Assembly: GCF_000270285.1 (NCBI RefSeq)
Contig: NC_015738.1
Span: forward strand, 1,426,001 to 1,490,000
DNA length: 64,000 nucleotides
Direction: 5' to 3'
DNA from: Eggerthella sp. YY7918
Lineage (GTDB): Bacteria; Actinomycetota; Coriobacteriia; Coriobacteriales; Eggerthellaceae
In this document: in pieces, positions 1 to 64,000 of the stretch
Position numbering within the stretch: position 1 is the stretch's first letter
How the letters are laid out: the number at the start of each line of letters is the position of its first letter
The notes under the pieces: generated by a model
Databases searched by the model: none
What the model saw: the letters and a program-made list of their open reading frames with translations, nothing else
What the model was told of the DNA's origin: nothing
Program-made: the position numbers and the translations under genes

Positions 1-951
1 TTTAAAGATATCGACCAAGAAATAGACCCGCGCGAGTATTCTTCGTATCCCATTGTCTTTGCTGAAGACCTGCGAAGCTTCTGTGCGCTGCCCCTTAAGA
101 GCAAGGGTCGCGTTGTTGCTGTTCTTCTTGCCGCTTTTCGTTCGGTGAGCAGTCACCATGAAACGGTGTATGCACAGCTTATCGAAGATCTGGCCGGGGA
201 ATTTGCCGGTCTTGAAGTCGTCGCAACCGATTTCATGAATTTCGAACGTATTGCGGCAGAAAAGCGAAATGACGCGCAACACGCACCGATTGTCGTGCGC
301 TCTGAACTCTCACGTGTTATCGCCGCGCAGGAAGACGAGCGCAAGCGTATTTCTCGGGAGCTGCATGATGGCATTGCCCAAGAACTGCTTACGGTGTCCT
401 TTGTCCTTAAGCGCCTTGCACCTCATGTCGACGAGGTAGGAACTGAGCTACTTGCCGAGGCGGGCGACAACATCAATCGGATCTTAGATGAGCTGCACAA
501 CATCTCCGTCGAATTGCGCCCTTCGGCCCTCGATCATTTGGGATTGGTGGCTGCTCTGCGCTCTCAGGCGGCCGTGTTTGAGCGGACATATGGTACCCAG
601 ATTATATTTGAAGGGGCTCTGTCTCGTGATCGCTTTGATCAAGCGTTGGAAACTCAGGTCTACCGTATCTGCCAAGAGGCAATTCTTAACGCCTGCAAGT
701 ATTCCAATTCTGATAAGGTTGTTGTGACGCTTGAAGACTCTGACGGATGGTTGCACGCTCGTGTTGTCGACTATGGATGCGGGTTTGATACGGGTAAGCC
801 GGAAATCAAAGGAAGCGGATGCGGGCTTTTGGGTATGCAGGAGCGCGCAAATGTCATCGGAGCGACCTTGCGCATGGAATCCGACGCCCAGGGTACAAAA
901 ATTACACTCGTGGCCCCGATGAGTGGGGACGGCAAGGAGGAAAACGCATGA
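1..951 (+). CDS. Sensor histidine kinase, NarL/DegS type (5' end cut off by window)
   Basis: The frame is open from the first base, so the true start lies upstream and about 316 residues are visible. The first part has the look of the end of a GAF-like sensory domain (LPLKSKGRVVAVLLAAF). A HisKA_3 dimerisation helix follows with the H-box RKRISRELHDGIAQELL, whose His should be autophosphorylated, and then a HATPase domain with a G-rich lid (GSGCGLLGMQERA). No membrane helix is visible in this part, so a soluble sensor or an upstream membrane portion are both possible. The stop overlaps the start of the response regulator by four bases (ATGA), so the two are co-translated as a two-component pair. 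The signal is unknown. Confidence 0.88.
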   Translation, partial: FKDIDQEIDPREYSSYPIVFAEDLRSFCALPLKSKGRVVAVLLAAFRSVSSHHETVYAQLIEDLAGEFAGLEVVATDFMNFERIAAEKRNDAQHAPIVVRSELSRVIAAQEDERKRISRELHDGIAQELLTVSFVLKRLAPHVDEVGTELLAEAGDNINRILDELHNISVELRPSALDHLGLVAALRSQAAVFERTYGTQIIFEGALSRDRFDQALETQVYRICQEAILNACKYSNSDKVVVTLEDSDGWLHARVVDYGCGFDTGKPEIKGSGCGLLGMQERANVIGATLRMESDAQGTKITLVAPMSGDGKEENA

Positions 952-1586
952 TCCGCATTGTACTGGCCGATGATCATGAAGTGGTGCGCGCGGGCTTTAA
1001 GATGATTCTCGAGCAGGATCCCGAGCTCAAAGTGGTGGCCGAAGCTGCCGACGGCACCCAAGCCTACGCGGTCGTTGCGCGCGAGAAACCCGATGTTGTG
1101 CTTCTCGATATATCGATGCCTCCTGGCCAGAGCGGCCTTATCGCCTGCGAAAAGATCACGAGTGATTTTCCCGATGTGCATGTGATCATTCTGACTATGT
1201 TTGAGGAAGCGGAATATCTTTTCTATACCCTGCGCGGCGGAGCCTCGGGCTATATGCTGAAAAATTCCAGTTCCGACGACCTCATTGCCGCGGTACGTGC
1301 AGTGGCCGCAGGGGGTAGCTACATCCATCCCAAGATGACCGCCTTGCTTGCGAAACAGCTTGTCGATGAGAAAGAGGACCGGTCGTATCGGTTGCTCACC
1401 AATCGGGAATTGGAAGTCCTGCAGCTTTTGGCCAAAGGGTATACCAACAAAGAAATATCAGAGCAGATATTTCTTTCTGTCAAAACCGTAGAGGCGCATC
1501 GCAGCAAGATTTACCAGAAGCTCGGTTTCAAGACGAGGGCCGATCTGGTGGGGTATGCGTTGCGCCACAAGCTCCTCAATATATAA
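948..1586 (+). CDS. NarL/FixJ-family response regulator
   Basis: 212 residues. An N-terminal receiver domain (MIRIVLADDHEVVRAGF, acidic pocket DD, phospho-acceptor Asp in VVLLDISMP, conserved Lys in MLKNSSS) is followed by a LuxR/GerE helix-turn-helix (LTNRELEVLQLLAKGYTNKE, then VKTVEAHRSKIYQKLG). The start is the ATG that overlaps the kinase stop and sits behind AAGGAGG; a longer upstream reading frame has no good start signal. It is the cognate regulator of the preceding kinase. Targets cannot be read from the sequence. Confidence 0.95.
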   Translation: MIRIVLADDHEVVRAGFKMILEQDPELKVVAEAADGTQAYAVVAREKPDVVLLDISMPPGQSGLIACEKITSDFPDVHVIILTMFEEAEYLFYTLRGGASGYMLKNSSSDDLIAAVRAVAAGGSYIHPKMTALLAKQLVDEKEDRSYRLLTNRELEVLQLLAKGYTNKEISEQIFLSVKTVEAHRSKIYQKLGFKTRADLVGYALRHKLLNI

Positions 1587-1631
1587 GTCGCCTTGCCGGA
1601 GTATGAAAGGGTCGTTTGCGCGCATGCTCTC

Positions 1632-2411
1632 CTAGGCGGGCATCATGCGAATACCCACATAGACGGCATCTTCGGGCAATCCGGAAATGTCGTACATTTC
1701 GGAAAGCGCAATGGCCGATACACGCCATGCATAGGAAGCGCCATTGACATCGATCGTACCCGAGCGGAAGGTGTTGCCCACCTCGTCCTGGGTGACTTCG
1801 GTGGCGGTGGCAGGATCGAAGCCCTCTGTCGCAATGGCGGCATCAATGGCGGCCTCGAGGCTGCCTGAGGAGAAATCGGCGTATTTGACGCTCATATCAA
1901 GGGCTTGGTCCCGGTCAACCGTTATCGTCCACGATCCGTTGAGCAAACGGGCGGCTTCGGCTGCGCTCAATTTGGACATGCCCTTAAGATAGAGCACGCC
2001 TGCTTCTTCGACGCTTACATCGGAGGGTAATTTGATAAGAGTAAACCCGCCGTTTGGCAACTCTTCGGGATTCGAAGTTTCATAGGTGGTGTATCCCGCA
2101 TCGGTAAAGGCTTGTTTGATGCCAGCGTCGTCAAGCTGAATGAGGGAAGAGAGCAAAGGCAGGTCATAGGAAACCTCGCGTGCAAGATTTTCTTCCATAC
2201 TTGCTTGGGCGCGAGCTGCACTGCCATAGATCGTGTCCAAAACGTTGTGAAGCAACAGAGCGCCGATAATGGCTGCCGCTACCACAAAGGCGCCTGCAAT
2301 AAGAAGTTGAGGCCTGGGCATGCTGAGCGGTCGCAATAAACTGCTGCCGTCCAAATAACGAACCGAGCCTTCGGTGTCGGTATAGTCTTTTCCTTGCTGC
2401 TTGAATAGCAT
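1632..2411 (-). CDS. Hypothetical single-pass membrane protein
   Basis: 259 residues. A short cytoplasmic N-terminus is followed by one hydrophobic helix at about residues 35-57 (LLIAGAFVVAAAIIGALLL) and a soluble extracytoplasmic part of about 200 residues without cysteines. The C-terminal part (about 150-259) contains an acidic stretch rich in small residues and a segment VGNTFRSGTIDVNGASY. No catalytic motif or known family is recognised. It stands alone, convergent with the response regulator and divergent from the riboswitch-terC unit. Coding is supported by its length and by a continuous hydrophobic-then-polar layout; function is unknown. Confidence 0.7.
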   Translation of the reverse strand: MLFKQQGKDYTDTEGSVRYLDGSSLLRPLSMPRPQLLIAGAFVVAAAIIGALLLHNVLDTIYGSAARAQASMEENLAREVSYDLPLLSSLIQLDDAGIKQAFTDAGYTTYETSNPEELPNGGFTLIKLPSDVSVEEAGVLYLKGMSKLSAAEAARLLNGSWTITVDRDQALDMSVKYADFSSGSLEAAIDAAIATEGFDPATATEVTQDEVGNTFRSGTIDVNGASYAWRVSAIALSEMYDISGLPEDAVYVGIRMMPA

Positions 2412-2498
2412 ATCTATCTCCTGCTACGTCTCTCGCCATTGCTCATGGTTTGTGTGCTTTGGGCATTATAGCATTGCCGACTGACGAACCTCATGATA

Positions 2499-2587
2499 GG
2501 ATACGCTCTGCCCGTGGGGGAGTAGCTGGCATGCCTTAAACGCATGCGGCACGTTCAACATCATGGTCAATGCGACCTGGCGTGTCT
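2499..2587 (+). promoter_or_regulatory. yybP-ykoY (Mn2+) riboswitch aptamer
   Basis: The hallmark GGGGAGTAGC occurs at 2517-2526 and the second conserved stretch (TTCAACATCATGG) near 2554-2566. A closing P1 helix can be drawn between 2500-2506 (GATACGC) and 2580-2586 (GCGTGTC), with one G-T pair. The element lies directly upstream of a TerC-family gene, the typical target of this Mn2+-sensing class (alx, mntP and ykoY families). It is followed at once by an intrinsic terminator, which suggests control by transcription attenuation. Confidence 0.85.
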
Positions 2588-2594
2588 TAAATTG

Positions 2595-2648
2595 CGAGAC
2601 TCATGGCGTAGGAGCACCTTAGGTGCGGCTACGCTGTGAGTCTTTTTT
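2595..2648 (+). terminator. Riboswitch expression platform: intrinsic terminator
   Basis: A long hairpin with arms GACTCA..GCGTAG..GCACC and GGTGC.GCTACGC..TGAGTC is followed by seven T residues at 2642-2648. It lies between the aptamer and the terC ribosome binding site, so readthrough is expected only in the ligand-bound state. It is also far enough from the gene (about 90 bases) to be a true leader terminator. Confidence 0.85.
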
Positions 2649-2736
2649 TGTGAACGGCTTCCCTAAATCGGGCGCTAAGCGCGACCGTGTTTTACACGAG
2701 CGTTGACATGACGAGACTTTGAACAAGGAGCATCAC

Positions 2737-3831
2737 GTGGACCTCTCGATATTTGCAACACCCGAGGCATGGATCAGTTTGATCACTCTCATCTTTCTTG
2801 AGATCGTGCTGGGCGTGGACAATCTCGTGTTCATTTCCATTACGACCAACCGTCTACCTGAAGAAAAGCAACACATCGGACGTAAGCTCGGTTTGGCCGG
2901 TGCGCTTATCATGCGTATCGTGTTTTTGTGCTTTGCTTCGTACCTTGTTCATATGGTCACGCCGATATTCACCGTTTCCTTTGGTGCGTACGAGCACGGA
3001 TTCTCGGTTCGCGACCTCGTTTTGCTGATCGGCGGTGGATATCTTATCTACAAGGGTATTTCGGAGCTTGTCGATACCCTGAGATTGACCGAGATAAAAG
3101 CTGAACACTCAGATGAGCACAAAGCCCTGCATATGATCACCCTCCCACAGGCGGTGGGCACCATCATGGTAATGGACCTCGTGTTTTCCATCGACTCCGT
3201 CATCACGGCCGTGGGCCTGGCCGACCACCTCATCATCATGATCATCGCGGTCATGCTTGCCGTCATTTTGATGATGGTGTTTATTGATCCCATTTCCAAC
3301 TTCATCAACGGGCATCCCGAAATGAAGATGCTTGCTCTCACGTTTATCGTGGCAATCGGTGCGCTGCTTGTTATGGATGCGGCTGGCTTCCACACGGGTA
3401 TCGAGATGCTGCACATGCCGCTTGAGAAGTTGATCGTGTACTTTGCAATGGTCTTCTGCATTGTGCTGGAACTCATCCAGATGCGTTACAACAAAAACTA
3501 TCTTGAATGGCGCAAAAACCGTTGGAAAACAGAGACGGCCGCTCAGATCGAGAACGTACGCGCCGAGATGATGGAGGAAATGAAGCGCGAAGCGGCTGCA
3601 GACGCTTCCTCCGGTAAGTCGGCAGATGCGGCGCGGACGGCGGAGGACCGCGTTCGTCCGGTCATCATTGGCAACAACGTGTATGTGATGATGCCGATAG
3701 TTGGCGAAGATGCCGCTTCGTTCAGGGAACTTATGGCGACGTCCGATACGGCGGATGCGGCGTTTAGCGCGCCCGTTGAGCTGGAAGTCGAATCGGTTGA
3801 GACGGTGTACGAGGAGCCTGAAGAGAAGTAA
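2737..3831 (+). CDS. TerC-family integral membrane protein (probable Mn2+ exporter)
   Basis: 364 residues. The GTG start sits six bases after AAGGAG; an upstream TTG has no such signal. The N-terminal 240 residues contain about seven membrane helices with the two TerC acidic motifs, EIVLGVDNLVFISI near residue 20 and MDLVFSIDSVITAVG near residue 145. These Asp and Glu residues are thought to bind the metal. A charged cytoplasmic tail of roughly 110 residues (Ala/Glu-rich, probably helical) follows, longer than in short TerC proteins. The yybP-ykoY riboswitch upstream supports manganese homeostasis; the tellurite-resistance name is historical. Confidence 0.9.
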   Translation: MDLSIFATPEAWISLITLIFLEIVLGVDNLVFISITTNRLPEEKQHIGRKLGLAGALIMRIVFLCFASYLVHMVTPIFTVSFGAYEHGFSVRDLVLLIGGGYLIYKGISELVDTLRLTEIKAEHSDEHKALHMITLPQAVGTIMVMDLVFSIDSVITAVGLADHLIIMIIAVMLAVILMMVFIDPISNFINGHPEMKMLALTFIVAIGALLVMDAAGFHTGIEMLHMPLEKLIVYFAMVFCIVLELIQMRYNKNYLEWRKNRWKTETAAQIENVRAEMMEEMKREAAADASSGKSADAARTAEDRVRPVIIGNNVYVMMPIVGEDAASFRELMATSDTADAAFSAPVELEVESVETVYEEPEEK

Positions 3832-3843
3832 CCGCTTTTGCTC

Positions 3844-4755
3844 TTACTTCTCGGCGAACAGGTCCCAACCTTCTTCAGAGACGAAGAACCGTGCGGCGCG
3901 GGGCATAATGCGGGCTGAGAAAGGCGTTTCAAGCCGTGTTGCCTCGCCGTCGTACTGCACTTCCATGGGCGGATCGGCTTCGACATACACCTCGCGTGCA
4001 TGGTGAATTTCAAGCGCTTCGGTGCGATCGGGAAAGTCTCCGCCTCGGTCAAGCAGGCCGGCGAGCACGGCCGGGATAAGCTCAAAGGCGTTTTGCGCCT
4101 TGAGGATAACGACATCGAGCGCGCCGTCGCGCGGCTCGTTTTCATGCGTCACCGTAATGTCGAACTGAATCTTTGAGAAGTTGACAAGCAGGATGCCCAG
4201 CCCGTCGCTCTCAATGGTTTTGCCGTCGAGGTTCAGTGTGAAGTGCGATTTTTGCGGAAGGGCATTTGCGATGGCCGCCGACAGGTAGGCCATAGGGCCG
4301 AAGAGCCGCTTTGCGGGTTCGGCTCCGTGCATGATGGTCGCGTCGTAGCCGGCTCCCGCCATGATGCCGAAGCCGAATTTTCTGCCCGCAACTTCGATCT
4401 CTCCGAGGTCGAAGTCGAGCGTGCGTCCTTCGCGTACAAGCTTTGCGAGGGCATGCGGTTCAAGCGGGGAGGCCAAATTGAGCGCGAGCAAATTCGCCGT
4501 GCCGGCAGGGAAGGGAAGTACCGGAATGCCCGTGTTTGCCAAAAGATAGCTTACGGTGGCCACCGTACCATCGCCGCCGCTTGCAATAACGGCGTCGAAT
4601 TCCTCTGCTCCGTTGACCAATGCTTCTACGCCGGTGGTTCCATCGGTGCAGCGTATACAAATTTCGTCTCCGTCATGAGCGATGGAGCGAACGAAGTCGT
4701 AGACGGCACCTTCTCCAAAACCGGATGCGAGGTTATTGACGACGAGCAGTTTCAC
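3844..4755 (-). CDS. Diacylglycerol kinase catalytic-domain lipid kinase (YegS/DgkB type)
   Basis: 303 residues. The N-terminal half carries the nucleotide-binding GGDGT motif (VIASGGDGTVATVSYLL) and the downstream PAGTANLLAL motif typical of DAGK_cat proteins. The C-terminal beta-sandwich ends in EVYVEADPPMEVQYDGE, the usual DgkB/YegS signature. It should phosphorylate a lipid such as diacylglycerol at the inner membrane face. The start is a GTG (VKLLVVNN) behind AAAGGGA; longer frames upstream would run into the divergent rnd gene. Only about 70 bases separate the two genes, so their promoters share this space. Confidence 0.9.
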   Translation of the reverse strand: MKLLVVNNLASGFGEGAVYDFVRSIAHDGDEICIRCTDGTTGVEALVNGAEEFDAVIASGGDGTVATVSYLLANTGIPVLPFPAGTANLLALNLASPLEPHALAKLVREGRTLDFDLGEIEVAGRKFGFGIMAGAGYDATIMHGAEPAKRLFGPMAYLSAAIANALPQKSHFTLNLDGKTIESDGLGILLVNFSKIQFDITVTHENEPRDGALDVVILKAQNAFELIPAVLAGLLDRGGDFPDRTEALEIHHAREVYVEADPPMEVQYDGEATRLETPFSARIMPRAARFFVSEEGWDLFAEK

Positions 4756-4827
4756 AGATTCCCTTTCAGTTGTTATGATGGCATGGTACAACATGGGGTG
4801 ATGACAGCACAAGGTAAGGAACGTCTC

Positions 4828-5973
4828 GTGTACATAGCGAATCAGGAACAATTTGTTGCGTTTGTCCAGCGCGCCATGCATTCGAATGTGCTGGCTATCG
4901 ATACGGAATTTATGCGCGAGAAGACCTACTATGCAAAACTGTGCCTTATCCAGCTTGCCACCGATGACGAAGTGGCTATCGTCGACCCGTTTGCTCTCGA
5001 TGATTTGGGCGCGCTTGCACCCGTCCTGCAAAACGAGCAGGTGATGAAGCTTTTCCATGCGGGCAGACAAGACCTCGAAATAATATTGCGGGAAGTGGGG
5101 GTGCTGCCCAAGCCTCTTTTCGACACCCAGGTTGCTGCAGCGCTTTTGGGGCATACGCAACAGATTGGTTATGCGGCGCTTGTCCATGCGGAATGCGGCG
5201 TGACGTTGAAGAAAATCGATTCCTTCACCGATTGGTCGCGTCGTCCGCTTTCCGAGTCGCAGTTGGAATACGCGGCCGACGACGTGGTGTATTTACCGCG
5301 GATGTATGAGCGCATGCGCGGCCAGCTGATGAAGCTCAATCGTCTTTCGTGGCTTGATCCGGACTTTGAAGAACTGAGCAATCCGGCCAAATATGCAATC
5401 AACGAACGTGAACGCTACCGGCGTTTGAAGCGTGTCTCTCAGCTTTCGCGCCGCCAGCTTGCGGCGGCACGCGAGGTTGCAAGCTGGCGGGAATTGGAAG
5501 CTCAACGGCGCGACGTGCCGCGCAAATGGGTGATGACCGACGAGCAGATTGTGGAGGCGTGCAAACGTGAGGCTCGCTCGATTGACGAGTTGTTCATGGT
5601 ACGGGGAATGTCTGAGCGTTTATCCACACGGGACGCGCGTGCAGTGGTTTCGCTGATAACCTCTGCCCTTGATGCGCCTCCCGATACCTGGCCTGAACCT
5701 GATCGTTGCGGCAAGAACGAGCCGAATGTCGATGCGCAGCTGGATCTTATGTGTGCGCTTGTGCGCTTGCGTGCGAAGGAGAACGGCGTCGCGTTTCCGA
5801 CATTGGCCAGCCACGATGATCTCGCTCGTGTGGCTCGGGGATATCGCGAGGATATCGATTTGCTAAAAGGATGGCGGCGCGCGTTGGTGGGCGAAGAATT
5901 GCTGGCGCTGCTTGAGGGTAAGCTTTCTTTGAGCTTGGACGGTATGCAGCTGCGGGTGGAGCGTCGCGATTGA
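4828..5973 (+). CDS. rnd: Ribonuclease D
   Basis: 381 residues. The DEDD exonuclease domain covers the first half: ExoI with DTEF, ExoII around FHAGRQDLE, and ExoIII with YAADDVVYL (the Tyr-x3-Asp form). An HRDC domain follows (REVASWRELEAQRRDVPRKW) and a second helical region near the C-terminus. It trims tRNA 3' ends. The GTG start is chosen because AAGGA lies seven bases upstream and the protein then begins at the usual place; an ATG at 4801 would add nine residues. Confidence 0.92.
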   Translation: MYIANQEQFVAFVQRAMHSNVLAIDTEFMREKTYYAKLCLIQLATDDEVAIVDPFALDDLGALAPVLQNEQVMKLFHAGRQDLEIILREVGVLPKPLFDTQVAAALLGHTQQIGYAALVHAECGVTLKKIDSFTDWSRRPLSESQLEYAADDVVYLPRMYERMRGQLMKLNRLSWLDPDFEELSNPAKYAINERERYRRLKRVSQLSRRQLAAAREVASWRELEAQRRDVPRKWVMTDEQIVEACKREARSIDELFMVRGMSERLSTRDARAVVSLITSALDAPPDTWPEPDRCGKNEPNVDAQLDLMCALVRLRAKENGVAFPTLASHDDLARVARGYREDIDLLKGWRRALVGEELLALLEGKLSLSLDGMQLRVERRD

Positions 5974-6078
5974 TCCTGCACTGTGCGATGCTGCGTACGG
6001 GTGTGCTCGGGAATTGAACGTGCCGTGGATGTTTTACGCGTAAGGTTACGGAAGTTTAACGCTGAATCTGCGGTAGTT

Positions 6079-6106
6079 TTGGAGCCATCGAGCACTCCAG
6101 TATAAT
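6079..6106 (+). promoter_or_regulatory. Probable sigma70-type promoter for the zinc peptidase gene
   Basis: TTGGAG at 6079-6084, a 16-base spacer and a perfect TATAAT at 6101-6106 lie about 70 bases before the start codon. A small GC hairpin (GCAGCC CCGA GGCTGC) lies between promoter and gene. Confidence 0.55.
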
Positions 6107-6173
6107 ATTTTCGAACGTAAAAAAGCAGCCCCGAGGCTGCAGATGTCACCCCTTTGAAGGAGTGTTTTTCACT

Positions 6174-6845
6174 ATGTTTGGATTGAGTAACGGTTATCTG
6201 TTGTTAATTGTTGTGACGCTTATTATTGGCGGTTTCGCTACGTGGTATGTGAACTCACAGCTCAAAAAATATTCGCGTGTTCCCATTTCCACGGGTTTGA
6301 CCGGGGGTGAAGCGGCGCGTCGCATGTTGATGTATTACGGCATTTCGGGAGTCGAGGTACATCGTGGCGGTCCGGGTCAGGACTTTTTCGATCCGCGTAC
6401 CAATTCGGTCACCCTTTCGCCCGATGCGTACGACGGGCGCTCCATTACGGCGACGGCTACGGCGTGTCATGAGGTTGGTCATGCGTACCAGTACGCGCAG
6501 GGATATGCGCCTATGAAGATTCGCGGTGCGCTCGTGCCGGTTGTCAACCTGGCTTCAAACGCTTGGATTTTCCTGCTTATGATCGGTATCTTCATGAATA
6601 TCGCGCAGCTGACGACGCTTGCCATCATCATGTATGCGGCGGTTGTGCTGTTCCAACTTGTTACGCTGCCGGTTGAATTCGACGCATCGCGCCGCGCCAT
6701 GGCGTATATGGGTTCGACCGGTCTGCCGCAGTCGGAGCAGTCCGGCTCGTTTAGCGTGCTTCGCGCGTGTGCGCTCACCTATGTGGCTGCGGCGCTCACT
6801 TCCATTCTGCAGCTCTTGTGGCTGCTTGGGCAGCGTCGCGACTAA
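6174..6845 (+). CDS. Zinc-dependent membrane metallopeptidase (YugP family)
   Basis: 223 residues. An N-terminal membrane helix (residues 5-25) is followed by a zincin core with HEVGH at about residues 99-103 (TACHEVGHAYQYAQGY) and then two or three more hydrophobic helices. This layout and length fit Zn_peptidase_2 (PF04298), whose substrates are not well known. The ATG at 6174 lies 11 bases behind AAGGAG; a GTG four codons earlier overlaps the Shine-Dalgarno and is less likely. xseA follows after eight bases and may be co-transcribed. Confidence 0.88.
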   Translation: MFGLSNGYLLLIVVTLIIGGFATWYVNSQLKKYSRVPISTGLTGGEAARRMLMYYGISGVEVHRGGPGQDFFDPRTNSVTLSPDAYDGRSITATATACHEVGHAYQYAQGYAPMKIRGALVPVVNLASNAWIFLLMIGIFMNIAQLTTLAIIMYAAVVLFQLVTLPVEFDASRRAMAYMGSTGLPQSEQSGSFSVLRACALTYVAAALTSILQLLWLLGQRRD

Positions 6846-6853
6846 GTACGCTT

Positions 6854-8227
6854 ATGGTATACGGGGGTTCGACAGGAGAAGATACGGCGCAGGCGCTTGA
6901 ACGTGCGCGTTCTGCGACGAGGGGTAGCGATAAGAATGCGTCCGCAGCCGAGCCGCTTTCGGTGTCGGCTGCGATGGCGCTTGCAAAAGGCGCTCTTGAG
7001 AACATTACGTTGCGGCTTGTGGGCGAAGTGTCCGAGGTATCAAATAAGCCTGGTTACAAAGCGGTATATTTCACGGTTAAGGATCAGAAGGCCGCGCTGC
7101 CGTGCATGATGTGGCTCAACCGCTATCATGCCGCTGGTGTGCCGCTTGCGGTGGGTCAGCTGGTGGAACTGACGGGGCGGTTTACCTTGTTTGCGCCTAA
7201 GGGCCGCATGAATTTCGATGTCTTTTCCCTTGCGCTTGCCGGTGAAGGCAACTTGCGCTTGCAGGTTGCAAATCTTGCGCGCAAGCTTGAGGCCGAAGGG
7301 CTTATGGATGCCTCTCGCAAACGTCCGTTGCCGGCGTACCCCATGCGTATTGGGCTGGTCACTTCGCCGCGTGGGGCGGCGGTTCACGATGTGCTGCGAA
7401 CGCTTCGGAGGCGCTTTCCTTTGGCGACGGTGTGTGTTGCGGGGGTGGCGGTTGAAGGAGCGCAAGCTCCGGCGGGCATTGTGGAAGGTATGCGTCAGGT
7501 GGTGGAAGCGGGCGTCGAAGTGGTACTGGTGGTACGCGGAGGCGGTTCGTTCGAAGACCTTATGCCATTTAACGACGAGCGGCTTGCGCGTACGATTGCG
7601 CGGTGTCCCGTTCCTGTGGTGACCGGTATTGGTCATGAGCCCGACACCTCCATTGCGGATATGGTTGCCGATTTGCGCGCTTCAACGCCTACGGCTGCTG
7701 CAGAGGCGGTGAGTCCGGCGCGTGAGAGTCTTGAACGCCATTTTGACGTGCGAAAACGATCGCTGAAGGCATGCGTAGAGCGTGCGCTTGAGCGGGCGGC
7801 GGCTGAAGTGCGCCGATGCGGTACACGTCCGCTATTCTGCGATGCACATCTTTTGTTTGCAACCGAGGCGCAGACGCTCGATATGATGGTGGAGCGGCTT
7901 GTGCGTGCCTTGCCGGCAAATCTGGAACGCGATGAGCGTCGAGTTGAACGGGCGCGAGAACGTCTTGTCACGTGCGGCGGTTCGCTCGTGCCGCGTTTTT
8001 CTCAGCAAACAGGACTTGCGGCAGCGCGGCTGCACGACCTCTCGCCGCTTGCGGTGCTGGGGCGCGGATATGCCATTACGCGCAATGAATCAGGTGCGGT
8101 TGTAAAAAGCGTTAATCAGGTAACCTGCGGCGAAGCTATTGACGTTGCTGTTGCTGACGGAGAGATAATCTGCCGCGTTGAGGAGACGCGGCGTATCGAC
8201 ACTTCAGTGGTGTCATGGGAGGAGTAG
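6854..8227 (+). CDS. xseA: Exodeoxyribonuclease VII large subunit
   Basis: 457 residues. The order is an OB-fold for DNA binding (LVGEVSEVSNKPGYKAVYFTVKD), a catalytic core (RIGLVTSPRGAAVHDVL, VVRGGGSFEDLMPFNDE, PVVTGIGHEPDTSIADMVAD), a coiled helical region and the short C-terminal SPLAVLGRGYA motif. With XseB it degrades single-stranded DNA. The N-terminus from this ATG carries about 35 residues ahead of the OB-fold, so a later start is possible. The xseB start follows two bases after the stop. Confidence 0.93.
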   Translation: MVYGGSTGEDTAQALERARSATRGSDKNASAAEPLSVSAAMALAKGALENITLRLVGEVSEVSNKPGYKAVYFTVKDQKAALPCMMWLNRYHAAGVPLAVGQLVELTGRFTLFAPKGRMNFDVFSLALAGEGNLRLQVANLARKLEAEGLMDASRKRPLPAYPMRIGLVTSPRGAAVHDVLRTLRRRFPLATVCVAGVAVEGAQAPAGIVEGMRQVVEAGVEVVLVVRGGGSFEDLMPFNDERLARTIARCPVPVVTGIGHEPDTSIADMVADLRASTPTAAAEAVSPARESLERHFDVRKRSLKACVERALERAAAEVRRCGTRPLFCDAHLLFATEAQTLDMMVERLVRALPANLERDERRVERARERLVTCGGSLVPRFSQQTGLAAARLHDLSPLAVLGRGYAITRNESGAVVKSVNQVTCGEAIDVAVADGEIICRVEETRRIDTSVVSWEE

Positions 8228-8229
8228 GC

Positions 8230-8490
8230 ATGAGTGAACTGACGGGGGACGTACGGCCTATTGAGGATCTGACGTTTCGCGAGGCGATGGCCGAGCTCGA
8301 CAAGATAGTGGGAATGCTTGAGAGCAATACGCTTGAGCTTGAAGACAGTTTGAAAAACTACGAGCGCGGTGTGGCGCTGCTCGGAGCGCTCCAAGGGCGT
8401 TTGACGGATGCGCAGCAAAAGGTGGACGTGTTGATGGGCGAACTCGTGGCAGACACCGACGACGCGGTGCGGGATACGAGCCTTTCTTAA
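8230..8490 (+). CDS. xseB: Exodeoxyribonuclease VII small subunit
   Basis: 86 residues. It has the XseB signature LTFREAMAELDKIVGMLESN followed by LELEDSLKNYERGVALL, a helical hairpin that binds the large subunit. The ATG is two bases after the xseA stop, with GGAGG inside the end of xseA, so the subunits are translated together. Confidence 0.95.
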   Translation: MSELTGDVRPIEDLTFREAMAELDKIVGMLESNTLELEDSLKNYERGVALLGALQGRLTDAQQKVDVLMGELVADTDDAVRDTSLS

Positions 8491-8509
8491 CTTTAACCTG
8501 TAGGTTCCT

Positions 8510-8581
8510 GCCCTTGGAGGTAAGGGTGCGCGAGACCGTCGCTATGCTCCAAGGATCTCGCGAACCCTTACCTCCAAGGGC
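8510..8581. repeat. Large perfect intergenic inverted repeat (hairpin)
   Basis: The arms at 8510-8527 and 8564-8581 are complementary over 18 bases without mismatch, and the pairing continues inward over seven of the next eight bases (GCGCGAGA / TCTCGCGA). The loop (8536-8555) contains CTCCAAGG, a second partner for the CCTTGGAG in the left arm. It lies just after xseB and lacks a T-run. It may act as a terminator, a transcript-stabilising hairpin or a repeated palindromic element. A 68-codon open frame across it is not credible as a gene. Confidence 0.7.
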
Positions 8582-8764
8582 TTGGCGTTGTGGAGAATGG
8601 GCGAACCTGCGGCGGCGTCGGTGTCTTCCCCGAGCTACGCTGGATGCTGAGGAGAGGTTTTCGGTGAGCGGTTGGCCGTTTGCCGAAACTAGGGTCAGCG
8701 TTCATTTTTCGTTCAGGTGATCAGCCTAAAATGGTGAGTTACGATTACCAAAGGAGGCAGATCA

Positions 8765-9979
8765 TTGAACGTACTCGTTATTAATGCAGGATCATCTTCT
8801 TTGAAGTACCAGCTGGTTAATGTTGAGCGCCATAAACTGCTTGCGAAAGGCATCTGCGAGCGCGTCGGTTCGGTCGAAGCTTCCCATAAACATGGGCTTG
8901 ACGAAAACGAAGTGGTTATCGATGCTCAGATGGCGGACCATGATGCCGCCATGGCATTAGTTCTCGAATCGCTGACAACTGGTCCGACGAAAGCCATTGA
9001 ATCCTTGAGTGAAATCGATGCGGTGGGACACCGTATTGTGCAGGGCGGCAAATACTTCGATCGTTCGGTACTTATCGACGACGACGTTATTGCCAAGATC
9101 GACGAACTGGCCGAACTTGCGCCGCTGCACAACAAAGCGGCGCTTATGGGCATACATGCCTGTCTGAAGCATATGCCGGAAGTGCCGATGGTGGCTGTGT
9201 TTGACACGTCGTTTTTCCAGACATTGCCGCCGAAGGCCTACATGTATCCCTTGCCCTACGAGCTGTACGAAAAGTATGCCATTCGCAAGTACGGCGCGCA
9301 CGGCACATCGCATCGCTATATCTCCGAGCGCGCAGCGGCTGTTCTTGATGAGCCGCTCGACGACCTCAAGCTCATCACGTGCCATCTGGGTAACGGCTGC
9401 TCTATGTCGGCCATTGACCACGGGGTGGCTGTGGACACCTCTATGGGGCTTACGCCGCTCGATGGTCTTATGATGGGAACGCGGTGTGGTGCCATCGATC
9501 CGGCCATTGTGCCGTTTGTTATGGAACACGAGAACTTGACTGCGGGCGAAATGAACGATCTTATGAACAAGCAGTCGGGTCTTTTGGGTATCTCCGGTAT
9601 TTCCAACGATTTGCGTAGCGTGCGCGACGCGTCCGAGAAAGGCAACGAGCGCGCAATGCTTGCCTATGATATGTACTCGAACTCGGTGAAGAAGTACATC
9701 GGCAGCTATATTGCCGTCATGGGTGGAGTCGACGCTATTGTGCTGACAGCGGGCGTGGGCGAGAACTGCGAGAAAATGCGCCGCATGATTTTCGCAGGCT
9801 TGCAGCCGCTCGGCATTATTCTCGACGAAGAAAAGAACCGCACTCGCGGGTTTGAACGTGAAATTTCGGCCGACAACTCTGCCGTCAAGATCATCATCAT
9901 TCCCACCAACGAGGAATACATGATCGCACGCGACACCTACGAAATTGTTCACGAAAAGGTAAACGAGCCGCTGATTTAG
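8765..9979 (+). CDS. ackA: Acetate kinase
   Basis: 404 residues, the usual length. The N-terminal phosphate-binding motif NVLVINAGSSSLKYQL and the motifs DTSFFQTLPPKAYMYPLPYELY, HGTSHRYISERA, CHLGNGCSMSAI and TAGVGEN are all present. It makes ATP and acetate from acetyl phosphate, the last step of fermentative substrate-level phosphorylation. The start is TTG behind AAAGGAGG. Its partner pta is nearby but on the opposite strand, separated by a HIT gene, so the two are not an operon here. Confidence 0.97.
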   Translation: MNVLVINAGSSSLKYQLVNVERHKLLAKGICERVGSVEASHKHGLDENEVVIDAQMADHDAAMALVLESLTTGPTKAIESLSEIDAVGHRIVQGGKYFDRSVLIDDDVIAKIDELAELAPLHNKAALMGIHACLKHMPEVPMVAVFDTSFFQTLPPKAYMYPLPYELYEKYAIRKYGAHGTSHRYISERAAAVLDEPLDDLKLITCHLGNGCSMSAIDHGVAVDTSMGLTPLDGLMMGTRCGAIDPAIVPFVMEHENLTAGEMNDLMNKQSGLLGISGISNDLRSVRDASEKGNERAMLAYDMYSNSVKKYIGSYIAVMGGVDAIVLTAGVGENCEKMRRMIFAGLQPLGIILDEEKNRTRGFEREISADNSAVKIIIIPTNEEYMIARDTYEIVHEKVNEPLI

Positions 9980-9993
9980 CAATCAGTGGAATA

Positions 9994-10017
9994 CCCCAAC
10001 GCTGCGAAGCGCTGGGG
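9994..10017. terminator. Bidirectional hairpin between convergent ackA and HIT gene
   Basis: CCCCAACGC and GCGCTGGGG pair over eight of nine bases around a six-base loop, 15 bases after the ackA stop. There is no T-run. Confidence 0.5.
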
Positions 10018-10019
10018 TT

Positions 10020-10123
10020 GAAGGATCCCGTGTGGCATGAGCTGAAAGGCACCCAGCTCGCACCGCTCGGGATCCTTCGACATCGCGCCTTTGGCGCTCT
10101 GCTCAGGATGACAAGAGAGCGCC
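10020..10123. repeat. Intergenic palindromic element
   Basis: GAAGGATCCCG (10020-10030) pairs with CGGGATCCTTC (10068-10078), and an inner stem GAGCTG/CAGCTC lies between them. It is followed by a GCGCC-TTT-GGCGC hairpin and the stretch CTGCTCAGGATGAC. Such cruciform sequences are often repeated in bacterial intergenic DNA; no second full copy was noticed in this window. Confidence 0.5.
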
Positions 10124-10483
10124 TTATTCCGCGCGCTGGGAATTTTCGAAAGTGAAGCGGCCCATCTTTACGCCGCCGAGCATATGAATGTGCAAGTGGG
10201 CAACGGTGGCTGCGGAGTCTTCTCCCGTGTTGATAACGCAGCGGAATCCCGTCTTGTCGACGCCCTTAAGCTCAGCCACTTTCGGCACGACGGACAGCAA
10301 ATGCCCCAGCAGCTCGGGCGGCACGTCATCTTGCAAATTCGCGTAATGCTTTTTGGGGACGATCAAGGTGTGCACGGGAGCCTCAGGCTCAATGTCGTCG
10401 AAGGCATAGCATACGTCGTCTTCATACACCTTGGCCGAAGGGATCTCGCCGGAAACCAGTTTACAAAACAAACAATCACTCAT
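10124..10483 (-). CDS. HIT-family nucleotide-binding protein (HinT-like)
   Basis: 119 residues, typical of bacterial HinT. The histidine triad HLHIHMLGG lies near the C-terminus and the N-terminus has the usual CLFCKLVSGEIPSAKVYEDD. HinT proteins hydrolyse adenosine phosphoramidates and acyl-adenylates. The ATG start lies behind GGAGAAAGG. It sits between ackA and pta but has no known direct role in that pathway. Confidence 0.93.
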   Translation of the reverse strand: MSDCLFCKLVSGEIPSAKVYEDDVCYAFDDIEPEAPVHTLIVPKKHYANLQDDVPPELLGHLLSVVPKVAELKGVDKTGFRCVINTGEDSAATVAHLHIHMLGGVKMGRFTFENSQRAE

Positions 10484-10601
10484 AGATTGAAACCTTTCTC
10501 CTCGCAGTCGAGCACGATGCGCGACCAATGATACGTTGATCATTGTAGCTCTCTGTTGCAGCAGGTTAAACGTCGGTTTGCGCTTATCTTGGCCGCAGCT
10601 G

Positions 10602-11600
10602 CTATTCCGCCTTCTTTGCTTGGCACTGTACGCAGGTGATAGCGATAACGCCAACGATGTCATCGGCGGTGCAGCCGCGGGAGAGGTCGTTAACCGGGGC
10701 GGCAATGCCTTGCGTTACCGGACCGTATGCTTCGGCGCGGGCGAGGCGCTGTACCAGCTTGTAGCCAATGTTGCCCGCGTCGAGATCGGGGAATATCAGC
10801 ACATTCGCACGGCCGGCTACGGGGGAGGTCGGCGCTTTCGACGCGCCTACGGAAGGCACGATAGCAGCGTCAAGCTGCAATTCGCCGTCCAAGGCAAGGT
10901 CGGGCGCGAGTTCGCGGGCGATGGCGGTTGCCTCAACAACCTTGGACGCATCGTCGTTTTTCGCAGACCCGTGGCTTGAGTGTGAAAGCATTGCAACCGC
11001 AGGTTCGGTACCGATGAGGGTCTTCCAGGACTTCGCGGAATTGACGGCGATGTGTGCAAGCTTTTCGGCATCGGGCTGAACTTCCAGGCCGCAGTCGCTG
11101 AACAGGAAGGTTCCCTGCTGTCCCATATCGCAATTGGGAACAACCATGATAAAGAACGAACTTACCAGCTTCACGCCGGGAGCCGTACGAAGGATCTGCA
11201 GGCTGGGGCGTAGCACGTCGCCGGTTGCATGGCAGGCGCCCGCCACCATGCCGTCAGCCAAGCCGCGCTTCACCATCATGACGCCAAAGTACAGTACGTC
11301 GTTCATGGTCTCGTCGGCTTTTTCGGGCGTCATGCCCTTTGCTTTGCGCAGCTCGTAGAACTGATCAACAAACTCGCTTCGTAAATCCGAAGTGCGTGGG
11401 TCGATAATCTGCGCACCCTCAAGCTTATAGGCGCTTGCGTTGATGGCGGCGGCATCTCCCAAGATGATCAGATTCGCCACATCGTCGGCAAGGATGCGCT
11501 CGGCGGCAGCCAGCATTCGCTCGTCGTCGCCTTCGGGAAGCACGATGGTCTGTTTATCCGCCTTTGCTCGGGCGAGCATAGAATCGAGAAATGAGCTCAT
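10602..11600 (-). CDS. pta: Phosphate acetyltransferase
   Basis: 332 residues, matching the short single-domain Pta of Gram-positive bacteria. Recognisable stretches are IVLPEGDDERMLAAAERI at the start, the central GMVAGACHATGDVLRPSLQ, VAMLSHSSHGSAKNDDA, and the end ANVLIFPDLDAGNIGYKLVQR with DLSRGCTADDIV. It converts acetyl-CoA and phosphate to acetyl phosphate for acetate kinase. Note that the gene is read away from ackA. Confidence 0.95.
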   Translation of the reverse strand: MSSFLDSMLARAKADKQTIVLPEGDDERMLAAAERILADDVANLIILGDAAAINASAYKLEGAQIIDPRTSDLRSEFVDQFYELRKAKGMTPEKADETMNDVLYFGVMMVKRGLADGMVAGACHATGDVLRPSLQILRTAPGVKLVSSFFIMVVPNCDMGQQGTFLFSDCGLEVQPDAEKLAHIAVNSAKSWKTLIGTEPAVAMLSHSSHGSAKNDDASKVVEATAIARELAPDLALDGELQLDAAIVPSVGASKAPTSPVAGRANVLIFPDLDAGNIGYKLVQRLARAEAYGPVTQGIAAPVNDLSRGCTADDIVGVIAITCVQCQAKKAE

Positions 11601-11822
11601 GACACACCTTTCATTCGTCAGAACCTGCCGCTTCCTGCGCTGCGGCTGTGCGCATCACTTTGAATTTGTCCGCTTCATATGATAATCCACGCACGGCGTG
11701 CGCTTTTCGGTAAAATAACGTGCGGCATATTTGATGGGGCAAAAAGTGTTGTTCCCATCAACCATACGAGTAGTTCTTGATTGAACGATCAGATGATCCG
11801 AATAGATAAGGAAGGTTGCCCC

Positions 11823-13037
11823 ATGGGTGTGCGATACTGCGACTTCAAAGATTTACAGAGGACGGATTTCGATGCGGTTGTCGTTGGAAGCGGGTTCGCT
11901 GGGGCTGTTGTCGCGCGCGAACTGGCAGAACGCGGGAACAAGCGTGTGCTTATCGTAGAGAAGCGCGCACACATTGGTGGCAATATGTATGACGAGGCCG
12001 ACGAGGCGGGCATCTTGGTGCACCGTTATGGTCCGCACATCTTCCATACCAACGACAAGCGCGCCTTCGATTATGTGCGTCGTTTTACCGAGTGGCGCGA
12101 TTACCAGCACGAAGTGCTCGCCGACTGGTATGGCACCTATATTCCCGTGCCGTTCAACAAAAACTCGATGGAAGTGGTTTTCGGCGAGGAGAAGGCGGCG
12201 CATCTTACGCAAAAGCTCATCGATACCTTCGGCGACGAACGCAAGGTGACCATCACCGAGCTGCGCGAGCAGGATGATCCGGAGCTGGCTGAGATCGCCG
12301 ACTTCGTGTACAAGAACGTATTTTTGTATTACACGCAGAAGCAGTGGGGACTGACGCCGGAAGAGGTCGATCCTTCTGTTACGGCGCGCGTTCCGGTGTT
12401 TATCTCGCGCGACAACCGTTACTTCCAAGATGCGTACCAGGGTATGCCGCTTGAGGGGTACACGCCGCTTTTTGAGCGCATGCTCGATCATGAAAACATC
12501 AGCGTATGTTTGAACACCGAGGCCGAAAGCGTCTTCGATCTTGAGTTTGAAAGCGACGAAGAAAACGCGCCGCTGTCGGCCATCAATATCAAAGACGAAC
12601 CGTTTGAAGGTCCTATCATTTACACGGGCCCGCTTGACGAGCTGTTCCTTTCTCGCTTCGGCCGTCTACCGTATCGTTCGCTCGATTTTGTGTACGAGAC
12701 GCATGATGCCGAGCATGTGCTGCCCTGCGGTACGGTGAACTTCACGGTAACCGAGGACTACACGCGCATTACGGAGTTCAAATATCTTACGGGTCAGACA
12801 AGCGACAAGACCACCATCATGAAGGAATACAGCCACGCGTATGAGGACCCCAAGCAGCAGACGCCTTACTACGCCATTCTCTCCGACGAGAACACGGCTC
12901 ACTACAATCGCTATCTGGCGTTGACCTCCACGTTGCCGAACTTCCATCCGCTCGGCCGTTTGGCGGAGTATCGCTACTACAACATGGATGTCATTATCGG
13001 TCGCGCGCTTGCGCTGGCCGATGAGCTGGTGGGATAA
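11823..13037 (+). CDS. glf: UDP-galactopyranose mutase
   Basis: 404 residues. An FAD-binding Rossmann motif occurs near the N-terminus (VVVGSGFAGAVVARELAERG then VLIVEKRAHIGGN), followed by Glf motifs GPHIFHTNDKRAFDYV, FNKNSMEVVFGEEKA and the conserved LGRLAEYRYYNMD at the end. It converts UDP-galactopyranose to UDP-galactofuranose for surface glycans. The ATG at 11823 lies seven bases behind AAGGAAGG; TTG and ATG codons 30-42 bases upstream have weaker signals. A glycosyltransferase follows, which fits a cell-surface polysaccharide role. Confidence 0.94.
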   Translation: MGVRYCDFKDLQRTDFDAVVVGSGFAGAVVARELAERGNKRVLIVEKRAHIGGNMYDEADEAGILVHRYGPHIFHTNDKRAFDYVRRFTEWRDYQHEVLADWYGTYIPVPFNKNSMEVVFGEEKAAHLTQKLIDTFGDERKVTITELREQDDPELAEIADFVYKNVFLYYTQKQWGLTPEEVDPSVTARVPVFISRDNRYFQDAYQGMPLEGYTPLFERMLDHENISVCLNTEAESVFDLEFESDEENAPLSAINIKDEPFEGPIIYTGPLDELFLSRFGRLPYRSLDFVYETHDAEHVLPCGTVNFTVTEDYTRITEFKYLTGQTSDKTTIMKEYSHAYEDPKQQTPYYAILSDENTAHYNRYLALTSTLPNFHPLGRLAEYRYYNMDVIIGRALALADELVG

Positions 13038-13094
13038 ACGATAACGATGAGCGCGGCCGCGTTTTGGCCGCGTTCGTTACTGCAAGGGGGAGTC

Positions 13095-14117
13095 TTGAAG
13101 ACTGTTTCATTTGCCGTGCCGTGCTATAACTCGGCCGACTACATGGACAAATGCATCGAGTCGCTCATCGCATGCGGCGACGATGTGGAAGTTATCATTG
13201 TGGACGACGGTTCCACGAAAGATGACACACCGGCAAAGGCTGATGCCTGGGCGGCAAAATACCCCGACATCGTGCGCGCCGTGCACCAGGAAAATGGCGG
13301 CCACGGTCAGGCGGTCAACACGGGGCTTGCCCATGCGACAGGTCGTTATTTTAAGGTAGTCGATTCTGATGACTGGCTTGATGAGCTGGCCATGCGCGAG
13401 ATCATGGCGTATCTGCGCTTCCAGTGCGAACAGGAAGAAGCGACCGACCTTATTATTGGCAATTACGTGTATGAAAAGGTTTCCGAAGGTACCCGCACGG
13501 TGATGCATTATCGCAACGTGTTTCCCGAGGGTCGCGTATTTAGCTGGGACGAAGTGGGTCATTTCGGTCAAAGCCAATATCTGCTTATGCATTCGGTCAT
13601 TTACCGTACCGAGCTTCTGCGAGAGATCGGACTTGAGCTGCCCAAGCACACGTTTTACGTGGATAACCTTTTTGTCTATGTGCCCCTGCCTCACGTGAAG
13701 ACGATCTACTATCGCGATGTCGATATGTATCGCTATTTCATCGGCCGCGAGGATCAGTCCGTGAACGAGAGCGTCATGATCGGTCGCATTGACCAGCAGT
13801 TGCGCGTGACGCGCCTTATGATCGATGCGGTTCAGCTGCCCGATGCGGTGCCCGAGAAACGCCTTGAGCGCTACATGGAGAATTACCTGTCTATGATGAT
13901 GTGCATTTGCTCCATTTTCCTGCGCATGATCGATACCGACGAGGCCGAGGATAAACGTGAAGCCATCTGGGATTACCTCAAGGCGCAAAACCCGGACGTG
14001 TATCGTCGCATTCGTCGCAGCGCCCTTAATATGGGGACGAACCTACCCACCGAACTGGGCCGCAAAATAGGCATTACCGGCTATCGTATGGCTCAGAAAA
14101 TCTTCAAGTTCAACTAA
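13095..14117 (+). CDS. Family 2 glycosyltransferase
   Basis: 340 residues. The GT-A fold is shown by VSFAVPCYNSADYMDKCIESL, the nucleotide-sugar site VIIVDDGSTKDDT, GHGQAVNTGLAHATG and the metal-binding motif VDSDDWLDE. The C-terminal third is helical with basic residues. The start is a TTG behind AAGGGGGAG, 57 bases after glf. The pair glf-GT2 suggests transfer of galactofuranose or another sugar to a surface polymer, but the donor and acceptor cannot be read from sequence. Confidence 0.9.
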   Translation: MKTVSFAVPCYNSADYMDKCIESLIACGDDVEVIIVDDGSTKDDTPAKADAWAAKYPDIVRAVHQENGGHGQAVNTGLAHATGRYFKVVDSDDWLDELAMREIMAYLRFQCEQEEATDLIIGNYVYEKVSEGTRTVMHYRNVFPEGRVFSWDEVGHFGQSQYLLMHSVIYRTELLREIGLELPKHTFYVDNLFVYVPLPHVKTIYYRDVDMYRYFIGREDQSVNESVMIGRIDQQLRVTRLMIDAVQLPDAVPEKRLERYMENYLSMMMCICSIFLRMIDTDEAEDKREAIWDYLKAQNPDVYRRIRRSALNMGTNLPTELGRKIGITGYRMAQKIFKFN

Positions 14118-14119
14118 AT

Positions 14120-14344
14120 GTTCCGGCGGCTTGCCAGCCGCCGGGACGAGCCGATGCTGCGAAGCGTCGAGGCGCCCGATCTTGCGGCGATGCCGATGAC
14201 TCGCGTACCAAAGTACGCTTCGCCATCACCATCCCCACAATCTCAGGCACCTCGATGCTTCTCGCTGACTTACTGCGCCAACCTGGGCTTTTCCAATTAC
14301 GGCTCAATGTTCCAAAAGGGGGCAGTCACCTTTTGGAATATGTT
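14120..14344. repeat. Stack of intergenic hairpins between convergent genes
   Basis: There are three parts: a 9-bp GC hairpin at 14123-14144 (CCGGCGGCT / AGCCGCCGG); a larger imperfect palindrome pairing 14159-14176 with 14245-14264 around an inner GCGTAC-CAAA-GTACGC hairpin; and a perfect 10-bp hairpin TTCCAAAAGG / CCTTTTGGAA at 14310-14338. The outer hairpins probably end transcription of the glycosyltransferase and of the OPT gene. The first stem recurs at 51027-51052. No gene was seen here. Confidence 0.6.
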
Positions 14345-16048
14345 CTACACTCCCAGTCCCGTTGCCACGGCGGCGAGGGCTACAAGGACGCCTACGATGG
14401 ATTCACCGCCGAGAAGGCCGCTTGAGACAACGAGGCCGGTTTCGGCTTGTGCTTTCTCGCGCGCAACGGCTGCGTCGGCGGTCAGATTCTTGCGGCGCAG
14501 CTTGCAAACCACGTCATAAAACACCTTCGCCATAGCGCCGAGGAATGCGGTAAGCGACATATAGAAGGGCAGATAGATGCCAAGACCCAGCATCATAGCG
14601 GGGAATCCAACAAAGTAGAGTGCGAATCCGGCCGCTAGTCCGATGGCAAATGCCGGTACGCTGGGAATGCCTGCAACCATAGTGGCTACAACGGAGGCCT
14701 GCGCCGACACAAACGAAGCGGTGGGACCGAACGATTCAGGACCATAGGCACTTACGAGCACGGCCATGACAGCTACCGCAACGACAGCGCCGATGACAGC
14801 GCCGATGGCCTGTCCGATCCACTGAGCTTTGGGGCTGGTGCCCAGTACGTGGCCGGCATGGAAGTCGTTCATCACGTCGCCCGCCAAACCGCATGCGACG
14901 GCAACGATGCCGGCTACAAAGAACAGCTGCACTTGCGGCACGGCGGATACGGCAGCTACTGCCAGAAGCACGATAAGTCCGAATATTTCCATGGGGTCGA
15001 TGCCGGTTTGCCCCACGCTCTGTGCGCTCATCGCGGTGGCCACCCAGGCGAGCGCAACCACGATGATGGCCGGCACGGGACCCAGTTGAAGTCCGAAACA
15101 AATGACAAGCGCGACGGCTGCCACCGCACAGGCGGCGAGCCCGGCCGATATGCGCATCCGGCGCTTCGATCCCTGAGCGTTCGAAGCGGGAACAGGGGCG
15201 GCTCCTACCACAACAGAACCGCGGGTGTCCTTCAGCATGCGTACCGCTTTCGGCAGGATGTTCTTGCAGATCACACCAACGCCGGCACCCATCATGACGC
15301 CCATACCCAAGCTCGACACAATGCCCTGTGCGCTTGCGACATCCCAAAGTCCTGCAGCCGATCCGCCCACGATAATGCCGAAGTTCGCAAACACCGCTCC
15401 TGCAAACCACACGACAACGGCGGCGGTGCCCACCAGAAATCCGACGGCCAACAGCATAGGCGAGAGGTAGAGTCCGAAGGACACACCGGGAATGGCCACG
15501 TTGCTGAACAGCATGGCAGGGATAACGCCCATCCAATCGCGCAGCGCTGTGAAAATGCCTGCAAATCCCATTGAGCCAAACAACTTCCAACCGGTCTTGC
15601 CGCCGGCATCACCCGCGATGAGCGTTTGCGCGGCAGCTTCGCCGATGGGATATTCTAACTCGGCATCTTCGATGAAGTGGCGACGCAGAAGCACGGTGCA
15701 GACCAATCCCAAAACCACGCCCGACAGCGCCACGAGCAGCATCTCGTAGATGCCCACCTCATCGGCAAATCCCAGCATCCAGATGCCGGGGATGGTGAAC
15801 GCGAGTCCGCCTGCTACCATCGCACCTGCGCTCATAACGGTATGTGTAACATTCGCCTCGTTGAGGCTTGCCCGTCCGCGCCCGAGCGCCTTGAGAAAGA
15901 AGAGCGAGATGATGGCCGCAAATACGATGGGCCAGGGAAGCGCCCCCATTTTGAGGGCCGTGTAAACCGATGCGGCGGTGATGATGATACAGCCAACGCA
16001 GCCTATAAGGATGCCGCGCAGCGTCAGCTGCCCCTTGACAGAGTCCAT
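14345..16048 (-). CDS. OPT-family oligopeptide transporter
   Basis: 567 residues with about 14-16 hydrophobic helices. The signature NDFHAGHVLGTSPKAQ of the OPT family (PF03169) lies near residue 410, and the N-terminus (GQLTLRGILIGCVGCIIITA) resembles bacterial members. These import di- to oligopeptides or metal chelates by proton symport. The ATG start follows GGAGAAGG; an in-frame upstream ATG would lie in the promoter region. Peptide import fits an organism living on amino acids, but the actual substrate is not visible. Confidence 0.9.
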   Translation of the reverse strand: MDSVKGQLTLRGILIGCVGCIIITAASVYTALKMGALPWPIVFAAIISLFFLKALGRGRASLNEANVTHTVMSAGAMVAGGLAFTIPGIWMLGFADEVGIYEMLLVALSGVVLGLVCTVLLRRHFIEDAELEYPIGEAAAQTLIAGDAGGKTGWKLFGSMGFAGIFTALRDWMGVIPAMLFSNVAIPGVSFGLYLSPMLLAVGFLVGTAAVVVWFAGAVFANFGIIVGGSAAGLWDVASAQGIVSSLGMGVMMGAGVGVICKNILPKAVRMLKDTRGSVVVGAAPVPASNAQGSKRRMRISAGLAACAVAAVALVICFGLQLGPVPAIIVVALAWVATAMSAQSVGQTGIDPMEIFGLIVLLAVAAVSAVPQVQLFFVAGIVAVACGLAGDVMNDFHAGHVLGTSPKAQWIGQAIGAVIGAVVAVAVMAVLVSAYGPESFGPTASFVSAQASVVATMVAGIPSVPAFAIGLAAGFALYFVGFPAMMLGLGIYLPFYMSLTAFLGAMAKVFYDVVCKLRRKNLTADAAVAREKAQAETGLVVSSGLLGGESIVGVLVALAAVATGLGV

Positions 16049-16195
16049 GTCCTTCTCCTTTTCGCATATCCGCTTCCCCTCTTGGTCGGGAAGTCGGGTT
16101 ACTAACCGGACGGGTACAGTATAATCAAGAAAACTGTAAAGGCCATCGTCAAAATGGCGAGAGTGTGGCACGAACCTCGGAAGGCGGAAAGCCCT

Positions 16196-17041
16196 ATGGG
16201 AAACGCACAGGCGGAAAAACGCGTACCGGTGCCGGCGACCGACGAGTCGACGCGCGGGGGCAGCTCGTCGGTGTTGGCGGTTGACGTGGGCAATTCGGTT
16301 ACAAATCTCGGGTTGTTTGTGAGCGATTCGCTTGTGGCCACCTGGACAATCACCACGCCGGAGCGCTTGACCCCCGATGAGGCGCGTATGGCGACCATGG
16401 CGTTTTTGGATTCGCTTGTGCGCGACGGGGGAGCAACTTCGCCATCGGACAGCATCATCGCCTCGGTCGTACCTGACCTGACTGACGTATGGGTGGAAGC
16501 GCTCCGCTGTATAACGGCGCGTCGGCCCCTCGTGGTGGGTCCGGGCCTCAAAACTGGCGTCAAGATGCGCTACAACGATCCGGGAGAGCTGGGCGCCGAT
16601 CGCATGGCCGATCTTGTGGCTGCGAAGGAACTCTTCGAGCCGCCCTTTGTCGTTGTGGATTTGGGAACCACCACCAATTTTGAGGTAGTGGATGAGGATG
16701 GTCTGTTTATTGGAGGCGTCATCGCCCCTGGTCTTAAGCTGTCGGCGCGTGCGGTGTCCGAAGGGGCGGCGCGCCTCGCCATGATCGAGCTTAAAGCCCC
16801 GTCGTCCATTATCGGAAAAAATACGAGGGAAGCCATGCAGGCGGGCATTGTTATGGGCGAGGTCGCGCGCATCGACGGTATCATCGATATGATACGTAGC
16901 GAGCTTGGTTATACCCCCGATGTCGTTGTCACCGGTTCGGAAGCGGGTGTTATGGCTGCGCTGTCACAGCGCATCAACCGCGCCGAAGAGCACCTTACCC
17001 TGCAAGGCTTACACATCCTGCACGCTATGAACCGGCGCTAA
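16196..17041 (+). CDS. coaX: Type III pantothenate kinase
   Basis: 281 residues from this start. The CoaX fold is shown by the first ATP-binding motif VLAVDVGNSVTNLGLF, the conserved GADRMADLVAA, VVVDLGTTTNFEVVD and GGVIAPGLKLSARAV. It phosphorylates pantothenate in the first step of CoA synthesis and needs a monovalent cation. About 25 residues precede the usual CoaX N-terminus, so the true start might be a GTG near 16271; an ATG at 16154 is also in frame. Confidence 0.92.
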   Translation: MGNAQAEKRVPVPATDESTRGGSSSVLAVDVGNSVTNLGLFVSDSLVATWTITTPERLTPDEARMATMAFLDSLVRDGGATSPSDSIIASVVPDLTDVWVEALRCITARRPLVVGPGLKTGVKMRYNDPGELGADRMADLVAAKELFEPPFVVVDLGTTTNFEVVDEDGLFIGGVIAPGLKLSARAVSEGAARLAMIELKAPSSIIGKNTREAMQAGIVMGEVARIDGIIDMIRSELGYTPDVVVTGSEAGVMAALSQRINRAEEHLTLQGLHILHAMNRR

Positions 17042-17099
17042 ACGGTGTCGCATCTGCCCTTGTGGCTGATCTCGGCGAAAGCGCCTCCCTGTGGCAGCT

Positions 17100-18323
17100 T
17101 TAGTCCAAATCGGCGCAGTAACTGCGCGTGATGATGTGGCGGTCGCTAGTGGGGAAGAGGTGCTTGTAGAGCGCCATAAAATAGCTGTCGGTCATCGAAG
17201 CCATGTAATCCACCACAATCTGATTCGGTTCGGTTTGCAGATAGTCGTCGCGTTTGATGGAACTCGACTTTGCGGCAAGGTAGTTCACGTGGTGGCTAAT
17301 AATGGGCGAAGATTCGTCTCCCGCACGCAGGTCAGACAGCAGCTTCTCGTACATTTCCTCGAACATGTCTTCCACGACGTTGCTGGTGTCTCCTGCCATG
17401 CCCTCTTGGTTGTAGATGAGCTCGTAGTTCTGCGCTTTTGCCAGTTTCAGGTCGGCAAACATCTCTTCGCTGAGCGCAATACAGTCGCGTCCATAGCTTG
17501 CATTGACGATGTCGACTGTGAGGTTGTGGATGATCTGCGCGTTACCTTTTCCCATGACCGTGCTGTCGAAGAGGGAAAGCGAAGGGAGCACGCCCATGTC
17601 GACGGCATCCTGCCGATCTTTTCCTATGTAGGCAATCATGTCGCTCACCCGTACCACGCAGCCTTCCAAGGTGGAGGGGCAGAGCGTCTTGATGAAGCGC
17701 TCGTCGACAGTGCAAGCCTCCACACGCGCATCAAGCGTTGCGAAGTCAGGCATAGAACCCACGCGCAACACCTGTTGGGCAAACTCGCCATTGTGGCACA
17801 GCACGCCATCGAGGGTTTGTAGGCTGATATTGCGACGATAGAGCTGGTCGAGCACGCGTACGGAATGGACGTTGTGATTGAAGGAGCGACCGGTGCGTTC
17901 GTGATAGCACTTGCTCAGAAAGTGCTCGCCCGCATGGCCAAAGGGCGTATGGCCCACATCGTGGCCGAGCGCAATGGCCTCGATGAGTTCGCAGTTCAAC
18001 CCTAAAAGAGAACCGATGCCGCGCGCCACCCGGCTTACAAGCTGCACATGAAGACCGCGTCGGCTGATGTCGTCGTTCTCCACGAACGAAAACACCTGGG
18101 TCTTTCCTGCATAGCGATTGTAGGCGGGCACGTTGATAATCTTTTCGATGTCGCGCGCAAACGCTGGACGTGTGAGCGTAGCCTGATCGTGAGCCTTCTG
18201 CTCGCGTCGCACGACCTTGTTGTCGTCAAATCGCCAAGGATGCGTGCGACCGGCCGCACGATCGGCACGAATGGCGGCTTCCACCTGGGGATCAAGGGTA
18301 AGATAGGGAATCTGTGCGCTCAT
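17100..18323 (-). CDS. dgt: Deoxyguanosinetriphosphate triphosphohydrolase-like protein (HD superfamily)
   Basis: 407 residues. The HD motif is in ALGHDVGHTPFGHAGE, with SRVARGIG before it and LDGVLCHNGEF after it, as in the Dgt family. These enzymes hydrolyse dNTPs to nucleoside and triphosphate. The ATG lies seven bases behind AGAGGA; an upstream in-frame ATG overlaps the intergenic hairpin. In many actinobacteria dgt is followed by dnaG; here dnaG is nearby but on the other strand. Confidence 0.9.
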   Translation of the reverse strand: MSAQIPYLTLDPQVEAAIRADRAAGRTHPWRFDDNKVVRREQKAHDQATLTRPAFARDIEKIINVPAYNRYAGKTQVFSFVENDDISRRGLHVQLVSRVARGIGSLLGLNCELIEAIALGHDVGHTPFGHAGEHFLSKCYHERTGRSFNHNVHSVRVLDQLYRRNISLQTLDGVLCHNGEFAQQVLRVGSMPDFATLDARVEACTVDERFIKTLCPSTLEGCVVRVSDMIAYIGKDRQDAVDMGVLPSLSLFDSTVMGKGNAQIIHNLTVDIVNASYGRDCIALSEEMFADLKLAKAQNYELIYNQEGMAGDTSNVVEDMFEEMYEKLLSDLRAGDESSPIISHHVNYLAAKSSSIKRDDYLQTEPNQIVVDYMASMTDSYFMALYKHLFPTSDRHIITRSYCADLD

Positions 18324-18385
18324 GGTCAGTCCTCTGCAAGACGGCGCCGCCCAGCGGCGGCGCACCATCGTTCGAGGACATTGTA

Positions 18386-19555
18386 TCAGTAGCGATAGAG
18401 CGCTGCGATACCGGTTGTGCCAGGCATTCGGTCAGGGGCGAGCACCACGACGTCGGCATCCTGAGCGAGTGCTGCCCGCACGAACGCATCGGCCACGTCT
18501 GCGCCTTCGATGCTGCCATGACCGCCCTGTTCTTCGCGGGAGTTGTAGCGTACTGCACCTGTCGTCGAGTCAAAGGTGCCCGGGATATCACGCTCTTCCT
18601 CAACAAAGAGCACGCGCACCTTGCGTTGCGCCAATGCGCTGCCAAGTTCCTCAACGTCAGACGAACCTGTTCCGTGCGCCTGCGCCGTGCTGAACTCCTC
18701 AAGAAGGGTTTCGGTGCGCCGTTCGCGCTCATGTTTGATGATGCCTGTTGCAAGATTGAGCAGCTCGGGCGCTTCAATCCCGTTGATGTTCTTTTCGATC
18801 CCCTCATCGAGGAGGGTTGGAATCGTCGAGAGTTTTCGGAACATCTCTTGGTGCTCCGGAACGCTCACAAGGATAACGGGAAGCTCCAGGGCGGTTTCCA
18901 TATAAGCTCGTATCGCCTTGTCAACGTAGCGGAAGAACTTCTCGGCCTCTTCCTTCTTTACGTCGTTGCGCGACTTGTAACCATGGTAGGGCGGCATATG
19001 GTTTTCAAGACTGGTGTAGTCAAGCGCTGCCTCGTGGTCGTCATATACGATCGGATACAGCTCGCTGAACTCGTCCTTTATGTGGGGCAGTTCCACACGT
19101 TCGAGCGTGCTGAAGTCGCCATGGACGAACGAGAAGCGATCGGTGTTCAAGCCCAGCAGATAATAGTGCGTTCCAAAAGCGAAGTGTTTCATCAGCGGTT
19201 TGATGAAGAACGCGTCGCTCACCACCGCGCGCGGTTCAACCGCATATCCGAGGATATAGAGGTAGGCATGGTCGTTGCTGATAAGAGCAGCAAGACTGCC
19301 TTGTTCGATCGGCGCAACGACATCGTTTAGGTGCTCGCGCAGCTCGGTAAGTGCGCGTTCGATCCCTGTGATATTCCGTTCTTTATAGGAGCGCGCAAGT
19401 TCTGCGCGCGCGTCGGAAACGAGATCGTCGAACTGGATGCGATTTTCATCCGTATCGGCGGTTCCCTGTGTGGGAAGATAGAGCGAGACCAGAGGAGGCT
19501 CGGCGGATTCGTAAAGCACGGGATCGAGGTTGGTACGTACCGAGATGCCTTCCAT
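18386..19555 (-). CDS. baeRF-family protein (bacterial homologue of archaeo-eukaryotic release factor)
   Basis: 389 residues, soluble. The layout fits the bacterial eRF1-like (baeRF) families: an N-terminal domain with PPLVSLYLPTQ, a central region with RFSFVHGDFSTLERVELPHI and a C-terminal Rossmann-like part (DVEELGSALAQRKVRVLFVEEE, ending DADVVVLAPDRMPGTTGIAALYRY). Such proteins are thought to act on stalled ribosomes or hibernation but are hardly studied. The assignment rests on remembered motif order and is moderate. Its stop lies about 60 bases from the dgt start, on the same strand. Confidence 0.6.
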   Translation of the reverse strand: MEGISVRTNLDPVLYESAEPPLVSLYLPTQGTADTDENRIQFDDLVSDARAELARSYKERNITGIERALTELREHLNDVVAPIEQGSLAALISNDHAYLYILGYAVEPRAVVSDAFFIKPLMKHFAFGTHYYLLGLNTDRFSFVHGDFSTLERVELPHIKDEFSELYPIVYDDHEAALDYTSLENHMPPYHGYKSRNDVKKEEAEKFFRYVDKAIRAYMETALELPVILVSVPEHQEMFRKLSTIPTLLDEGIEKNINGIEAPELLNLATGIIKHERERRTETLLEEFSTAQAHGTGSSDVEELGSALAQRKVRVLFVEEERDIPGTFDSTTGAVRYNSREEQGGHGSIEGADVADAFVRAALAQDADVVVLAPDRMPGTTGIAALYRY

Positions 19556-19808
19556 AGGTATACCTCCGTATTCGTTGCGATTGTGCGCTTTCTTCAGCTA
19601 AACGCTTCGGGAAATGTTCTTGCTGAGCATAGCAGCGCACGTGGTAAGCGTATTCGCGTTCGGCGATTCGTAAGCCCCCGGTTGGCGAACTGCAAGCACC
19701 GAAGGCATCGCTTGGCTTGGGGTCTCTTGCTGGTGATCGGCGCGCGCACCGCGGGGCACTCAATCCATGCGCTATACTGTGCGAAACAAGAAATTCGGAA
19801 GGATGCAC

Positions 19809-20000
19809 ATGAAGAATCGGGATGGAGTGTACGCAGCCATTGCTGTGGCGAGTTTTGTCCTGATGACAGGAAGCCTCATTCTCACGTATTCCAATGCCGG
19901 CGAAGGCGGTGTGGGCATCGGCGAGCTTGTCCCGTCCTTAGGATTTGCGCTGTTATTCCTGGTAAACCTTGTTCTTTCAAGACAAAATAGGCGGAGGTAG
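19809..20000 (+). CDS. Small two-helix membrane protein
   Basis: 63 residues. Two hydrophobic helices (about 8-27 and 38-55) are joined by a short Gly-rich loop (NAGEGGVGIGE) and the end is basic (SRQNRRR). The ATG is five bases behind GGAAGGA. The stop is ten bases before dnaG, so it is probably the first gene of the dnaG transcript. The 250 bases upstream hold the shared promoter region with the divergent baeRF gene. No function is known. Confidence 0.7.
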   Translation: MKNRDGVYAAIAVASFVLMTGSLILTYSNAGEGGVGIGELVPSLGFALLFLVNLVLSRQNRRR

Positions 20001-20010
20001 CACCATAGCG

Positions 20011-21891
20011 ATGGCCGGCATCAGCGATGAAGACATTCAACGAGTACGCGAAGCGAACGACCTGGTAGCCGTCATCGGCGAACGTACGCCCGTAAAACAA
20101 CGCGGGCGTGATTTTTGGTGCTGCTGTCCTTTCCATAACGAGAAAACCCCTTCGTGCAAGATCGATCCCTCCATGCAGCTGTGGCATTGTTTTGGTTGCG
20201 GCGAGGGCGGTGATGTGTTCGGGTTCATCATGAAGATCGAGGACCTGTCGTTTCCTGAGGCGGTGCGCAGGCTTGCCGAGCGCGCTCACATCGAAATTAC
20301 CGAGACCGGCAGAGGTCCGAGTATCGGAAGCGGGCAGAAAGCTCGCCTCAAGGCGGTGTGTGCGGAAACCGCGGCATTTTATCACCGTCAGCTCATGCGC
20401 AATCCCGATGCGGAAGCGGGTGCGGCGCGCAGCTATCTTGCGGGACGGGGACTGGGCGGCGAGGTGCCAAAAACCTGGAACTTGGGATTTGCTCCTGGGC
20501 GCGGACAGCTTGTGCGGCACCTTGCTGCGAAGGGATTTAAGCCCAATGAGATGATAGAGGCCAACGTTGCGCTCAAGGGCGACGGCGGAAAATTGCGCGA
20601 CCGCTTCTTTAATCGCATCATGTTTCCCATCAACGATCCGCAGGGGGAATGCATTGCCTTTGGCGGTCGTGTGGTGGGCAAGGGCGAGCCGAAATACTTG
20701 AACTCCCAAGAGACTCCGTTGTTTCATAAATCGCAGGTGCTCTACGGCCTCGACAAGGCGAAGGCGTCGATGGCAGCATCCGGCGTGGCGGTGGTGGTGG
20801 AAGGCTACACCGACGTTATTACGCTTTCCGAAGCGGGTGTGAAAAATGTGGTGGCCACCCTGGGTACGGCGTTGACCATGCGCCATATTCGCTTGCTCTC
20901 GCGCCACGCGCAGCATCGCATCGTGTATCTGTTTGACGGCGACGAGGCCGGTCAGCGTGCTGCCGATCGCGCCTTGGCTTTTATCGACGAATCCATGACG
21001 CCCGAAGCGGGGCGCACCAAAATAGAACTTGCGGCGGTCACGTTGCCCGACAATCTGGACCCGGCCGATTTTGTGGTGCAGCGCGGCGCAGAGGCGCTGC
21101 AGGCGCTCATTGCTTCTGCGCAACCTCTCATCAAATATGGCATTGAGCGTCGGCTGGCACGTCATGATCTCACTCGGGCCGAAGGACGCGCGGCGGCGCT
21201 GACTGACGCGCTGTCGGTATTGGCGCCCATCAAGGATTCGCTTTTGGCAAGGGATTATGCGGTGCAGATGATTGCGTCAAGTGTGCGTGCGCGCGAGCAA
21301 GATGTACTCGACCAGCTTGAACAACTGACGCCGCCGCGTGCGTCGCAAACAGACGATGGTTCTGACGTGAAAACAGCTTCGGCGACATCTTCCAACGTCG
21401 CGCCCTCTGCCGCAGTTACGCTTCCTCAGGCCGAACTTAATCGAAGGCGATTCGAGCGCGAGCTTCTTAGTCTTGCGGCGCGTCGTCCCGATTTGGCCCT
21501 GCGTCATGCCGATGCTCTCGCCAGTACTCAGTGGCATGAACAGGCCCATGACACCATCGCGCAAAGCCTCTTGGAAACGCTCGCCAACGATCCCGCGGCG
21601 ACTCCTGCACGTATCGTGACCGACGCGTCGCTGGTGTATCCCGCGGCGGCAGGAATTTTAACCTCGGGTGCCATGACCGATTCAATCGCCCCCGAACCGC
21701 TTGCAGCCTTTTTGGTGGAGGAGTTGGCCATCGGAGATGCCGAAGACGCCATTGCGGCCCTGAAAGCGCGGCTCAAAGATCCCTCGCGCATGCCTGCTGA
21801 CGAGTATGAATTCCTTTTTGAAGCCGTAGCAGCCATGCAGAAGGACCTTCTGAATAGAAGGAAGTCTCACAAGCCCCTCGCTCTTTCGTAG
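20011..21891 (+). CDS. dnaG: DNA primase
   Basis: 626 residues. The N-terminal CHC2 zinc finger is CCPFHNEKTPSCKIDPSMQ followed by WHCFGCGEGGDVFGF. The primase core has the TOPRIM motifs VVVVEGYTDVITL and YLFDGDEAGQRAADRAL. The C-terminal third is a helical region, Ala-rich in the linker, that should bind the replicative helicase. It synthesises RNA primers at the replication fork. rpoD, the usual neighbour in the macromolecular synthesis operon, is absent here. Confidence 0.96.
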   Translation: MAGISDEDIQRVREANDLVAVIGERTPVKQRGRDFWCCCPFHNEKTPSCKIDPSMQLWHCFGCGEGGDVFGFIMKIEDLSFPEAVRRLAERAHIEITETGRGPSIGSGQKARLKAVCAETAAFYHRQLMRNPDAEAGAARSYLAGRGLGGEVPKTWNLGFAPGRGQLVRHLAAKGFKPNEMIEANVALKGDGGKLRDRFFNRIMFPINDPQGECIAFGGRVVGKGEPKYLNSQETPLFHKSQVLYGLDKAKASMAASGVAVVVEGYTDVITLSEAGVKNVVATLGTALTMRHIRLLSRHAQHRIVYLFDGDEAGQRAADRALAFIDESMTPEAGRTKIELAAVTLPDNLDPADFVVQRGAEALQALIASAQPLIKYGIERRLARHDLTRAEGRAAALTDALSVLAPIKDSLLARDYAVQMIASSVRAREQDVLDQLEQLTPPRASQTDDGSDVKTASATSSNVAPSAAVTLPQAELNRRRFERELLSLAARRPDLALRHADALASTQWHEQAHDTIAQSLLETLANDPAATPARIVTDASLVYPAAAGILTSGAMTDSIAPEPLAAFLVEELAIGDAEDAIAALKARLKDPSRMPADEYEFLFEAVAAMQKDLLNRRKSHKPLALS

Positions 21892-21960
21892 TGTTACGCA
21901 TGTGTTACCATTGAGCTCGGCCCGTAGAAGTGTGATGTGCGACAGAAGGGGGCTGTGGTT

Positions 21961-22929
21961 GTGCGAATTGAATCGCTCGCATTGTTTCTTTCTGTGGTGG
22001 CGGAAGGCTCCATTACGCGCGCAGCGCGATCGTCCTACATCTCCCAGCAAGGTGCGAGCGCTATCATCAAAAGCCTTGAGCACGAATTCGGCGTTACGCT
22101 GTTCGAACGCAGGGGTGCAAGCCTTCAGTTGACCGAAGCAGGCGCACGCATCGCGGCTGAGGCGGAGTCCGTGGTGTCCGCCTATCGAAAGCTTCAGACG
22201 GTGGCAGCGCTCAGTGAAGGAAGTCGACCGGACGACGGAGGTCCTGCGAGAATTGTGACAACGCCGCATGCGCTCAATGTCCTTTCTCCCATATTCGATG
22301 CCTATCGTGAAGTGCAGGGAGAAAAAGACCCGTTTATACTTGTGGAAGAGAGCATCTTCGACATCGTTGGTGCGTTTCCCGATCTTGATCCCAACGCGCT
22401 GTACGTTGTCAATGTTCCCACGTTCATGGAAACGATTATTGAGCGTCTCGGTTCGTCGTTTGAGCCGCTTGTGGTTTGCGAACTCATGCTCTATTGCCGA
22501 TCGGATTCTCCCTTTGCAGATAGAGGGATGATTTCGCGTGACGAGTTGTCGGAGATGAATATTGCCTGCTATAACGAGGCGTTACTGATTCGGCTGGTTC
22601 AACATCTTCTCAAAGGCGTTGAAGGGGCCGATATTGCCATGCGTACTTCGAATTTGAGCTTGCTGAATCGTATGATATCCGAACCGCGTACGGTCACCTT
22701 CATCGACTCGCTGTCGTTGTTCTTAAACGGTGTGCCTGATGGCGATTCCTGCATTCCCATTGAAAACCCGGTTTCTTTTGCCACGGGGTTTTTGGGACCG
22801 GTGCGCGGACCTGCGGCCGAGCGCTTCGCCGCTTTTTTCCGTCGCTATCTTGAAACGGTATGCTCGGATTATCAAAAGCGTTTCGTTTTGACATGGCCTC
22901 CGCCGCGAACACAGGAGTCGGCGTCATGA
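21961..22929 (+). CDS. LysR-family transcriptional regulator
   Basis: 322 residues. The N-terminal winged helix-turn-helix is clear (ESLALFLSVVAEGSITRAA, then LEHEFGVTLFERRGASLQLTEAG), followed by a periplasmic-binding-like sensor domain. The GTG at 21961 is chosen because AAGGGGG lies about nine bases upstream and the protein starts as LysR proteins do; a GTG 24 bases earlier is possible. The stop overlaps the next gene's start (ATGA). The gene is oriented towards the molybdoenzyme operon, which it may control in response to a small-molecule substrate. Confidence 0.92.
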   Translation: MRIESLALFLSVVAEGSITRAARSSYISQQGASAIIKSLEHEFGVTLFERRGASLQLTEAGARIAAEAESVVSAYRKLQTVAALSEGSRPDDGGPARIVTTPHALNVLSPIFDAYREVQGEKDPFILVEESIFDIVGAFPDLDPNALYVVNVPTFMETIIERLGSSFEPLVVCELMLYCRSDSPFADRGMISRDELSEMNIACYNEALLIRLVQHLLKGVEGADIAMRTSNLSLLNRMISEPRTVTFIDSLSLFLNGVPDGDSCIPIENPVSFATGFLGPVRGPAAERFAAFFRRYLETVCSDYQKRFVLTWPPPRTQESAS

Positions 22930-23126
22930 AGTTTTACCGTTTCGTTATTGATCAACGCATATGTCGCCAGTGCGGTTCGTGTGCTCGCGCATGCCCCCAG
23001 GCTGCGGTAAAAGAGACGTCTGACAAGCGCTTTGTGATTGACCAAGACCACTGCGATGGTTGCGGTGCTTGTCGTGATGCCTGCAAATTGCGCGCCATTG
23101 TTAAACGCAAAGGATTGTTCCTGTAA
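22926..23126 (+). CDS. Small 2[4Fe-4S] ferredoxin
   Basis: 66 residues. Two clusters are predicted from CRQCGSCARACP (residues 13-24) and CDGCGACRDACK (43-54), the bacterial two-cluster ferredoxin pattern except that the second lacks the final Pro. The ATG overlaps the LysR stop, so the regulator and ferredoxin are translationally coupled. A terminator follows. It could be an electron donor for the downstream oxidoreductase or a redox partner of the regulator. Confidence 0.9.
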   Translation: MKFYRFVIDQRICRQCGSCARACPQAAVKETSDKRFVIDQDHCDGCGACRDACKLRAIVKRKGLFL

Positions 23127-23152
23127 AGCTGAGCTACGCGTGTCCGTAAACA

Positions 23153-23193
23153 AAAGAACCTCCCACAACAAAACGTTGTGAGGGGTTCTTTCT
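23153..23193 (+). terminator. Intrinsic terminator after the LysR-ferredoxin pair
   Basis: AGAACCTCCCACAAC and GTTGTGAGGGGTTCT pair over 13 of 15 bases around AAAAC, followed by a short T-rich run (TTTCT). Confidence 0.85.
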
Positions 23194-23318
23194 ATTGCTG
23201 TTTGCCAACGGCTGAAAATCTTCTCAAAATCAGGGGTATTGAGTAGAGAAACGGGGTTCGCACAGAAGGAGGTGAAAACGAGCTCAAGGTTCGCACACAA
23301 ACAAAAGGAGGAGCACCT

Positions 23319-25655
23319 ATGTCATCAGTTATTCCCCTTCCAGACGGGGGGAAGATAGTCAAGACGAACTGCTTCGAGTGTCATGCGAAGTGTGGCGTCC
23401 TTTGCGAAGTCGATAAAGACGGCAAGCTGGTGAACGTAAAGGGCAACCCGGAGGACCCGCGCAGCGAAGGCAGGATGTGCGGCAAGGGGCTGTCCGCCAC
23501 CAAGATACTCTACGATCCCGACAGACTCCGCTATCCTCTGCGACGCAAGGGAGAGCGCGGAGCGGGGGAGTGGGAGCAGATTTCGTGGGATGAGGCCATC
23601 AAATGGCTTGCCCAGCGGGTGGAAGCGCTCACCGAAGAGTACGGAGCCGAAACGATCGCCTACGGACAGGGCACCGGCCGCGGCACAAACCAATGGACGG
23701 GACGCGCGGGCAACGCGGGCGGGCGCGTACATCACAGTCTCTCGCCCGGCAACATTTGCCTTGTGCCCATGATGGTGCAGGCTTTTTTGCAGTTTGGCAT
23801 GTTTCCGACGTTCGATGGATGCGATTTCGACAATGCAGACTGCATCGTGTTTTGGGGTTCGAACTCGGTTTGGACCGAGCCTACGTACACGTCGGGCCAA
23901 GTGGGTCGCAGCCGCGACCGCGGGGCAAAGCTCATCGTCATCGATCCGTTCTTTGAACACCCCTTAGCTGCGCGCGCTGACCATTTCTTGGGCGTGCGAC
24001 CGGGGGCTGACGTCTATGTGGCCTATGCATGGCTCAACGTCATCATGAACGAGGGTCTTTACGACCATGAGTTCACGCAGAAATACACCAATGCACCCAT
24101 GCTTATCATCGAAGGCGCCGAGGTGCCGCTTAACGAGGCGCTCATTAAGGAGGACGGCAACCCGCAGGCTATGCTTGTGTGGGATAAGGCAACCCAATCG
24201 CTTGTGGAAATACACTCCAAAGGCATCGACGAGGACTTGGAATATCGCGGTATGATCAAGACGGTCGATGGCCAAGAAGTTCCCGTTAAAACGGTGTGGC
24301 TGGGGCTGAAGGAACGTGCCGACCGCTGGACTCCCGAAGCTGCTGAGGAGATGTGCTGGGTTAAGGCAGACACGATTCGAGAATCTGCACGCACCTATGC
24401 GCAAGCTCCGGCGGCGACCATCAACGTGTTTCAGGGTTTGGAGGAGCAGACGAACTGCAAAGACATCCTCCAGCTGGTGAATTGCATCATTGCCATCTGC
24501 GGAAATTTGGAAAAGCCTGGCGGTAACTTGAGCATGCCCTTCTGGAACCAGATGGGACCCCTCACCGGTGCTGAGCCGCAGACGCAAAAAGAGCTGCGTA
24601 TCGTCGACGAGCGTGCGCCGGGTACGGTATACGGCATTTCGAACCCGACGTGTTTGTTTGAGGCCATGCGCACCGGTAAACCCTATCCCATCAAGGGCTA
24701 CATAATGGTGCAGGGCAATCCGTTGTCGTGGGCTGAAAACACCTCGCTTGTGCGCGAGTCGCTCAAATGTCTCGACCTGCTTGTTTGCATGGATTATTAC
24801 ATGTCGCCCACCTGTGAGCTAGCCGACCTTGTACTTCCCTCGACCCATTGGACCGAGCGCGACTATTTGGCCGACGAGGTTTGCAGCGAATGGGTCTTCG
24901 GGCAGCAGAAAGCCGTCGAGCCTTTGTACGAGCGCAAAAGCGACGTGTGGTTCTGGCGTACGTTCGGACACCGCCTGAATCCCGAGTGGTGGCCGTGGGA
25001 AAGCGACGAGGAGCTGTTCAATTGGCAGCTTGAGCAAACGCATGCGGGCATCACCTGGGAAGAGCTGAAGGAAAAGTGGATTCACCGTGTTCCGCAAATG
25101 CCTTCACGTGAATACGAAAAAAACGGGTTCGGTACGCCGACGGGTCGTGCGGAGCTGTATTCGGTCATCTGTTTGGTGTCGGGATCCAAACCCTTCCCCG
25201 AGGCAACGGAGCCAAAAGAAAGCGTATTCGCCACGCCTGATCTTGCGAAAGACTACCCGTTGACGGCGGTGACCGGCCGCCGGTATCCCATCTACTATCA
25301 TTCAGCCTACCGCGGCATTCCGCATTTGCGCGAAATTGTGCCGGAGCCGCAGGTTATCTTCCATACCTCGGTGGCAAAGCAGCTTGGTATCGAGCGGGAC
25401 GAGTGGGTATGGATCGAATCTCCAACAGGGCGCATCACCATGAAGGCGCGCCCCAGCGATGGGGTGGATCCGCGTATCTGTGTTATTCCGCATGGATGGT
25501 GGCAGGCGTGCCCTGCGCTCGATTTGCCGGGGTATCCCGATGGCATGTCGAATGCGAACACCATCACGAGCGACCGCGTCTATAACGACGAATACTTAAC
25601 GCCGGGATTGCGCAGCACGCTGTGCCGCATCGTTAAGAAGAAGGAAGGTGAATAG
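23319..25655 (+). CDS. Molybdopterin (Mo/W-bisPGD) oxidoreductase, catalytic subunit
   Basis: 778 residues, DMSO reductase superfamily. The N-terminal [4Fe-4S] site has Cys18, Cys21, Cys25 and Cys54 (NCFECHAKC...MCGKG). A likely metal ligand is Cys147 (SPGNICLVP), where other members carry Ser, Asp, Cys or Sec. The dinucleotide-binding part ends in LPGYPDGMSNANTIT. There is no TAT signal peptide, so the enzyme should face the cytoplasm, unlike DmsA. The ATG follows AAAGGAGG. Fe-S, anchor and MFS genes follow in the operon. A role such as reductive dehydroxylation or hydration of an organic compound is only an inference from family and habitat. Confidence 0.9.
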   Translation: MSSVIPLPDGGKIVKTNCFECHAKCGVLCEVDKDGKLVNVKGNPEDPRSEGRMCGKGLSATKILYDPDRLRYPLRRKGERGAGEWEQISWDEAIKWLAQRVEALTEEYGAETIAYGQGTGRGTNQWTGRAGNAGGRVHHSLSPGNICLVPMMVQAFLQFGMFPTFDGCDFDNADCIVFWGSNSVWTEPTYTSGQVGRSRDRGAKLIVIDPFFEHPLAARADHFLGVRPGADVYVAYAWLNVIMNEGLYDHEFTQKYTNAPMLIIEGAEVPLNEALIKEDGNPQAMLVWDKATQSLVEIHSKGIDEDLEYRGMIKTVDGQEVPVKTVWLGLKERADRWTPEAAEEMCWVKADTIRESARTYAQAPAATINVFQGLEEQTNCKDILQLVNCIIAICGNLEKPGGNLSMPFWNQMGPLTGAEPQTQKELRIVDERAPGTVYGISNPTCLFEAMRTGKPYPIKGYIMVQGNPLSWAENTSLVRESLKCLDLLVCMDYYMSPTCELADLVLPSTHWTERDYLADEVCSEWVFGQQKAVEPLYERKSDVWFWRTFGHRLNPEWWPWESDEELFNWQLEQTHAGITWEELKEKWIHRVPQMPSREYEKNGFGTPTGRAELYSVICLVSGSKPFPEATEPKESVFATPDLAKDYPLTAVTGRRYPIYYHSAYRGIPHLREIVPEPQVIFHTSVAKQLGIERDEWVWIESPTGRITMKARPSDGVDPRICVIPHGWWQACPALDLPGYPDGMSNANTITSDRVYNDEYLTPGLRSTLCRIVKKKEGE

Positions 25656-25657
25656 CC

Positions 25658-26266
25658 ATGGCCGAAGCAAAACGTCATTGGGGCATGGTCATCGACCTCG
25701 ATAAATGCACGGGCTGCCAGGCGTGCGCCGTGGCGTGCAAGATGGAAAACGATGTCGATTTGGGCGTGTTTTGGAATCGCGTGTACCGCATGGGGCCCAT
25801 CGGCCAGTATCCCGATAAGCTGGAGATGTTCTATTTCCCCAACCAGTGCATGCACTGCGAGGAGCCGAGCTGCGTGGCGGTGTGCCCCACCAAGGCAACC
25901 TACCAAACCGACGACGGCATTGTGCTGGTGGATTCCAGCCTGTGCTTTGGCTGTCAGTATTGCATTTGGGCATGTCCTTACGAGGCACGTACGCTAAATC
26001 CGAACACCAAGACCGTAGAAAAATGCATTCTGTGCGTGCACAAGCTGGAGCAGGGAGAAAAGCCGGCGTGTGTGTACACCTGCACCACGGGGTGCCGTAC
26101 GGTGGGCGATCTGAATGATCCTGAAAGTGAGATATCTAAAGTATTGGAGGCAAACGAGGATCGACAGTATCGCGTGCATCTTGAGTTCGGCAACAAACCG
26201 TCCGTCATCTACCTCGTACCTCGGAAAGGAGCTGAGACGCTATGCAAATCCATTGGCCGCTCGTAA
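25658..26266 (+). CDS. DmsB/PhsB-type four-cluster [4Fe-4S] electron transfer subunit
   Basis: 202 residues. Four cysteine groups are visible: CTGCQACAVACK, CMHCEEPSCVAVCP, CFGCQYCIWACP and a split last group (CILC, then CVYTCTTGC). This is the ferredoxin-like subunit that carries electrons between the membrane anchor and the molybdoenzyme. It starts two bases after the catalytic subunit stop and its end overlaps the anchor gene by 25 bases, so the three subunits are made together. Confidence 0.95.
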   Translation: MAEAKRHWGMVIDLDKCTGCQACAVACKMENDVDLGVFWNRVYRMGPIGQYPDKLEMFYFPNQCMHCEEPSCVAVCPTKATYQTDDGIVLVDSSLCFGCQYCIWACPYEARTLNPNTKTVEKCILCVHKLEQGEKPACVYTCTTGCRTVGDLNDPESEISKVLEANEDRQYRVHLEFGNKPSVIYLVPRKGAETLCKSIGRS

Positions 26267-27084
26267 TATCGACCGTCTGTCAGCGCGTTGGCTTGGGGAT
26301 GTTTGTGTGCGCGTTTTTGGCCAACCTCTGCTTTGGACTCATGCTTCCGATGAACTACGTCGCCATAGCCACGCTGGTACTTCTGTGTGTGGGTGGCATC
26401 GCATCCATCTTCCATCTGCAAACGCCGACGCGTTTCTTCAATGCGTTTTCGAACTTTGGGTCGCACCTTACCCAAGAGGCGTTCGTGACCCCGTTTTTGG
26501 GCATCGCACTGCTGGCGTGCTGCCTTGACGGCCTGGTCTTTAACTTGGGTGCGGGATCTCTAGCGCTTCAGGCGGTGGCGGTGCTTCTGTCACTTCTGTT
26601 TTTGGTTTGCACGGGGCTTTCCTACCAAATGGGATCGCGTCCTGCATGGAACACGCCGTTTGTGCTGGGACTCTTTCTGCTGACAGCCGCCGAAGCCGGA
26701 TCAATCGCGACGCTTGCGGTGTGCCTGCTTGCGCTCGGCACCCTGCCTCTGGGGGTTTCCTTGGCTGCGATAGTGTTGCTTGCTGCCTGTATTGTTGTGC
26801 AGTTCGCATATGTATCGCGCATGCGCCATGTGGGGTATGGCGTCAATGTACGTGCAGGTGAAGAACCATATCGTTTCACCTATATCGCATGGATCGCGTG
26901 TGGCGTGGTTGCAACAGCCGTTGCGTCGGTGCTGGCAATCGTGCTTTCGTCTGCGCTTCTTGCACTCGTTGCGCTTGTGGCTTCGGCTGTGGGAATTGTT
27001 GCATGGACGGTATTGTTCTTTAAAGGCGCCCTCAAAGTAAAAATGTTCCCTATGTATCCGGTTGATCTGAATCTCGATATGTAA
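26242..27084 (+). CDS. DmsC-like membrane anchor subunit
   Basis: 280 residues with about eight hydrophobic helices. The beginning (WPLVISTVCQRVGLGMFVCA) and the motif IASIFHLQTPTRFFNAFSNFGSHL at about residues 52-76 are typical of DmsC anchors, which oxidise menaquinol and hold the complex at the membrane. The ATG lies behind AAAGGAG inside the end of the previous gene. Since the catalytic subunit lacks a TAT signal, the site of substrate reduction would be inside the cell. Confidence 0.88.
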   Translation: MQIHWPLVISTVCQRVGLGMFVCAFLANLCFGLMLPMNYVAIATLVLLCVGGIASIFHLQTPTRFFNAFSNFGSHLTQEAFVTPFLGIALLACCLDGLVFNLGAGSLALQAVAVLLSLLFLVCTGLSYQMGSRPAWNTPFVLGLFLLTAAEAGSIATLAVCLLALGTLPLGVSLAAIVLLAACIVVQFAYVSRMRHVGYGVNVRAGEEPYRFTYIAWIACGVVATAVASVLAIVLSSALLALVALVASAVGIVAWTVLFFKGALKVKMFPMYPVDLNLDM

Positions 27085-27094
27085 ACGTCTCGCT

Positions 27095-27120
27095 GCAGGC
27101 GTACCGGAAGGTACGCCTGC
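27095..27120 (+). terminator. Hairpin between anchor and MFS genes
   Basis: GCAGGCGTACC and GGTACGCCTGC pair perfectly over 11 bases around GGAA. Only TTCTC follows, so it may attenuate or stabilise the message rather than end it; the MFS gene begins 17 bases later. Confidence 0.6.
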
Positions 27121-27136
27121 TTCTCAAGGGGGTTTC

Positions 27137-28420
27137 ATGGAAAAGAAATTCATCGGCTGGCGCGTGGTTGTGGCGACCGGTTTGCTCTATGCACTGCTCG
27201 GGAACTTTGGTCTTGCCGCTGCACAGTTGGCAATTCCTGCTATGGCTGTCGATCCCAGTGTGGCTATGAACCGCAGCATGATAGGCCTTGGGTTCACGGT
27301 GTTTATTCTTATGCAAGGTCTTCCCGGACCACTTATTGGGAAGTTCATTGCAAAGTACGGTGCGCGTAAGGCATTCATCGCCAGCGCGGCGCTCATTATC
27401 GCGACCGGCATTCTCATGGGTTTGTTTGCTGGAGCGAGTACCGTTGCTTATGTGGTGCTGTTTGGCGTGCTGCTGAGCTTCTCGTGCACGCTTGGCGGCC
27501 AGATTGCCACCCAAACTACGGTGGGCAGCTGGTTTGTGATGAAGCGCGGTTTAGCCATGGCTGTCACCATGGGGCTTGGCGGCCTTGTGGCGTTTGCTTT
27601 CCCGCTTATCACCAATGCCGCCATGGGTCCTGAGGGCAACTGGCATATGGGCTTCTATCTCATTTCCCTTATGGCGCTCGTGGCGCTTATCATTGCGTTC
27701 ATCTTTATGAAAGACAAGCCGGAGGATGTGGGACAGCTTCCCGACGGAGGTGTTGTGGCAGATGCCGCTGCCGAGGACGCTGAGGCGCAGCCCAGCGCTA
27801 AGCAGCCCGTCTCAAAGGTGTACAAGACCTTGCAACCGAAGACAAGCAAGGCTGCGCTTCGCAGCTTGCCTTTCTGGCTTATCTGGTTTGGATCGTTCAG
27901 CGTATTCGTGGCGCTCAACCTTGCAGTGTCGTCGGGTGTTTTGTACTTTGCCGGGCTTGGACTTGACACCGGCGTGATTGCCGGAGCCGTGGCGGTACAG
28001 GGTATAGCCGCAGTGGCGGTAAACCTCGTGATCGCTCCGCTGGCTGATCGCATTGAGCCGGCACGCATCCTTGGCGTTTGCGCACTTCTGACGGCAATCG
28101 GAGCATTTCTGGCATTCATCTGTGCGCCCGGTTCCGTTGTCATTCTGTATGCGTACTACATTTTGCTGGGTATCGGCTTTGGTGGAAACACGTCGGTTAT
28201 GCCGACAGCGTTCGCCAACTACTTCGGCATTGAACATTTCCCGAAGATCATGGGCATGGTGCTTTTGCTTCTGTCGGTGTTCTCTGCCCTCGTGCCGGTC
28301 ATTGCGGGTGTGGTGTTTGATGCGATCGGCGTCTATACGCCGATGTTTATGGCGGTTGCAATCATTGGTGCTCTGGGTGGTATTGCCGCGCTTTTGGTTC
28401 CGTTTCCCAAAAAGGGGTAG
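27137..28420 (+). CDS. MFS transporter, OFA/monocarboxylate-like
   Basis: 427 residues with 12 hydrophobic helices and a charged middle loop (about residues 195-235). Between helices 2 and 3 is the MFS A-like motif GKFIAKYGARKAF. The start (KKFIGWRVVVATGLLYALLG) resembles oxalate:formate antiporter-family proteins. It follows the molybdoenzyme genes on the same strand and may bring in the substrate or export the product. The TTGs nearby are not needed: ATG follows AAGGGGG. Confidence 0.88.
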   Translation: MEKKFIGWRVVVATGLLYALLGNFGLAAAQLAIPAMAVDPSVAMNRSMIGLGFTVFILMQGLPGPLIGKFIAKYGARKAFIASAALIIATGILMGLFAGASTVAYVVLFGVLLSFSCTLGGQIATQTTVGSWFVMKRGLAMAVTMGLGGLVAFAFPLITNAAMGPEGNWHMGFYLISLMALVALIIAFIFMKDKPEDVGQLPDGGVVADAAAEDAEAQPSAKQPVSKVYKTLQPKTSKAALRSLPFWLIWFGSFSVFVALNLAVSSGVLYFAGLGLDTGVIAGAVAVQGIAAVAVNLVIAPLADRIEPARILGVCALLTAIGAFLAFICAPGSVVILYAYYILLGIGFGGNTSVMPTAFANYFGIEHFPKIMGMVLLLLSVFSALVPVIAGVVFDAIGVYTPMFMAVAIIGALGGIAALLVPFPKKG

Positions 28421-28443
28421 GGCGTTCAGTTTTTAATGCAACA

Positions 28444-28475
28444 AAGGGCTTGGCTGCTTTTGGCCAGGCCCTTTT
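28444..28475 (+). terminator. Intrinsic terminator after the MFS gene
   Basis: AAGGGCTTGGC and GCCAGGCCCTT form an 11-bp stem with one G-T pair, followed by TTTT overlap. Confidence 0.85.
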
Positions 28476-28600
28476 GCAGCTTTAGGGGGGATGCGCCTGA
28501 CGGGCGGTACGTATTTCCTGATCGCATGATTCTCTTGCGCGACGATGAGCGAAAAACCTCTGGAAATGCTCTTTACAAAAGGTGATGCGCTCTTTATTAT

Positions 28601-28626
28601 AACCAAATAGGAATAAGATTATAAAA
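28601..28626 (+). promoter_or_regulatory. Putative ArsR operator upstream of its own gene
   Basis: A stretch GGAATAAGATTATAAA at 28610-28625 lies within an AT-rich imperfect dyad (ATAA...TTAT). The same core (GGAATAAGRTTATRAAA) is found only once more in the window, at 29068-29084, in front of the next operon. Confidence 0.55.
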
Positions 28627-28635
28627 GGGGTGAAC

Positions 28636-28989
28636 ATGAAGAAGGGGCTTGTTAATCGCACCTGTGCTTATAACAAGGCAATCAGTGATCCTAATCGCAT
28701 GAGGATGATAAAAATTCTTGGCTCGCATGAACCAGAGACTCTCAAGGTGGGGGACATCGCCGAGATTCTGGGGCTTTCGCAACCTGCGACCACAAAACAC
28801 CTTCAAATCATGGAAGAAGTGGGGCTGTTTACCCGAAAACGTGAGGGTACCTCGGTGTATTACTCGCTTGATACCGAGGCCCTGTTCGATTACCGCAAGC
28901 AAATTGATTACGCCTTTGAGCATGCTTTTACCCCCTGTGCTCATGGGTTCAAATGTGACGAGTGCCCCGTTATGGATACCTGTATGTAA
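28636..28989 (+). CDS. ArsR-family winged-helix regulator with C-terminal cysteine cluster
   Basis: 117 residues. The ArsR-type wHTH is evident (ISDPNRMRMIKILGS, KVGDIAEILGLSQPATTKHLQIMEEVGLF, then the wing KREGTSVYYSL). The C-terminus holds four cysteines in CAHGFKCDECPVMDTCM, which could bind a metal or sense redox state. The common CxC of classic ArsR is missing. ATG follows AAGGGG; a GTG two codons earlier is less likely. It probably represses itself and the following operon through a shared operator. Confidence 0.9.
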   Translation: MKKGLVNRTCAYNKAISDPNRMRMIKILGSHEPETLKVGDIAEILGLSQPATTKHLQIMEEVGLFTRKREGTSVYYSLDTEALFDYRKQIDYAFEHAFTPCAHGFKCDECPVMDTCM

Positions 28990-29049
28990 CTTCGGGCGTT
29001 GCGTCCGACATCTTCCAATGTCCGCACGAACAAAAGGAGGTCTCTCTGC

Positions 29050-29090
29050 CTAAAATATAATGTTATTGGAATAAGGTTATGAAAAGAAAG
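29050..29090 (+). promoter_or_regulatory. Promoter -10 and ArsR operator of the SRPBCC operon
   Basis: TATAAT at 29056-29061 lies directly before an imperfect dyad ATAATGTTATT-GG-AATAAGGTTAT (9 of 11 bases symmetrical) that contains the core shared with the arsR promoter. Binding there would block RNA polymerase. The gene's Shine-Dalgarno AAAGGAG follows. Confidence 0.55.
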
Positions 29091-29100
29091 GAGTCAAGGT

Positions 29101-30081
29101 ATGGAGCGTAGTGAAACAAAGCAGGTGGATGGCTACCTGCTTACGTGGTGGGGAAAGTTCGGATATGTTCTTCTAGGATTTCTCTTCGGCATCATTGGCA
29201 TCTTGGTTTCATGGGCGATCGGCCATCGCAAGAAGATGATGGAGTGTTCGGCGGAAGCCATCTATTTGGCAATCATCGGTTGGGCTACCCGCAATGTTGT
29301 GTTCTTTTTCTTCACCGCTTTTGGGCATGCGCTGCCCTATACCCTCATGGGCGAGACTCTTACGGGATGGTCGGTGTTTTGGTTGGTGGTATCTATCCTG
29401 TTCATCATCTTGTCCGCCATGTGGGTGTACGGCATGAAGTGGAAGCAGACTCCTGAAGAAAAGGCGATGGCCTTTCCTGGAGACGATTGGATCAAACCCA
29501 ACGAAAAGCACCTGCGCTACGATGGCGGCATTACCATCAATGCGCGGCCGGAGAAAATTTGGCCTTATATTCGCCAAACCGGACAAGATCGTGCGGGGTG
29601 GTACAGCTTTGAACATCTTGAACGTCTCTTCACCTTCAAAATTTACAACCATTACGATGTTCATCCTGAATGGCAGGAACTCAAACCAGGTCGGTTCCAG
29701 TGGTTTCATCAGGCACCGCTCTCTATCGGCGAATGGGTGACCCAGGCGTCCAATGACGGGCCGTGGTATTTCGCCGCGCATTCTGACAGCCGCACTGATC
29801 CCACCTATAAAAACCCCGGTCCCAATCAAGAAAAAGCGCTTAACCTGCCCATATTCAAATACTTCTGCTGGACGTGGAATTGGCAGCTTCTTCCGGTTGA
29901 CGAAACGCGCACGCGCCTTGTGTGGCGCTGCGACTGCACCTTTGCACCCTACATTCGTCCCTATAAGTGGTTTGTCGTGTTTATTCTGGGAACCGCGTCC
30001 ATCGTTATGGGACGCAACTTCATGGATAAGATGAAAGCCCTCTGTGAGGGCCGGTTGAAGTACCCCGATTCTAAGAAGTAG
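29101..30081 (+). CDS. Membrane-anchored SRPBCC-domain protein
   Basis: 326 residues. The N-terminal third has three likely hydrophobic helices (about 18-45, 60-80, 88-112). From about residue 135 a soluble domain begins with GGITINARPEKIWPYIRQTGQDRAGWYSFEHLER, the opening of SRPBCC (START/Bet v1-like) proteins that hold hydrophobic ligands. A final hydrophobic helix lies near residue 295 (WFVVFILGTASIVMG). It is the first gene of an ArsR-controlled operon with an Fe-S protein and a flavoprotein. A role in presenting a lipid-like substrate at the membrane is an inference. Confidence 0.75.
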   Translation: MERSETKQVDGYLLTWWGKFGYVLLGFLFGIIGILVSWAIGHRKKMMECSAEAIYLAIIGWATRNVVFFFFTAFGHALPYTLMGETLTGWSVFWLVVSILFIILSAMWVYGMKWKQTPEEKAMAFPGDDWIKPNEKHLRYDGGITINARPEKIWPYIRQTGQDRAGWYSFEHLERLFTFKIYNHYDVHPEWQELKPGRFQWFHQAPLSIGEWVTQASNDGPWYFAAHSDSRTDPTYKNPGPNQEKALNLPIFKYFCWTWNWQLLPVDETRTRLVWRCDCTFAPYIRPYKWFVVFILGTASIVMGRNFMDKMKALCEGRLKYPDSKK

Positions 30082-30083
30082 CC

Positions 30084-31055
30084 ATGACACGCGAATGGGA
30101 TTATCGGCGCCTCAACGAAAAGGAAACCGACTACCGCTTGCGTCGGCGGGGACTGGGTATTCGCGATGCGATCAAGCGACATACCGCCGCGACGTCGAAA
30201 AGCGACACCTTCGGGCAGTTCTTTTTCCGTGCCATCATCAAAGTTGCGCCATTGACAAAGTTTGCTCCAACTGACTGGCTTATTAAAAAGGTTGCGATGA
30301 TGGGAGGTACGAAGAATACCAAGGGTTTTTCTGTGCCGCTTTATGTCGAGACCGCTGAGCCGGTGACAAAAGGAACGCGTCGAATCGAACTCAACCAACC
30401 GGTCATGCGTGAGGTAAAGCCCGTTCACCCGCCTATCGAGTTGATACAGGATGCCGTGCGGCGGGCGAGCTACCGTGCCATCATGCATGAATGCCTCTGT
30501 CGAAAGATCCAGGGATGTACCGATTATCCCATTGATCTGGGTTGTCTTTTTATCGGTCCTGCAGCAAAAGCATGTGTTGAACGGGGCATTGCGCATGAGG
30601 CAACGCTTGAAGAGTGTTTGGCGCATATCGATCGGGCGCAGAAGGCGGGCTTGTCTGCTGGCGCGTATTTCGTTGAAGTTGAAGAGTACGTATGGGGATT
30701 CCACGATGCCGATATGCCGAATTTCCTTGAATTTTGCTTCTGCTGTCCGTGTTGCTGCTCGGCGACGCTTTTCGAACAGCGGGCAGGAGGCGAACTTAAG
30801 CGCATTCTGCATCAAGGAATCGGCTGGAGCTGCACGGTGGATGCGCAAGCGTGCCTTGGCTGCGGCGCCTGTGTGGATGTCTGCCCCCATAATCGCATGA
30901 GCTTTGTCGGGGGGAAGGCCCAGCCGCTTGAGACGTGCGCAGGGTGTGGCCAGTGCTTAAAGGTATGCCCGCAAGAAGCGCTTCATGTGCGCCAGACGGG
31001 GGAAACAAAGCTGCGCATTGAAGACTATTTCGAAAAGCTGCATGCGACATTTTAA
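30084..31055 (+). CDS. Cysteine-rich Fe-S protein with C-terminal 2[4Fe-4S] ferredoxin domain
   Basis: 323 residues. The N-terminal 130 residues are basic without cysteines. The middle contains HECLCRKIQGCTDYPIDLGCLFIG and an unusual run CFCCPCCCS (about residues 220-228). The end is a two-cluster ferredoxin domain: CLGCGACVDVCP and CAGCGQCLKVCP. It starts two bases after the SRPBCC gene stop. It should move electrons to or from the flavoprotein encoded next. Some of the middle cysteines may hold one more cluster. I do not know a characterised member. Confidence 0.8.
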   Translation: MTREWDYRRLNEKETDYRLRRRGLGIRDAIKRHTAATSKSDTFGQFFFRAIIKVAPLTKFAPTDWLIKKVAMMGGTKNTKGFSVPLYVETAEPVTKGTRRIELNQPVMREVKPVHPPIELIQDAVRRASYRAIMHECLCRKIQGCTDYPIDLGCLFIGPAAKACVERGIAHEATLEECLAHIDRAQKAGLSAGAYFVEVEEYVWGFHDADMPNFLEFCFCCPCCCSATLFEQRAGGELKRILHQGIGWSCTVDAQACLGCGACVDVCPHNRMSFVGGKAQPLETCAGCGQCLKVCPQEALHVRQTGETKLRIEDYFEKLHATF

Positions 31056-31081
31056 AAAACATGAGAACGAAAGGAACTATC

Positions 31082-32305
31082 ATGGCGTTTGATGCGGAAA
31101 CTATCATTGTCGGGGCGGGCGCGGCCGGTATGAACTGCGCGTTCAAGTTGCAGGAAGCAAAGCGGCCCTATCTGCTGATCAGCGACACCATAGGTGGGCG
31201 TATTTGCAACGACGAGCAGAAGCATATGAACTACGGTGCCGTGTTCTATTTTGGCAGCTATAAGAATATGCTTGCATCTGACTTGCTTATACCGGGCCCC
31301 GACGTGCTGCCAAGCTTGACGCAAGGTTGTTGTCACCCCGATAAAGAACGCCAGTATGCGGCACTCTCTGTAACCACTGCGCTTGATGCACCGTCGCTTC
31401 TTCGCTTCACCAACTTCATGAAAAAGGAGTTTTTGCCCCATTACACACAGTTCAAAGAAAACTGCGAAGTGATGGAAGTACGTGCAGCGCTTGAGAAGGA
31501 TCCTTTCATCAATCAGCTGTACCATGAGACAGCTGCCCAAATGATTGAGCGTGTGGGTTTCAAGAAAATCGCCGACGATTTGGTGAGCATGTTCGCTCAC
31601 GGCTGTACAGGTTCAAAAATCAGCACGTTGTCGGGTTTGGATTACTTGAATTGTGTGCAGCCCCTGACGCTCAATTTGCCAAGCATGTCCACCTATATGA
31701 GCCTTAAACGCTTCGATTTTGATTCTGCCAAAACGGTGCAGCGGTTAGCTGAAGGTTCGGGCGGCGTTGTTATGGATACTGTGAGGGCCGTAGAGCAGCT
31801 AGAGGGCGGATGGGCGGTTGTATGCGCATCGGGCGCTCGCTATACGGCGCAAAATCTGGTAATGGCTGCTCCTGCCGATGTGACACGCGACTTATTGGCT
31901 CCCGTTGAAGCAGTAGAAAACTTTGAAGTGCGCAATGCTTCGGTGCTTTATGGCTATGTAGTAGCGGGAAAAATGAAGGATCGTTACGAGCATCATATGG
32001 TACACATCTTCACCGACTCGATTCCCATTATTTTTACCGCCAAGCGGTTTGATGGCGACTATGAGGTGTTCACCGAGATCGACTTCGAAGAAGGTCGCAA
32101 GTTCGACGAATACTTCGATGAGTGGGAGGTGCTCGGGGTGAAGCATTGGGAAAAGGCATTGTTCACAAATCCTAACCTTGTGCTGCCGCAAAACCTTGCG
32201 CCAGGTCTCATCATGGCAGGCGATCACAACGGACTTGGCATGGAACCCGCAGCTATTAGCGGGATATACGCTGCCAACAAAATTATGGGCAAAACGCAAG
32301 ACTAA
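31082..32305 (+). CDS. FAD-dependent oxidoreductase (amine oxidase/desaturase-like fold)
   Basis: 407 residues. The N-terminal dinucleotide-binding motif is TIIVGAGAAGMNCAFKL, followed by SDTIGGRICND. Near the C-terminus is GLIMAGDHNGLGMEPAAISGIYAA, the FAD-closing motif of amine oxidase and phytoene desaturase-type flavoproteins. There is no signal peptide, so it acts in the cytoplasm. The ATG follows AAAGGAA. With the SRPBCC and Fe-S genes it makes a three-gene operon; a reduction or desaturation of a hydrophobic compound is a reasonable guess, not more. Confidence 0.82.
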   Translation: MAFDAETIIVGAGAAGMNCAFKLQEAKRPYLLISDTIGGRICNDEQKHMNYGAVFYFGSYKNMLASDLLIPGPDVLPSLTQGCCHPDKERQYAALSVTTALDAPSLLRFTNFMKKEFLPHYTQFKENCEVMEVRAALEKDPFINQLYHETAAQMIERVGFKKIADDLVSMFAHGCTGSKISTLSGLDYLNCVQPLTLNLPSMSTYMSLKRFDFDSAKTVQRLAEGSGGVVMDTVRAVEQLEGGWAVVCASGARYTAQNLVMAAPADVTRDLLAPVEAVENFEVRNASVLYGYVVAGKMKDRYEHHMVHIFTDSIPIIFTAKRFDGDYEVFTEIDFEEGRKFDEYFDEWEVLGVKHWEKALFTNPNLVLPQNLAPGLIMAGDHNGLGMEPAAISGIYAANKIMGKTQD

Positions 32306-32387
32306 GGGGTGCTCGCTTTCGTTAGTGTCGTTATGCGTATCTGCTGGGATTCATAGTGTGTTACGTCGGATGTGAAATCTGCGTTCT

Positions 32388-32538
32388 GGCCCCAAATTGG
32401 GGGCTATGGCAATTTCTGAGGAGGATATAGCACATAAAAAGTTGCGAGCGTCGATAAAGTCCCTGTTCACGATCTTTCGCAATTGCAGAAATACTTAATT
32501 TGGCGAGAGAAAATTGCCACAGCCCCCGATTCGGGGCC
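32388..32538. repeat. 151-bp inverted-repeat element (MITE-like or structured RNA)
   Basis: The ends are near-perfect inverted repeats of about 30 bases: left GGCCCCAAATTGGGGGCTAT.. and, read on the other strand, right GGCCCCGAATCGGGGGCTGT.. The centre holds further self-complementary pieces (TTGCGA / TCGCAA). No open reading frame is present. It fills most of the gap between the flavoprotein gene and nfeD. No clear target duplication was seen at the borders. Confidence 0.7.
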
Positions 32539-32602
32539 GGAAACCAGGCCTGTCAGTGCTTGGGGGTATGGTATGCTCTGATCTTCAAAGAAAGGAGAAG
32601 AC

Positions 32603-33040
32603 GTGAGCCCCTTTATCTGGCTTGGTGTGGCGGTTGTCATGGGCCTCGTTGAAGCGTTCTCGCTCAGCCTTATCACCATGTGGTTTGTCGTCGGCGCTCT
32701 TGTGGCGTTCGTGGCAAGCCTGCTCGGCTTCGATATCGCTGTTCAAATTGGCATATTTCTGGTTGTCTCAGTGGCTTGTCTCATCGTGCTGCGACCGGTG
32801 TTTGTGAAATACCGCGATCGCGGCAAGCTTGAGGAACCCACCTGCATTGGACAGGTTGCCATAGTTGACGAGGCGATCGACAATGATCGCCTCGTTGGAC
32901 GTGTTGAGACTGCGGATCATATGACCTGGGCGGCTCGTTCCGCAAACGGTGAGCCTATTGCTGCAGGTGTCAATGTTGTTATTGTTGGGCAGGAAAGCGT
33001 CAGGCTTATTGTAGAACCCCTCAATCGAAAGGAATCCTAG
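32603..33040 (+). CDS. NfeD-family membrane protein
   Basis: 145 residues. Two to three N-terminal hydrophobic helices (about 4-75) are followed by a small soluble OB-fold-like domain (IGQVAIVDEAIDNDRLVGRVETADHMTWAARS). This is the short NfeD type that accompanies SPFH proteins. The GTG start lies behind AAAGGAG. The next gene starts two bases after the stop, the classic nfeD-stomatin pair that organises membrane microdomains or quality control. Confidence 0.9.
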   Translation: MSPFIWLGVAVVMGLVEAFSLSLITMWFVVGALVAFVASLLGFDIAVQIGIFLVVSVACLIVLRPVFVKYRDRGKLEEPTCIGQVAIVDEAIDNDRLVGRVETADHMTWAARSANGEPIAAGVNVVIVGQESVRLIVEPLNRKES

Positions 33041-33041
33041 C

Positions 33042-33995
33042 ATGGACCCGGTTCTGATATTTCTCATTGTACTCGGTGTATTGGTGATACTGTTCGCAAT
33101 CACCTGCATCAAGATTGTTCCCCAGGCCGAGGCTGCCATTGTCGAACGCTTGGGATCGTACCTCACCACCTGGAATAACGGCCTGCATGTCAAGGTGCCG
33201 TTTATCGATCGGGTGCGGCCCTTCGTCTCCCTTAAAGAGCAGGTGTTTGACTTCCCGCCGCAGCCCGTCATCACGAAAGATAACGTCACCATGTCCATCG
33301 ACACCGTGGTGTTCTTCAAGATTGTGGATCCGAAGCTGTTCAGCTACGGCGTGGAGAATCCCATCATCGCGATTGAGAACCTCACGGCTACCACGCTGCG
33401 TAATATTATCGGCGATTTGGACCTTGATACCACGCTGGTGTCGCGTGACACCATCAACGCAAAGATGCGTTCCATTTTGGACGAGGCCACCGATGCGTGG
33501 GGCATTAAGGTGAACCGCGTCGAAGTGAAGAACATCACACCGCCTGCAGCCATCCAGCAGGCTATGGAGAAGCAGATGAAGGCCGAGCGAGAAAAGCGCG
33601 AAGCTGTACTTTTGGCTGAAGGCGAAAAGCAAGCTGCCATCACCATTGCCGAAGGCAACAAGCAGGCGCTCATCTTGTCGGCAGAGGCGCAGAAGCAGCA
33701 GGTCATTCTTGCTGCCGAAGCTGAAAAAGAGAAGCAAATTCGTGAGGCGGAGGGCGAGGCCTCGGCCATTTTGAACGTGCAGCAGGCAACGGCTGACGGC
33801 ATCCGTATGGTGCGTGAAGCGGGCGCCGACAGTGCCGTTTTGACGCTTCAGGCGTTCGAAGCGCTGAAGTCAGTTGCAAACGGACGCGCGACGAAACTTA
33901 TCATCCCTTCCGATATTCAAGGCGTGGCGGGGCTTGCCGCAAGTCTCAAAGAGATCGTCGTGGACGACGCGCCGAAAGAAACGAAGGAAGGCTAA
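33042..33995 (+). CDS. SPFH/stomatin (Band 7) protein
   Basis: 317 residues. One N-terminal membrane helix (residues 4-25) leads into the SPFH domain (IVPQAEAAIVERLGSYLTTW, then TTLRNIIGDLDLDTTL, with NRVEVKNITPP). A long Ala/Glu/Lys coiled coil (about 170-255) and a short C-terminal region follow. Length and motifs match the QmcA/HflK-like paraslipins that oligomerise at the membrane. It works together with NfeD, encoded just upstream. Confidence 0.95.
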   Translation: MDPVLIFLIVLGVLVILFAITCIKIVPQAEAAIVERLGSYLTTWNNGLHVKVPFIDRVRPFVSLKEQVFDFPPQPVITKDNVTMSIDTVVFFKIVDPKLFSYGVENPIIAIENLTATTLRNIIGDLDLDTTLVSRDTINAKMRSILDEATDAWGIKVNRVEVKNITPPAAIQQAMEKQMKAEREKREAVLLAEGEKQAAITIAEGNKQALILSAEAQKQQVILAAEAEKEKQIREAEGEASAILNVQQATADGIRMVREAGADSAVLTLQAFEALKSVANGRATKLIIPSDIQGVAGLAASLKEIVVDDAPKETKEG

Positions 33996-34041
33996 TCTTT
34001 CTGCCTTTCCGTTTACCCCGATTTCATAGTGTTCTCGCTAC

Positions 34042-34083
34042 ATACCCTGTCATCAGCTCAACGCTGGTGGCGGGGTATTTATT
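34042..34083 (+). terminator. Terminator after the nfeD-SPFH operon
   Basis: ATACCCTGTCATCAGC and GCTGGTGGCGGGGTAT form a long imperfect stem, followed by TTATTT. Confidence 0.8.
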
Positions 34084-34176
34084 TGGGCGTCAAAAATCGC
34101 AAGGTCTTTCTGTATCCCTACTTCCTCTGGCATGTGCAAACACCATGTTTGATGCTCACCTTTCCCGTATGCGGCC

Positions 34177-34206
34177 TTGACAAATGACGCTTGGGGGGGG
34201 GATACT
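34177..34206 (+). promoter_or_regulatory. Promoter with a nine-G tract in the spacer
   Basis: A consensus -35 TTGACA (34177-34182) and a -10 like GATACT (34201-34206) are separated by 18 bases that end in an unbroken run of nine G (34193-34201). Slippage in the tract would change the spacer by single bases, with eight G giving the optimal 17. The gene downstream is a surface protein, the usual client of this kind of switch. Confidence 0.6.
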
Positions 34207-34263
34207 CTTTTCAATGCCTTAAAAATGATTTGAGTTTCGCTCGAAGAAACGGAGAACGAAAAC

Positions 34264-35700
34264 ATGGAACGGTTGCAAAAGACGAGCGTCTATCTGGTCG
34301 CCTGCTCGTTGATGGTTTTGTGCGCGCTTGTCCTGTGTGCGCTTGCGCCCCGAGTAGCATGGGCTGCTTCGGCGGGTACGGTACAGGAATTTGAAACATT
34401 GGTAGACGATCCGAGCGTTTCTTCTATCGAGCTGACAGCAAGTCTTGATTTTACTTATCCGGTGGACAAGTATAAAAACTATGACCTCAGCAATAAGAGC
34501 GTGGACCTCTCGGGTTTCACTATTACGGCGAACAATGCGGCCATCTGTTTTGTCGGCGAGAATTTTGTGCTGCAAAACGGTACGTTTTCCTGCAATGGCG
34601 CAAGCTCCACTTCCTTTGGAAGCTACGCTCTCTTTATAGGCGACAACGCAACTACCGACAATGCGGTGATACAGAATGTGACCACGCAGGGCGGCATTAA
34701 TGTATTTAACGCAACTAACGTAACGTTGCGCGATGTGAATGTCACAGGTACGAAATATTATGCCGTTTGGTGCGACGAGGGCGGGCAGGTGAGTATTGAG
34801 AGCGGTACCTTTTCTTCAAATGGCGTTGCAGTTTTAGCTGGTGTTTCCAAAGAGGACGATGCCTTGATGAAGGTGCAAGGCGGTACCTTCATCACAAATG
34901 GCGCAAATAGTCAGCCACTCGTGCTCAAAGGAAACTATATGGAGCCTGTGATATCGGGTGGCACGTTCGACACAAACGAAGTGGTTGAGTATGTCCCCGT
35001 CGATTCGGCTGCCTTATGGGATGGCGGTTCCATCTCCGTCCTTGATAAAGCGACCGTTGAATCGCAAACAGTCTGTGCGGTCGACGGTGTTCACTATAAG
35101 ACTGCGGCAGAAGCCTCATCAGCAACGGGCGGCGCTCCTCTCTCTTACAAAGTGACGTTAGGAGGAGAAGGCGTGGCCGAGACGAATGTTTTTGTAGCTG
35201 ACGGCAGCCTGATGGCGGCTCCAGATCCGGCGCCTTTGCGCGAAGGCTATACGTTCCTCGGCTGGTTTAAGGGTGACAACGTGTGGAAGTTCGATACGGA
35301 TACCGTTACCGGTCCGCTGGTACTCACGGCAAAATGGGAGCCTCATATCTACAAGGTTACGTTTGATGACGGCATAGACGAAACCGCTGATACCGTAGTC
35401 GAAGTCAAGCATGGCGAGTCTATTACCAAGCCTGTCGACCCTGTTCGCAAGGGGTATACGTTTGCTGGCTGGTTCTCCGATAAAGCGTTTACTCAGGCGT
35501 ATGATTTCTCTGCTCCTGTTACCGGAAACCTGACACTGTATGCATCGTGGACTCAGGAGGGTGCGGTCCAAAACAGCACAGCAAAGGCTCTTCCTCCGAC
35601 GGGCGATACGACTCCGATAGTGCCCCTTGCTCTCGTGTGCGGCATTGTGGTCATAGGGGTAGGCGCAAGCCTTGTTTACCGCAAGGATGCTCGCAGATAA
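34264..35700 (+). CDS. Sortase-anchored surface protein with Listeria-Bacteroides repeats
   Basis: 478 residues. A Sec signal peptide (about 1-36, ending APRVAWAAS) is followed by a region rich in Asn, Thr and short beta motifs (about 40-270, NATNVTLRDVNV-type, likely a right-handed beta helix). Two Flg_new/InlB-B repeats follow (REGYTFLGWFKGDN and RKGYTFAGWFSDKA with KPVDPVRKG). The end is a sorting signal: LPPTG, a hydrophobic helix and RKDARR. A sortase should link it to the cell wall. Expression may be phase variable because of the upstream G9 promoter. Confidence 0.92.
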   Translation: MERLQKTSVYLVACSLMVLCALVLCALAPRVAWAASAGTVQEFETLVDDPSVSSIELTASLDFTYPVDKYKNYDLSNKSVDLSGFTITANNAAICFVGENFVLQNGTFSCNGASSTSFGSYALFIGDNATTDNAVIQNVTTQGGINVFNATNVTLRDVNVTGTKYYAVWCDEGGQVSIESGTFSSNGVAVLAGVSKEDDALMKVQGGTFITNGANSQPLVLKGNYMEPVISGGTFDTNEVVEYVPVDSAALWDGGSISVLDKATVESQTVCAVDGVHYKTAAEASSATGGAPLSYKVTLGGEGVAETNVFVADGSLMAAPDPAPLREGYTFLGWFKGDNVWKFDTDTVTGPLVLTAKWEPHIYKVTFDDGIDETADTVVEVKHGESITKPVDPVRKGYTFAGWFSDKAFTQAYDFSAPVTGNLTLYASWTQEGAVQNSTAKALPPTGDTTPIVPLALVCGIVVIGVGASLVYRKDARR

Positions 35701-35733
35701 CTATTCTTGGTAAACTAATTTTTAGAAACGATA

Positions 35734-35767
35734 AACGCCCTCCTTTGCCTTTGGTGAAGAGGGCGTT
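35734..35767. terminator. Terminator after the surface protein gene
   Basis: AACGCCCTC and GAGGGCGTT form a perfect 9-bp stem around a 16-base loop; T-rich DNA follows on the + strand. Confidence 0.75.
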
Positions 35768-35895
35768 CTCTCGTGTTTTCTTGGTGTTTCTCCTGTGAGG
35801 CTAGACAAGGTTCGTGCTAGAACGGAAAATGTGCTGCGACCGTATCCGCGGCAGAGTATGTCGCGTTCTGTGAAATAGCAAAGGACGTGTTGAGC

Positions 35896-36438
35896 GTGAT
35901 CTCCATTGTGCAATCGCCCGATCCTGTATTGAACACGGTGTGCGAACCGTGTGACTTGAATGATCGGAATCTTAAGAAGCTTGCTAAGCAAATGGCGAAG
36001 GCTATGTATAAAAACGCTGGTTGTGGACTTGCTGCGCCTCAGCTAGGTGTGACGAAGCGCCTTGTGGTGGTGGACTGCGACCAAGAGGACGGCGTGCAAG
36101 ACCCGCTTGTGTTGGTCAATCCCGTGCTGGTCGATACGCAGGGTGAACCCATCGTCGAAGGGGAAGGATGCCTGTCGTGCCCCGGCATTTCGGTGCCCAT
36201 TGCGCGGCCGCCGTGGGCGCGGGTGCGCTACTTCGACTTGGATGGCGAGGAATGGGAGATCGAAGGCGATGGGTTGTTAGGCCGTTGTCTGCAGCATGAA
36301 CTCGACCACCTTGACGGCATCACGATGTTTGAGCGCTGCGATCCCATTGCGCGTCTTCAGGCGCTGCAGGATTACGAGGCTGCCCTTGCTTTGGGCGCGA
36401 AACCGGGAGAAACGTCACTCGAAGTGCGGGTGCGTTAG
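35896..36438 (+). CDS. def: Peptide deformylase
   Basis: 180 residues. The three motifs are intact: GCGLAAPQLG (motif 1), EGCLSCPG (motif 2, metal-binding Cys) and HELDHLDG (motif 3 with two metal His and the catalytic Glu). It removes the formyl group from nascent N-terminal Met. The GTG at 35896 lies ten bases behind AAGGA; GTG 35887 and TTG 35890 are too close to it. fmt follows after one base, and rsmB after that, the usual def-fmt-rsmB order. Confidence 0.95.
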   Translation: MISIVQSPDPVLNTVCEPCDLNDRNLKKLAKQMAKAMYKNAGCGLAAPQLGVTKRLVVVDCDQEDGVQDPLVLVNPVLVDTQGEPIVEGEGCLSCPGISVPIARPPWARVRYFDLDGEEWEIEGDGLLGRCLQHELDHLDGITMFERCDPIARLQALQDYEAALALGAKPGETSLEVRVR

Positions 36439-36439
36439 C

Positions 36440-37396
36440 ATGCGTGTCGTGTTCATGGGCACGCCGGAGCTTGCGGCCACCATTCTTGACGACCTTGTGC
36501 AGCAGCATGAGGTGGTGGCGGTCTATACGCGACCCGATGCGGTGCGTGGACGCGGCAAACAGCTGGAACCTTCGCCGGTAAAGCGCGTGGCTGAGCGTCT
36601 GGGCATTCCGGTGCGAACTCCTCGTACGCTTCGCGATGCCGACGCACAGAGTGCGCTTGCCGATTTGAAGCCTGATGTGATCTGCGTGGCCGCATACGGT
36701 GCGATTCTTCCAAAAGAGGTGCTTGATATTCCGCGGTTCGGATGTCTGAATGTGCATGCATCGCTGCTTCCGCGCTGGCGTGGCGCAGCTCCCGTTGAAC
36801 GCGCCATTTTGGCAGGCGACGAGGAAACAGGCGTGTGCATCATGCGCATGGAAGAAGGCCTTGACACCGGCGCCTATTGCATTTGTCGCATTGCGGCCAT
36901 AGAAGAAAAGAATGCCGAAGAACTTACCGATGAGTTGGCGAACTTGGGCTCGTATGCCCTGCTTACGGCACTCGTGCACGTAGAGCGTGGTGCAGCGGAA
37001 TGGACCGAGCAGGACGAGTCCCTTGTCACGTATGCGGATAAGATCGAAAAAGGTGAGCTCGATCTTTCGTGTGCCGATGACGCGCAAACGCTCGTGCGCA
37101 AGGTGCAGGCATCAAGCTCGGCGCATCCGTCCCGTGCGACTATTGCGGGTCGAGGCGTGACGTGTTTGCGCTTGCGTGAGGTCGATGATACGCGGGCGTG
37201 TGAGCTTACCGCAAACATGTTGAGCGGCGAAGTGCGCTTTGTTGCCAAGCGACTGTTTTTGGGTGCTGTCGAAGGGGCGGTTGAGGTGCTTGAACTTAAG
37301 CCTGACGGAAAGCAGGCTATGGACGCAAAAGCGTTTGCGGCGGGCGTGCAGGGTATCAAGCAAGGAAATCTGACGTGGGGGGAGTCCCATGTCTGA
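36440..37396 (+). CDS. fmt: Methionyl-tRNA formyltransferase
   Basis: 318 residues. Landmarks are MRVVFMGTPELAATILDDL, the folate-binding region with CVAAYGAILPKEVL, the catalytic stretch CLNVHASLLPRWRGAAPVERAI and MRMEEGLDTGAY. The C-terminal tRNA-binding domain is shorter than in E. coli but present. It formylates initiator Met-tRNA. The ATG lies two bases after the def stop and its end overlaps rsmB by eight bases. Confidence 0.96.
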   Translation: MRVVFMGTPELAATILDDLVQQHEVVAVYTRPDAVRGRGKQLEPSPVKRVAERLGIPVRTPRTLRDADAQSALADLKPDVICVAAYGAILPKEVLDIPRFGCLNVHASLLPRWRGAAPVERAILAGDEETGVCIMRMEEGLDTGAYCICRIAAIEEKNAEELTDELANLGSYALLTALVHVERGAAEWTEQDESLVTYADKIEKGELDLSCADDAQTLVRKVQASSSAHPSRATIAGRGVTCLRLREVDDTRACELTANMLSGEVRFVAKRLFLGAVEGAVEVLELKPDGKQAMDAKAFAAGVQGIKQGNLTWGESHV

Positions 37397-38801
37397 GGAT
37401 AATAAACAGGTCTCGCGAAGCCAGTCCACGCGTTCCGGGGGTTCGAAGGGAGGCTCGAAGGCGAGTCCCGCGCGTCGCGCAGCACTCGACGTAGTCCGCG
37501 CGGTACGCGAACGCGGAGCCTATGCGCAAGATGTTCTAGCCAAGCGCGTTGATGCTTCTGATCTTGAGCCGGAGGACCGTGCGTTTGCCACAAAGCTTGC
37601 TTTAGGGGTTGTGAGCGCGCAGGGAACGCTCGATGAGATAATCAACCGCGCGTTGCGCAGTCCCTCAGACGTGCAGTCCGATGTGCGCGATGCGCTGCGC
37701 ATCAGCACCTATGAGATCATCTTTCTCAATAAGTCTCCTCATGCGGCAGTCGACCAGGGTGTTGAGCTTGCGCGCACCGTTGCTCCCCGTGCGGCGGGTC
37801 TTGCGAACGCGGTGCTGCGCAAGGTTATTGGAATGCGTGCGTCATTTCCTTTCGGCGATCCTGCGCACGACGTCTCTGCCCTTGCACGTGCTCATGCGTT
37901 TCCTACCTGGCTCGCCGTACAGCTTGTAGAGGAAATGAGCGCACGCGATGCGGTTGACTTCATGCAGGCTTCCAACGATCCGGCTCCGCTGTTTATTGCG
38001 GTAAATGCCTGCAAGGCAAGCGATGAGGCGGTTGTGGCCGCATTCGAAAAAGCGGGCGAGCAGCTTGAGCGTGTGGAAGAGCCGTCTGTCACGGGGTGCT
38101 ATCGTGTACCCGATGGTCGCTCGCTGTTGGTGCCGGAAGTAAAGCACTTACTCAAGCAGGGCAAGATTGTGGTATCCGATGCCGCATCGCAACTGGTGGC
38201 TGCTTCGGTTTTGCCTGCCGAAAAACCTGCTTCCTTTCTGGAGATCGGTGCGGGACGCGCTACGAAGACCATTCTGCTTCAAAGCAATGCACAGCGTCGT
38301 TGGGGGTCTCAGATCGATGAGTACATGACGCTTGACAACCATGCGTTTAAAACCCAGCTTTTGCTTGAGCGCACCGAGCAGTACAACGTGCACGTGCATG
38401 AAGCTCTGACGGGCGATGCGCTTGACCTTGACATGGTGGTGGGTGAGCGTCTGTTTGATACCGTATTCATCGATGCACCGTGTTCGGGCCTTGGAACGTT
38501 GCGTCGTCATCCGGAAATTCGCTGGCGTTTGCGGGCGGACGATCTGTATTCGTTCTCTCGCTTGCAGCTTGGCATGCTTCTTTCCGCCGCGAGTCACATC
38601 GCTCCCGGCGGTCAATTGGTGTACGCTACCTGTACGATCACCGGCGAAGAAAACTACGGCGTGGCCAAGGCGTTTCTCGCAAGCGAAGCGGGAGCCGCCT
38701 TCGAACTTGCTCCCATCAACGGTGCCTCATGTATTTCCACGCGACTCTTTACCGGGTCTTCCGACGCACATTTCGCCGTGAGGTTCGTACGCAAACAATA
38801 G
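37389..38801 (+). CDS. rsmB: 16S rRNA m5C967 methyltransferase
   Basis: 470 residues. A basic N-terminal extension (about 30 residues, Ser/Gly/Lys-rich) precedes the NusB-like RNA-binding domain (RRAALDVVRAVRERGAYAQDVL...LRKVIGM). The Rossmann methyltransferase follows with FLEIGAGRATKT, DAPCSGLGTLRRHPEIRWR (motif IV, Cys) and YATCTI (motif VI, catalytic Cys). The usual GPGGKT of the SAM site is replaced by GAGRATKT. It ends 55 bases before the convergent LuxR gene. Confidence 0.93.
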   Translation: MSEDNKQVSRSQSTRSGGSKGGSKASPARRAALDVVRAVRERGAYAQDVLAKRVDASDLEPEDRAFATKLALGVVSAQGTLDEIINRALRSPSDVQSDVRDALRISTYEIIFLNKSPHAAVDQGVELARTVAPRAAGLANAVLRKVIGMRASFPFGDPAHDVSALARAHAFPTWLAVQLVEEMSARDAVDFMQASNDPAPLFIAVNACKASDEAVVAAFEKAGEQLERVEEPSVTGCYRVPDGRSLLVPEVKHLLKQGKIVVSDAASQLVAASVLPAEKPASFLEIGAGRATKTILLQSNAQRRWGSQIDEYMTLDNHAFKTQLLLERTEQYNVHVHEALTGDALDLDMVVGERLFDTVFIDAPCSGLGTLRRHPEIRWRLRADDLYSFSRLQLGMLLSAASHIAPGGQLVYATCTITGEENYGVAKAFLASEAGAAFELAPINGASCISTRLFTGSSDAHFAVRFVRKQ

Positions 38802-38855
38802 TTGACGATAGCTGAGTTTCTATAGGGGAAGTAATTCGATAACGCATCGGCTTGA

Positions 38856-40397
38856 TTAGTTGTTTGCACTTTCAACAAGATCGAGGAGTTCTTGTTTCGA
38901 GTGGATGCCAAGCTTCGTGTACAGGCTTTTGCTGTGACTGCGGATGGTATTTTCCGAGAGACAGAGCTGGCGCGCTACATAAGCGACATTGCGCCCGTGA
39001 GCAAATGCAACAAGCACATCGGTTTCGCGTGGGCTTAAATCAAACTGTTCAGATACGATTATGCACCGGGCATCGACCGGGTCATCGGGTTGAGATTCAT
39101 ATACCGTTTTATCAACACCCTCTTCAGTATCTGAATCCTTTCGGCTTCGACGCTGCATGCCGGCATAAGCCATCGAAAGCACGTAAAGCACAAGGAGCGC
39201 TGCTACAAGTGTGACGGGGATATCGAACGCCCTCAATTGATAAAGGGCAATGCTTACGATTGCTCCTGCAGAAAATGCAGCATATACGCTGCTTGCGAAT
39301 ACGCCGAACACAAAGCGTACAGGAGCACCTTGATGTTGTGCGGCATCAAGGCACGAGGGCATCATAAGGGCGAACAGCAGCGAAAACGTAGCGTACATGA
39401 GAGTCGTTACAATAAGTTCAGTTCCCTTAAAAAATGAAAAGGCAAGGAGGAGCGTTGCGACAATAGGAAACATTACGCGGAAGAATAGCGCTACATCTGC
39501 TCGTGCAGAGTGTTTTCCGATTCTGACAGGACCAAAAAGAAGTGCTCCTGCGATGAGAGATGCGGCAACTGATCCTGCGGCGCTCACCATCCCGACGACA
39601 GCGGGTAAGTTTGGGGTCGCCTGTAGAGCCATAGTGCGGGTCACGGCAACAGCAAATATGCTTGCAGCAACGCAATAAAGAGGATTACGAAGCGGTTTAA
39701 GTACAGAATCGAAGTGTAGTTTGGTTGCACGTATTGGTTTGTCTGATGATGCGGCAAACGTTGGCACATCGGTTTCAGTGCGTACGTTATCTATCGAAGC
39801 CCCGTGTCTTTTCCCGTGATCCAATAGGCAAAGTAGTATGGACGACCCGATGGCGCTCGCTACAAAAGCAGTCTCTAGTACGAGGGAAGATGCCAAAGCG
39901 AGTATGGCATAGGCGAGCGAATGGACGGCGAGCGCTGTGAGCGAAATTTTAAGTACCGTTTTTGCCTCAAACGTTCCGAGAATTTCTTCCCATTTTATAA
40001 GTAGGGTGGCAAATCCCACGCCGGCAAAAACACCAAAAGCGCAAGCAGCCATCTCGCCAGACAAAGGACTAACGACTATGAGAATCACATAGCCTCCTAG
40101 CAAAAGAGCGCATGCTGTTATTGGTTTTAAGAAAACAGATATGACACCAGCTAGTTTTGAGTGAACGATGAATGCGTATGCTTCAAGAAATAACGTTACC
40201 GTGATAGAAAGCAACAGCGGTATAGAGCACCATTCTAGGAGAGGAATCAAAGATAAGCCCGTGCGCTTTAAGAGTGGAAGACCGCCCCATATCGTGAGCA
40301 TGCAGCAAAGCATGAGAAACGCGAACCCGATGCTTGCTGCGACATCGCGGCGCATACCCATGCAACGTTCGACGCCTGTGTTCCTTACGTCGACCAT
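38856..40397 (-). CDS. Membrane-bound LuxR-family regulator (about 12 TM helices)
   Basis: 513 residues. The first 400 residues are hydrophobic with about 12 predicted helices and no known sensor motif. A charged linker (about 405-440) leads to a C-terminal LuxR helix-turn-helix (LSPRETDVLVAFAHGRNVAYVA, ENTIRSHSKSLYTKLGIHS). Such regulators are frequent in Eggerthellaceae and often lie next to the reductase they control. This one is divergent from a TAT flavoprotein gene, 167 bases away. The ATG is behind GGAGGGG. The membrane part may sense the substrate of that enzyme. Confidence 0.9.
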   Translation of the reverse strand: MVDVRNTGVERCMGMRRDVAASIGFAFLMLCCMLTIWGGLPLLKRTGLSLIPLLEWCSIPLLLSITVTLFLEAYAFIVHSKLAGVISVFLKPITACALLLGGYVILIVVSPLSGEMAACAFGVFAGVGFATLLIKWEEILGTFEAKTVLKISLTALAVHSLAYAILALASSLVLETAFVASAIGSSILLCLLDHGKRHGASIDNVRTETDVPTFAASSDKPIRATKLHFDSVLKPLRNPLYCVAASIFAVAVTRTMALQATPNLPAVVGMVSAAGSVAASLIAGALLFGPVRIGKHSARADVALFFRVMFPIVATLLLAFSFFKGTELIVTTLMYATFSLLFALMMPSCLDAAQHQGAPVRFVFGVFASSVYAAFSAGAIVSIALYQLRAFDIPVTLVAALLVLYVLSMAYAGMQRRSRKDSDTEEGVDKTVYESQPDDPVDARCIIVSEQFDLSPRETDVLVAFAHGRNVAYVARQLCLSENTIRSHSKSLYTKLGIHSKQELLDLVESANN

Positions 40398-40564
40398 GAT
40401 CCCCTCCGTTCGCTCCCTTCCAATATTCTAGACCAAAGAGTAGTTTCTTGGATTCACATAACGGGTGTGAAGCCGGGATGAAAGTAAGTTGCTAGCATGG
40501 GGCCATAGGGGCTGGAGAAATCATCCAGACGACGAGAGCAGAGCGGAAAGAAAGGGGAGATATC

Positions 40565-42361
40565 ATGAGTGTTGATTCCAGACTTAACAGGCGTGATTTT
40601 CTAAAGCTCAGCGCGTTTGCGGGCGCGGGTGCTGCTGTGACAGGTTTGGCGGGGTGTTCTTCTGTAAGCAAGGAAAGTACCAAGAAGGGAGCCGATGAAG
40701 CCGGTCCGGCTTCTGGTGATATCGCTCCTGGTGACGAAAGTGCCATTGGTGCGCCTCCTGAGATAGCCGATGCCGATGTGAAAGAAACGGTTTCGTGCGA
40801 TGTACTTGTAGTGGGAGCGGGTGTGACGGGCGTTGCGGCTGCCCGTTCAGCCGCCGAGGCCGGAGCAAAGGTTTTCGTTGTAGAGAAGAAAACAGCAATA
40901 GGTATTCACGGTTTCCAATGCGCTACCGTAAATAATTCTATTGCCAAAGAACTCATCGGCGAGGTAGACGTTGCCGAGGTGCTGTGTGAGTATCAACGGC
41001 GCAGTGTAGGACGAGCAAATATGCAGTTAGCATCGCTGTGGGCAAACCATTCAGGTGAGGTCTTCGACTGGTACATTGAACCTATTGAGGATGACCCCGA
41101 TGAGATGGCAAACGTAACATTGGCTTTTTATCCTGTGCCGCCCGAGCGTGCCCAGGCGAACGATATGTGCAAAACATTCCTTGGCGCTATGGACTTCAAG
41201 GAAGATCCTGACAATGGTACAGGCTCGATAACGTGGGTTCATGTGGCCGAAAAGAATCAAAAAGTAGCTGAGGACCTTGGTGCTGAATTCCGTTTTAGTA
41301 CGGCGGTTATACGGCTTACCCAAGATTCGACGGGTCGGGTCGACGGGGCCTACGCAAAAGGAAAAGATGGATCCATCGTCAAAATTGAGGCATCAAAGGG
41401 TGTTGTGTTGTGCGGTGGAGGATGTGCGCAATTCGGTGCTGGTTCAGAGGTTATGCATAAGGTGTACGCGCCGCAATTGGTTAAGAACTATCGCTTGGTT
41501 ATGGGATCGGAGCCCAGTTGGGAGCCTATGTTTGAAATTGAACCTATGGAAATAGCCGGCGCAACGGGCGATGCTCAGATCATGGCGTTGTGGGCGGGTG
41601 CGTCTATGGAGCTCTTTGGCGATACCACTATGGGTTCGTGTGAGTCGGGTATTGGAGGTACGGTGTCGTTATGCGTGAACCAAAAGGGTGAGCGATTCTG
41701 GAACGAAGATATGGGTATATGGGAGAAGCATGATCAAGTAATGAATCAGCCCGGTTTGTGCTGCTATGACATCATTGATGTGAACTGGCGTGATCGTTTG
41801 CCGTATCAGGCGGCGGGACATCGAAACTTCATGGTTACCGATTTACCTGTTGCTGTCGGATACACCGGTCCCGAGTACATAGAGGCGTTTCATCAAGCGT
41901 TCTTGTCTTCTGTAGGCAAGCCGGAGGGTGTAATACCTACACTCGACCCCTATGCTGGTCCTGTGTTTGGAGCAAATACGCTTGAAGAACTTGCTGATTT
42001 GGCGGGTTTCCCAAGGGAGACGTTCCTTGCCACAGTGAAACGTTACAACGAGATCGTCGCTCAGAAACATGATGATGATTTCGGCTGTGATCCGGCAAAA
42101 TTGTTCCCAATCGATACGCCCCCGTTCTTTGCATGCCGTGCCGATGTGGCACCGGCAATGGGTGCCTATTTAGGCGTCAGGGCAAATGGCCAGTTGCAAG
42201 TTCTCGACAAAGAAGGTCAACCTATTGCGGGCCTTTGGGCTGCAGGCAATACGGTGGGTATGAAGTTTGCACCAAGTTACTCTACACTCATGTCGGGTAT
42301 GAATCATGGAAACTGTATCACCCATGGCTACTTTGCGGGTCTTAATGCAGCCCAGTCTTAG
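40565..42361 (+). CDS. TAT-exported lipoprotein flavoprotein (fumarate/urocanate reductase-like)
   Basis: 598 residues. A TAT signal (NRRDFLKLSAFAGAGAAVTG) ends in a lipobox LAGC, so the mature protein should be a lipid-anchored extracytoplasmic protein. After a Ser/Gly/Asp linker the FAD-binding motif CDVLVVGAGVTGVAAARSA and VVEKK begin the flavoprotein fold, closing with GLWAAGNTVGMKFAPSYSTLMSG. There is no haem motif and no FMN-attachment domain, so the electron donor must be a separate protein. The substrate is unknown. The divergent LuxR gene probably controls it. Confidence 0.9.
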   Translation: MSVDSRLNRRDFLKLSAFAGAGAAVTGLAGCSSVSKESTKKGADEAGPASGDIAPGDESAIGAPPEIADADVKETVSCDVLVVGAGVTGVAAARSAAEAGAKVFVVEKKTAIGIHGFQCATVNNSIAKELIGEVDVAEVLCEYQRRSVGRANMQLASLWANHSGEVFDWYIEPIEDDPDEMANVTLAFYPVPPERAQANDMCKTFLGAMDFKEDPDNGTGSITWVHVAEKNQKVAEDLGAEFRFSTAVIRLTQDSTGRVDGAYAKGKDGSIVKIEASKGVVLCGGGCAQFGAGSEVMHKVYAPQLVKNYRLVMGSEPSWEPMFEIEPMEIAGATGDAQIMALWAGASMELFGDTTMGSCESGIGGTVSLCVNQKGERFWNEDMGIWEKHDQVMNQPGLCCYDIIDVNWRDRLPYQAAGHRNFMVTDLPVAVGYTGPEYIEAFHQAFLSSVGKPEGVIPTLDPYAGPVFGANTLEELADLAGFPRETFLATVKRYNEIVAQKHDDDFGCDPAKLFPIDTPPFFACRADVAPAMGAYLGVRANGQLQVLDKEGQPIAGLWAAGNTVGMKFAPSYSTLMSGMNHGNCITHGYFAGLNAAQS

Positions 42362-42407
42362 ACGCCATGATTTAGCACTTCCATAGTTTTGTAGTGACTC
42401 CCTCCCT

Positions 42408-42448
42408 GGATGCCTTTCCGCTTTGGCGGGAAGGCATCCGATATTTTT
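42408..42448 (+). terminator. Terminator after the flavoprotein gene
   Basis: GGATGCCTTTCCGC and GCGGGAAGGCATCC form a 14-bp stem with one T-G pair, followed by ATATTTTT. Confidence 0.9.
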
Positions 42449-42571
42449 AGGCCAAGGTATCTGAGGCCGTGTGGTCCTATCTTGGACTCGTCCTGTTTCG
42501 CTGCGCCGTCTGTGAGATTCTCAAACACAACAGTTTAAAGTGCTATACAATAAATAAACTTTTATCGTATC

Positions 42572-42599
42572 TTGGCACGTTGCTTGACGTTGCTATAAC
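42572..42599 (+). promoter_or_regulatory. Putative promoter for the first XRE-cupin gene
   Basis: TTGGCA, a 16-base spacer and TATAAC lie just before the Shine-Dalgarno AAGGAGG, implying a very short leader. A second AT-rich candidate (TATACAAT) lies at about 42544-42551. Confidence 0.4.
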
Positions 42600-42622
42600 C
42601 CTGGTAAGGAGGCCGGTCGTTC

Positions 42623-43204
42623 ATGGAGCCTAATATCGAAGAGGTGGCGGGGCGGATTCGTGCGCTGCGTGAGGACCTTGACATCACCATGCAAGAGATG
42701 GCCGACGCGACGGGTCGTTCGGTGGCGGAATACGCTGCTCAGGAATCCGGCAAGCAGGATCTGTCGTTTACCTTTCTCTACAAGTGTGCCCAGCGTTTAG
42801 GCGTTGATGTCATTGAACTTCTGACGGGGGAAAACCCGCATTTATCGGGGTACTCGCTCGTGCGTGCGGCCGACGGCCTTTCCATCAAGCGTCGTGCAGG
42901 CTTTGAGTATTTGCACAAGGCTCCGCATTTCAAGAACAAGCTTGCCGAGCCCTTCTTGGTTACGGCTCCGTATCTTGAAGCGGAACAGGATGTGCCCATC
43001 CATCTGTCCTACCATACTGGCCAGGAGTTGGATTTTATCATTTCGGGCAAGATGCGTTTCGCCTACGAGGACCATATAGAGGAACTTGAGGCGGGAGATT
43101 TGCTTATGTACGATTCGGGCCGCGGGCACGGCATGATTGCTATCGGAGGCGAGCCGTGCACCTTCTTAGCGGTTGTCATGAAGCCGGGTGGGGAGATTAT
43201 CTAG
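42623..43204 (+). CDS. XRE-family regulator with C-terminal cupin domain (first copy)
   Basis: 193 residues. An N-terminal XRE helix-turn-helix (VAGRIRALREDLDITMQEMADATG, then the recognition part AAQESGKQDLSFTFLYKCAQRLGV) is followed by a cupin_2 barrel (YHTGQELDFIISGKMRF, LEAGDLLMYDSGRGHGMIAIGG). The cupin probably binds a small effector. It precedes an acyl-CoA ligase gene and resembles the second XRE-cupin at 48706, so the two may regulate the two ligases. Confidence 0.93.
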   Translation: MEPNIEEVAGRIRALREDLDITMQEMADATGRSVAEYAAQESGKQDLSFTFLYKCAQRLGVDVIELLTGENPHLSGYSLVRAADGLSIKRRAGFEYLHKAPHFKNKLAEPFLVTAPYLEAEQDVPIHLSYHTGQELDFIISGKMRFAYEDHIEELEAGDLLMYDSGRGHGMIAIGGEPCTFLAVVMKPGGEII

Positions 43205-43323
43205 GCGTTGTAAGGTGTGCCACATAACCTCAGGTTAGAGCATTATTCGTACAACGCCATTCTTTCCGTGACCCCATCCGTTCGCGGCGGGATTCGCCGC
43301 AGTTCTGCAAGAAAGATACCACT

Positions 43324-45105
43324 ATGAGAAACATCAATCTTCGCTTCGTTACCGAAACATACAACGAGGCAGGTCTTTTGAGTGACTTTGCTGTCAACTG
43401 CCCCGAGAATTTCAACTTTGGCTACGACGTGGTGGACGACATTGCCGTCGCCGACCCCGATCGCCGCGCCATGGTGTGGTGCAATCCCGAGGGGGAGGAG
43501 CACGTCTTTACGTTTGCCGACATGAAGAAATGGTCGGACAAGACAGCGAACTTTTTGGCTGAGGCGGGCATTGGGCGCGGCGACATGGTCATGGTCATCC
43601 TGCGCCGCCACTATCAGTTCTGGTTTGTGGCGACCGCGCTTGCAAAGCTCGGCGCGGTTATGGTGCCGGCTACCTTTATGCTGAAGGAACACGATCTGGA
43701 ATATCGTTTGAACGGCGCCTCAATTAAGGCTATCATCGCCACCTCGCTTGGCACTATTGCCGATGTGGTGGACAATGTGGCGGACGAGTGCCCCACGCTT
43801 GAGACGCGCATCCTGGTGAACGGCGCGGGTGGCGGTCTTACGCCTGAGGACGAGAACGGCAACCTGGTGTTTCCCGACGACGGCTTACCGCTGGGCGAGA
43901 TGCTTTCTGGTCCGGACGGCATCTGCGCCGCTCCCGCCGAGCGCGCAGGTTGGCTCGACTTCAACACCGGTGTGCGTGCGGCATCGGCGGACTTTACGCG
44001 ACGGGCGACGGCGGCTGCCGACCCCATGCTCATGTACTTCTCGTCCGGTACGTCGGGCAACCCCAAGATGGTACTGCACGACTCCGAATACGCCATTGCG
44101 CACCTGGTCACCGCCAAGCACTGGCACAACGTGGATCCGGAAGGCTTGCATTTCACCATCGCTGACACCGGCTGGGGCAAGGCTGTGTGGGGCAAGTACT
44201 ACGGCCAGTGGCTCATGGAGGCATGCGTGTTCACCTACGACTTCGACCGCTTCCATCCCTCCGAGATTCTCTCGCTCATCGGGAAGTACCGCATCACGAC
44301 GCTGTGCTGTCCGCCCACGATGTATCGCATGATGATGGCCGAGGATGTGGACGCATACGACCTCACGTTGCTCGTGTACTCCACCACGGCGGGCGAAGCG
44401 CTGAATCCCGACCTGTTCGATTTCTGGAAGGAACACACGGGGCTTACCATCTACGAGGGCTTCGGCCAGACCGAGACGCCGCTTACCATTGCGAACCTGA
44501 CTGGTTCCACGCCGCGTCCCGGTTCGATGGGCAAGCCGGTGCCGCTGTACAACGTGGAAATTCAGCGGGCCGACGGCAGTCGCTGCGACACGGGCGAGAC
44601 GGGCGAGGTGTGCATCGACATTCATCAGAAGGCTGCGGGCATCATGCTGGAATACTATCGCGACCCGGCTAAGACTGAGGCTGCCATGTATGACGGCTGG
44701 TATCACACCGGAGATATGGCCTGGTGCGATGAGGATGGTTACTTCTGGTACGTGGGTCGCAACGACGACGTTATCAAGTCAAGCGGCTATCGCATCGGCC
44801 CCTTCGAGATTGAGAGCGTGCTTTTGGAACATGAGGCCGTGCGCGAGTGCGCAGTCACGGGCGTGCCCGATCCAGTGCGTGGCAAGGCTGTGAAGGCGAC
44901 CATCGTGCTTACGGACGGATTTACGGGTTCGACCGAGCTCACGCGTGAGCTACAGACTTGGGTGAAAAAGCGCACGGCTCCGTATAAATATCCCCGTATC
45001 GTCGAGTACGTGGATGAACTGCCCAAAACCGTGAACGGCAAGATTCGTCGCGCCGCCATTCGCGAGGTGGACGAAGCTGAAAAAGCGCCCGAGGGATTGC
45101 TTTGA
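43324..45105 (+). CDS. AMP-forming acyl/aryl-CoA ligase (first copy)
   Basis: 593 residues, ANL superfamily. The P-loop-like motif YFSSGTSGNPK lies near residue 238, the A5-type YEGFGQTETPL and the hinge region RNDDVIKSSGYRIGPFEIES are clear, and the adenylation Lys is in PKTVNGKIRRAAI near the end. It should activate an organic acid to its CoA thioester. No strong Shine-Dalgarno precedes the ATG. The gene overlaps the next by one base. Its nearest relative in the window is the ligase at 49349, which suggests duplication with altered specificity; branched or aromatic acids are plausible. Confidence 0.92.
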   Translation: MRNINLRFVTETYNEAGLLSDFAVNCPENFNFGYDVVDDIAVADPDRRAMVWCNPEGEEHVFTFADMKKWSDKTANFLAEAGIGRGDMVMVILRRHYQFWFVATALAKLGAVMVPATFMLKEHDLEYRLNGASIKAIIATSLGTIADVVDNVADECPTLETRILVNGAGGGLTPEDENGNLVFPDDGLPLGEMLSGPDGICAAPAERAGWLDFNTGVRAASADFTRRATAAADPMLMYFSSGTSGNPKMVLHDSEYAIAHLVTAKHWHNVDPEGLHFTIADTGWGKAVWGKYYGQWLMEACVFTYDFDRFHPSEILSLIGKYRITTLCCPPTMYRMMMAEDVDAYDLTLLVYSTTAGEALNPDLFDFWKEHTGLTIYEGFGQTETPLTIANLTGSTPRPGSMGKPVPLYNVEIQRADGSRCDTGETGEVCIDIHQKAAGIMLEYYRDPAKTEAAMYDGWYHTGDMAWCDEDGYFWYVGRNDDVIKSSGYRIGPFEIESVLLEHEAVRECAVTGVPDPVRGKAVKATIVLTDGFTGSTELTRELQTWVKKRTAPYKYPRIVEYVDELPKTVNGKIRRAAIREVDEAEKAPEGLL

Positions 45106-45947
45106 TGGCGGAGGATGCTTGGACGCCGTCTGCGCCCGTTCTTATCGTTGTCGGTCATTACGGGGTGGGGAAGACCAACCTATCGCTCAATCTGGCTCTG
45201 GACGGTGCTGCTCGGGGGATGGACGTTACGCTTGCCGACCTTGATGTGGTCAATCCGTACTTTCGCTCCAGCGATTACACGACGATGCTTGAAGAGGCTG
45301 GCGTGCGTATGATCGCGCCCGTCATGGCGGGTACCACGCTTGACAGCCCCAGCCTTTCCGGACAGGTGACAACCGCCATCGAGCAGGCGCAGACTAGGTG
45401 GAGCCACGATACTTCTGAGCGCTCGATAGAGTCCAGTCGCTCAGACAGTCCTGCTCGCACGAAAGCGCCACTGGCGCTTTCGGCTTGTGCGGAACTCGCT
45501 TGGTGGACCCCATCGAGCGCTTTCGAAAGGTGTCCGTTGCTTATAATCGATGCGGGGGGAGACGATGTGGGAGCCACCGCGCTCGGTCGCTTCGCGCGCA
45601 GCATCAAGCAAGGTGCCTACGAAATGCTCTATGTGGTAAATCGCAGTCGTAATCTTACGCAGACATCCGAGGAAACGGTCGCTATTCTGCGTGAAATTGA
45701 GGCAAAGTCGCATCTTTGTGCGACGGCGATAGTGAACAATACGCACTTGAAGCAGGACACCGACGAGCATGTTATTGCACAAGGGCTTCCCTTTGCGCAG
45801 GAGGTTGCAGACAATTCAGGTTTGCCTCTTGCGTTCACGACGGTGCCCCGTGCGCTCTTCGACCGGAAAAGTACCCTCATTGACCCGAATGAGGGTCAAC
45901 AAATGTTCTATCCTGTGCAAGTATATGTACGTACTCCTTGGGAATAG
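45105..45947 (+). CDS. P-loop ATPase (MinD/CobB-like) with palindromic insert
   Basis: 280 residues. The Walker A motif is VGHYGVGKTNLSLNLAL at about residues 17-33, followed by the deviant NTPase feature DVTLADLDVVNPYFRSSDY and a later Asp motif LLIIDAGGDDVGAT. The stop of the ligase overlaps this start (TGATG). Residues about 106-139 are low-complexity, Ser/Ala-rich and encoded by an imperfect 102-bp palindrome. The position before the oxidoreductase genes suggests a role in maturation or control of that enzyme, but this is inference. Confidence 0.8.
   Translation: MAEDAWTPSAPVLIVVGHYGVGKTNLSLNLALDGAARGMDVTLADLDVVNPYFRSSDYTTMLEEAGVRMIAPVMAGTTLDSPSLSGQVTTAIEQAQTRWSHDTSERSIESSRSDSPARTKAPLALSACAELAWWTPSSAFERCPLLIIDAGGDDVGATALGRFARSIKQGAYEMLYVVNRSRNLTQTSEETVAILREIEAKSHLCATAIVNNTHLKQDTDEHVIAQGLPFAQEVADNSGLPLAFTTVPRALFDRKSTLIDPNEGQQMFYPVQVYVRTPWE
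45419..45520. repeat. Intragenic palindromic element, in frame
   Basis: The outer arms at 45419-45435 (GCGCTCGATAGAGTCCA) and 45504-45520 pair at 15 of 17 bases. The centre is a perfect 11-bp stem CGAAAGCGCCA / TGGCGCTTTCG around one base (45460-45482). The unit is 102 bases, exactly 34 codons, and keeps the ATPase frame open. Confidence 0.65.
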
Positions 45948-46044
45948 GTTGAGAGAGTGCGCATGAGGGCGTTTCATTTCGCTCGCGCGTATAGCTTTGT
46001 GTGCTCAAACGCGGCGATGAGCACAAGATAAAGGAAGGTTCACC

Positions 46045-46251
46045 ATGGCCAGAATCGAAGTAGACGATCATTTCTGCAAAGGGTGCGGTCTGTGTGTCGA
46101 CGCGTGCCCCGTGCATATAATCGAGCTTGATCACCAGCGTATTACGGCGAAGGGATATCATCCGGCGCGGTGCACCGATGACGAGGCGTGTACGGGCTGT
46201 ATGTCGTGCGCGCTCATGTGTCCCGACGTGGCAATAACGGTTGAGAGGTAG
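46045..46251 (+). CDS. 2-oxoacid:ferredoxin oxidoreductase, delta (ferredoxin) subunit
   Basis: 68 residues. Two [4Fe-4S] sites are seen: CKGCGLCVDACP (residues 11-22) and CTGCMSCALMCP (49-60). This is the small ferredoxin-like subunit of the four-subunit VOR/KOR enzyme; it passes electrons from the TPP subunit to soluble ferredoxin. The ATG follows AAGGAAGG. The alpha subunit gene starts five bases after the stop. Confidence 0.93.
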   Translation: MARIEVDDHFCKGCGLCVDACPVHIIELDHQRITAKGYHPARCTDDEACTGCMSCALMCPDVAITVER

Positions 46252-46255
46252 ACCA

Positions 46256-47320
46256 ATGGCAGAAAAAGTGCTGATGAAAGGCAATGAAGTTATGGCAGAA
46301 AGCGCCATTCGCGCAGGATGCCGTTTCTTCTTTGGCTATCCCATAACGCCGCAGACCGAACTGGCTGCCTACATGTCCAAACGCATGCCGAAGGTGGATG
46401 GGACGTATCTACAGGCGGAGAGCGAAATTGCCGCCATCAATATGGTGTACGGAGCCGCGTGTGCCGGAGCGCGCGTGATGACGTCTTCATCCTCGCCGGG
46501 CATTTCGCTGAAAGGCGAGGGAATTTCGTACATGGCGGGCTGTGATTTGCCGGGCGTTATCGTGAACGTTCAGCGCGGCGGCCCGGGCCTTGGCGGCATT
46601 CAGCCTTCACAGTCGGACTACTGGCAGGCGACGCGCGCCACCGGGCACGGTGATTTCCAAATTATGGTGTATGCGCCTTCGACGGTGCAGGAGATGGCGG
46701 ATTACGCGTTTCTTGCATTTGACAAAGCCGATGAATATCGCATTCCGGTCATGATTTTGGCTGACGGCATGCTTGGTCAGATGATGGAACCGGTTGTTTT
46801 GCCCGAGGCGAAGGGGCAGTTGCCGGAAAAGCCCTGGGCCACCAATGGTCACAAGAACAAGCGGCCGCATAATATTATGGACTCGCTTTATTTGACGGCT
46901 GACGAACTGGAAGTGCTTAACATTGAGCGTTTCGAGCGCTACAAGGCAATTCTGCGTGACGAACAGCGTGCCGAGCTCTTCATGACCGACGATGCGGATA
47001 TCGTGCTTGTGGCGTTTGGTGCTTCGGCTCGTATTGCGCGCAGTGCCGTGGTGGCTGCTCGCGAGAAGGGCATCAAAGCGGGACTCATTCGTCCCATCAC
47101 GCTCTGGCCTTTCCCGGTAGATGTGTTTGAACAGGTCATTCCTCATACGAAGCAGTTCCTTTCGGTTGAGATGAACATGGGGCAGATGGTGGATGATGTG
47201 CGTCTGGTGTCGGCGGGTCGCGTGCCGGTTGACTTCTTCGGCCGTACGGGAGGCATCATTCCCACGCCTGTGGAAGTGCTCGCCAAGATTGAAGAGTTGC
47301 AGGGAAAGGTGGGTGCATAA
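46256..47320 (+). CDS. vorB: 2-oxoacid:ferredoxin oxidoreductase, alpha subunit (VorB-like)
   Basis: 354 residues. The start KVLMKGNEVMAESAIRAGC with FFGYPITPQTEL is the pattern of VorB-type (3-methyl-2-oxobutanoate) oxidoreductases, and the conserved QAESEIAAINMVYGAACAGA and SSPGISLKGEGISYM segments follow. With beta, gamma and delta it decarboxylates 2-oxoacids to acyl-CoA while reducing ferredoxin. Branched-chain 2-oxoacids are the likely substrates, though 2-oxoglutarate enzymes are close relatives. Confidence 0.88.
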   Translation: MAEKVLMKGNEVMAESAIRAGCRFFFGYPITPQTELAAYMSKRMPKVDGTYLQAESEIAAINMVYGAACAGARVMTSSSSPGISLKGEGISYMAGCDLPGVIVNVQRGGPGLGGIQPSQSDYWQATRATGHGDFQIMVYAPSTVQEMADYAFLAFDKADEYRIPVMILADGMLGQMMEPVVLPEAKGQLPEKPWATNGHKNKRPHNIMDSLYLTADELEVLNIERFERYKAILRDEQRAELFMTDDADIVLVAFGASARIARSAVVAAREKGIKAGLIRPITLWPFPVDVFEQVIPHTKQFLSVEMNMGQMVDDVRLVSAGRVPVDFFGRTGGIIPTPVEVLAKIEELQGKVGA

Positions 47321-47321
47321 C

Positions 47322-48161
47322 ATGAGCGCCGAATCGAAAATTGTGTTTCAGCGCCCTAAAGCGCTCCTCCCTGTCGTCACGAATTACTGCCCGGGCTGTC
47401 CGCACGGTATCGTGCATCGACTTGTGGCAGAGACCATTGACGAGCTGGGCGTCGAAGGTGACACTATTGGTATTGCGCCGGTCGGTTGCGCGGTGACCTC
47501 TCCCGACTTTTTCGCATGCGATATGATCGAGGCCGCCCACGGACGTGCTCCTGCGGTGGCTACGGCGGTCAAGCGCGTGCTGCCAAAGAGCGTCGTATTC
47601 GCCTATCAGGGTGACGGCGACTTGGCTTCCATCGGCATGGCTGAGACCATTCATGCGGCCACACGCGGCGAGCATATTACCGTCATCTTCATCAACAACG
47701 CCATCTACGGCATGACAGGTGGCCAGATGGCGCCTACGAGTTTGCCCAACCAGGTGACGCAAACCTCGCCTTACGGGCGCGATGTGTCCACCGCCGGCTA
47801 TCCTATTCGTGTGTGCGAACTCTTAAGCTCGCTCGACGGCGTGGCCTATCTGGAACGTGTGACGGTCGATTGTCCCAAAAACGTGCGCAAGGCAAAGAAA
47901 GCCATCAAACGTGCATTTCAGAATCAGATCGACGGCGTGGGGTATTCGCTGGTAGAGGTGGTGTCCACCTGTCCGACGAACTGGGGTCTGACACCGCAGG
48001 ATTCATTTGATTGGATGCGCGAGAACATGTTGCCGTATTATCCGCTGGGCGTGTACAAAGATGTTGTCGCTGACGGGTTCGCCAATGCGGCGGAAGCGGC
48101 GGCAGCGCGCAATGCTGATTGCCCGGTGGCGCATCCGCAGACCGAAGGAGGTGCGCGATGA
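47322..48161 (+). CDS. 2-oxoacid:ferredoxin oxidoreductase, beta (TPP-binding) subunit
   Basis: 279 residues. The Cys-containing YCPGCPHG near residue 23 and the TPP/Mg site QGDGDLASIGMAETIHAA with FINNAIYGMTGGQMAPTS are diagnostic. It binds thiamine diphosphate and does the decarboxylation chemistry together with the alpha subunit. The ATG lies one base after the alpha stop; its own stop overlaps the gamma start (ATGA). Confidence 0.94.
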   Translation: MSAESKIVFQRPKALLPVVTNYCPGCPHGIVHRLVAETIDELGVEGDTIGIAPVGCAVTSPDFFACDMIEAAHGRAPAVATAVKRVLPKSVVFAYQGDGDLASIGMAETIHAATRGEHITVIFINNAIYGMTGGQMAPTSLPNQVTQTSPYGRDVSTAGYPIRVCELLSSLDGVAYLERVTVDCPKNVRKAKKAIKRAFQNQIDGVGYSLVEVVSTCPTNWGLTPQDSFDWMRENMLPYYPLGVYKDVVADGFANAAEAAAARNADCPVAHPQTEGGAR

Positions 48162-48694
48162 GTCGCACCATGAATGCTGTGCTTGCTGGATTTGGCGGCC
48201 AAGGCATCCTGTTCGCGGGCAAGATTATCGCCATCGCAGGACTCATCGAGAACCGCGAAGTGTCGTGGCTTCCTTCGTATGGTCCTGAAATGCGTGGTGG
48301 TACTGCCAACTGCAGTGTATGTTTGGCAGACGAGCCTATCGGAAGCCCGCTGGTACTTGAACCCGATACGCTCGTCGTGATGAATCAGCCCTCGCTCGAC
48401 AAGTTTGAAGGCAGCGTGAAGCAAGGCGGTATTGTTGTCGCCGACTCCACGCTCATTCAGAACATCCCCGACATCCCGGGCGTAAAGGTGTGCGCCGTTC
48501 CTGCCACGCAACTTGCAGAGGAGCATGGGTACAAGGCACTCGCGAACGTCATTTTGGTGGGAAAGTTGTTTGCGGAGACAAGGTTTTGTTCTGACGACAC
48601 CATCAAGGCGGCCGTCGAGAAGTGCGTGCCTGCCTCGAAAAAGGCTAAACTACCTGCAAACTTGTCAGCTCTCGAGTTGGGGATGAATGCATAG
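48158..48694 (+). CDS. 2-oxoacid:ferredoxin oxidoreductase, gamma subunit
   Basis: 178 residues. AGFGGQGILFAGKIIAIAG at the start, WLPSYGPEMRGGTANCSVC and the C-terminal LALVGKLF-like stretch (NVILVGKLFAETR) are those of the gamma domain (PF01558). It completes the four-subunit enzyme. The ATG lies behind GAAGGAGG and overlaps the beta stop. The second XRE-cupin gene follows after eleven bases. Confidence 0.94.
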   Translation: MSRTMNAVLAGFGGQGILFAGKIIAIAGLIENREVSWLPSYGPEMRGGTANCSVCLADEPIGSPLVLEPDTLVVMNQPSLDKFEGSVKQGGIVVADSTLIQNIPDIPGVKVCAVPATQLAEEHGYKALANVILVGKLFAETRFCSDDTIKAAVEKCVPASKKAKLPANLSALELGMNA

Positions 48695-48705
48695 AAAGGA
48701 AGCTC

Positions 48706-49257
48706 ATGGTAGCTGAACTGGCCGAGATTGGCTTGCGTATCAAAGGCCTGCGCGAGGCGTGCGATGTCACGCGCGAGGAAATGGCGGCCGAGCTTGAGGT
48801 GCCGCTGGAGACCTACGTGCGCTGGGAAGAGACGGGTGACGATGTGCCCATCTCTGCCATCTATCACATGGCGCACCATTTCGGTGTAGAGTTTACCGAG
48901 ATACTTACTGGCACGGCGGCGAAACTTGATACCTACCAGGTGGTACGCTGGGGAGAGGGTCGCGAAGTGGACCGCTATCCGGGCTACCACTTCGAGGATT
49001 TGGCGTGGCGCTACACCGGAAAGATCATGCAGCCGCTTCTGGTGGTGCTTGATCCAACTGATGAGCCGGCGAAACTCGTAACCCATACCGGCCAGGAGTT
49101 TAACCTCGTGGTTGAGGGTACTGTGGTGGTCACGTGGTGTGACAAGGAGTTTGAACTCAACGCTGGTGACAGCATCTATTTCAATCCGGAGTATCCCCAC
49201 GGCCAGCGCTGCGGCGGGGATGTCCCGGCTAAGTTTGTAACGATTATTGCGGAGTGA
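48706..49257 (+). CDS. XRE-family regulator with C-terminal cupin domain (second copy)
   Basis: 183 residues. The XRE part (GLRIKGLREACDVTREEMAAELEVPLETYVRWEE is clear in pieces) is followed by a cupin barrel (THTGQEFNLVVEGTVVVTW, LNAGDSIYFNPEYPHGQRC). It parallels the regulator at 42623 in domain order and in the GQE-F/LDF-IxG cupin strand. The position before an acyl-CoA ligase is also the same. The gene is part of the oxidoreductase transcript or has its own promoter within the gamma gene. Confidence 0.92.
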   Translation: MVAELAEIGLRIKGLREACDVTREEMAAELEVPLETYVRWEETGDDVPISAIYHMAHHFGVEFTEILTGTAAKLDTYQVVRWGEGREVDRYPGYHFEDLAWRYTGKIMQPLLVVLDPTDEPAKLVTHTGQEFNLVVEGTVVVTWCDKEFELNAGDSIYFNPEYPHGQRCGGDVPAKFVTIIAE

Positions 49258-49292
49258 TTTGTTCCACCGTTCGGAGAACGGCAGAACAAATC
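49256..49292 (+). terminator. Bipartite hairpin after the second XRE-cupin gene
   Basis: An outer 9-bp stem GATTTGTTC / GAACAAATC encloses a 6-bp stem CCGTTC / GAACGG. It begins inside the stop codon and has no T-run, so it may only weaken transcription into the ligase gene. Confidence 0.5.
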
Positions 49293-49348
49293 AACGCTTC
49301 TCGCTGACTTTGCTGGACCGGTAAGGCACAAGAAGAAAGAACACATTC

Positions 49349-51022
49349 ATGAACCATATCCTGAGCAAGTATTGTCCTCGCATCGACTTCGACTCCTATG
49401 AGGACTTCTACCAGAACTTCCAGATCAACGTGCCTGAAGCGTTTAACTTTGGCTTCGATGTGGTGGACGAATGGGCCCGTGTCGAACCCGATAAACGGGC
49501 GTTGGTGTGGTGTGACGACCATGACAATGAACGCACGTTCACCTTTACCGACCTTTCTCGTCTGTCGAATCAAGCGGCCAATGCCTTCCGTAAGCTCGGC
49601 ATCGGCAAGGGCGATGTCGTCATGCTTATTCTGCGTCGTTGTTGGGAATATTGGGTGTGCGCGGTGGCGCTCTGCAAACTGGGGGCCACCATCATTCCTG
49701 CATCGCTGCAACTTACGAAGAAGGATATCGAGTACCGCGCCAATTCCGCGCAGGTGAAAATGATGGTCTGTGTGGCCGACGACTATGTGTGCAGCCAGAC
49801 CGAACTTGCCTTGCCCGAGTCACCCTCCATCAAAAACCGCGTTATTGTGGCGGGGGAGCGCGAGGGTTGGCAATCTTTCGACGAGCTTATCGCTGACGAG
49901 TCTGACGAGTTTGAGCGCCCGACGGGCGAGGCGGGGGTCACCTCGAAAGACATCATGCTCATCTACTTTACGTCCGGCACCACCGGCATGGCGAAAGCCG
50001 TGTGTCACAATTTCGCACATCCTTTGGGACATATCATCACCGCGAAGTATTGGCAGCAGGTGGAAGAAAATACGCTCCATATGTCGGTGACCGATAGCGG
50101 CTGGGCGAAATTTGGCTGGGGCAAGATCTACGGTCAATGGATTGCCGGTGCGACCATCTTTGCCTACGACATGGACAAGTTCGTGCCGACGAAGCTTTTG
50201 CAAAAGATCCAAGACTACAAGCTGACCACGTTCTGTGCGCCACCTACGATGTATCGCTTTATGCTGCAGGAGGATGTGAGCGCCTATGACCTGTCGAGTG
50301 TGCATAACTTTGCGACGGCAGGCGAGCCGCTGAATGCCGAGGTCACCATTGCATGGAAGCGTCTGACTGGGAAGAACATTCGGGAAGGTTTTGGCCAGAC
50401 CGAAGGTCCCGTTCTGTTGGCCACGTTCCCCTGGATCGAACCGCGACCAGGATCAATGGGTAAGCCGTCTCCGTTGCTCAATATCAGACTTTTGGATGAC
50501 GACGGCAATGAAGTACCCGACGGCGAAGAGGGCGCCATCTGCGTGACCGGCCTCAAGGAAGCGTATCCGCCGGGTCTGTTCGTGGGTTACTATCAGGAGC
50601 CCGAGCGCACGCGCGAGGCTGTGGGCGGGGAGTATTACAACCTGCATGACATGGCGTGGCGCGACTCGGACGGTTACTGCTTCTTCGTTGGCCGCAACGA
50701 CGATGTTATCAAGTGCTCGGGTTATCGCATTGGGCCTTTCGAAGTGGAAAGCGCGCTCATAGAACATCCCGCCGTGGTGGAATGCGCGGTTACGGCTGCG
50801 CCCGACCCCATCCGCGGCAAGGTGGTTAAGGCCACCGTCGTGCTGGCGAAGGGCTGGGAGCCCTCCGACGAACTCGTGCGCGAACTGCAGAACCACGTGA
50901 AGAAGACGACGGCGCCCTACAAGTATCCGCGCATCGTCGAGTTTACCGACGAGCTTCCCAAGACCATCGGCGGCAAAATCAAGCGCAAGCTCATCCGCAA
51001 TAACGACGGCATAGAAGATTAA
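49349..51022 (+). CDS. AMP-forming acyl/aryl-CoA ligase (second copy)
   Basis: 557 residues. The ANL motifs are YFTSGTTGMAK (near residue 208), REGFGQTEGPV, RNDDVIKCSGYRIGPFEVES and the Lys motif PKTIGGKIKRKLI. It is clearly paralogous to the ligase at 43324: both begin with a segment ending in FNFG(Y/F)DVVD and share GRGD/GKGD-x-VM-x-ILRR. It is shorter by 36 residues. Together with the oxidoreductase it may activate, or re-activate, acids released by 2-oxoacid metabolism. Confidence 0.92.
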   Translation: MNHILSKYCPRIDFDSYEDFYQNFQINVPEAFNFGFDVVDEWARVEPDKRALVWCDDHDNERTFTFTDLSRLSNQAANAFRKLGIGKGDVVMLILRRCWEYWVCAVALCKLGATIIPASLQLTKKDIEYRANSAQVKMMVCVADDYVCSQTELALPESPSIKNRVIVAGEREGWQSFDELIADESDEFERPTGEAGVTSKDIMLIYFTSGTTGMAKAVCHNFAHPLGHIITAKYWQQVEENTLHMSVTDSGWAKFGWGKIYGQWIAGATIFAYDMDKFVPTKLLQKIQDYKLTTFCAPPTMYRFMLQEDVSAYDLSSVHNFATAGEPLNAEVTIAWKRLTGKNIREGFGQTEGPVLLATFPWIEPRPGSMGKPSPLLNIRLLDDDGNEVPDGEEGAICVTGLKEAYPPGLFVGYYQEPERTREAVGGEYYNLHDMAWRDSDGYCFFVGRNDDVIKCSGYRIGPFEVESALIEHPAVVECAVTAAPDPIRGKVVKATVVLAKGWEPSDELVRELQNHVKKTTAPYKYPRIVEFTDELPKTIGGKIKRKLIRNNDGIED

Positions 51023-51026
51023 TCGA

Positions 51027-51052
51027 TTCCGGCGGCTAGAAAGCCGCCGGAA
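51027..51052 (+). terminator. GC hairpin after the second ligase
   Basis: TTCCGGCGGCT and AGCCGCCGGAA form a perfect 11-bp stem around AGAA. The same stem is found after the glycosyltransferase (14121-14146). Between here and 51233 no gene is seen. Confidence 0.7.
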
Positions 51053-51232
51053 CTATTTCGACGCCGAAAGGCTCCAATGCCCGAATAGTGCATTCAACGA
51101 GGTATAGCTTCCTATGTACGTACGACTACGGTCGTGCAACGATTGAGCGGGTTGGGTGCATAAGGGTGTAAGGTGGCTGATGTATACGAAACGCGTGCCC
51201 GATAATCGGCGTGCTTGCGATAGGAGGTAACC

Positions 51233-52093
51233 ATGGCAGAGCTCCAAAGCGCGAGAGATCGCATTGAACTGCGCAACGGTTACGGCATTCCCTGTGTGGG
51301 ATTTGGTACATGGAAAATGCCCGAGGGTGACATAGGTCGCGAAGCTATCCATCAGGCGCTTCATGACGGGTATCGACATATTGATACGGCGGCAGCGTAC
51401 GGCAATGAGGAAACGGTAGGCCAAGCGCTTGCTACAAGCGGTATTAACCGCGAAGAGCTCTTCGTCACCACCAAGGTGTGGAACGATCATCGCGGTTACG
51501 ACGCAACGCTCAAGGCTTTTGAAGAGTCTCGCACGAAGCTGCATTTGGACTATGTGGATCTGTATCTTATTCACTGGCCAGCGGCGCAGGGAGCCGAAGA
51601 TGAATGGCAGCGTACGAATGCTGAGACCTGGCGGGCGCTTGAGGCGCTTTATCTTGATGGGAAAGTACGCGCCATCGGTGTGAGTAATTTCAAACCCCAC
51701 CATTTGGAACCTCTTATGGACACCGCAGAGATCCTTCCCATGGTGAATCAGATTGAGCTTCATCCCGGTCATAATCAGCGAGAAACGCGCGAGTTCTGCA
51801 ACCGTCATAACATCGTGGTTGAAGCGTGGTCGCCGCTCGGTCGTGGAAGTCTGCTTAACAACCAGCTGCTTATCGACATTGCGGCGAGCTACGGGTGCAC
51901 CACCGCTCAGCTGTGTCTGCGCTGGTGTCTGCAGCGTAGCGCCATTCCGCTACCGAAATCGACCGATGCAGGCCGTATATCTCAAAATGCCCGTGTTTTC
52001 TGGTTCAACATCACCGACGAGGACCTACAACGCATCGACGAGCTGGATCCCCTCGCTTTCAGCGGCCTCGATCCCGACACCATTGATTTTTAG
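51233..52093 (+). CDS. Aldo/keto reductase
   Basis: 286 residues, the family length. The catalytic tetrad is complete: Asp51 and Tyr56 (HIDTAAAYGNEE), Lys81 (TTKVWND) and His114 (LYLIHWP). The NADPH site IPLPKSTDAGRISQNA is near the C-terminus. It reduces carbonyl compounds with NADPH. ATG follows AGGAGGTAACC. It is a single-gene unit closed by a strong terminator. Confidence 0.95.
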   Translation: MAELQSARDRIELRNGYGIPCVGFGTWKMPEGDIGREAIHQALHDGYRHIDTAAAYGNEETVGQALATSGINREELFVTTKVWNDHRGYDATLKAFEESRTKLHLDYVDLYLIHWPAAQGAEDEWQRTNAETWRALEALYLDGKVRAIGVSNFKPHHLEPLMDTAEILPMVNQIELHPGHNQRETREFCNRHNIVVEAWSPLGRGSLLNNQLLIDIAASYGCTTAQLCLRWCLQRSAIPLPKSTDAGRISQNARVFWFNITDEDLQRIDELDPLAFSGLDPDTIDF

Positions 52094-52122
52094 AACCAGA
52101 TAGCTCTGAACATACCTGTTAT

Positions 52123-52150
52123 AAAGGCCCGCGCACATGCGGGCCTTTTA
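52123..52150 (+). terminator. Terminator after the aldo/keto reductase gene
   Basis: AAAGGCCCGC and GCGGGCCTTTT form a 10-bp stem around a 6-base loop with a terminal T-run. Confidence 0.93.
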
Positions 52151-52284
52151 ACGCTTTCCGTCTGCCAAAACTTAGCTGGCAGCTAATGTTTTAGTTTTCT
52201 CGATTCACTACCATAGATTTAGTTCCAATGCTGCTCTGGATGGGCGGGAACGTAAATGTGTAAACGAGGGCGCAAGGAGGATCC

Positions 52285-52824
52285 ATGAGCACTGAAGAGG
52301 GTAAACCAAAATCTAAAGCAGGGGGACGAAAACCGTTCTATAAGGCCTGGTGGTTTTGGGCAATTGTGATAGTGGTCGTGATTGGTGCTGGAGCGATGGC
52401 TGCGCCTAAACAAGAAGAAAAAGCTGCCGAGCCGTCTGGCTCTACGCAAACAGAAAATGTATCTACGTCAAATACGGATACACCATCTGAAAAAGTTGAA
52501 GAAACTCCCGCAGAGCCTGAAGTACCTGCAGAATATAAGTCAGCCTTAAAGAAGGCTCAGACCTACAGTGACACTATGTATATGTCAAAAGCTGGTCTTT
52601 TTAATCAGCTCACATCGGAGTATGGCGAAAAGTTCTCTACAGAAGCAGCGCAATACGCCATTGATAATGTAAGTGCCGACTGGAACGCAAATGCTTTAGC
52701 AAAGGCGAAGCAGTATCAGGATCAGATGGCAATGTCGCCGGAAGCCATCCGTGACCAACTGACCTCCGAATATGGTGAACAATTTACTCAAGAAGAAGCG
52801 GATTATGCTATCGCAAACTTGTAA
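52285..52824 (+). CDS. Membrane-anchored protein with two Ltp-type repeats
   Basis: 179 residues. A basic N-terminus is followed by one membrane helix (about 25-43, WWFWAIVIVVVIGAGAM), an acidic Thr/Glu/Pro linker and two repeats of about 43 residues: ALKKAQTYSDTMYMSKAGLF...YAIDNV and ALAKAKQYQDQMAMSPEAIR...YAIANL, each with LTSEYGE-F. These match Ltp repeats (PF07553). One family member, Ltp of a Streptococcus phage, blocks DNA injection of superinfecting phages; whether this protein does so is open. It is attached by a helix rather than by a lipobox. Confidence 0.8.
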   Translation: MSTEEGKPKSKAGGRKPFYKAWWFWAIVIVVVIGAGAMAAPKQEEKAAEPSGSTQTENVSTSNTDTPSEKVEETPAEPEVPAEYKSALKKAQTYSDTMYMSKAGLFNQLTSEYGEKFSTEAAQYAIDNVSADWNANALAKAKQYQDQMAMSPEAIRDQLTSEYGEQFTQEEADYAIANL

Positions 52825-52946
52825 GCTATTTTCGTTGCAATAGGGCTGCGATATCATTGACGACAAAGGATTCAAAGACTCCCTGCAATAAATATCCTCG
52901 CGGGGAGTCTTATCTGGGCAAACGAAAAAAACGAAGGAAGCGACGT

Positions 52947-53366
52947 GTGAAAGAGCCGTTGACAGAAGAGTTGTTGGAAGAGTTGCTGGCGGCTCCCGAC
53001 CCCCATGTGTTTGCGGAAAAGCACAAACTTGAGAAGCGCACGCTCTCCTGTTACTTGCAGCAGCTCCTTGACGAAAAGGGGCTTGAGCGAGCTGAAGTCA
53101 TACGACGTGCGGGTCTTAACGACACGTTTGGTTACCAGATATTTATGGGCCAACGTGGTGCTTCGCGCAATAAGGTGCTGCAACTGGCGTTTGCCATGGA
53201 GCTTTCTCTTAAAGAAACTGATCGGCTTTTACAGGCGGCGGGGGCGAACCCTCTTTACTGCAAAAATCGTCGCGATGCCATTATTATCTTTTGTCTGGAT
53301 CGGGGTTACGGGCTGCAGAAAACCGATGAAGAACTGTATCGCTTTGACGAGGACACCATCTGTTGA
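52947..53366 (+). CDS. XRE-like helix-turn-helix partner of the protein kinase
   Basis: 139 residues. After an acidic start (KEPLTEELLEELLAAPDPHVF) comes a helix-turn-helix region (LSCYLQQLLDEKGLERAEVIRRAGLNDTFGYQIFMGQRGASRNKVLQLAFAM is visible in pieces) and the ending NRRDAIIIFCLDRGYGLQKTDEELY. The GTG lies behind AAGGAAG; a longer basic frame upstream is less likely. Its stop overlaps a possible TTG start of the kinase gene. Such pairs of HTH protein and Ser/Thr kinase are recurrent in Gram-positive anaerobes, but the pathway is not known. Confidence 0.8.
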   Translation: MKEPLTEELLEELLAAPDPHVFAEKHKLEKRTLSCYLQQLLDEKGLERAEVIRRAGLNDTFGYQIFMGQRGASRNKVLQLAFAMELSLKETDRLLQAAGANPLYCKNRRDAIIIFCLDRGYGLQKTDEELYRFDEDTIC

Positions 53367-53437
53367 GTCCTCGTCGCCCTCTTTCGCCTAAGCAGCTTTA
53401 CAAAAACGGACCCGCCTTCTGCTACCATGGTTCTATT

Positions 53438-54703
53438 ATGCAAGATCCCCTTGCCGAACATCTCAACGCACTCGCACGCGATGAATGCTATCGCGTCGAT
53501 GAAGTGCTCAAAGAAAGCCCTCATGAAACAACCGAGCGCGTGTATTTCAAAGGTGTTAACGGTTCAGAACTGGGACCGTTTGTACGAAAGCGCATCGATC
53601 GAACATCCGGAATAGGGTCAGCCTACATAAGTGTTTGTGAGGCTCAGCGCGCGGGCCGTCGCTTTGTTTATCTTCCTCGTATCATCGATTGCTATGATGT
53701 GGGCGACACGTTGGTGGTCGTAATGGAATATGTAGGTGGAGAAACTCTTGCGGATGTGGTGTACCGATGCGATCCTTCACTTGCCCTTGCCTGTGATGTC
53801 TTTCCTCGACTATGCGACGCGGTGGCGGAGCTCCATGAGGGGTTTGATCCACCGCTCATTCATCGCGATCTTAAACCGTCGAATATTATGTTATCGCGCG
53901 ATAGCATGACCATCATCGATTTCGGTATTACGCGGGTATTCAAGGAGGACTCCGAAGAGGATACGCGGCATTTTGGCACACGAGCTTATGCACCGCCAGA
54001 ACAGTTTGGTTACGGACAAACTGACGTGCGCTCAGATGTGTACGCATTGGGGATGCTTCTCTACTTCTGTCTAACGGAGAAGACACCTGACGCCAAAGCC
54101 CGTCGTACGGGTTTTGCCGATCCGCAAATACCCGAGACGCTGCGGAGGATCATTGTGCGAGCGACAGCGTTTGATCCCGCCGATCGATACGCCAGCGTCT
54201 CTGAACTCAAACAAGCTTTTGAAGGTGCTTCCGGGATGGACAGCGCGGCAAAGACAATGTCGGTTTTTACGTCTGAGCCCGCGACAGTTTCGATACCAAC
54301 TTCATCAACGCCGTTGCCTTACACAGGGGAAACACCTTTCGTTCCAACTCTTAAAAGAAAGCGGCTTGCCGAACGCATACCGATAGGAGTTGGCATCCTA
54401 TGGGATGTCGTTCTCGTGCTCACGTTCGTGCTGTTTGTATGGGCGGCAGCATCCCTATCTATAACTCCCACACCCGGCTCCTCTTTATCTGAGGTCTCGT
54501 TTCTTTATCGCGTCATAGGGTATAGCACCGTTGTGATATGTATCTTTGCTCCTGGGCTGTTTGCGCTGCGCGACCGTCGCCCGTTGCGCCGTTTGTTTCC
54601 TCGTCTCCCCGAGTTAAAGCGCAGTACAGAGGTGCTTTTCGCGATAGGCGGGATCATTGTGTGTATTGTGGTGTTTGTTCTTTTGGGTGTTGCGGGTATC
54701 TGA
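53438..54703 (+). CDS. Hanks-type Ser/Thr protein kinase with C-terminal membrane helices
   Basis: 421 residues from this ATG. The kinase core has the N-lobe Lys (FVRKRID), catalytic loop LIHRDLKPSNIM, DFG (IIDFGITRVF) and the APE-like YAPPEQFGYGQTDVRSDVYALG. The Gly-rich loop is degenerate. A Thr/Ser-rich linker and three hydrophobic helices (about 320-345, 365-385, 400-420) follow, so the kinase is cytoplasmic and membrane-bound with no extracellular PASTA domain. The start is uncertain: a TTG at 53363 overlapping the HTH stop would add 25 residues, while the ATG lacks a good Shine-Dalgarno. Confidence 0.88.
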   Translation: MQDPLAEHLNALARDECYRVDEVLKESPHETTERVYFKGVNGSELGPFVRKRIDRTSGIGSAYISVCEAQRAGRRFVYLPRIIDCYDVGDTLVVVMEYVGGETLADVVYRCDPSLALACDVFPRLCDAVAELHEGFDPPLIHRDLKPSNIMLSRDSMTIIDFGITRVFKEDSEEDTRHFGTRAYAPPEQFGYGQTDVRSDVYALGMLLYFCLTEKTPDAKARRTGFADPQIPETLRRIIVRATAFDPADRYASVSELKQAFEGASGMDSAAKTMSVFTSEPATVSIPTSSTPLPYTGETPFVPTLKRKRLAERIPIGVGILWDVVLVLTFVLFVWAAASLSITPTPGSSLSEVSFLYRVIGYSTVVICIFAPGLFALRDRRPLRRLFPRLPELKRSTEVLFAIGGIIVCIVVFVLLGVAGI

Positions 54704-54827
54704 CGGCTACGCCACGGCGGGAAAACGACTGAACGCGTACCTGCGTCTCTTTGTGCCTTTTCGATAAAGTGGGTCGGACGGCGTGCTCCTAGCGCGCATT
54801 TCGACGACTCGAAAGGAGTTCGGCGCT

Positions 54828-56297
54828 ATGGCGCAGAAAGCCTCTGCTCCCACGTCAACACCGAATAAGACCACCGATCGCAGGCGCGATCGGCGTGCTG
54901 CAGCAACTAGGCATCCCGCACCGACGAAGACGACCGCAGGTGTGCCGCGTATTTCTCAGGCGACACACGATAAAGGGCCGCAGCTCAAGCGCGTGCTCAC
55001 CGTGCCCGACATGATAGTGTACGGACTCATCTTCATGGTGCCCATTGCACCGTTCGGCATTTATGGCGGAGTGTTTAACGAATCGGGCGGCATGCCGGCT
55101 TTGGTGTATTTGGTCGGCACGCTCGCCATGGTGTTCACGGCGCTTTCCTACGGCATGCTTATCCGCGAATGGCCCGTATCGGGGTCGGTGTATGCCTATA
55201 CCTCGCGCGGGTTAGGCAAAGGAATCGGGTTCGTATCAGGCTGGACGCTGCTGCTTGACTACCTGCTGATTCCTGTGCTTTTGTATGTGGTGGCGTCCAC
55301 GGCGCTTGCCGGCATTGTGCCCGAAGTGCCCGCCTGGGCGTTCTCCGTTATCTTTGTGATTGCTAACACGTTTGTAAATGTGCGCGGTATTGCGCTCACC
55401 GACATCGTAAACCGCATCGCGCTCATTTTGGAAATACTTGTGCTTGCGGTATTCGTGGTGCTGGGTATCCGCTGGCTTATCAGCGATCCGGCCTCACATG
55501 GCTTCACGATCGATCCTATTTTCAATCCGTCCACGTTTGACCCGAATCTTGTTATGAGCGCGGTGTCGCTTGGAGTGCTCTCGTTTTTGGGTTTTGATGG
55601 CATCGCTACGCTCTCTGAAGAGGCCAAGGATGGCCGGCGCGGGCCGGGGCGCGCCATGATGGCTTCGCTTGCCATCGTGGGATCGCTCTTCGTGTTGCAG
55701 ACCTATATTGCCGGGTGTATTAGCCCCGATGGAGCGGTGTTTGCCCATGATGAGAAGAACGCGTTCTACCTGGTAGCCCAATTAGTAGGCGGACGCTGGC
55801 TCTATGTGGTATGCGCCGTAGCAACGGCTCTTTCCTGGGGCATTTTCACGGCGCTTGCAGCGCAGACGGCCGTTTCACGCATCCTGTTTGCCATGGGGCG
55901 CGACGGCGGGCTGCCGCACGCGTTGGCGAAGGTGCACCCGAAATTCCGCACTCCGTATGTGGCCTCCCTTTTCGTAGGCCTGCTGACGCTCGTGCTGGTG
56001 CTCACATTTGGACAGCTTGGCTCGGATACCATCTCGTTATTCGTAAACTTTGGCGCTCTTACGGCATTTCTGCTGCTGCACGTGACCGTCATCGGCTATT
56101 TCTTTATCAAGAAGCGCGACGGGCGTTGGGTGGCGCATCTGTTGGTGCCGCTTATCGGCATTGCGGTTATCGGCTACACCTGGTGGAGTCTTGATGTACC
56201 GGCAAAGGTGCTTGGACTGGTGTGGATGGCGGTGGGAATTTGCTACTACCTGGTGTTGCATTACGTGCTGAAACGAGACGTAAAGCTGGGCGGATAG
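54828..56297 (+). CDS. APC-superfamily amino acid permease
   Basis: 489 residues. A hydrophilic Thr/Ala/Arg-rich N-terminus of about 60 residues is followed by 12 hydrophobic helices. The beginning of the transport core (VLTVPDMIVYGLIFMVPIAPFGIYG) and FLGFDGIATLSEEAKDGRRGPGRAM are typical of APC permeases close to the YjeM/PuuP-like group. ATG follows AAAGGAG at nine bases. It should import an amino acid or polyamine with protons; the substrate is not visible. Confidence 0.92.
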   Translation: MAQKASAPTSTPNKTTDRRRDRRAAATRHPAPTKTTAGVPRISQATHDKGPQLKRVLTVPDMIVYGLIFMVPIAPFGIYGGVFNESGGMPALVYLVGTLAMVFTALSYGMLIREWPVSGSVYAYTSRGLGKGIGFVSGWTLLLDYLLIPVLLYVVASTALAGIVPEVPAWAFSVIFVIANTFVNVRGIALTDIVNRIALILEILVLAVFVVLGIRWLISDPASHGFTIDPIFNPSTFDPNLVMSAVSLGVLSFLGFDGIATLSEEAKDGRRGPGRAMMASLAIVGSLFVLQTYIAGCISPDGAVFAHDEKNAFYLVAQLVGGRWLYVVCAVATALSWGIFTALAAQTAVSRILFAMGRDGGLPHALAKVHPKFRTPYVASLFVGLLTLVLVLTFGQLGSDTISLFVNFGALTAFLLLHVTVIGYFFIKKRDGRWVAHLLVPLIGIAVIGYTWWSLDVPAKVLGLVWMAVGICYYLVLHYVLKRDVKLGG

Positions 56298-56359
56298 GGA
56301 ACTGGACCGAAGGGTGCTACAATGGGCGCAGAAGCGCCTTTCGTGAAAGGAGAGCTGTC

Positions 56360-57784
56360 ATGAGCATCGTTGCTGCGTACGTCGTTCCTCATCCGCCGCT
56401 TATTGTGCCCAGTGTTGGTCGAGGTGAAGAAGCGGGTATTCAAGACACCATCGATGCGTATCGAGAGGTGGCGCGGCGTATCGCCCGCCATGCGCCAGAC
56501 ACGATCGTGGTTGTCTCTCCGCATGCACCACTGTATCGGGACTGTTTCCATATTTCCACCGGAGATGGTGCCCGCGGCGATATGGGCCAGTTCGGAGCTT
56601 GGGAAACGTCGATGAATGTGGTCTATGACGGAGGGTTTGCAACAAGCGTGACGGCGTGCTCACGCAAGCATGAGGTGCCGGTGTGCGGCAGCGGAATGCG
56701 CGATGGCGCGTTGGATCATGCAACGTTTGTGCCTTTGTGGTTTGTCAACGAGGTGTATGAGGGATATCGGCTTGTGCGTATCGGCTTGTCGGGGCTTTCG
56801 AAAGAAGCGCATCGCGTGATCGGGCGTTGCGTGGCCGAGGCTGCTTCCGACCTCAATCGACGTACGGTATTCATCGCGAGCGGCGACTTGTCGCACAAGT
56901 TGAAGGCCGATGGTCCTTACGGCTTTGCCCCTGAAGGCCCGGTGTTCGATCATGCGCTTGTCGATCTTTTAGACGCGGGCGATCTTGAGGGGTTGTTCAC
57001 CTTCGATGACGCTTTTTTGGAAGCGGCTGCCGAATGCGGTCTTGGCTCCTTCCAAATTATGGCAGGCGCGCTTGAAGGTCTGCCCTGTACGCACGAACTT
57101 TTGAGCTATGAAGGTCCCTTCGGAGTGGGTTATGCCGTGGCGGCCTTTGAAGTGAAGGGTGCGCAAGGCGACGGCGCGGTCGATGCCAAGGTTGACCGAC
57201 GTATTGATGAACGCGCTGCCGCTGACGAGTTTGCAAATGAAGCGGCGGTGGACCCTTACGTTGCACTGGCGCGGGAAAGCGTTGAGGGATACGTGCGCAC
57301 AGGAAGCCTGATCGCGCGGCCGTCTTCGCTGCCGCCGGAACTCACCGACGAGCGTGCGGGTGTGTTCGTGTCGCTGCATAAGGGTGGCGAGCTGCGCGGC
57401 TGTATTGGCACCATTGCGCCGACGACCGGCTGCGTGGCTGATGAAATTATTCGTAATGGCGTGGCGGCAGCAAGCGAGGATCCGCGGTTTATGCCGGTGC
57501 GCGCGGATGAACTTGACGAGCTTTCGTATTCAGTCGATGTGCTGTTCACACCTATGCCCATTTCGTCTGCCGACGAACTCGATCCGCAGCGCTATGGCGT
57601 CATCGTTACCAAGGGTATGCGTCGCGGTCTTCTGCTGCCGAATCTTGAAGGTGTCGATACGGTTGCTGATCAGGTGGCTATCGCCAAGCGAAAAGCGGGC
57701 ATCGATCCCGCAGACACCGATGTTGAGCTTGAGCGTTTCGAAGTGGTGCGGCACGACCGAGGAGGGGAGGCGCGCCGTGGCTGA
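56360..57784 (+). CDS. AmmeMemoRadiSam system protein A: LigB-like domain fused to AMMECR1
   Basis: 474 residues. The N-terminal half is a class III extradiol dioxygenase (LigB) fold with HPPLIVPSVGRG, VVVSPHAPLYRD and IASGDLSHKL, whose His residues are metal-ligand candidates. The C-terminal half (from about 310) is AMMECR1: GVFVSLHKGGELRGCIGTI, AAASEDPRF and LLLPNLEGVDTV. In prokaryotes these occur with a radical SAM enzyme, which is encoded next and overlaps by eight bases. The biochemical function of the system is still unknown. ATG is behind AAAGGAGAG. Confidence 0.9.
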   Translation: MSIVAAYVVPHPPLIVPSVGRGEEAGIQDTIDAYREVARRIARHAPDTIVVVSPHAPLYRDCFHISTGDGARGDMGQFGAWETSMNVVYDGGFATSVTACSRKHEVPVCGSGMRDGALDHATFVPLWFVNEVYEGYRLVRIGLSGLSKEAHRVIGRCVAEAASDLNRRTVFIASGDLSHKLKADGPYGFAPEGPVFDHALVDLLDAGDLEGLFTFDDAFLEAAAECGLGSFQIMAGALEGLPCTHELLSYEGPFGVGYAVAAFEVKGAQGDGAVDAKVDRRIDERAAADEFANEAAVDPYVALARESVEGYVRTGSLIARPSSLPPELTDERAGVFVSLHKGGELRGCIGTIAPTTGCVADEIIRNGVAAASEDPRFMPVRADELDELSYSVDVLFTPMPISSADELDPQRYGVIVTKGMRRGLLLPNLEGVDTVADQVAIAKRKAGIDPADTDVELERFEVVRHDRGGEARRG

Positions 57785-58673
57785 GACGCCGGCGATGTCA
57801 GGCGAAAATTGCAGCCCAGGATCGCGCCAGCAGTCCGCTCTTTCGCGCATCGTATGTGAAATCTGTCCTCATGCGTGTGCGCTCGCAGAAGGCCAACGGG
57901 GGCTTTGCCAGGCCCGCATTGCTCGCGACGGGCACGTGGTGTGCGAGAATTATGGACGCATAACGGCTCTTGCGCTTGACCCGGTGGAAAAGAAGCCGCT
58001 TGCACGTTGGAAGAGCGGGTCGAACGTACTGTCGGTGGGAAGCTACGGTTGCAATCTGCGCTGTCCGTTCTGCCAAAACGCTGACATTGCCTGTGCGGGA
58101 CCTCATGACCTCACCTGGCATACCACCACACCTGAGGCGCTTGTCGATGTGGCGCTTAAAGAGCACCTGAACAATGTAGGTATCGCCTACACGTACAACG
58201 AGCCTCTGGTGGGATTTGAATTCGTACGCGACACGGCGCGGCTCGTGCACGAAGCGGGGCTTTCGAACGTTTTAGTAAGCAACGGCATGGTGCAGCCAAA
58301 ACCGCTTGCAGAACTTGTGCCTCTCATCGATGCAGCGAATATCGATCTGAAGGGCTTCACGCAAGAGTTTTATGATCTTGCCGGTGGCGATCTGCAAACC
58401 GTTAAGCGCACCATCGAAGTGATGGCGGCGTGTCCTACCTGTCATCTTGAAGTGACTACGCTTGTCATTCCCGGCCTTAACGATGATGATGCCCAGATTG
58501 ATGCTGCCGCAGCATGGCTTGCATCAATCGATGCATCCATCCCTTATCACCTCACACGCTTCTTCCCGTGCCATCATATGCTCGATCGTCCGCCCACTCC
58601 TGTTGCGACGCTCAATCGTTTGGCGGATATCGCACAGCAACATCTCGATGACGTTCTTTTGGGGAATTGCTGA
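57777..58673 (+). CDS. AmmeMemoRadiSam system radical SAM enzyme
   Basis: 298 residues. An N-terminal Cys pair region CEICPHACALAEGQRGLCQAR precedes the radical SAM motif CNLRCPFCQ (Cys-x3-Cys-x2-Cys), with DPVEKKPLARW and YTYNEPLVGFEF as in pyruvate formate-lyase activase-like members. The GTG start is chosen because GGAGGGGAGG lies immediately upstream and the frame overlaps the previous stop; longer in-frame starts lie inside the preceding gene. It is the enzyme that, with the LigB-AMMECR1 protein, defines the three-part system. Confidence 0.92.
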   Translation: MAETPAMSGENCSPGSRQQSALSRIVCEICPHACALAEGQRGLCQARIARDGHVVCENYGRITALALDPVEKKPLARWKSGSNVLSVGSYGCNLRCPFCQNADIACAGPHDLTWHTTTPEALVDVALKEHLNNVGIAYTYNEPLVGFEFVRDTARLVHEAGLSNVLVSNGMVQPKPLAELVPLIDAANIDLKGFTQEFYDLAGGDLQTVKRTIEVMAACPTCHLEVTTLVIPGLNDDDAQIDAAAAWLASIDASIPYHLTRFFPCHHMLDRPPTPVATLNRLADIAQQHLDDVLLGNC

Positions 58674-58722
58674 AGTGAGGGCATTGCGCTATGATGGGCG
58701 AGCGCTTTTTGGGCGCTTCTGT

Positions 58723-58819
58723 GGAGATGGATGGGTCCTGGTGGACCCCGCGGCCTTCAAAGCCGTCGTGAGGCGTGCAGAACGTCTCGGGTGTGTTCGA
58801 TTCGCACGCATCTCCGCCA
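58723..58819 (+). tRNA. selC: tRNA-Sec (anticodon TCA)
   Basis: A 97-base tRNA including encoded CCA. The acceptor GGAGATG pairs with CATCTCC (seven pairs; the eighth, G58730 opposite G58808, is unpaired as written). The D-stem has six base pairs (GGGTCC-TGGT-GGACCC), the anticodon loop is CTTCAAA with TCA at 58757-58759, the variable arm is long (7 bp, GAGGCGT / ACGTCTC) and the T-arm has a TTCGATT loop. Long extra arm, 6-bp D-stem and TCA anticodon are diagnostic. It lies between the radical SAM gene and convergent selB. An open frame running through it is spurious. Confidence 0.96.
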
Positions 58820-58861
58820 CCGATTATCAGCTGCCTCGCGTTATGACGCGGGGCAGCTTTA

Positions 58862-60796
58862 CTATTCGTTCAGTACGCGCTTATCTCCCTCGCGGCGCGT
58901 GATGCCGCACGCGTCGAAGTATTCAAGGAGGGGAATGGCGTATTTGCGCGAGGTGCCCAGGGCGTCTCGCAACTCTGCCGCCGTAGCGGGGCCAGCCGCA
59001 AGGCGCGTGCGTACTGCCTGTTCAAACGTACTTAGCGCCGCGCTTTCAAAAGAGAAGGTTTGACCCACGCGCACCGTTTTGCCCTCGCGTTCCAGTGTTC
59101 CCAGTGCGCGGTACGCAAGCTTCGTATCCAACCCGCTTGTTGCAATGACCTCTTCAATAGTGGGAGGCGCTCCGGCGTTTTGTGTAAGAAGGCTATACAG
59201 CTGCGCTGCGGCCTGTTCCTCCCGCACCCGTGCTCCTGCGCCAGCTTGCGGGTGACTTACTTCGCCTCCGGAGACAGCAACGACGCCGGCAGCGGCAGCT
59301 TCGGCAATAAGAGCGTCGAAGCATTCCTCCGTTGCACGGGGAAAGCAGCGCTGGTGAAGCGCCTCTTTGGCAATGCCCGTACGGTCGGGATAGTCGGCAT
59401 GAAACTTCAGAAGCTCATTTTCAATGGTCGAACGGTGTTTTTGTATCTGCTGCTTGGCGACCCAGCGATCGCGGCCATTCGCCGTCGGGGCCTGCAATCG
59501 CACCGCAGTGCGCTCATGTTCAAGCGCCTTGAGTTCGTGTGCGGCTGCATCCGCGCTGAGGCCTGACACTTCAGCGAGTTCGTCGACGGTTGCGGGAAGA
59601 GGCATGAGTGCGAATGCTGTGCGCGCAATGCGCGACTCGTCGCGCGCAGCAAGAGCATCAAGCAGCGCTTCGGTTTCGGAAGCCAGCGTGGTTGTGCGTT
59701 TGGGATGCGCGCGCAACACCATGCCTCCGCCTATCACATGGACAGGGGAGTACGAACGCAAGACGAAGCGATCGCACCAAGCAACGGCAAGCGGTTCATC
59801 CAAGCGGATTTGGGCATAAGCCCGCTCGCCGGCTTTTAGATCTTCCTTTCCGTTCATAAAAAGCACGCGACCGCATACTTCGCGCGTACCGTGTGCAATA
59901 TGCACACGTGTGCCGCTTACAAGGGGTTTTGTTGTGCCTGGTATCCCGAGATAGCGTACATCGGCATCGAAACGGTCGGTAGGGCGCAACGTGTTCGGGG
60001 CCACAAGGAAGTCGCCGGGGCGCACTTCGTCGGTGGAGAGCGCATTGAGGTTGAGGGCGACGCGGTGTCCCGCTTCGGCATATTCAACCGCTTCGCCGTG
60101 CACCTGTACGCTGCGAATACGCGTGCGCAGCCCCGAGGGAAGCACCTCCACCTCATCACCAATCGCCGCGGTGCCGCTCCATAGCGTCCCGGTAACTACG
60201 GTACCCGCGCCTTTGATGGAAAAGGAACGATCAACGGGCAGGCGTAAGGTGGTTCCGGTTTTTGACCGCTGTGCTGTGTGCGCGACCTCTGCCAGGGTGA
60301 CCTTGAGTTCATCAAGCCCTTCTCCGGTACGGCTTGAGACCTTCACGATGGGGGCATCGGCATAGGGCGTGGTGGTCAGACGTGAACGAATTTCGTCGGC
60401 CATAAAGACGGCCCATTCTGCATCCACAAGGTCGATTTTTGTAAGAGCCACCACGCACGAGGGTACTCCCAGTAAGTCGAGAACAGCCAGGTGCTCCTCG
60501 GTCTGAGGCATGATGCCATCGTCGGCGGCAATGCAGAGAAGCGCCAGATCAATTCCGGTGGATCCCGCTATCATTTGACGAACAAAACGCTCGTGACCGG
60601 GCACATCTACTACGCCAAGTGAGGTGCCGTCCGGCAAATCAAGTCGTGCGAAGCCTAATTCGATGGTGATGCCGCGCTTCTTTTCTTCGACGAGGCGATC
60701 GGGATCGACGCCGGTGAGCGCCTGTACGAGCGACGATTTGCCGTGATCGATGTGACCGGCGGTTCCCAGTATCAGATCGACCGTATCGGTACCCAT
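58862..60796 (-). CDS. selB: Selenocysteine-specific elongation factor
   Basis: 644 residues. The N-terminal GTPase has G1 GTAGHIDHGKSSL, the switch RGITIELGFA, G3 DVPGHERFV and G4 TKIDL. Three beta-barrel domains follow, then winged helices at the C-terminus (from about 400) that bind the SECIS element of selenoprotein mRNA, ending LGTSRKYAIPLLEYFDACGITRREGDKRVLNE. It delivers Sec-tRNA to in-frame UGA. The ATG is two bases after the selA stop, so selA and selB form an operon. Confidence 0.97.
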   Translation of the reverse strand: MGTDTVDLILGTAGHIDHGKSSLVQALTGVDPDRLVEEKKRGITIELGFARLDLPDGTSLGVVDVPGHERFVRQMIAGSTGIDLALLCIAADDGIMPQTEEHLAVLDLLGVPSCVVALTKIDLVDAEWAVFMADEIRSRLTTTPYADAPIVKVSSRTGEGLDELKVTLAEVAHTAQRSKTGTTLRLPVDRSFSIKGAGTVVTGTLWSGTAAIGDEVEVLPSGLRTRIRSVQVHGEAVEYAEAGHRVALNLNALSTDEVRPGDFLVAPNTLRPTDRFDADVRYLGIPGTTKPLVSGTRVHIAHGTREVCGRVLFMNGKEDLKAGERAYAQIRLDEPLAVAWCDRFVLRSYSPVHVIGGGMVLRAHPKRTTTLASETEALLDALAARDESRIARTAFALMPLPATVDELAEVSGLSADAAAHELKALEHERTAVRLQAPTANGRDRWVAKQQIQKHRSTIENELLKFHADYPDRTGIAKEALHQRCFPRATEECFDALIAEAAAAGVVAVSGGEVSHPQAGAGARVREEQAAAQLYSLLTQNAGAPPTIEEVIATSGLDTKLAYRALGTLEREGKTVRVGQTFSFESAALSTFEQAVRTRLAAGPATAAELRDALGTSRKYAIPLLEYFDACGITRREGDKRVLNE

Positions 60797-60798
60797 GG

Positions 60799-62253
60799 CT
60801 AAGCCCCCACGCTCTCGAAATACGCACAGAGAGCTTCACCGAGTTCAGGCAATTCGTCATCAGAGAGTGTGCGTGCATCAAAGAGAACGGCATCGTTTTT
60901 GATGCGGGGAATAATGGGGGTTGTTCTTTTTGAGACGAGGAATATCTCGCAGTCTTGCGCACTGCCGCGCTCAAACGAAACGCGCGTTGCAAACGAGGCG
61001 ATTTCGCACAGGGGTAATGCACCTCCGCCGGTCCGCGCGATTTCAGGCACTACATCAACACGTGTACTGCCTTGGGGCAACACAGAACGCAGCATATCGG
61101 CAAGTCGCTCGGCGCGTTCGTGCACACGCTCGTCGGCTTCGGAGAGCATGCGAAGCGTTGGGATGTTCTTAAGCGCGGTGTCAGGGTTGAGGTAGAGGCG
61201 CAGTGTCGCTTCAAGTGCGGCAAGCGTCATCTTGTCGAGGCGCATCGCACGTGCAAGGGGATTTTTCTTGAGACGATCTATCAGGTGCTTTGACCCAACC
61301 ACGATGCCGGCCTGCGGGCCGCCAAGCAGCTTGTCACCCGAAAACGACACGAGGTCACAGCCCGACCGCACCGATTCAGCTACCGTAGGCTCGGCGTATT
61401 CGCCGAAACAGGCAAGATTGATGAACGCGCCCGATCCCTGATCCTCGTAGACCAGCACCTCTTGGTCGATGCCTTCCTGACGACGCCGTTCGTTTTCGCG
61501 ATCGGCAATTTCTCGCAGATCGTTTATCGCGACGCTTTCCGAAAAGCCCACAACGCGGTAGTTCGAGGGATGCACCTTAAGAAGCATGGAGGTATGTGGC
61601 CCAAGAGCACGTTCGTAGTCAGCTGCGTGCGTTTTGTTTGTCGTTCCCACTTCTACCATGCAGGCATCAGAAAATGCCATGATGTCGGGAATGCGAAACG
61701 ATCCACCAATTTCCACCAGCTCGCCGCGCGAAACAATGGCCTCGTGACCTTTGGCGAATTCAGCGAGCACCATGACAACAGCGGCAGCGTTATTGTTCAC
61801 AGCGATGGCAGCTTCGGCGCCGGTGAGCGCACAGAGAAGGCCTTCGACGTGGTCGTGTCGGCTTCCGCGAGCACGTAGATTCGTGTCGTATTCAAGCGTC
61901 GAATAACTCCGGGCCACCTGCATGACCGCTTCGGCTGCCTCATCGGCAAGCGGGCTGCGGCCCAGGTTGGTGTGCACAATTACGCCGGTCGCGTTTATGG
62001 CGCGGCGGAGCGAGGGCTCAAGGTAGCCCAGTGCTTTTGTGCGCGCGGCTTCGATCACTTCATCAGGATCTATGGTGCTACAACGCGTTTTGTTAAGAAT
62101 GTTCTCGCGATGTTCGCTAATGGCCTCGCGGGCGCAATCTGCAAGCACCTGATGCGGCAAGAGCGCTTCTAACGCACGCAAACGCGAGGATCGGAGCACT
62201 TCTTCCACCTGGGGAAGCGAGCGCAGTATGTCTTGCTGGGCCGAAGATATCAT
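60799..62253 (-). CDS. selA: L-seryl-tRNA(Sec) selenium transferase
   Basis: 484 residues. The SelA fold shows VIVHTNLGRSPLADEA, the dense GSRHDHVEGLLCALTGAEAAIAVNNNAAAV and the PLP-binding Lys in VSFSGDKLLGGPQAGI. It converts Ser-tRNA(Sec) to Sec-tRNA(Sec) using selenophosphate. The protein is slightly longer than E. coli SelA. The gene is divergent from fdhD with 211 bases between, which must hold both promoters; no clear -35/-10 pair was recognised there. Confidence 0.97.
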   Translation of the reverse strand: MISSAQQDILRSLPQVEEVLRSSRLRALEALLPHQVLADCAREAISEHRENILNKTRCSTIDPDEVIEAARTKALGYLEPSLRRAINATGVIVHTNLGRSPLADEAAEAVMQVARSYSTLEYDTNLRARGSRHDHVEGLLCALTGAEAAIAVNNNAAAVVMVLAEFAKGHEAIVSRGELVEIGGSFRIPDIMAFSDACMVEVGTTNKTHAADYERALGPHTSMLLKVHPSNYRVVGFSESVAINDLREIADRENERRRQEGIDQEVLVYEDQGSGAFINLACFGEYAEPTVAESVRSGCDLVSFSGDKLLGGPQAGIVVGSKHLIDRLKKNPLARAMRLDKMTLAALEATLRLYLNPDTALKNIPTLRMLSEADERVHERAERLADMLRSVLPQGSTRVDVVPEIARTGGGALPLCEIASFATRVSFERGSAQDCEIFLVSKRTTPIIPRIKNDAVLFDARTLSDDELPELGEALCAYFESVGA

Positions 62254-62464
62254 GAGCAGGCCTTTCTTACATAGTCATGCATCGCACCTACCTTTTGCGA
62301 TACGTTGATAGTATACCAAGGCGTACTGACCGGCGTGTTCAAAGGTGTTTTTGCTGCTGTTCCGCATACTCAATTGGCATAAATGATGGTAGTCTCCTGA
62401 CGATTCTGGCATACTTGTTCAGCATTGCGATTTTGGTACGAGCGCTCGGATTTGGAGGACTTTC

Positions 62465-63289
62465 ATGATGCATGCGTTCGATGAGGCTGCGCGTAACGGT
62501 TCGTCCTCCGAGTGCACTTCGCAGCAGAGCGAAAGCGTGCGGCGTGTTGAGGCGCTGCTCGTGAGCGAAAAGGGATGTGAGAAAACCGACGAGTCGGTCG
62601 CGATTGAAGTGCACGCCGACTTTGTGGTGAACGACGTCTGGTGGGCCAGCACCGCTCTGACGCCGATCGATTTAGCCGATTGCGCATATGGCGCGTTGTT
62701 TTCAGCGGGAAGCATTGTGACGCCCGAAGAGGTGGTGGCCCTTGAGGTTGCTCACCACGACAAGGGCGTGGCGGTAAAGGTCCGTCTGAACGAAGAAGCG
62801 ACTGCTCGGCATATGCGTGCAATGGAACAGGGGACACAATCAAGCAAGCCCCCCTGCGCGGCGATGGGCGAAACCGAGGCTGGTCCCTTCAAACCTGAAG
62901 CTATCTGGCGTATGAGCAGGTCGCTTCTTTCCAAACAGGGTATGCATCGCGCAACGGGAGCCACTCATGCTGCCGTGTTTGCGGATCGTGAGGGACAACC
63001 GCTCATCATGCGCGAGGATGTCGGGCGCCACAACGCGGTGGATAAGCTTATCGGGGCGCTGTTGCGCGCGGGTGTAGACACCGGTGAAGGTTTTGTTTAC
63101 TTGTCGAGTCGCTGCGCGCTTGAGCTTGTGACAAAATGTGCTCACGCAGGTGTGCGCGTGGTGGCGACCGTATCGGCTCCTACAACGGCCGTGCTCGACT
63201 TCGCCGCCGAACACGACGTTACGTTGTGCGCCTTTGCGCGCGATGGACGATTCACCATCTATGCGCACCCTGAACGGATTGCGCTTTAA
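62465..63289 (+). CDS. fdhD: Formate dehydrogenase accessory sulfurtransferase FdhD
   Basis: 274 residues. The C-terminal part is typical: ATGATHAAVFADREGQPLIMREDVGRHNAVDKLIGALL, VYLSSRCALELVTKCAHAGV and VSAPTTAVLDFAAEH. FdhD carries sulfur from a cysteine desulfurase to the Mo cofactor of formate dehydrogenase. The usual CGxCG region is replaced by SSKPPCAAMGET, so only one Cys (Cys131) of the loop remains. A start behind GGAGGA is clear. It is followed by yedF and a cysteine desulfurase-like gene, both plausible sulfur or selenium donors. Confidence 0.88.
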   Translation: MMHAFDEAARNGSSSECTSQQSESVRRVEALLVSEKGCEKTDESVAIEVHADFVVNDVWWASTALTPIDLADCAYGALFSAGSIVTPEEVVALEVAHHDKGVAVKVRLNEEATARHMRAMEQGTQSSKPPCAAMGETEAGPFKPEAIWRMSRSLLSKQGMHRATGATHAAVFADREGQPLIMREDVGRHNAVDKLIGALLRAGVDTGEGFVYLSSRCALELVTKCAHAGVRVVATVSAPTTAVLDFAAEHDVTLCAFARDGRFTIYAHPERIAL

Positions 63290-63321
63290 AACAAGAGACA
63301 CCGCAGAAAGAAGGTCTGGAT

Positions 63322-63942
63322 ATGGAACAGATTGATGCGCGCGGGCAGGCCTGCCCTTTGCCGGTCGTACGTGCCAAAAAAGCGCTTTCCGCTATGGAGG
63401 CCGGCAAACTTGAGGTGCTGGTGGATAACGAAACCGCCGTCCATAATCTCGAAGCGCTTGCGCGTACACTCAAGTATGAGGCCGGAAGCGAACAGCGCGG
63501 AGATGAGTTTGCCGTGATTATCACGAAGGGTGCGAAGGAGAACGACGACGTATCCGTCGCGACCGGCGATCAGCCCGCCACGTCCTCTGATGAGAATGCG
63601 GCGCAGGGTGCGCAGGTGGTGGTCATATCCTCTGAATTCATGGGATCCGGGGATGACGTTTTAGGCCGTACCCTTATGAAGGCGTTCATCTTCGCCTTGA
63701 CGCAACAGGACGAACTGCCTGCTGCGGTTCTTTTGTACAATGGCGGCGTTACATGGGCCTGCGAGGGGTCCGAAGCGCTTGACGACCTGCGTGCATTGAT
63801 CGACGAAGGCGTAGAGGTGCTCAGCTGTGGCACGTGTTTGCAACACTACGGCCTGACTGATCAGCTGGCGGTGGGCGAAGCCACCAACATGTATGTGATC
63901 GTTGAGCGGCAGATGGCTGCTTCGGTGGTGGTGAGACCTTAA
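63322..63942 (+). CDS. yedF: Selenium metabolism protein YedF (TusA domain plus DsrE-like domain)
   Basis: 206 residues. An N-terminal TusA-like domain has the active Cys in DARGQACPLPVVRAKKAL (Cys11). After a Ser/Asp/Ala linker, a DsrE-like domain follows (VVVISSEFMGSGDDVLGRTLMKAF, VLLYNGGVTWACEGSEA, VLSCGTCLQHYGLTDQLAVG). This fusion is the selenium-associated form of YedF (TIGR03527). It is thought to handle sulfur or selenium for selenophosphate formation. The next start codon follows two bases after the stop. Confidence 0.93.
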   Translation: MEQIDARGQACPLPVVRAKKALSAMEAGKLEVLVDNETAVHNLEALARTLKYEAGSEQRGDEFAVIITKGAKENDDVSVATGDQPATSSDENAAQGAQVVVISSEFMGSGDDVLGRTLMKAFIFALTQQDELPAAVLLYNGGVTWACEGSEALDDLRALIDEGVEVLSCGTCLQHYGLTDQLAVGEATNMYVIVERQMAASVVVRP

Positions 63943-63944
63943 CA

Positions 63945-64000
63945 ATGATCTATTTCGATAACGCAGCCACCACGGCTCATAAGCCGCCTGAAGTTGCCTG
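63945..64000 (+). CDS. Cysteine desulfurase-like aminotransferase (start only, cut by window end)
   Basis: Only 18 residues are visible. The opening MIYFDNAATTAHKPPEVA is that of class V aminotransferases of the NifS/Csd type, which take sulfur or selenium from cysteine or selenocysteine. In selenium loci such a gene typically follows yedF and precedes or follows selD. Continuation beyond the window is needed to tell its subtype. Confidence 0.8.
   Translation, partial: MIYFDNAATTAHKPPEVA

What the first reader, a model, noticed from the sequence alone, without database searches (positions are those of the whole stretch)
34177..34264. Nine-G tract inside the promoter spacer of a sortase-anchored surface protein
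A consensus TTGACA is followed by an unbroken run of nine G (34193-34201) and then a -10 like element, just ahead of an LPPTG surface protein. Single-base slippage would move the spacer between 17, 18 and 19, which is the classic design for on/off or graded phase variation of adhesins. No other homopolymer of this length is seen in the window.
Basis: partly seen in the sequence, partly recalled or inferred. Interest (0 to 1): 0.75.

Follow-up and report, generated by a model that had tools for sequence, protein, structure and literature searches.

The report
Slippage-prone G-run promoter of surface protein
A run of nine Gs sits between the two halves of the likely promoter of a cell-surface protein, where copying slips could turn the gene up or down; it is one of thirty such runs in this genome, and the same promoter layout recurs in related bacteria.

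Summary
In detail: TTGACA (34177-34182), G9 (34193-34201), a -10-like GATACT (spacer 18; TACTCT with spacer 20 is possible), then a secreted LPPTG protein (34264-35700). One G9 in 64 kb is weak evidence alone: 19 of 100 shuffles contain one. The genome context is strong. Exact G/C runs of length 7-12 number 16, 1, 19, 5, 4, 2. Of 30 runs of 9 or more, 15 lie in or beside genes with a sortase-anchor-like end, against 0 of 12 examined runs of 7-8. Others mark LCP ligases, a GGDEF-EAL enzyme, a LuxR regulator and an ABC-transporter promoter. The four c-di-GMP-I riboswitches found precede tract-bearing surface genes. The promoter layout occurs in 22 of 138 family genomes, 38 matches against 4 for the reversed pattern, and one near-identical promoter pair differs by one G in the tract. 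Best reading: a slippage (phase-variable) promoter, porA-like in principle, inside a large poly-G phasome. Length variation at this very site, its transcription start and any expression effect were not tested. No tool names the organism; I take it for a Coriobacteriia (recalled).

The parts
34042..34078 (+). terminator-like hairpin ending the upstream band-7 gene, so the surface gene needs its own promoter
   Evidence: 16 pairs, T-rich tail; 3 terminator-like sites found against a shuffle mean of 2.0, so weak alone
34177..34182 (+). -35 hexamer TTGACA, exact consensus
34193..34201 (+). G9 tract in the spacer
34201..34206 (+). -10 candidate A, GATACT, spacer 18
34203..34208 (+). -10 candidate B, TACTCT, spacer 20; in the position of the TAnnnT hexamer of the related promoters
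34251..34254 (+). GGAG, likely ribosome-binding site
   Evidence: sequence; inferred
34264..35700 (+). 478-aa secreted surface protein: beta-helix-like part (just under Pfam's cut-off) and two List_Bact_rpt (Flg_new) repeats
35590..35604 (+). LPPTG codons, followed by a hydrophobic stretch and a basic tail
35759..35772 (+). weak terminator-like hairpin after the gene

Best explanation
The G9 tract is a hypermutable spacer in the promoter of a sortase-anchored, adhesin-like protein. Replication slippage adds or removes G, changes the -35 to -10 distance (17/18/19 if GATACT is the -10; 19/20/21 if TACTCT is), and so should shift transcription between low, middle and high, giving a mixed population in which only some cells carry the protein. 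The site belongs to a genome-wide poly-G/C phasome of about 30 tracts aimed at the cell surface and its regulation, and its promoter layout recurs across the family and order. Shown from sequence: the tract, its place, the genome-wide pattern, the recurrence, and one-G differences between near-identical promoters elsewhere. Inferred: slippage at this site, the effect on transcription, and the biological role.
For: Own genome: exact runs of length 7-12 number 16, 1, 19, 5, 4, 2. 15 of 30 runs of 9 or more lie in or beside genes with an anchor-like end, against 0 of 12 runs of 7-8 (11 of the 16 G7 and the single G8; Fisher p 0.003); such genes plus 300 nt each cover about 2.6% of the genome, and the excess stays below 1e-7 even if they covered 10%. 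Four further tracts sit in spacer position of plausible promoters: 493488 (TTGAGT-18-TATCAT), 1187705 (TTGACG-18-TACTAT), 1179965 (TTGACC-15-TATACT) and 612879 (TTGCGT-18-TACTAT by eye). The pattern TTGA-N7-13-G8-N0-6-TAnnnT gives 38 matches (37 sites) in 22 of 138 family genomes against 4 in 3 genomes for the reversed pattern, and in the order 57 of 395 genomes, 85 matches against 7 by my count of the table. Genes after the 37 sites have a hydrophobic N-terminus in 24 of 37, against 12 of 44 window genes; some end in LAKTGD, LAPTGD or LPQTSD. G105 and G106 share a promoter with one substitution and one extra G in the tract over 200 nt; G118 and G119 also differ by one G. G082 has six such promoters on one contig, four with G10 and two with G11. 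The surface gene is missing between the band-7 and def genes in five relatives (by eye), so it came with its own promoter.
Against: One G9 in the window is expected in about one shuffle in five. In the promoter scan with shuffled flanks the window ranks fifth of 60 tests (p 0.017), and the top row lies inside a coding gene. The -10 is ambiguous. Many related promoters have spacers of 19 or more in the assembled state (20 of 37 by first TAnnnT), which is long for a sigma-70 promoter. No second strain or reads were seen, so a fixed G9 here is not excluded. Same-genus G001 and 116 of 138 family genomes have no match to the pattern. High-GC relatives have many G9 runs that look like chance in coding DNA.
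Confidence: 0.84

Rival explanations
1. An ordinary promoter with a fixed, neutral G9 in the spacer: chance or drift, no switching.
For: A single G9 in 64 kb is within shuffle expectation. No strain or read variation could be tested. G9 is the shortest class of the long runs.
Against: Bimodal run-length distribution with a gap at 8; enrichment at surface genes; recurrence of the layout over the reversed control; natural one-G differences.
Confidence: 0.1
2. The tract does act through spacing, but on a regulator's contact rather than on the -35/-10 distance of a sigma-70 promoter, as a tract upstream of a promoter would.
For: In two LCP-ligase genes of this genome and one of G001, a G11-12 tract lies 21 nt upstream of a 17-nt-spaced promoter (27 nt in G008), so this second layout exists here (spacing counted by eye).
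Against: At the window site the exact TTGACA lies upstream of the tract and the -10-like hexamers directly after it.
Confidence: 0.04
3. Assembly or sequencing artefact in the homopolymer.
For: Homopolymers are error-prone; the technology behind this assembly is unknown.
Against: Runs of 9-12 concentrate at particular gene classes, and runs at LCP genes sit at matching places in other genomes.
Confidence: 0.02

Closest known systems
Neisseria meningitidis porA promoter (poly-G between -35 and -10)
   Same: Number of G in the -35/-10 spacer of a surface-protein gene; in porA one G more or less changes transcription (passage of the review PMC3899988).
   Different: Gram-positive-type sortase-anchored product; expression effect untested here; no evidence of common descent, so an analogue in mechanism only.
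Bifidobacterium breve UCC2003 sortase-dependent pili with G tracts
   Same: Sortase-dependent surface structures of a gut actinobacterium switched by replication slippage in G tracts; the authors say that other G tracts lie in genes or in promoter spacers (PMC9187656, passages and section 24).
   Different: The demonstrated switches there are in coding sequence; the promoter-spacer tracts are only mentioned.
Campylobacter poly-G/C phasome
   Same: Tens of tracts per genome with a peak at 9 (53%) and 10 (26%) repeats (PMC6321876, passages); here 19 and 5 of 30.
   Different: [quoted passage not shown] here 7 of 18 coding tracts. Targets here are largely sortase-anchor-like proteins.
Phase-variable c-di-GMP control in Clostridioides difficile
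   Same: Phase variation reaching c-di-GMP signalling (PMC11868660 section 8).
   Different: Here poly-G tracts in a GGDEF-EAL gene and on genes behind c-di-GMP-I riboswitches; a link between the two is only inferred.

Membership tests
porA-type promoter-spacer phase variation | homopolymer of 8 or more between the -35 and -10 of the gene | tested here: met
   the exact -10 is uncertain
porA-type promoter-spacer phase variation | tract length varies between isolates or cells at this site | not testable with these tools
   no reads and no second genome of the species; one-G differences seen only in related promoters
porA-type promoter-spacer phase variation | transcription depends on tract length | not testable with these tools
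   needs transcript mapping and reporters
porA-type promoter-spacer phase variation | surface-exposed product | tested here: met
   secretion-type N-terminus and LPPTG end by sequence only
sortase-anchored surface protein | LPxTG-like motif, hydrophobic stretch, basic tail at the C-terminus | tested here: met
   own alignment and motif layout
sortase-anchored surface protein | match to a curated anchor model | tested here: not met
   no anchor model at E 0.001 in Pfam or NCBIfam; these short models often miss variants (recalled)
sortase-anchored surface protein | sortase gene in the genome | not tested
multi-locus simple-repeat phasome | excess of long tracts over the genome's own length decay, tied to particular gene classes | tested here: met
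c-di-GMP-I riboswitch leader | RF01051 match between promoter and gene | tested here: not met
   none at the window site; present at 493488 and 612879

The most novel reading that the evidence does not exclude
This order of (probably gut) actinobacteria carries a large poly-G phasome comparable in size to that of Campylobacter, in which a recurrent slippage promoter drives adhesin-like proteins, in places stacked directly on a c-di-GMP-I riboswitch, while a GGDEF-EAL enzyme of the same genome carries its own tract: random switching and c-di-GMP sensing would act on the same surface genes. It would bear on the question, raised in PMC11868660, whether multi-locus phase variation is restricted to pathogens.
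Probability: 0.45. Interest if true: 0.8.

Novelty: new member of a known kind. Interest (0 to 1): 0.62.

Why it matters
The site alone is a textbook design in an untested organism. [quoted passage not shown] If the tracts switch, isolates of these bacteria would differ in surface make-up within a culture, which bears on adhesion, phage sensitivity and the reproducibility of strain studies. The stacking of slippage promoters and c-di-GMP riboswitches is directly testable.

Tried and rejected
Chance as the sole explanation: not excluded by the window alone, rejected on the genome-wide run-length gap. A close relative of the window protein: the named-genome scan gave 6 loci, each matching only within query residues 289-449, and 60 relatives gave matches that I read as repeat-domain matches, the listed ones 53% identical or less apart from the self-hit (list cut), so no ortholog with which to compare the tract. 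A riboswitch at the window site: none. A structured leader: the 84-nt leader folds no better than shuffles (z 1.59). The promoter scan with shuffled flanks ranks a site inside a coding gene first, so its p-values are not used as proof. The pair G095/G097 (G10 against G11) is not a clean length change: a flanking base differs and the spacer length is the same. The anchor profile A1 was built from 12 tract-linked genes, so 12 of its 21 hits are circular; of the other 9, 3 are tract-linked and 6 are not, and one of the 6 (751528) is a mid-frame match that lies upstream of a control G7. In high-GC relatives G9 runs are common and many look like chance. Literature: searches returned no paper; one search returned 8, of which I read passages of one (E. 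lenta prophages); some searches showed 40 of 1,361, 20 of 24, 12 of 1,601 and 10 of 12 papers, none on poly-G phase variation in Coriobacteriia as far as the listings show. Subscription papers are mostly not held.

Full report
Observation. The window holds TTGACA at 34177-34182, nine G at 34193-34201 and GATACT at 34201-34206 with a spacer of 18. No other G/C run exceeds 6 and no A/T run reaches 8. GATACT shares its first base with the run and is a 4-of-6 match; TACTCT at 34203-34208 is the alternative with spacer 20. The gene at 34264-35700 encodes 478 aa with a secretion-type N-terminus, a weak beta-helix match, two List_Bact_rpt repeats and an LPPTG end. A terminator-like hairpin stands upstream at 34042-34078. 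In five family members (G001, G008, G004, G022, G016) the band-7 gene is followed directly by a deformylase-like gene, by eye; the surface gene with its promoter is thus an insertion relative to them.

Is it more than chance? Under dinucleotide shuffles a G9 appears in 19 of 100 windows, so the window alone proves little. The whole genome (3.12 Mb, one contig) does better: overlapping counts for G7, G8, G9 are 127, 80, 49, which with the listed places give exact runs of 16, 1, 19, 5, 4, 2 for lengths 7 to 12. Chance runs should thin out steadily; these form a second peak at 9.

Where the 30 runs lie. Eighteen are in or at the start of coding frames: 15 in frame (142623, 315508, 326443, 595543, 882789, 1024935, 1101056, 1228307, 1796825, 1828148, 1933599, 2213985, 2216225, 2235427, 2580561) and 3 where the long frame begins only at the run (390075, 1120603, 1996609), which I read as an off state. 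[quoted passage not shown] Five are in promoter-spacer position (the window's 1460193, plus 493488, 612879, 1187705, 1179965). Two lie upstream of an LCP-gene promoter (758150, 1797126). Five are unclear (758400, 1151722, 1674402, 2343191, 2777273). Protein families include LCP ligases (two genes), GGDEF-EAL-PAS, LuxR, a winged-helix/nucleotidyltransferase/choline-kinase-like fusion, CoA-transferase III, ABC ATPase, subtilase, papain-like with lectin and PASTA domains, and List_Bact repeats.

Link to surface anchors. A profile of 12 anchor-like ends finds 21 places at E 0.1 or better in the genome. Fifteen belong to tract-linked genes; the long frames of 326443, 2213985 and 493488 reach their anchors in the same frame. 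Twelve of the 15 are the profile's own rows; of the other 9 hits, 3 are tract-linked. One of the 15 runs (1151722) lies on the 3' side, about 43 nt past the stop. Twelve runs of 7-8 examined the same way (11 of 16 G7 and the one G8; the other 5 G7 were not listed) show 0, though one lies at a LuxR-type gene, one inside a surface-like frame, and one 177 nt past a frame that has a weak mid-protein profile match. Fisher p is 0.003 for 15 of 30 against 0 of 12 and also for 14 of 30.

c-di-GMP. RF01051 finds four c-di-GMP-I aptamers in the genome (150 of 282 first-look candidates were scored, so more are possible). All four found precede surface genes with a tract: 141116 before the 142623 gene, 493503 and 612893 directly after spacer tracts, 882367 before the 882789 gene. 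There is none at the window site.

The layout elsewhere. TTGA-N7-13-G8-N0-6-TAnnnT occurs 38 times (37 sites; one G015 site is counted twice) in 22 of 138 family genomes, the reversed pattern 4 times in 3. In the order: 57 of 395 genomes, 85 against 7 by my count of the table, with a few sites listed twice (it includes the same family genomes). By the first TAnnnT, spacers are 14 to 24 with the peak at 19 (12 of 37) and 25 of 37 at 17-20. The longest frame starting within 350 nt has a hydrophobic N-terminus in 24 of 37, against 12 of 44 genes of the window and 18 of 105 frames in relatives' loci; frames were picked by length, and some picks are doubtful. Pfam on 10 of the 37 shows cell-wall binding repeats, GH25 with choline-binding repeats, MBG/YDG, List_Bact and LRR_5 repeats, one C4-dicarboxylate transporter, and four with no family.

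Natural length differences. G105 and G106: 201 columns, 198 identical, one extra G in the tract, one substitution, one end gap. G118 and G119: one G, 180 of 201 identical. G059 and G337 show G8 and G9 in matching short flanks (listing only). G082 has six copies on one contig, four with G10 and two with G11; four of the six genes show the anchor-like end in the fetched DNA. The G095/G097 pair is not a clean case. LCP-gene promoters of this genome (two), G001 and G008 carry tracts of 11, 12, 11 and 13 G upstream of a 17-nt-spaced promoter (spacing by eye).

Mechanism. Slippage at the tract would move the -35/-10 distance one base at a time. That one G matters for transcription is known for porA (review passage, PMC3899988). 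Here the step from length to expression is inferred. Many assembled copies elsewhere have spacers of 19-20, long for sigma-70; they may be low states, or a poly-G spacer may have another optimum. I cannot tell.

Known or new. Poly-G promoter switching and poly-G phasomes are known kinds (porA; B. breve, which also mentions promoter-spacer tracts, PMC9187656 section 24; Campylobacter, PMC6321876). I found no report for this class, which saw only parts of the long lists. So the site is a new member of a known kind; the size of the set and its overlap with c-di-GMP riboswitches are the interesting parts. That the organism is an Eggerthellaceae-like Coriobacteriia is my recollection from gene content; no tool names it.

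Noticed in passing
L009 1117-1200, L013 2504-2587, L015 2394-2477; G000:C1:882367-882451: Four c-di-GMP-I riboswitches, each ahead of a surface gene that carries a G/C tract; in two the aptamer begins within a few nt of the promoter tract.
   Followed up: partly
L016 2651-2661 and 2901-2909; L025 3326-3337 and 3627-3638; L119 2001-2009 and 2298-2308: LCP (LytR-CpsA-Psr) genes with two tracts each, one upstream of the promoter and one in or near the start of the gene; the pair of tracts is also present in a same-genus genome.
   Followed up: partly
L012 2576-2584: A tract at the start of a GGDEF-EAL-PAS protein; three G001 tracts (L071, L074, L077) also sit at GGDEF genes.
   Followed up: partly
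L018 2936-2944: In-frame tract in a fusion of winged helix, nucleotidyltransferase and choline-kinase-like domains, recalling phase-variable phosphocholine genes (recalled).
   Followed up: no
L142, L143 (G082 contig C70): Six poly-G spacer promoters on one contig, each ahead of a secreted, partly anchored paralogous protein.
   Followed up: partly
L019 2557-2565: A coding poly-C tract about 50 codons before the end of an LANTGD protein; slippage there could switch anchored and released forms.
   Followed up: no
window 58723-58815: A selenocysteine tRNA gene (RF01852, 71 bits).
   Followed up: no
L021 2723-2731: A G9 run 43 nt past the stop codon of a very long anchored protein (open frame 2671 aa), after the terminator of the gene on the other side; role unclear.
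   Followed up: no
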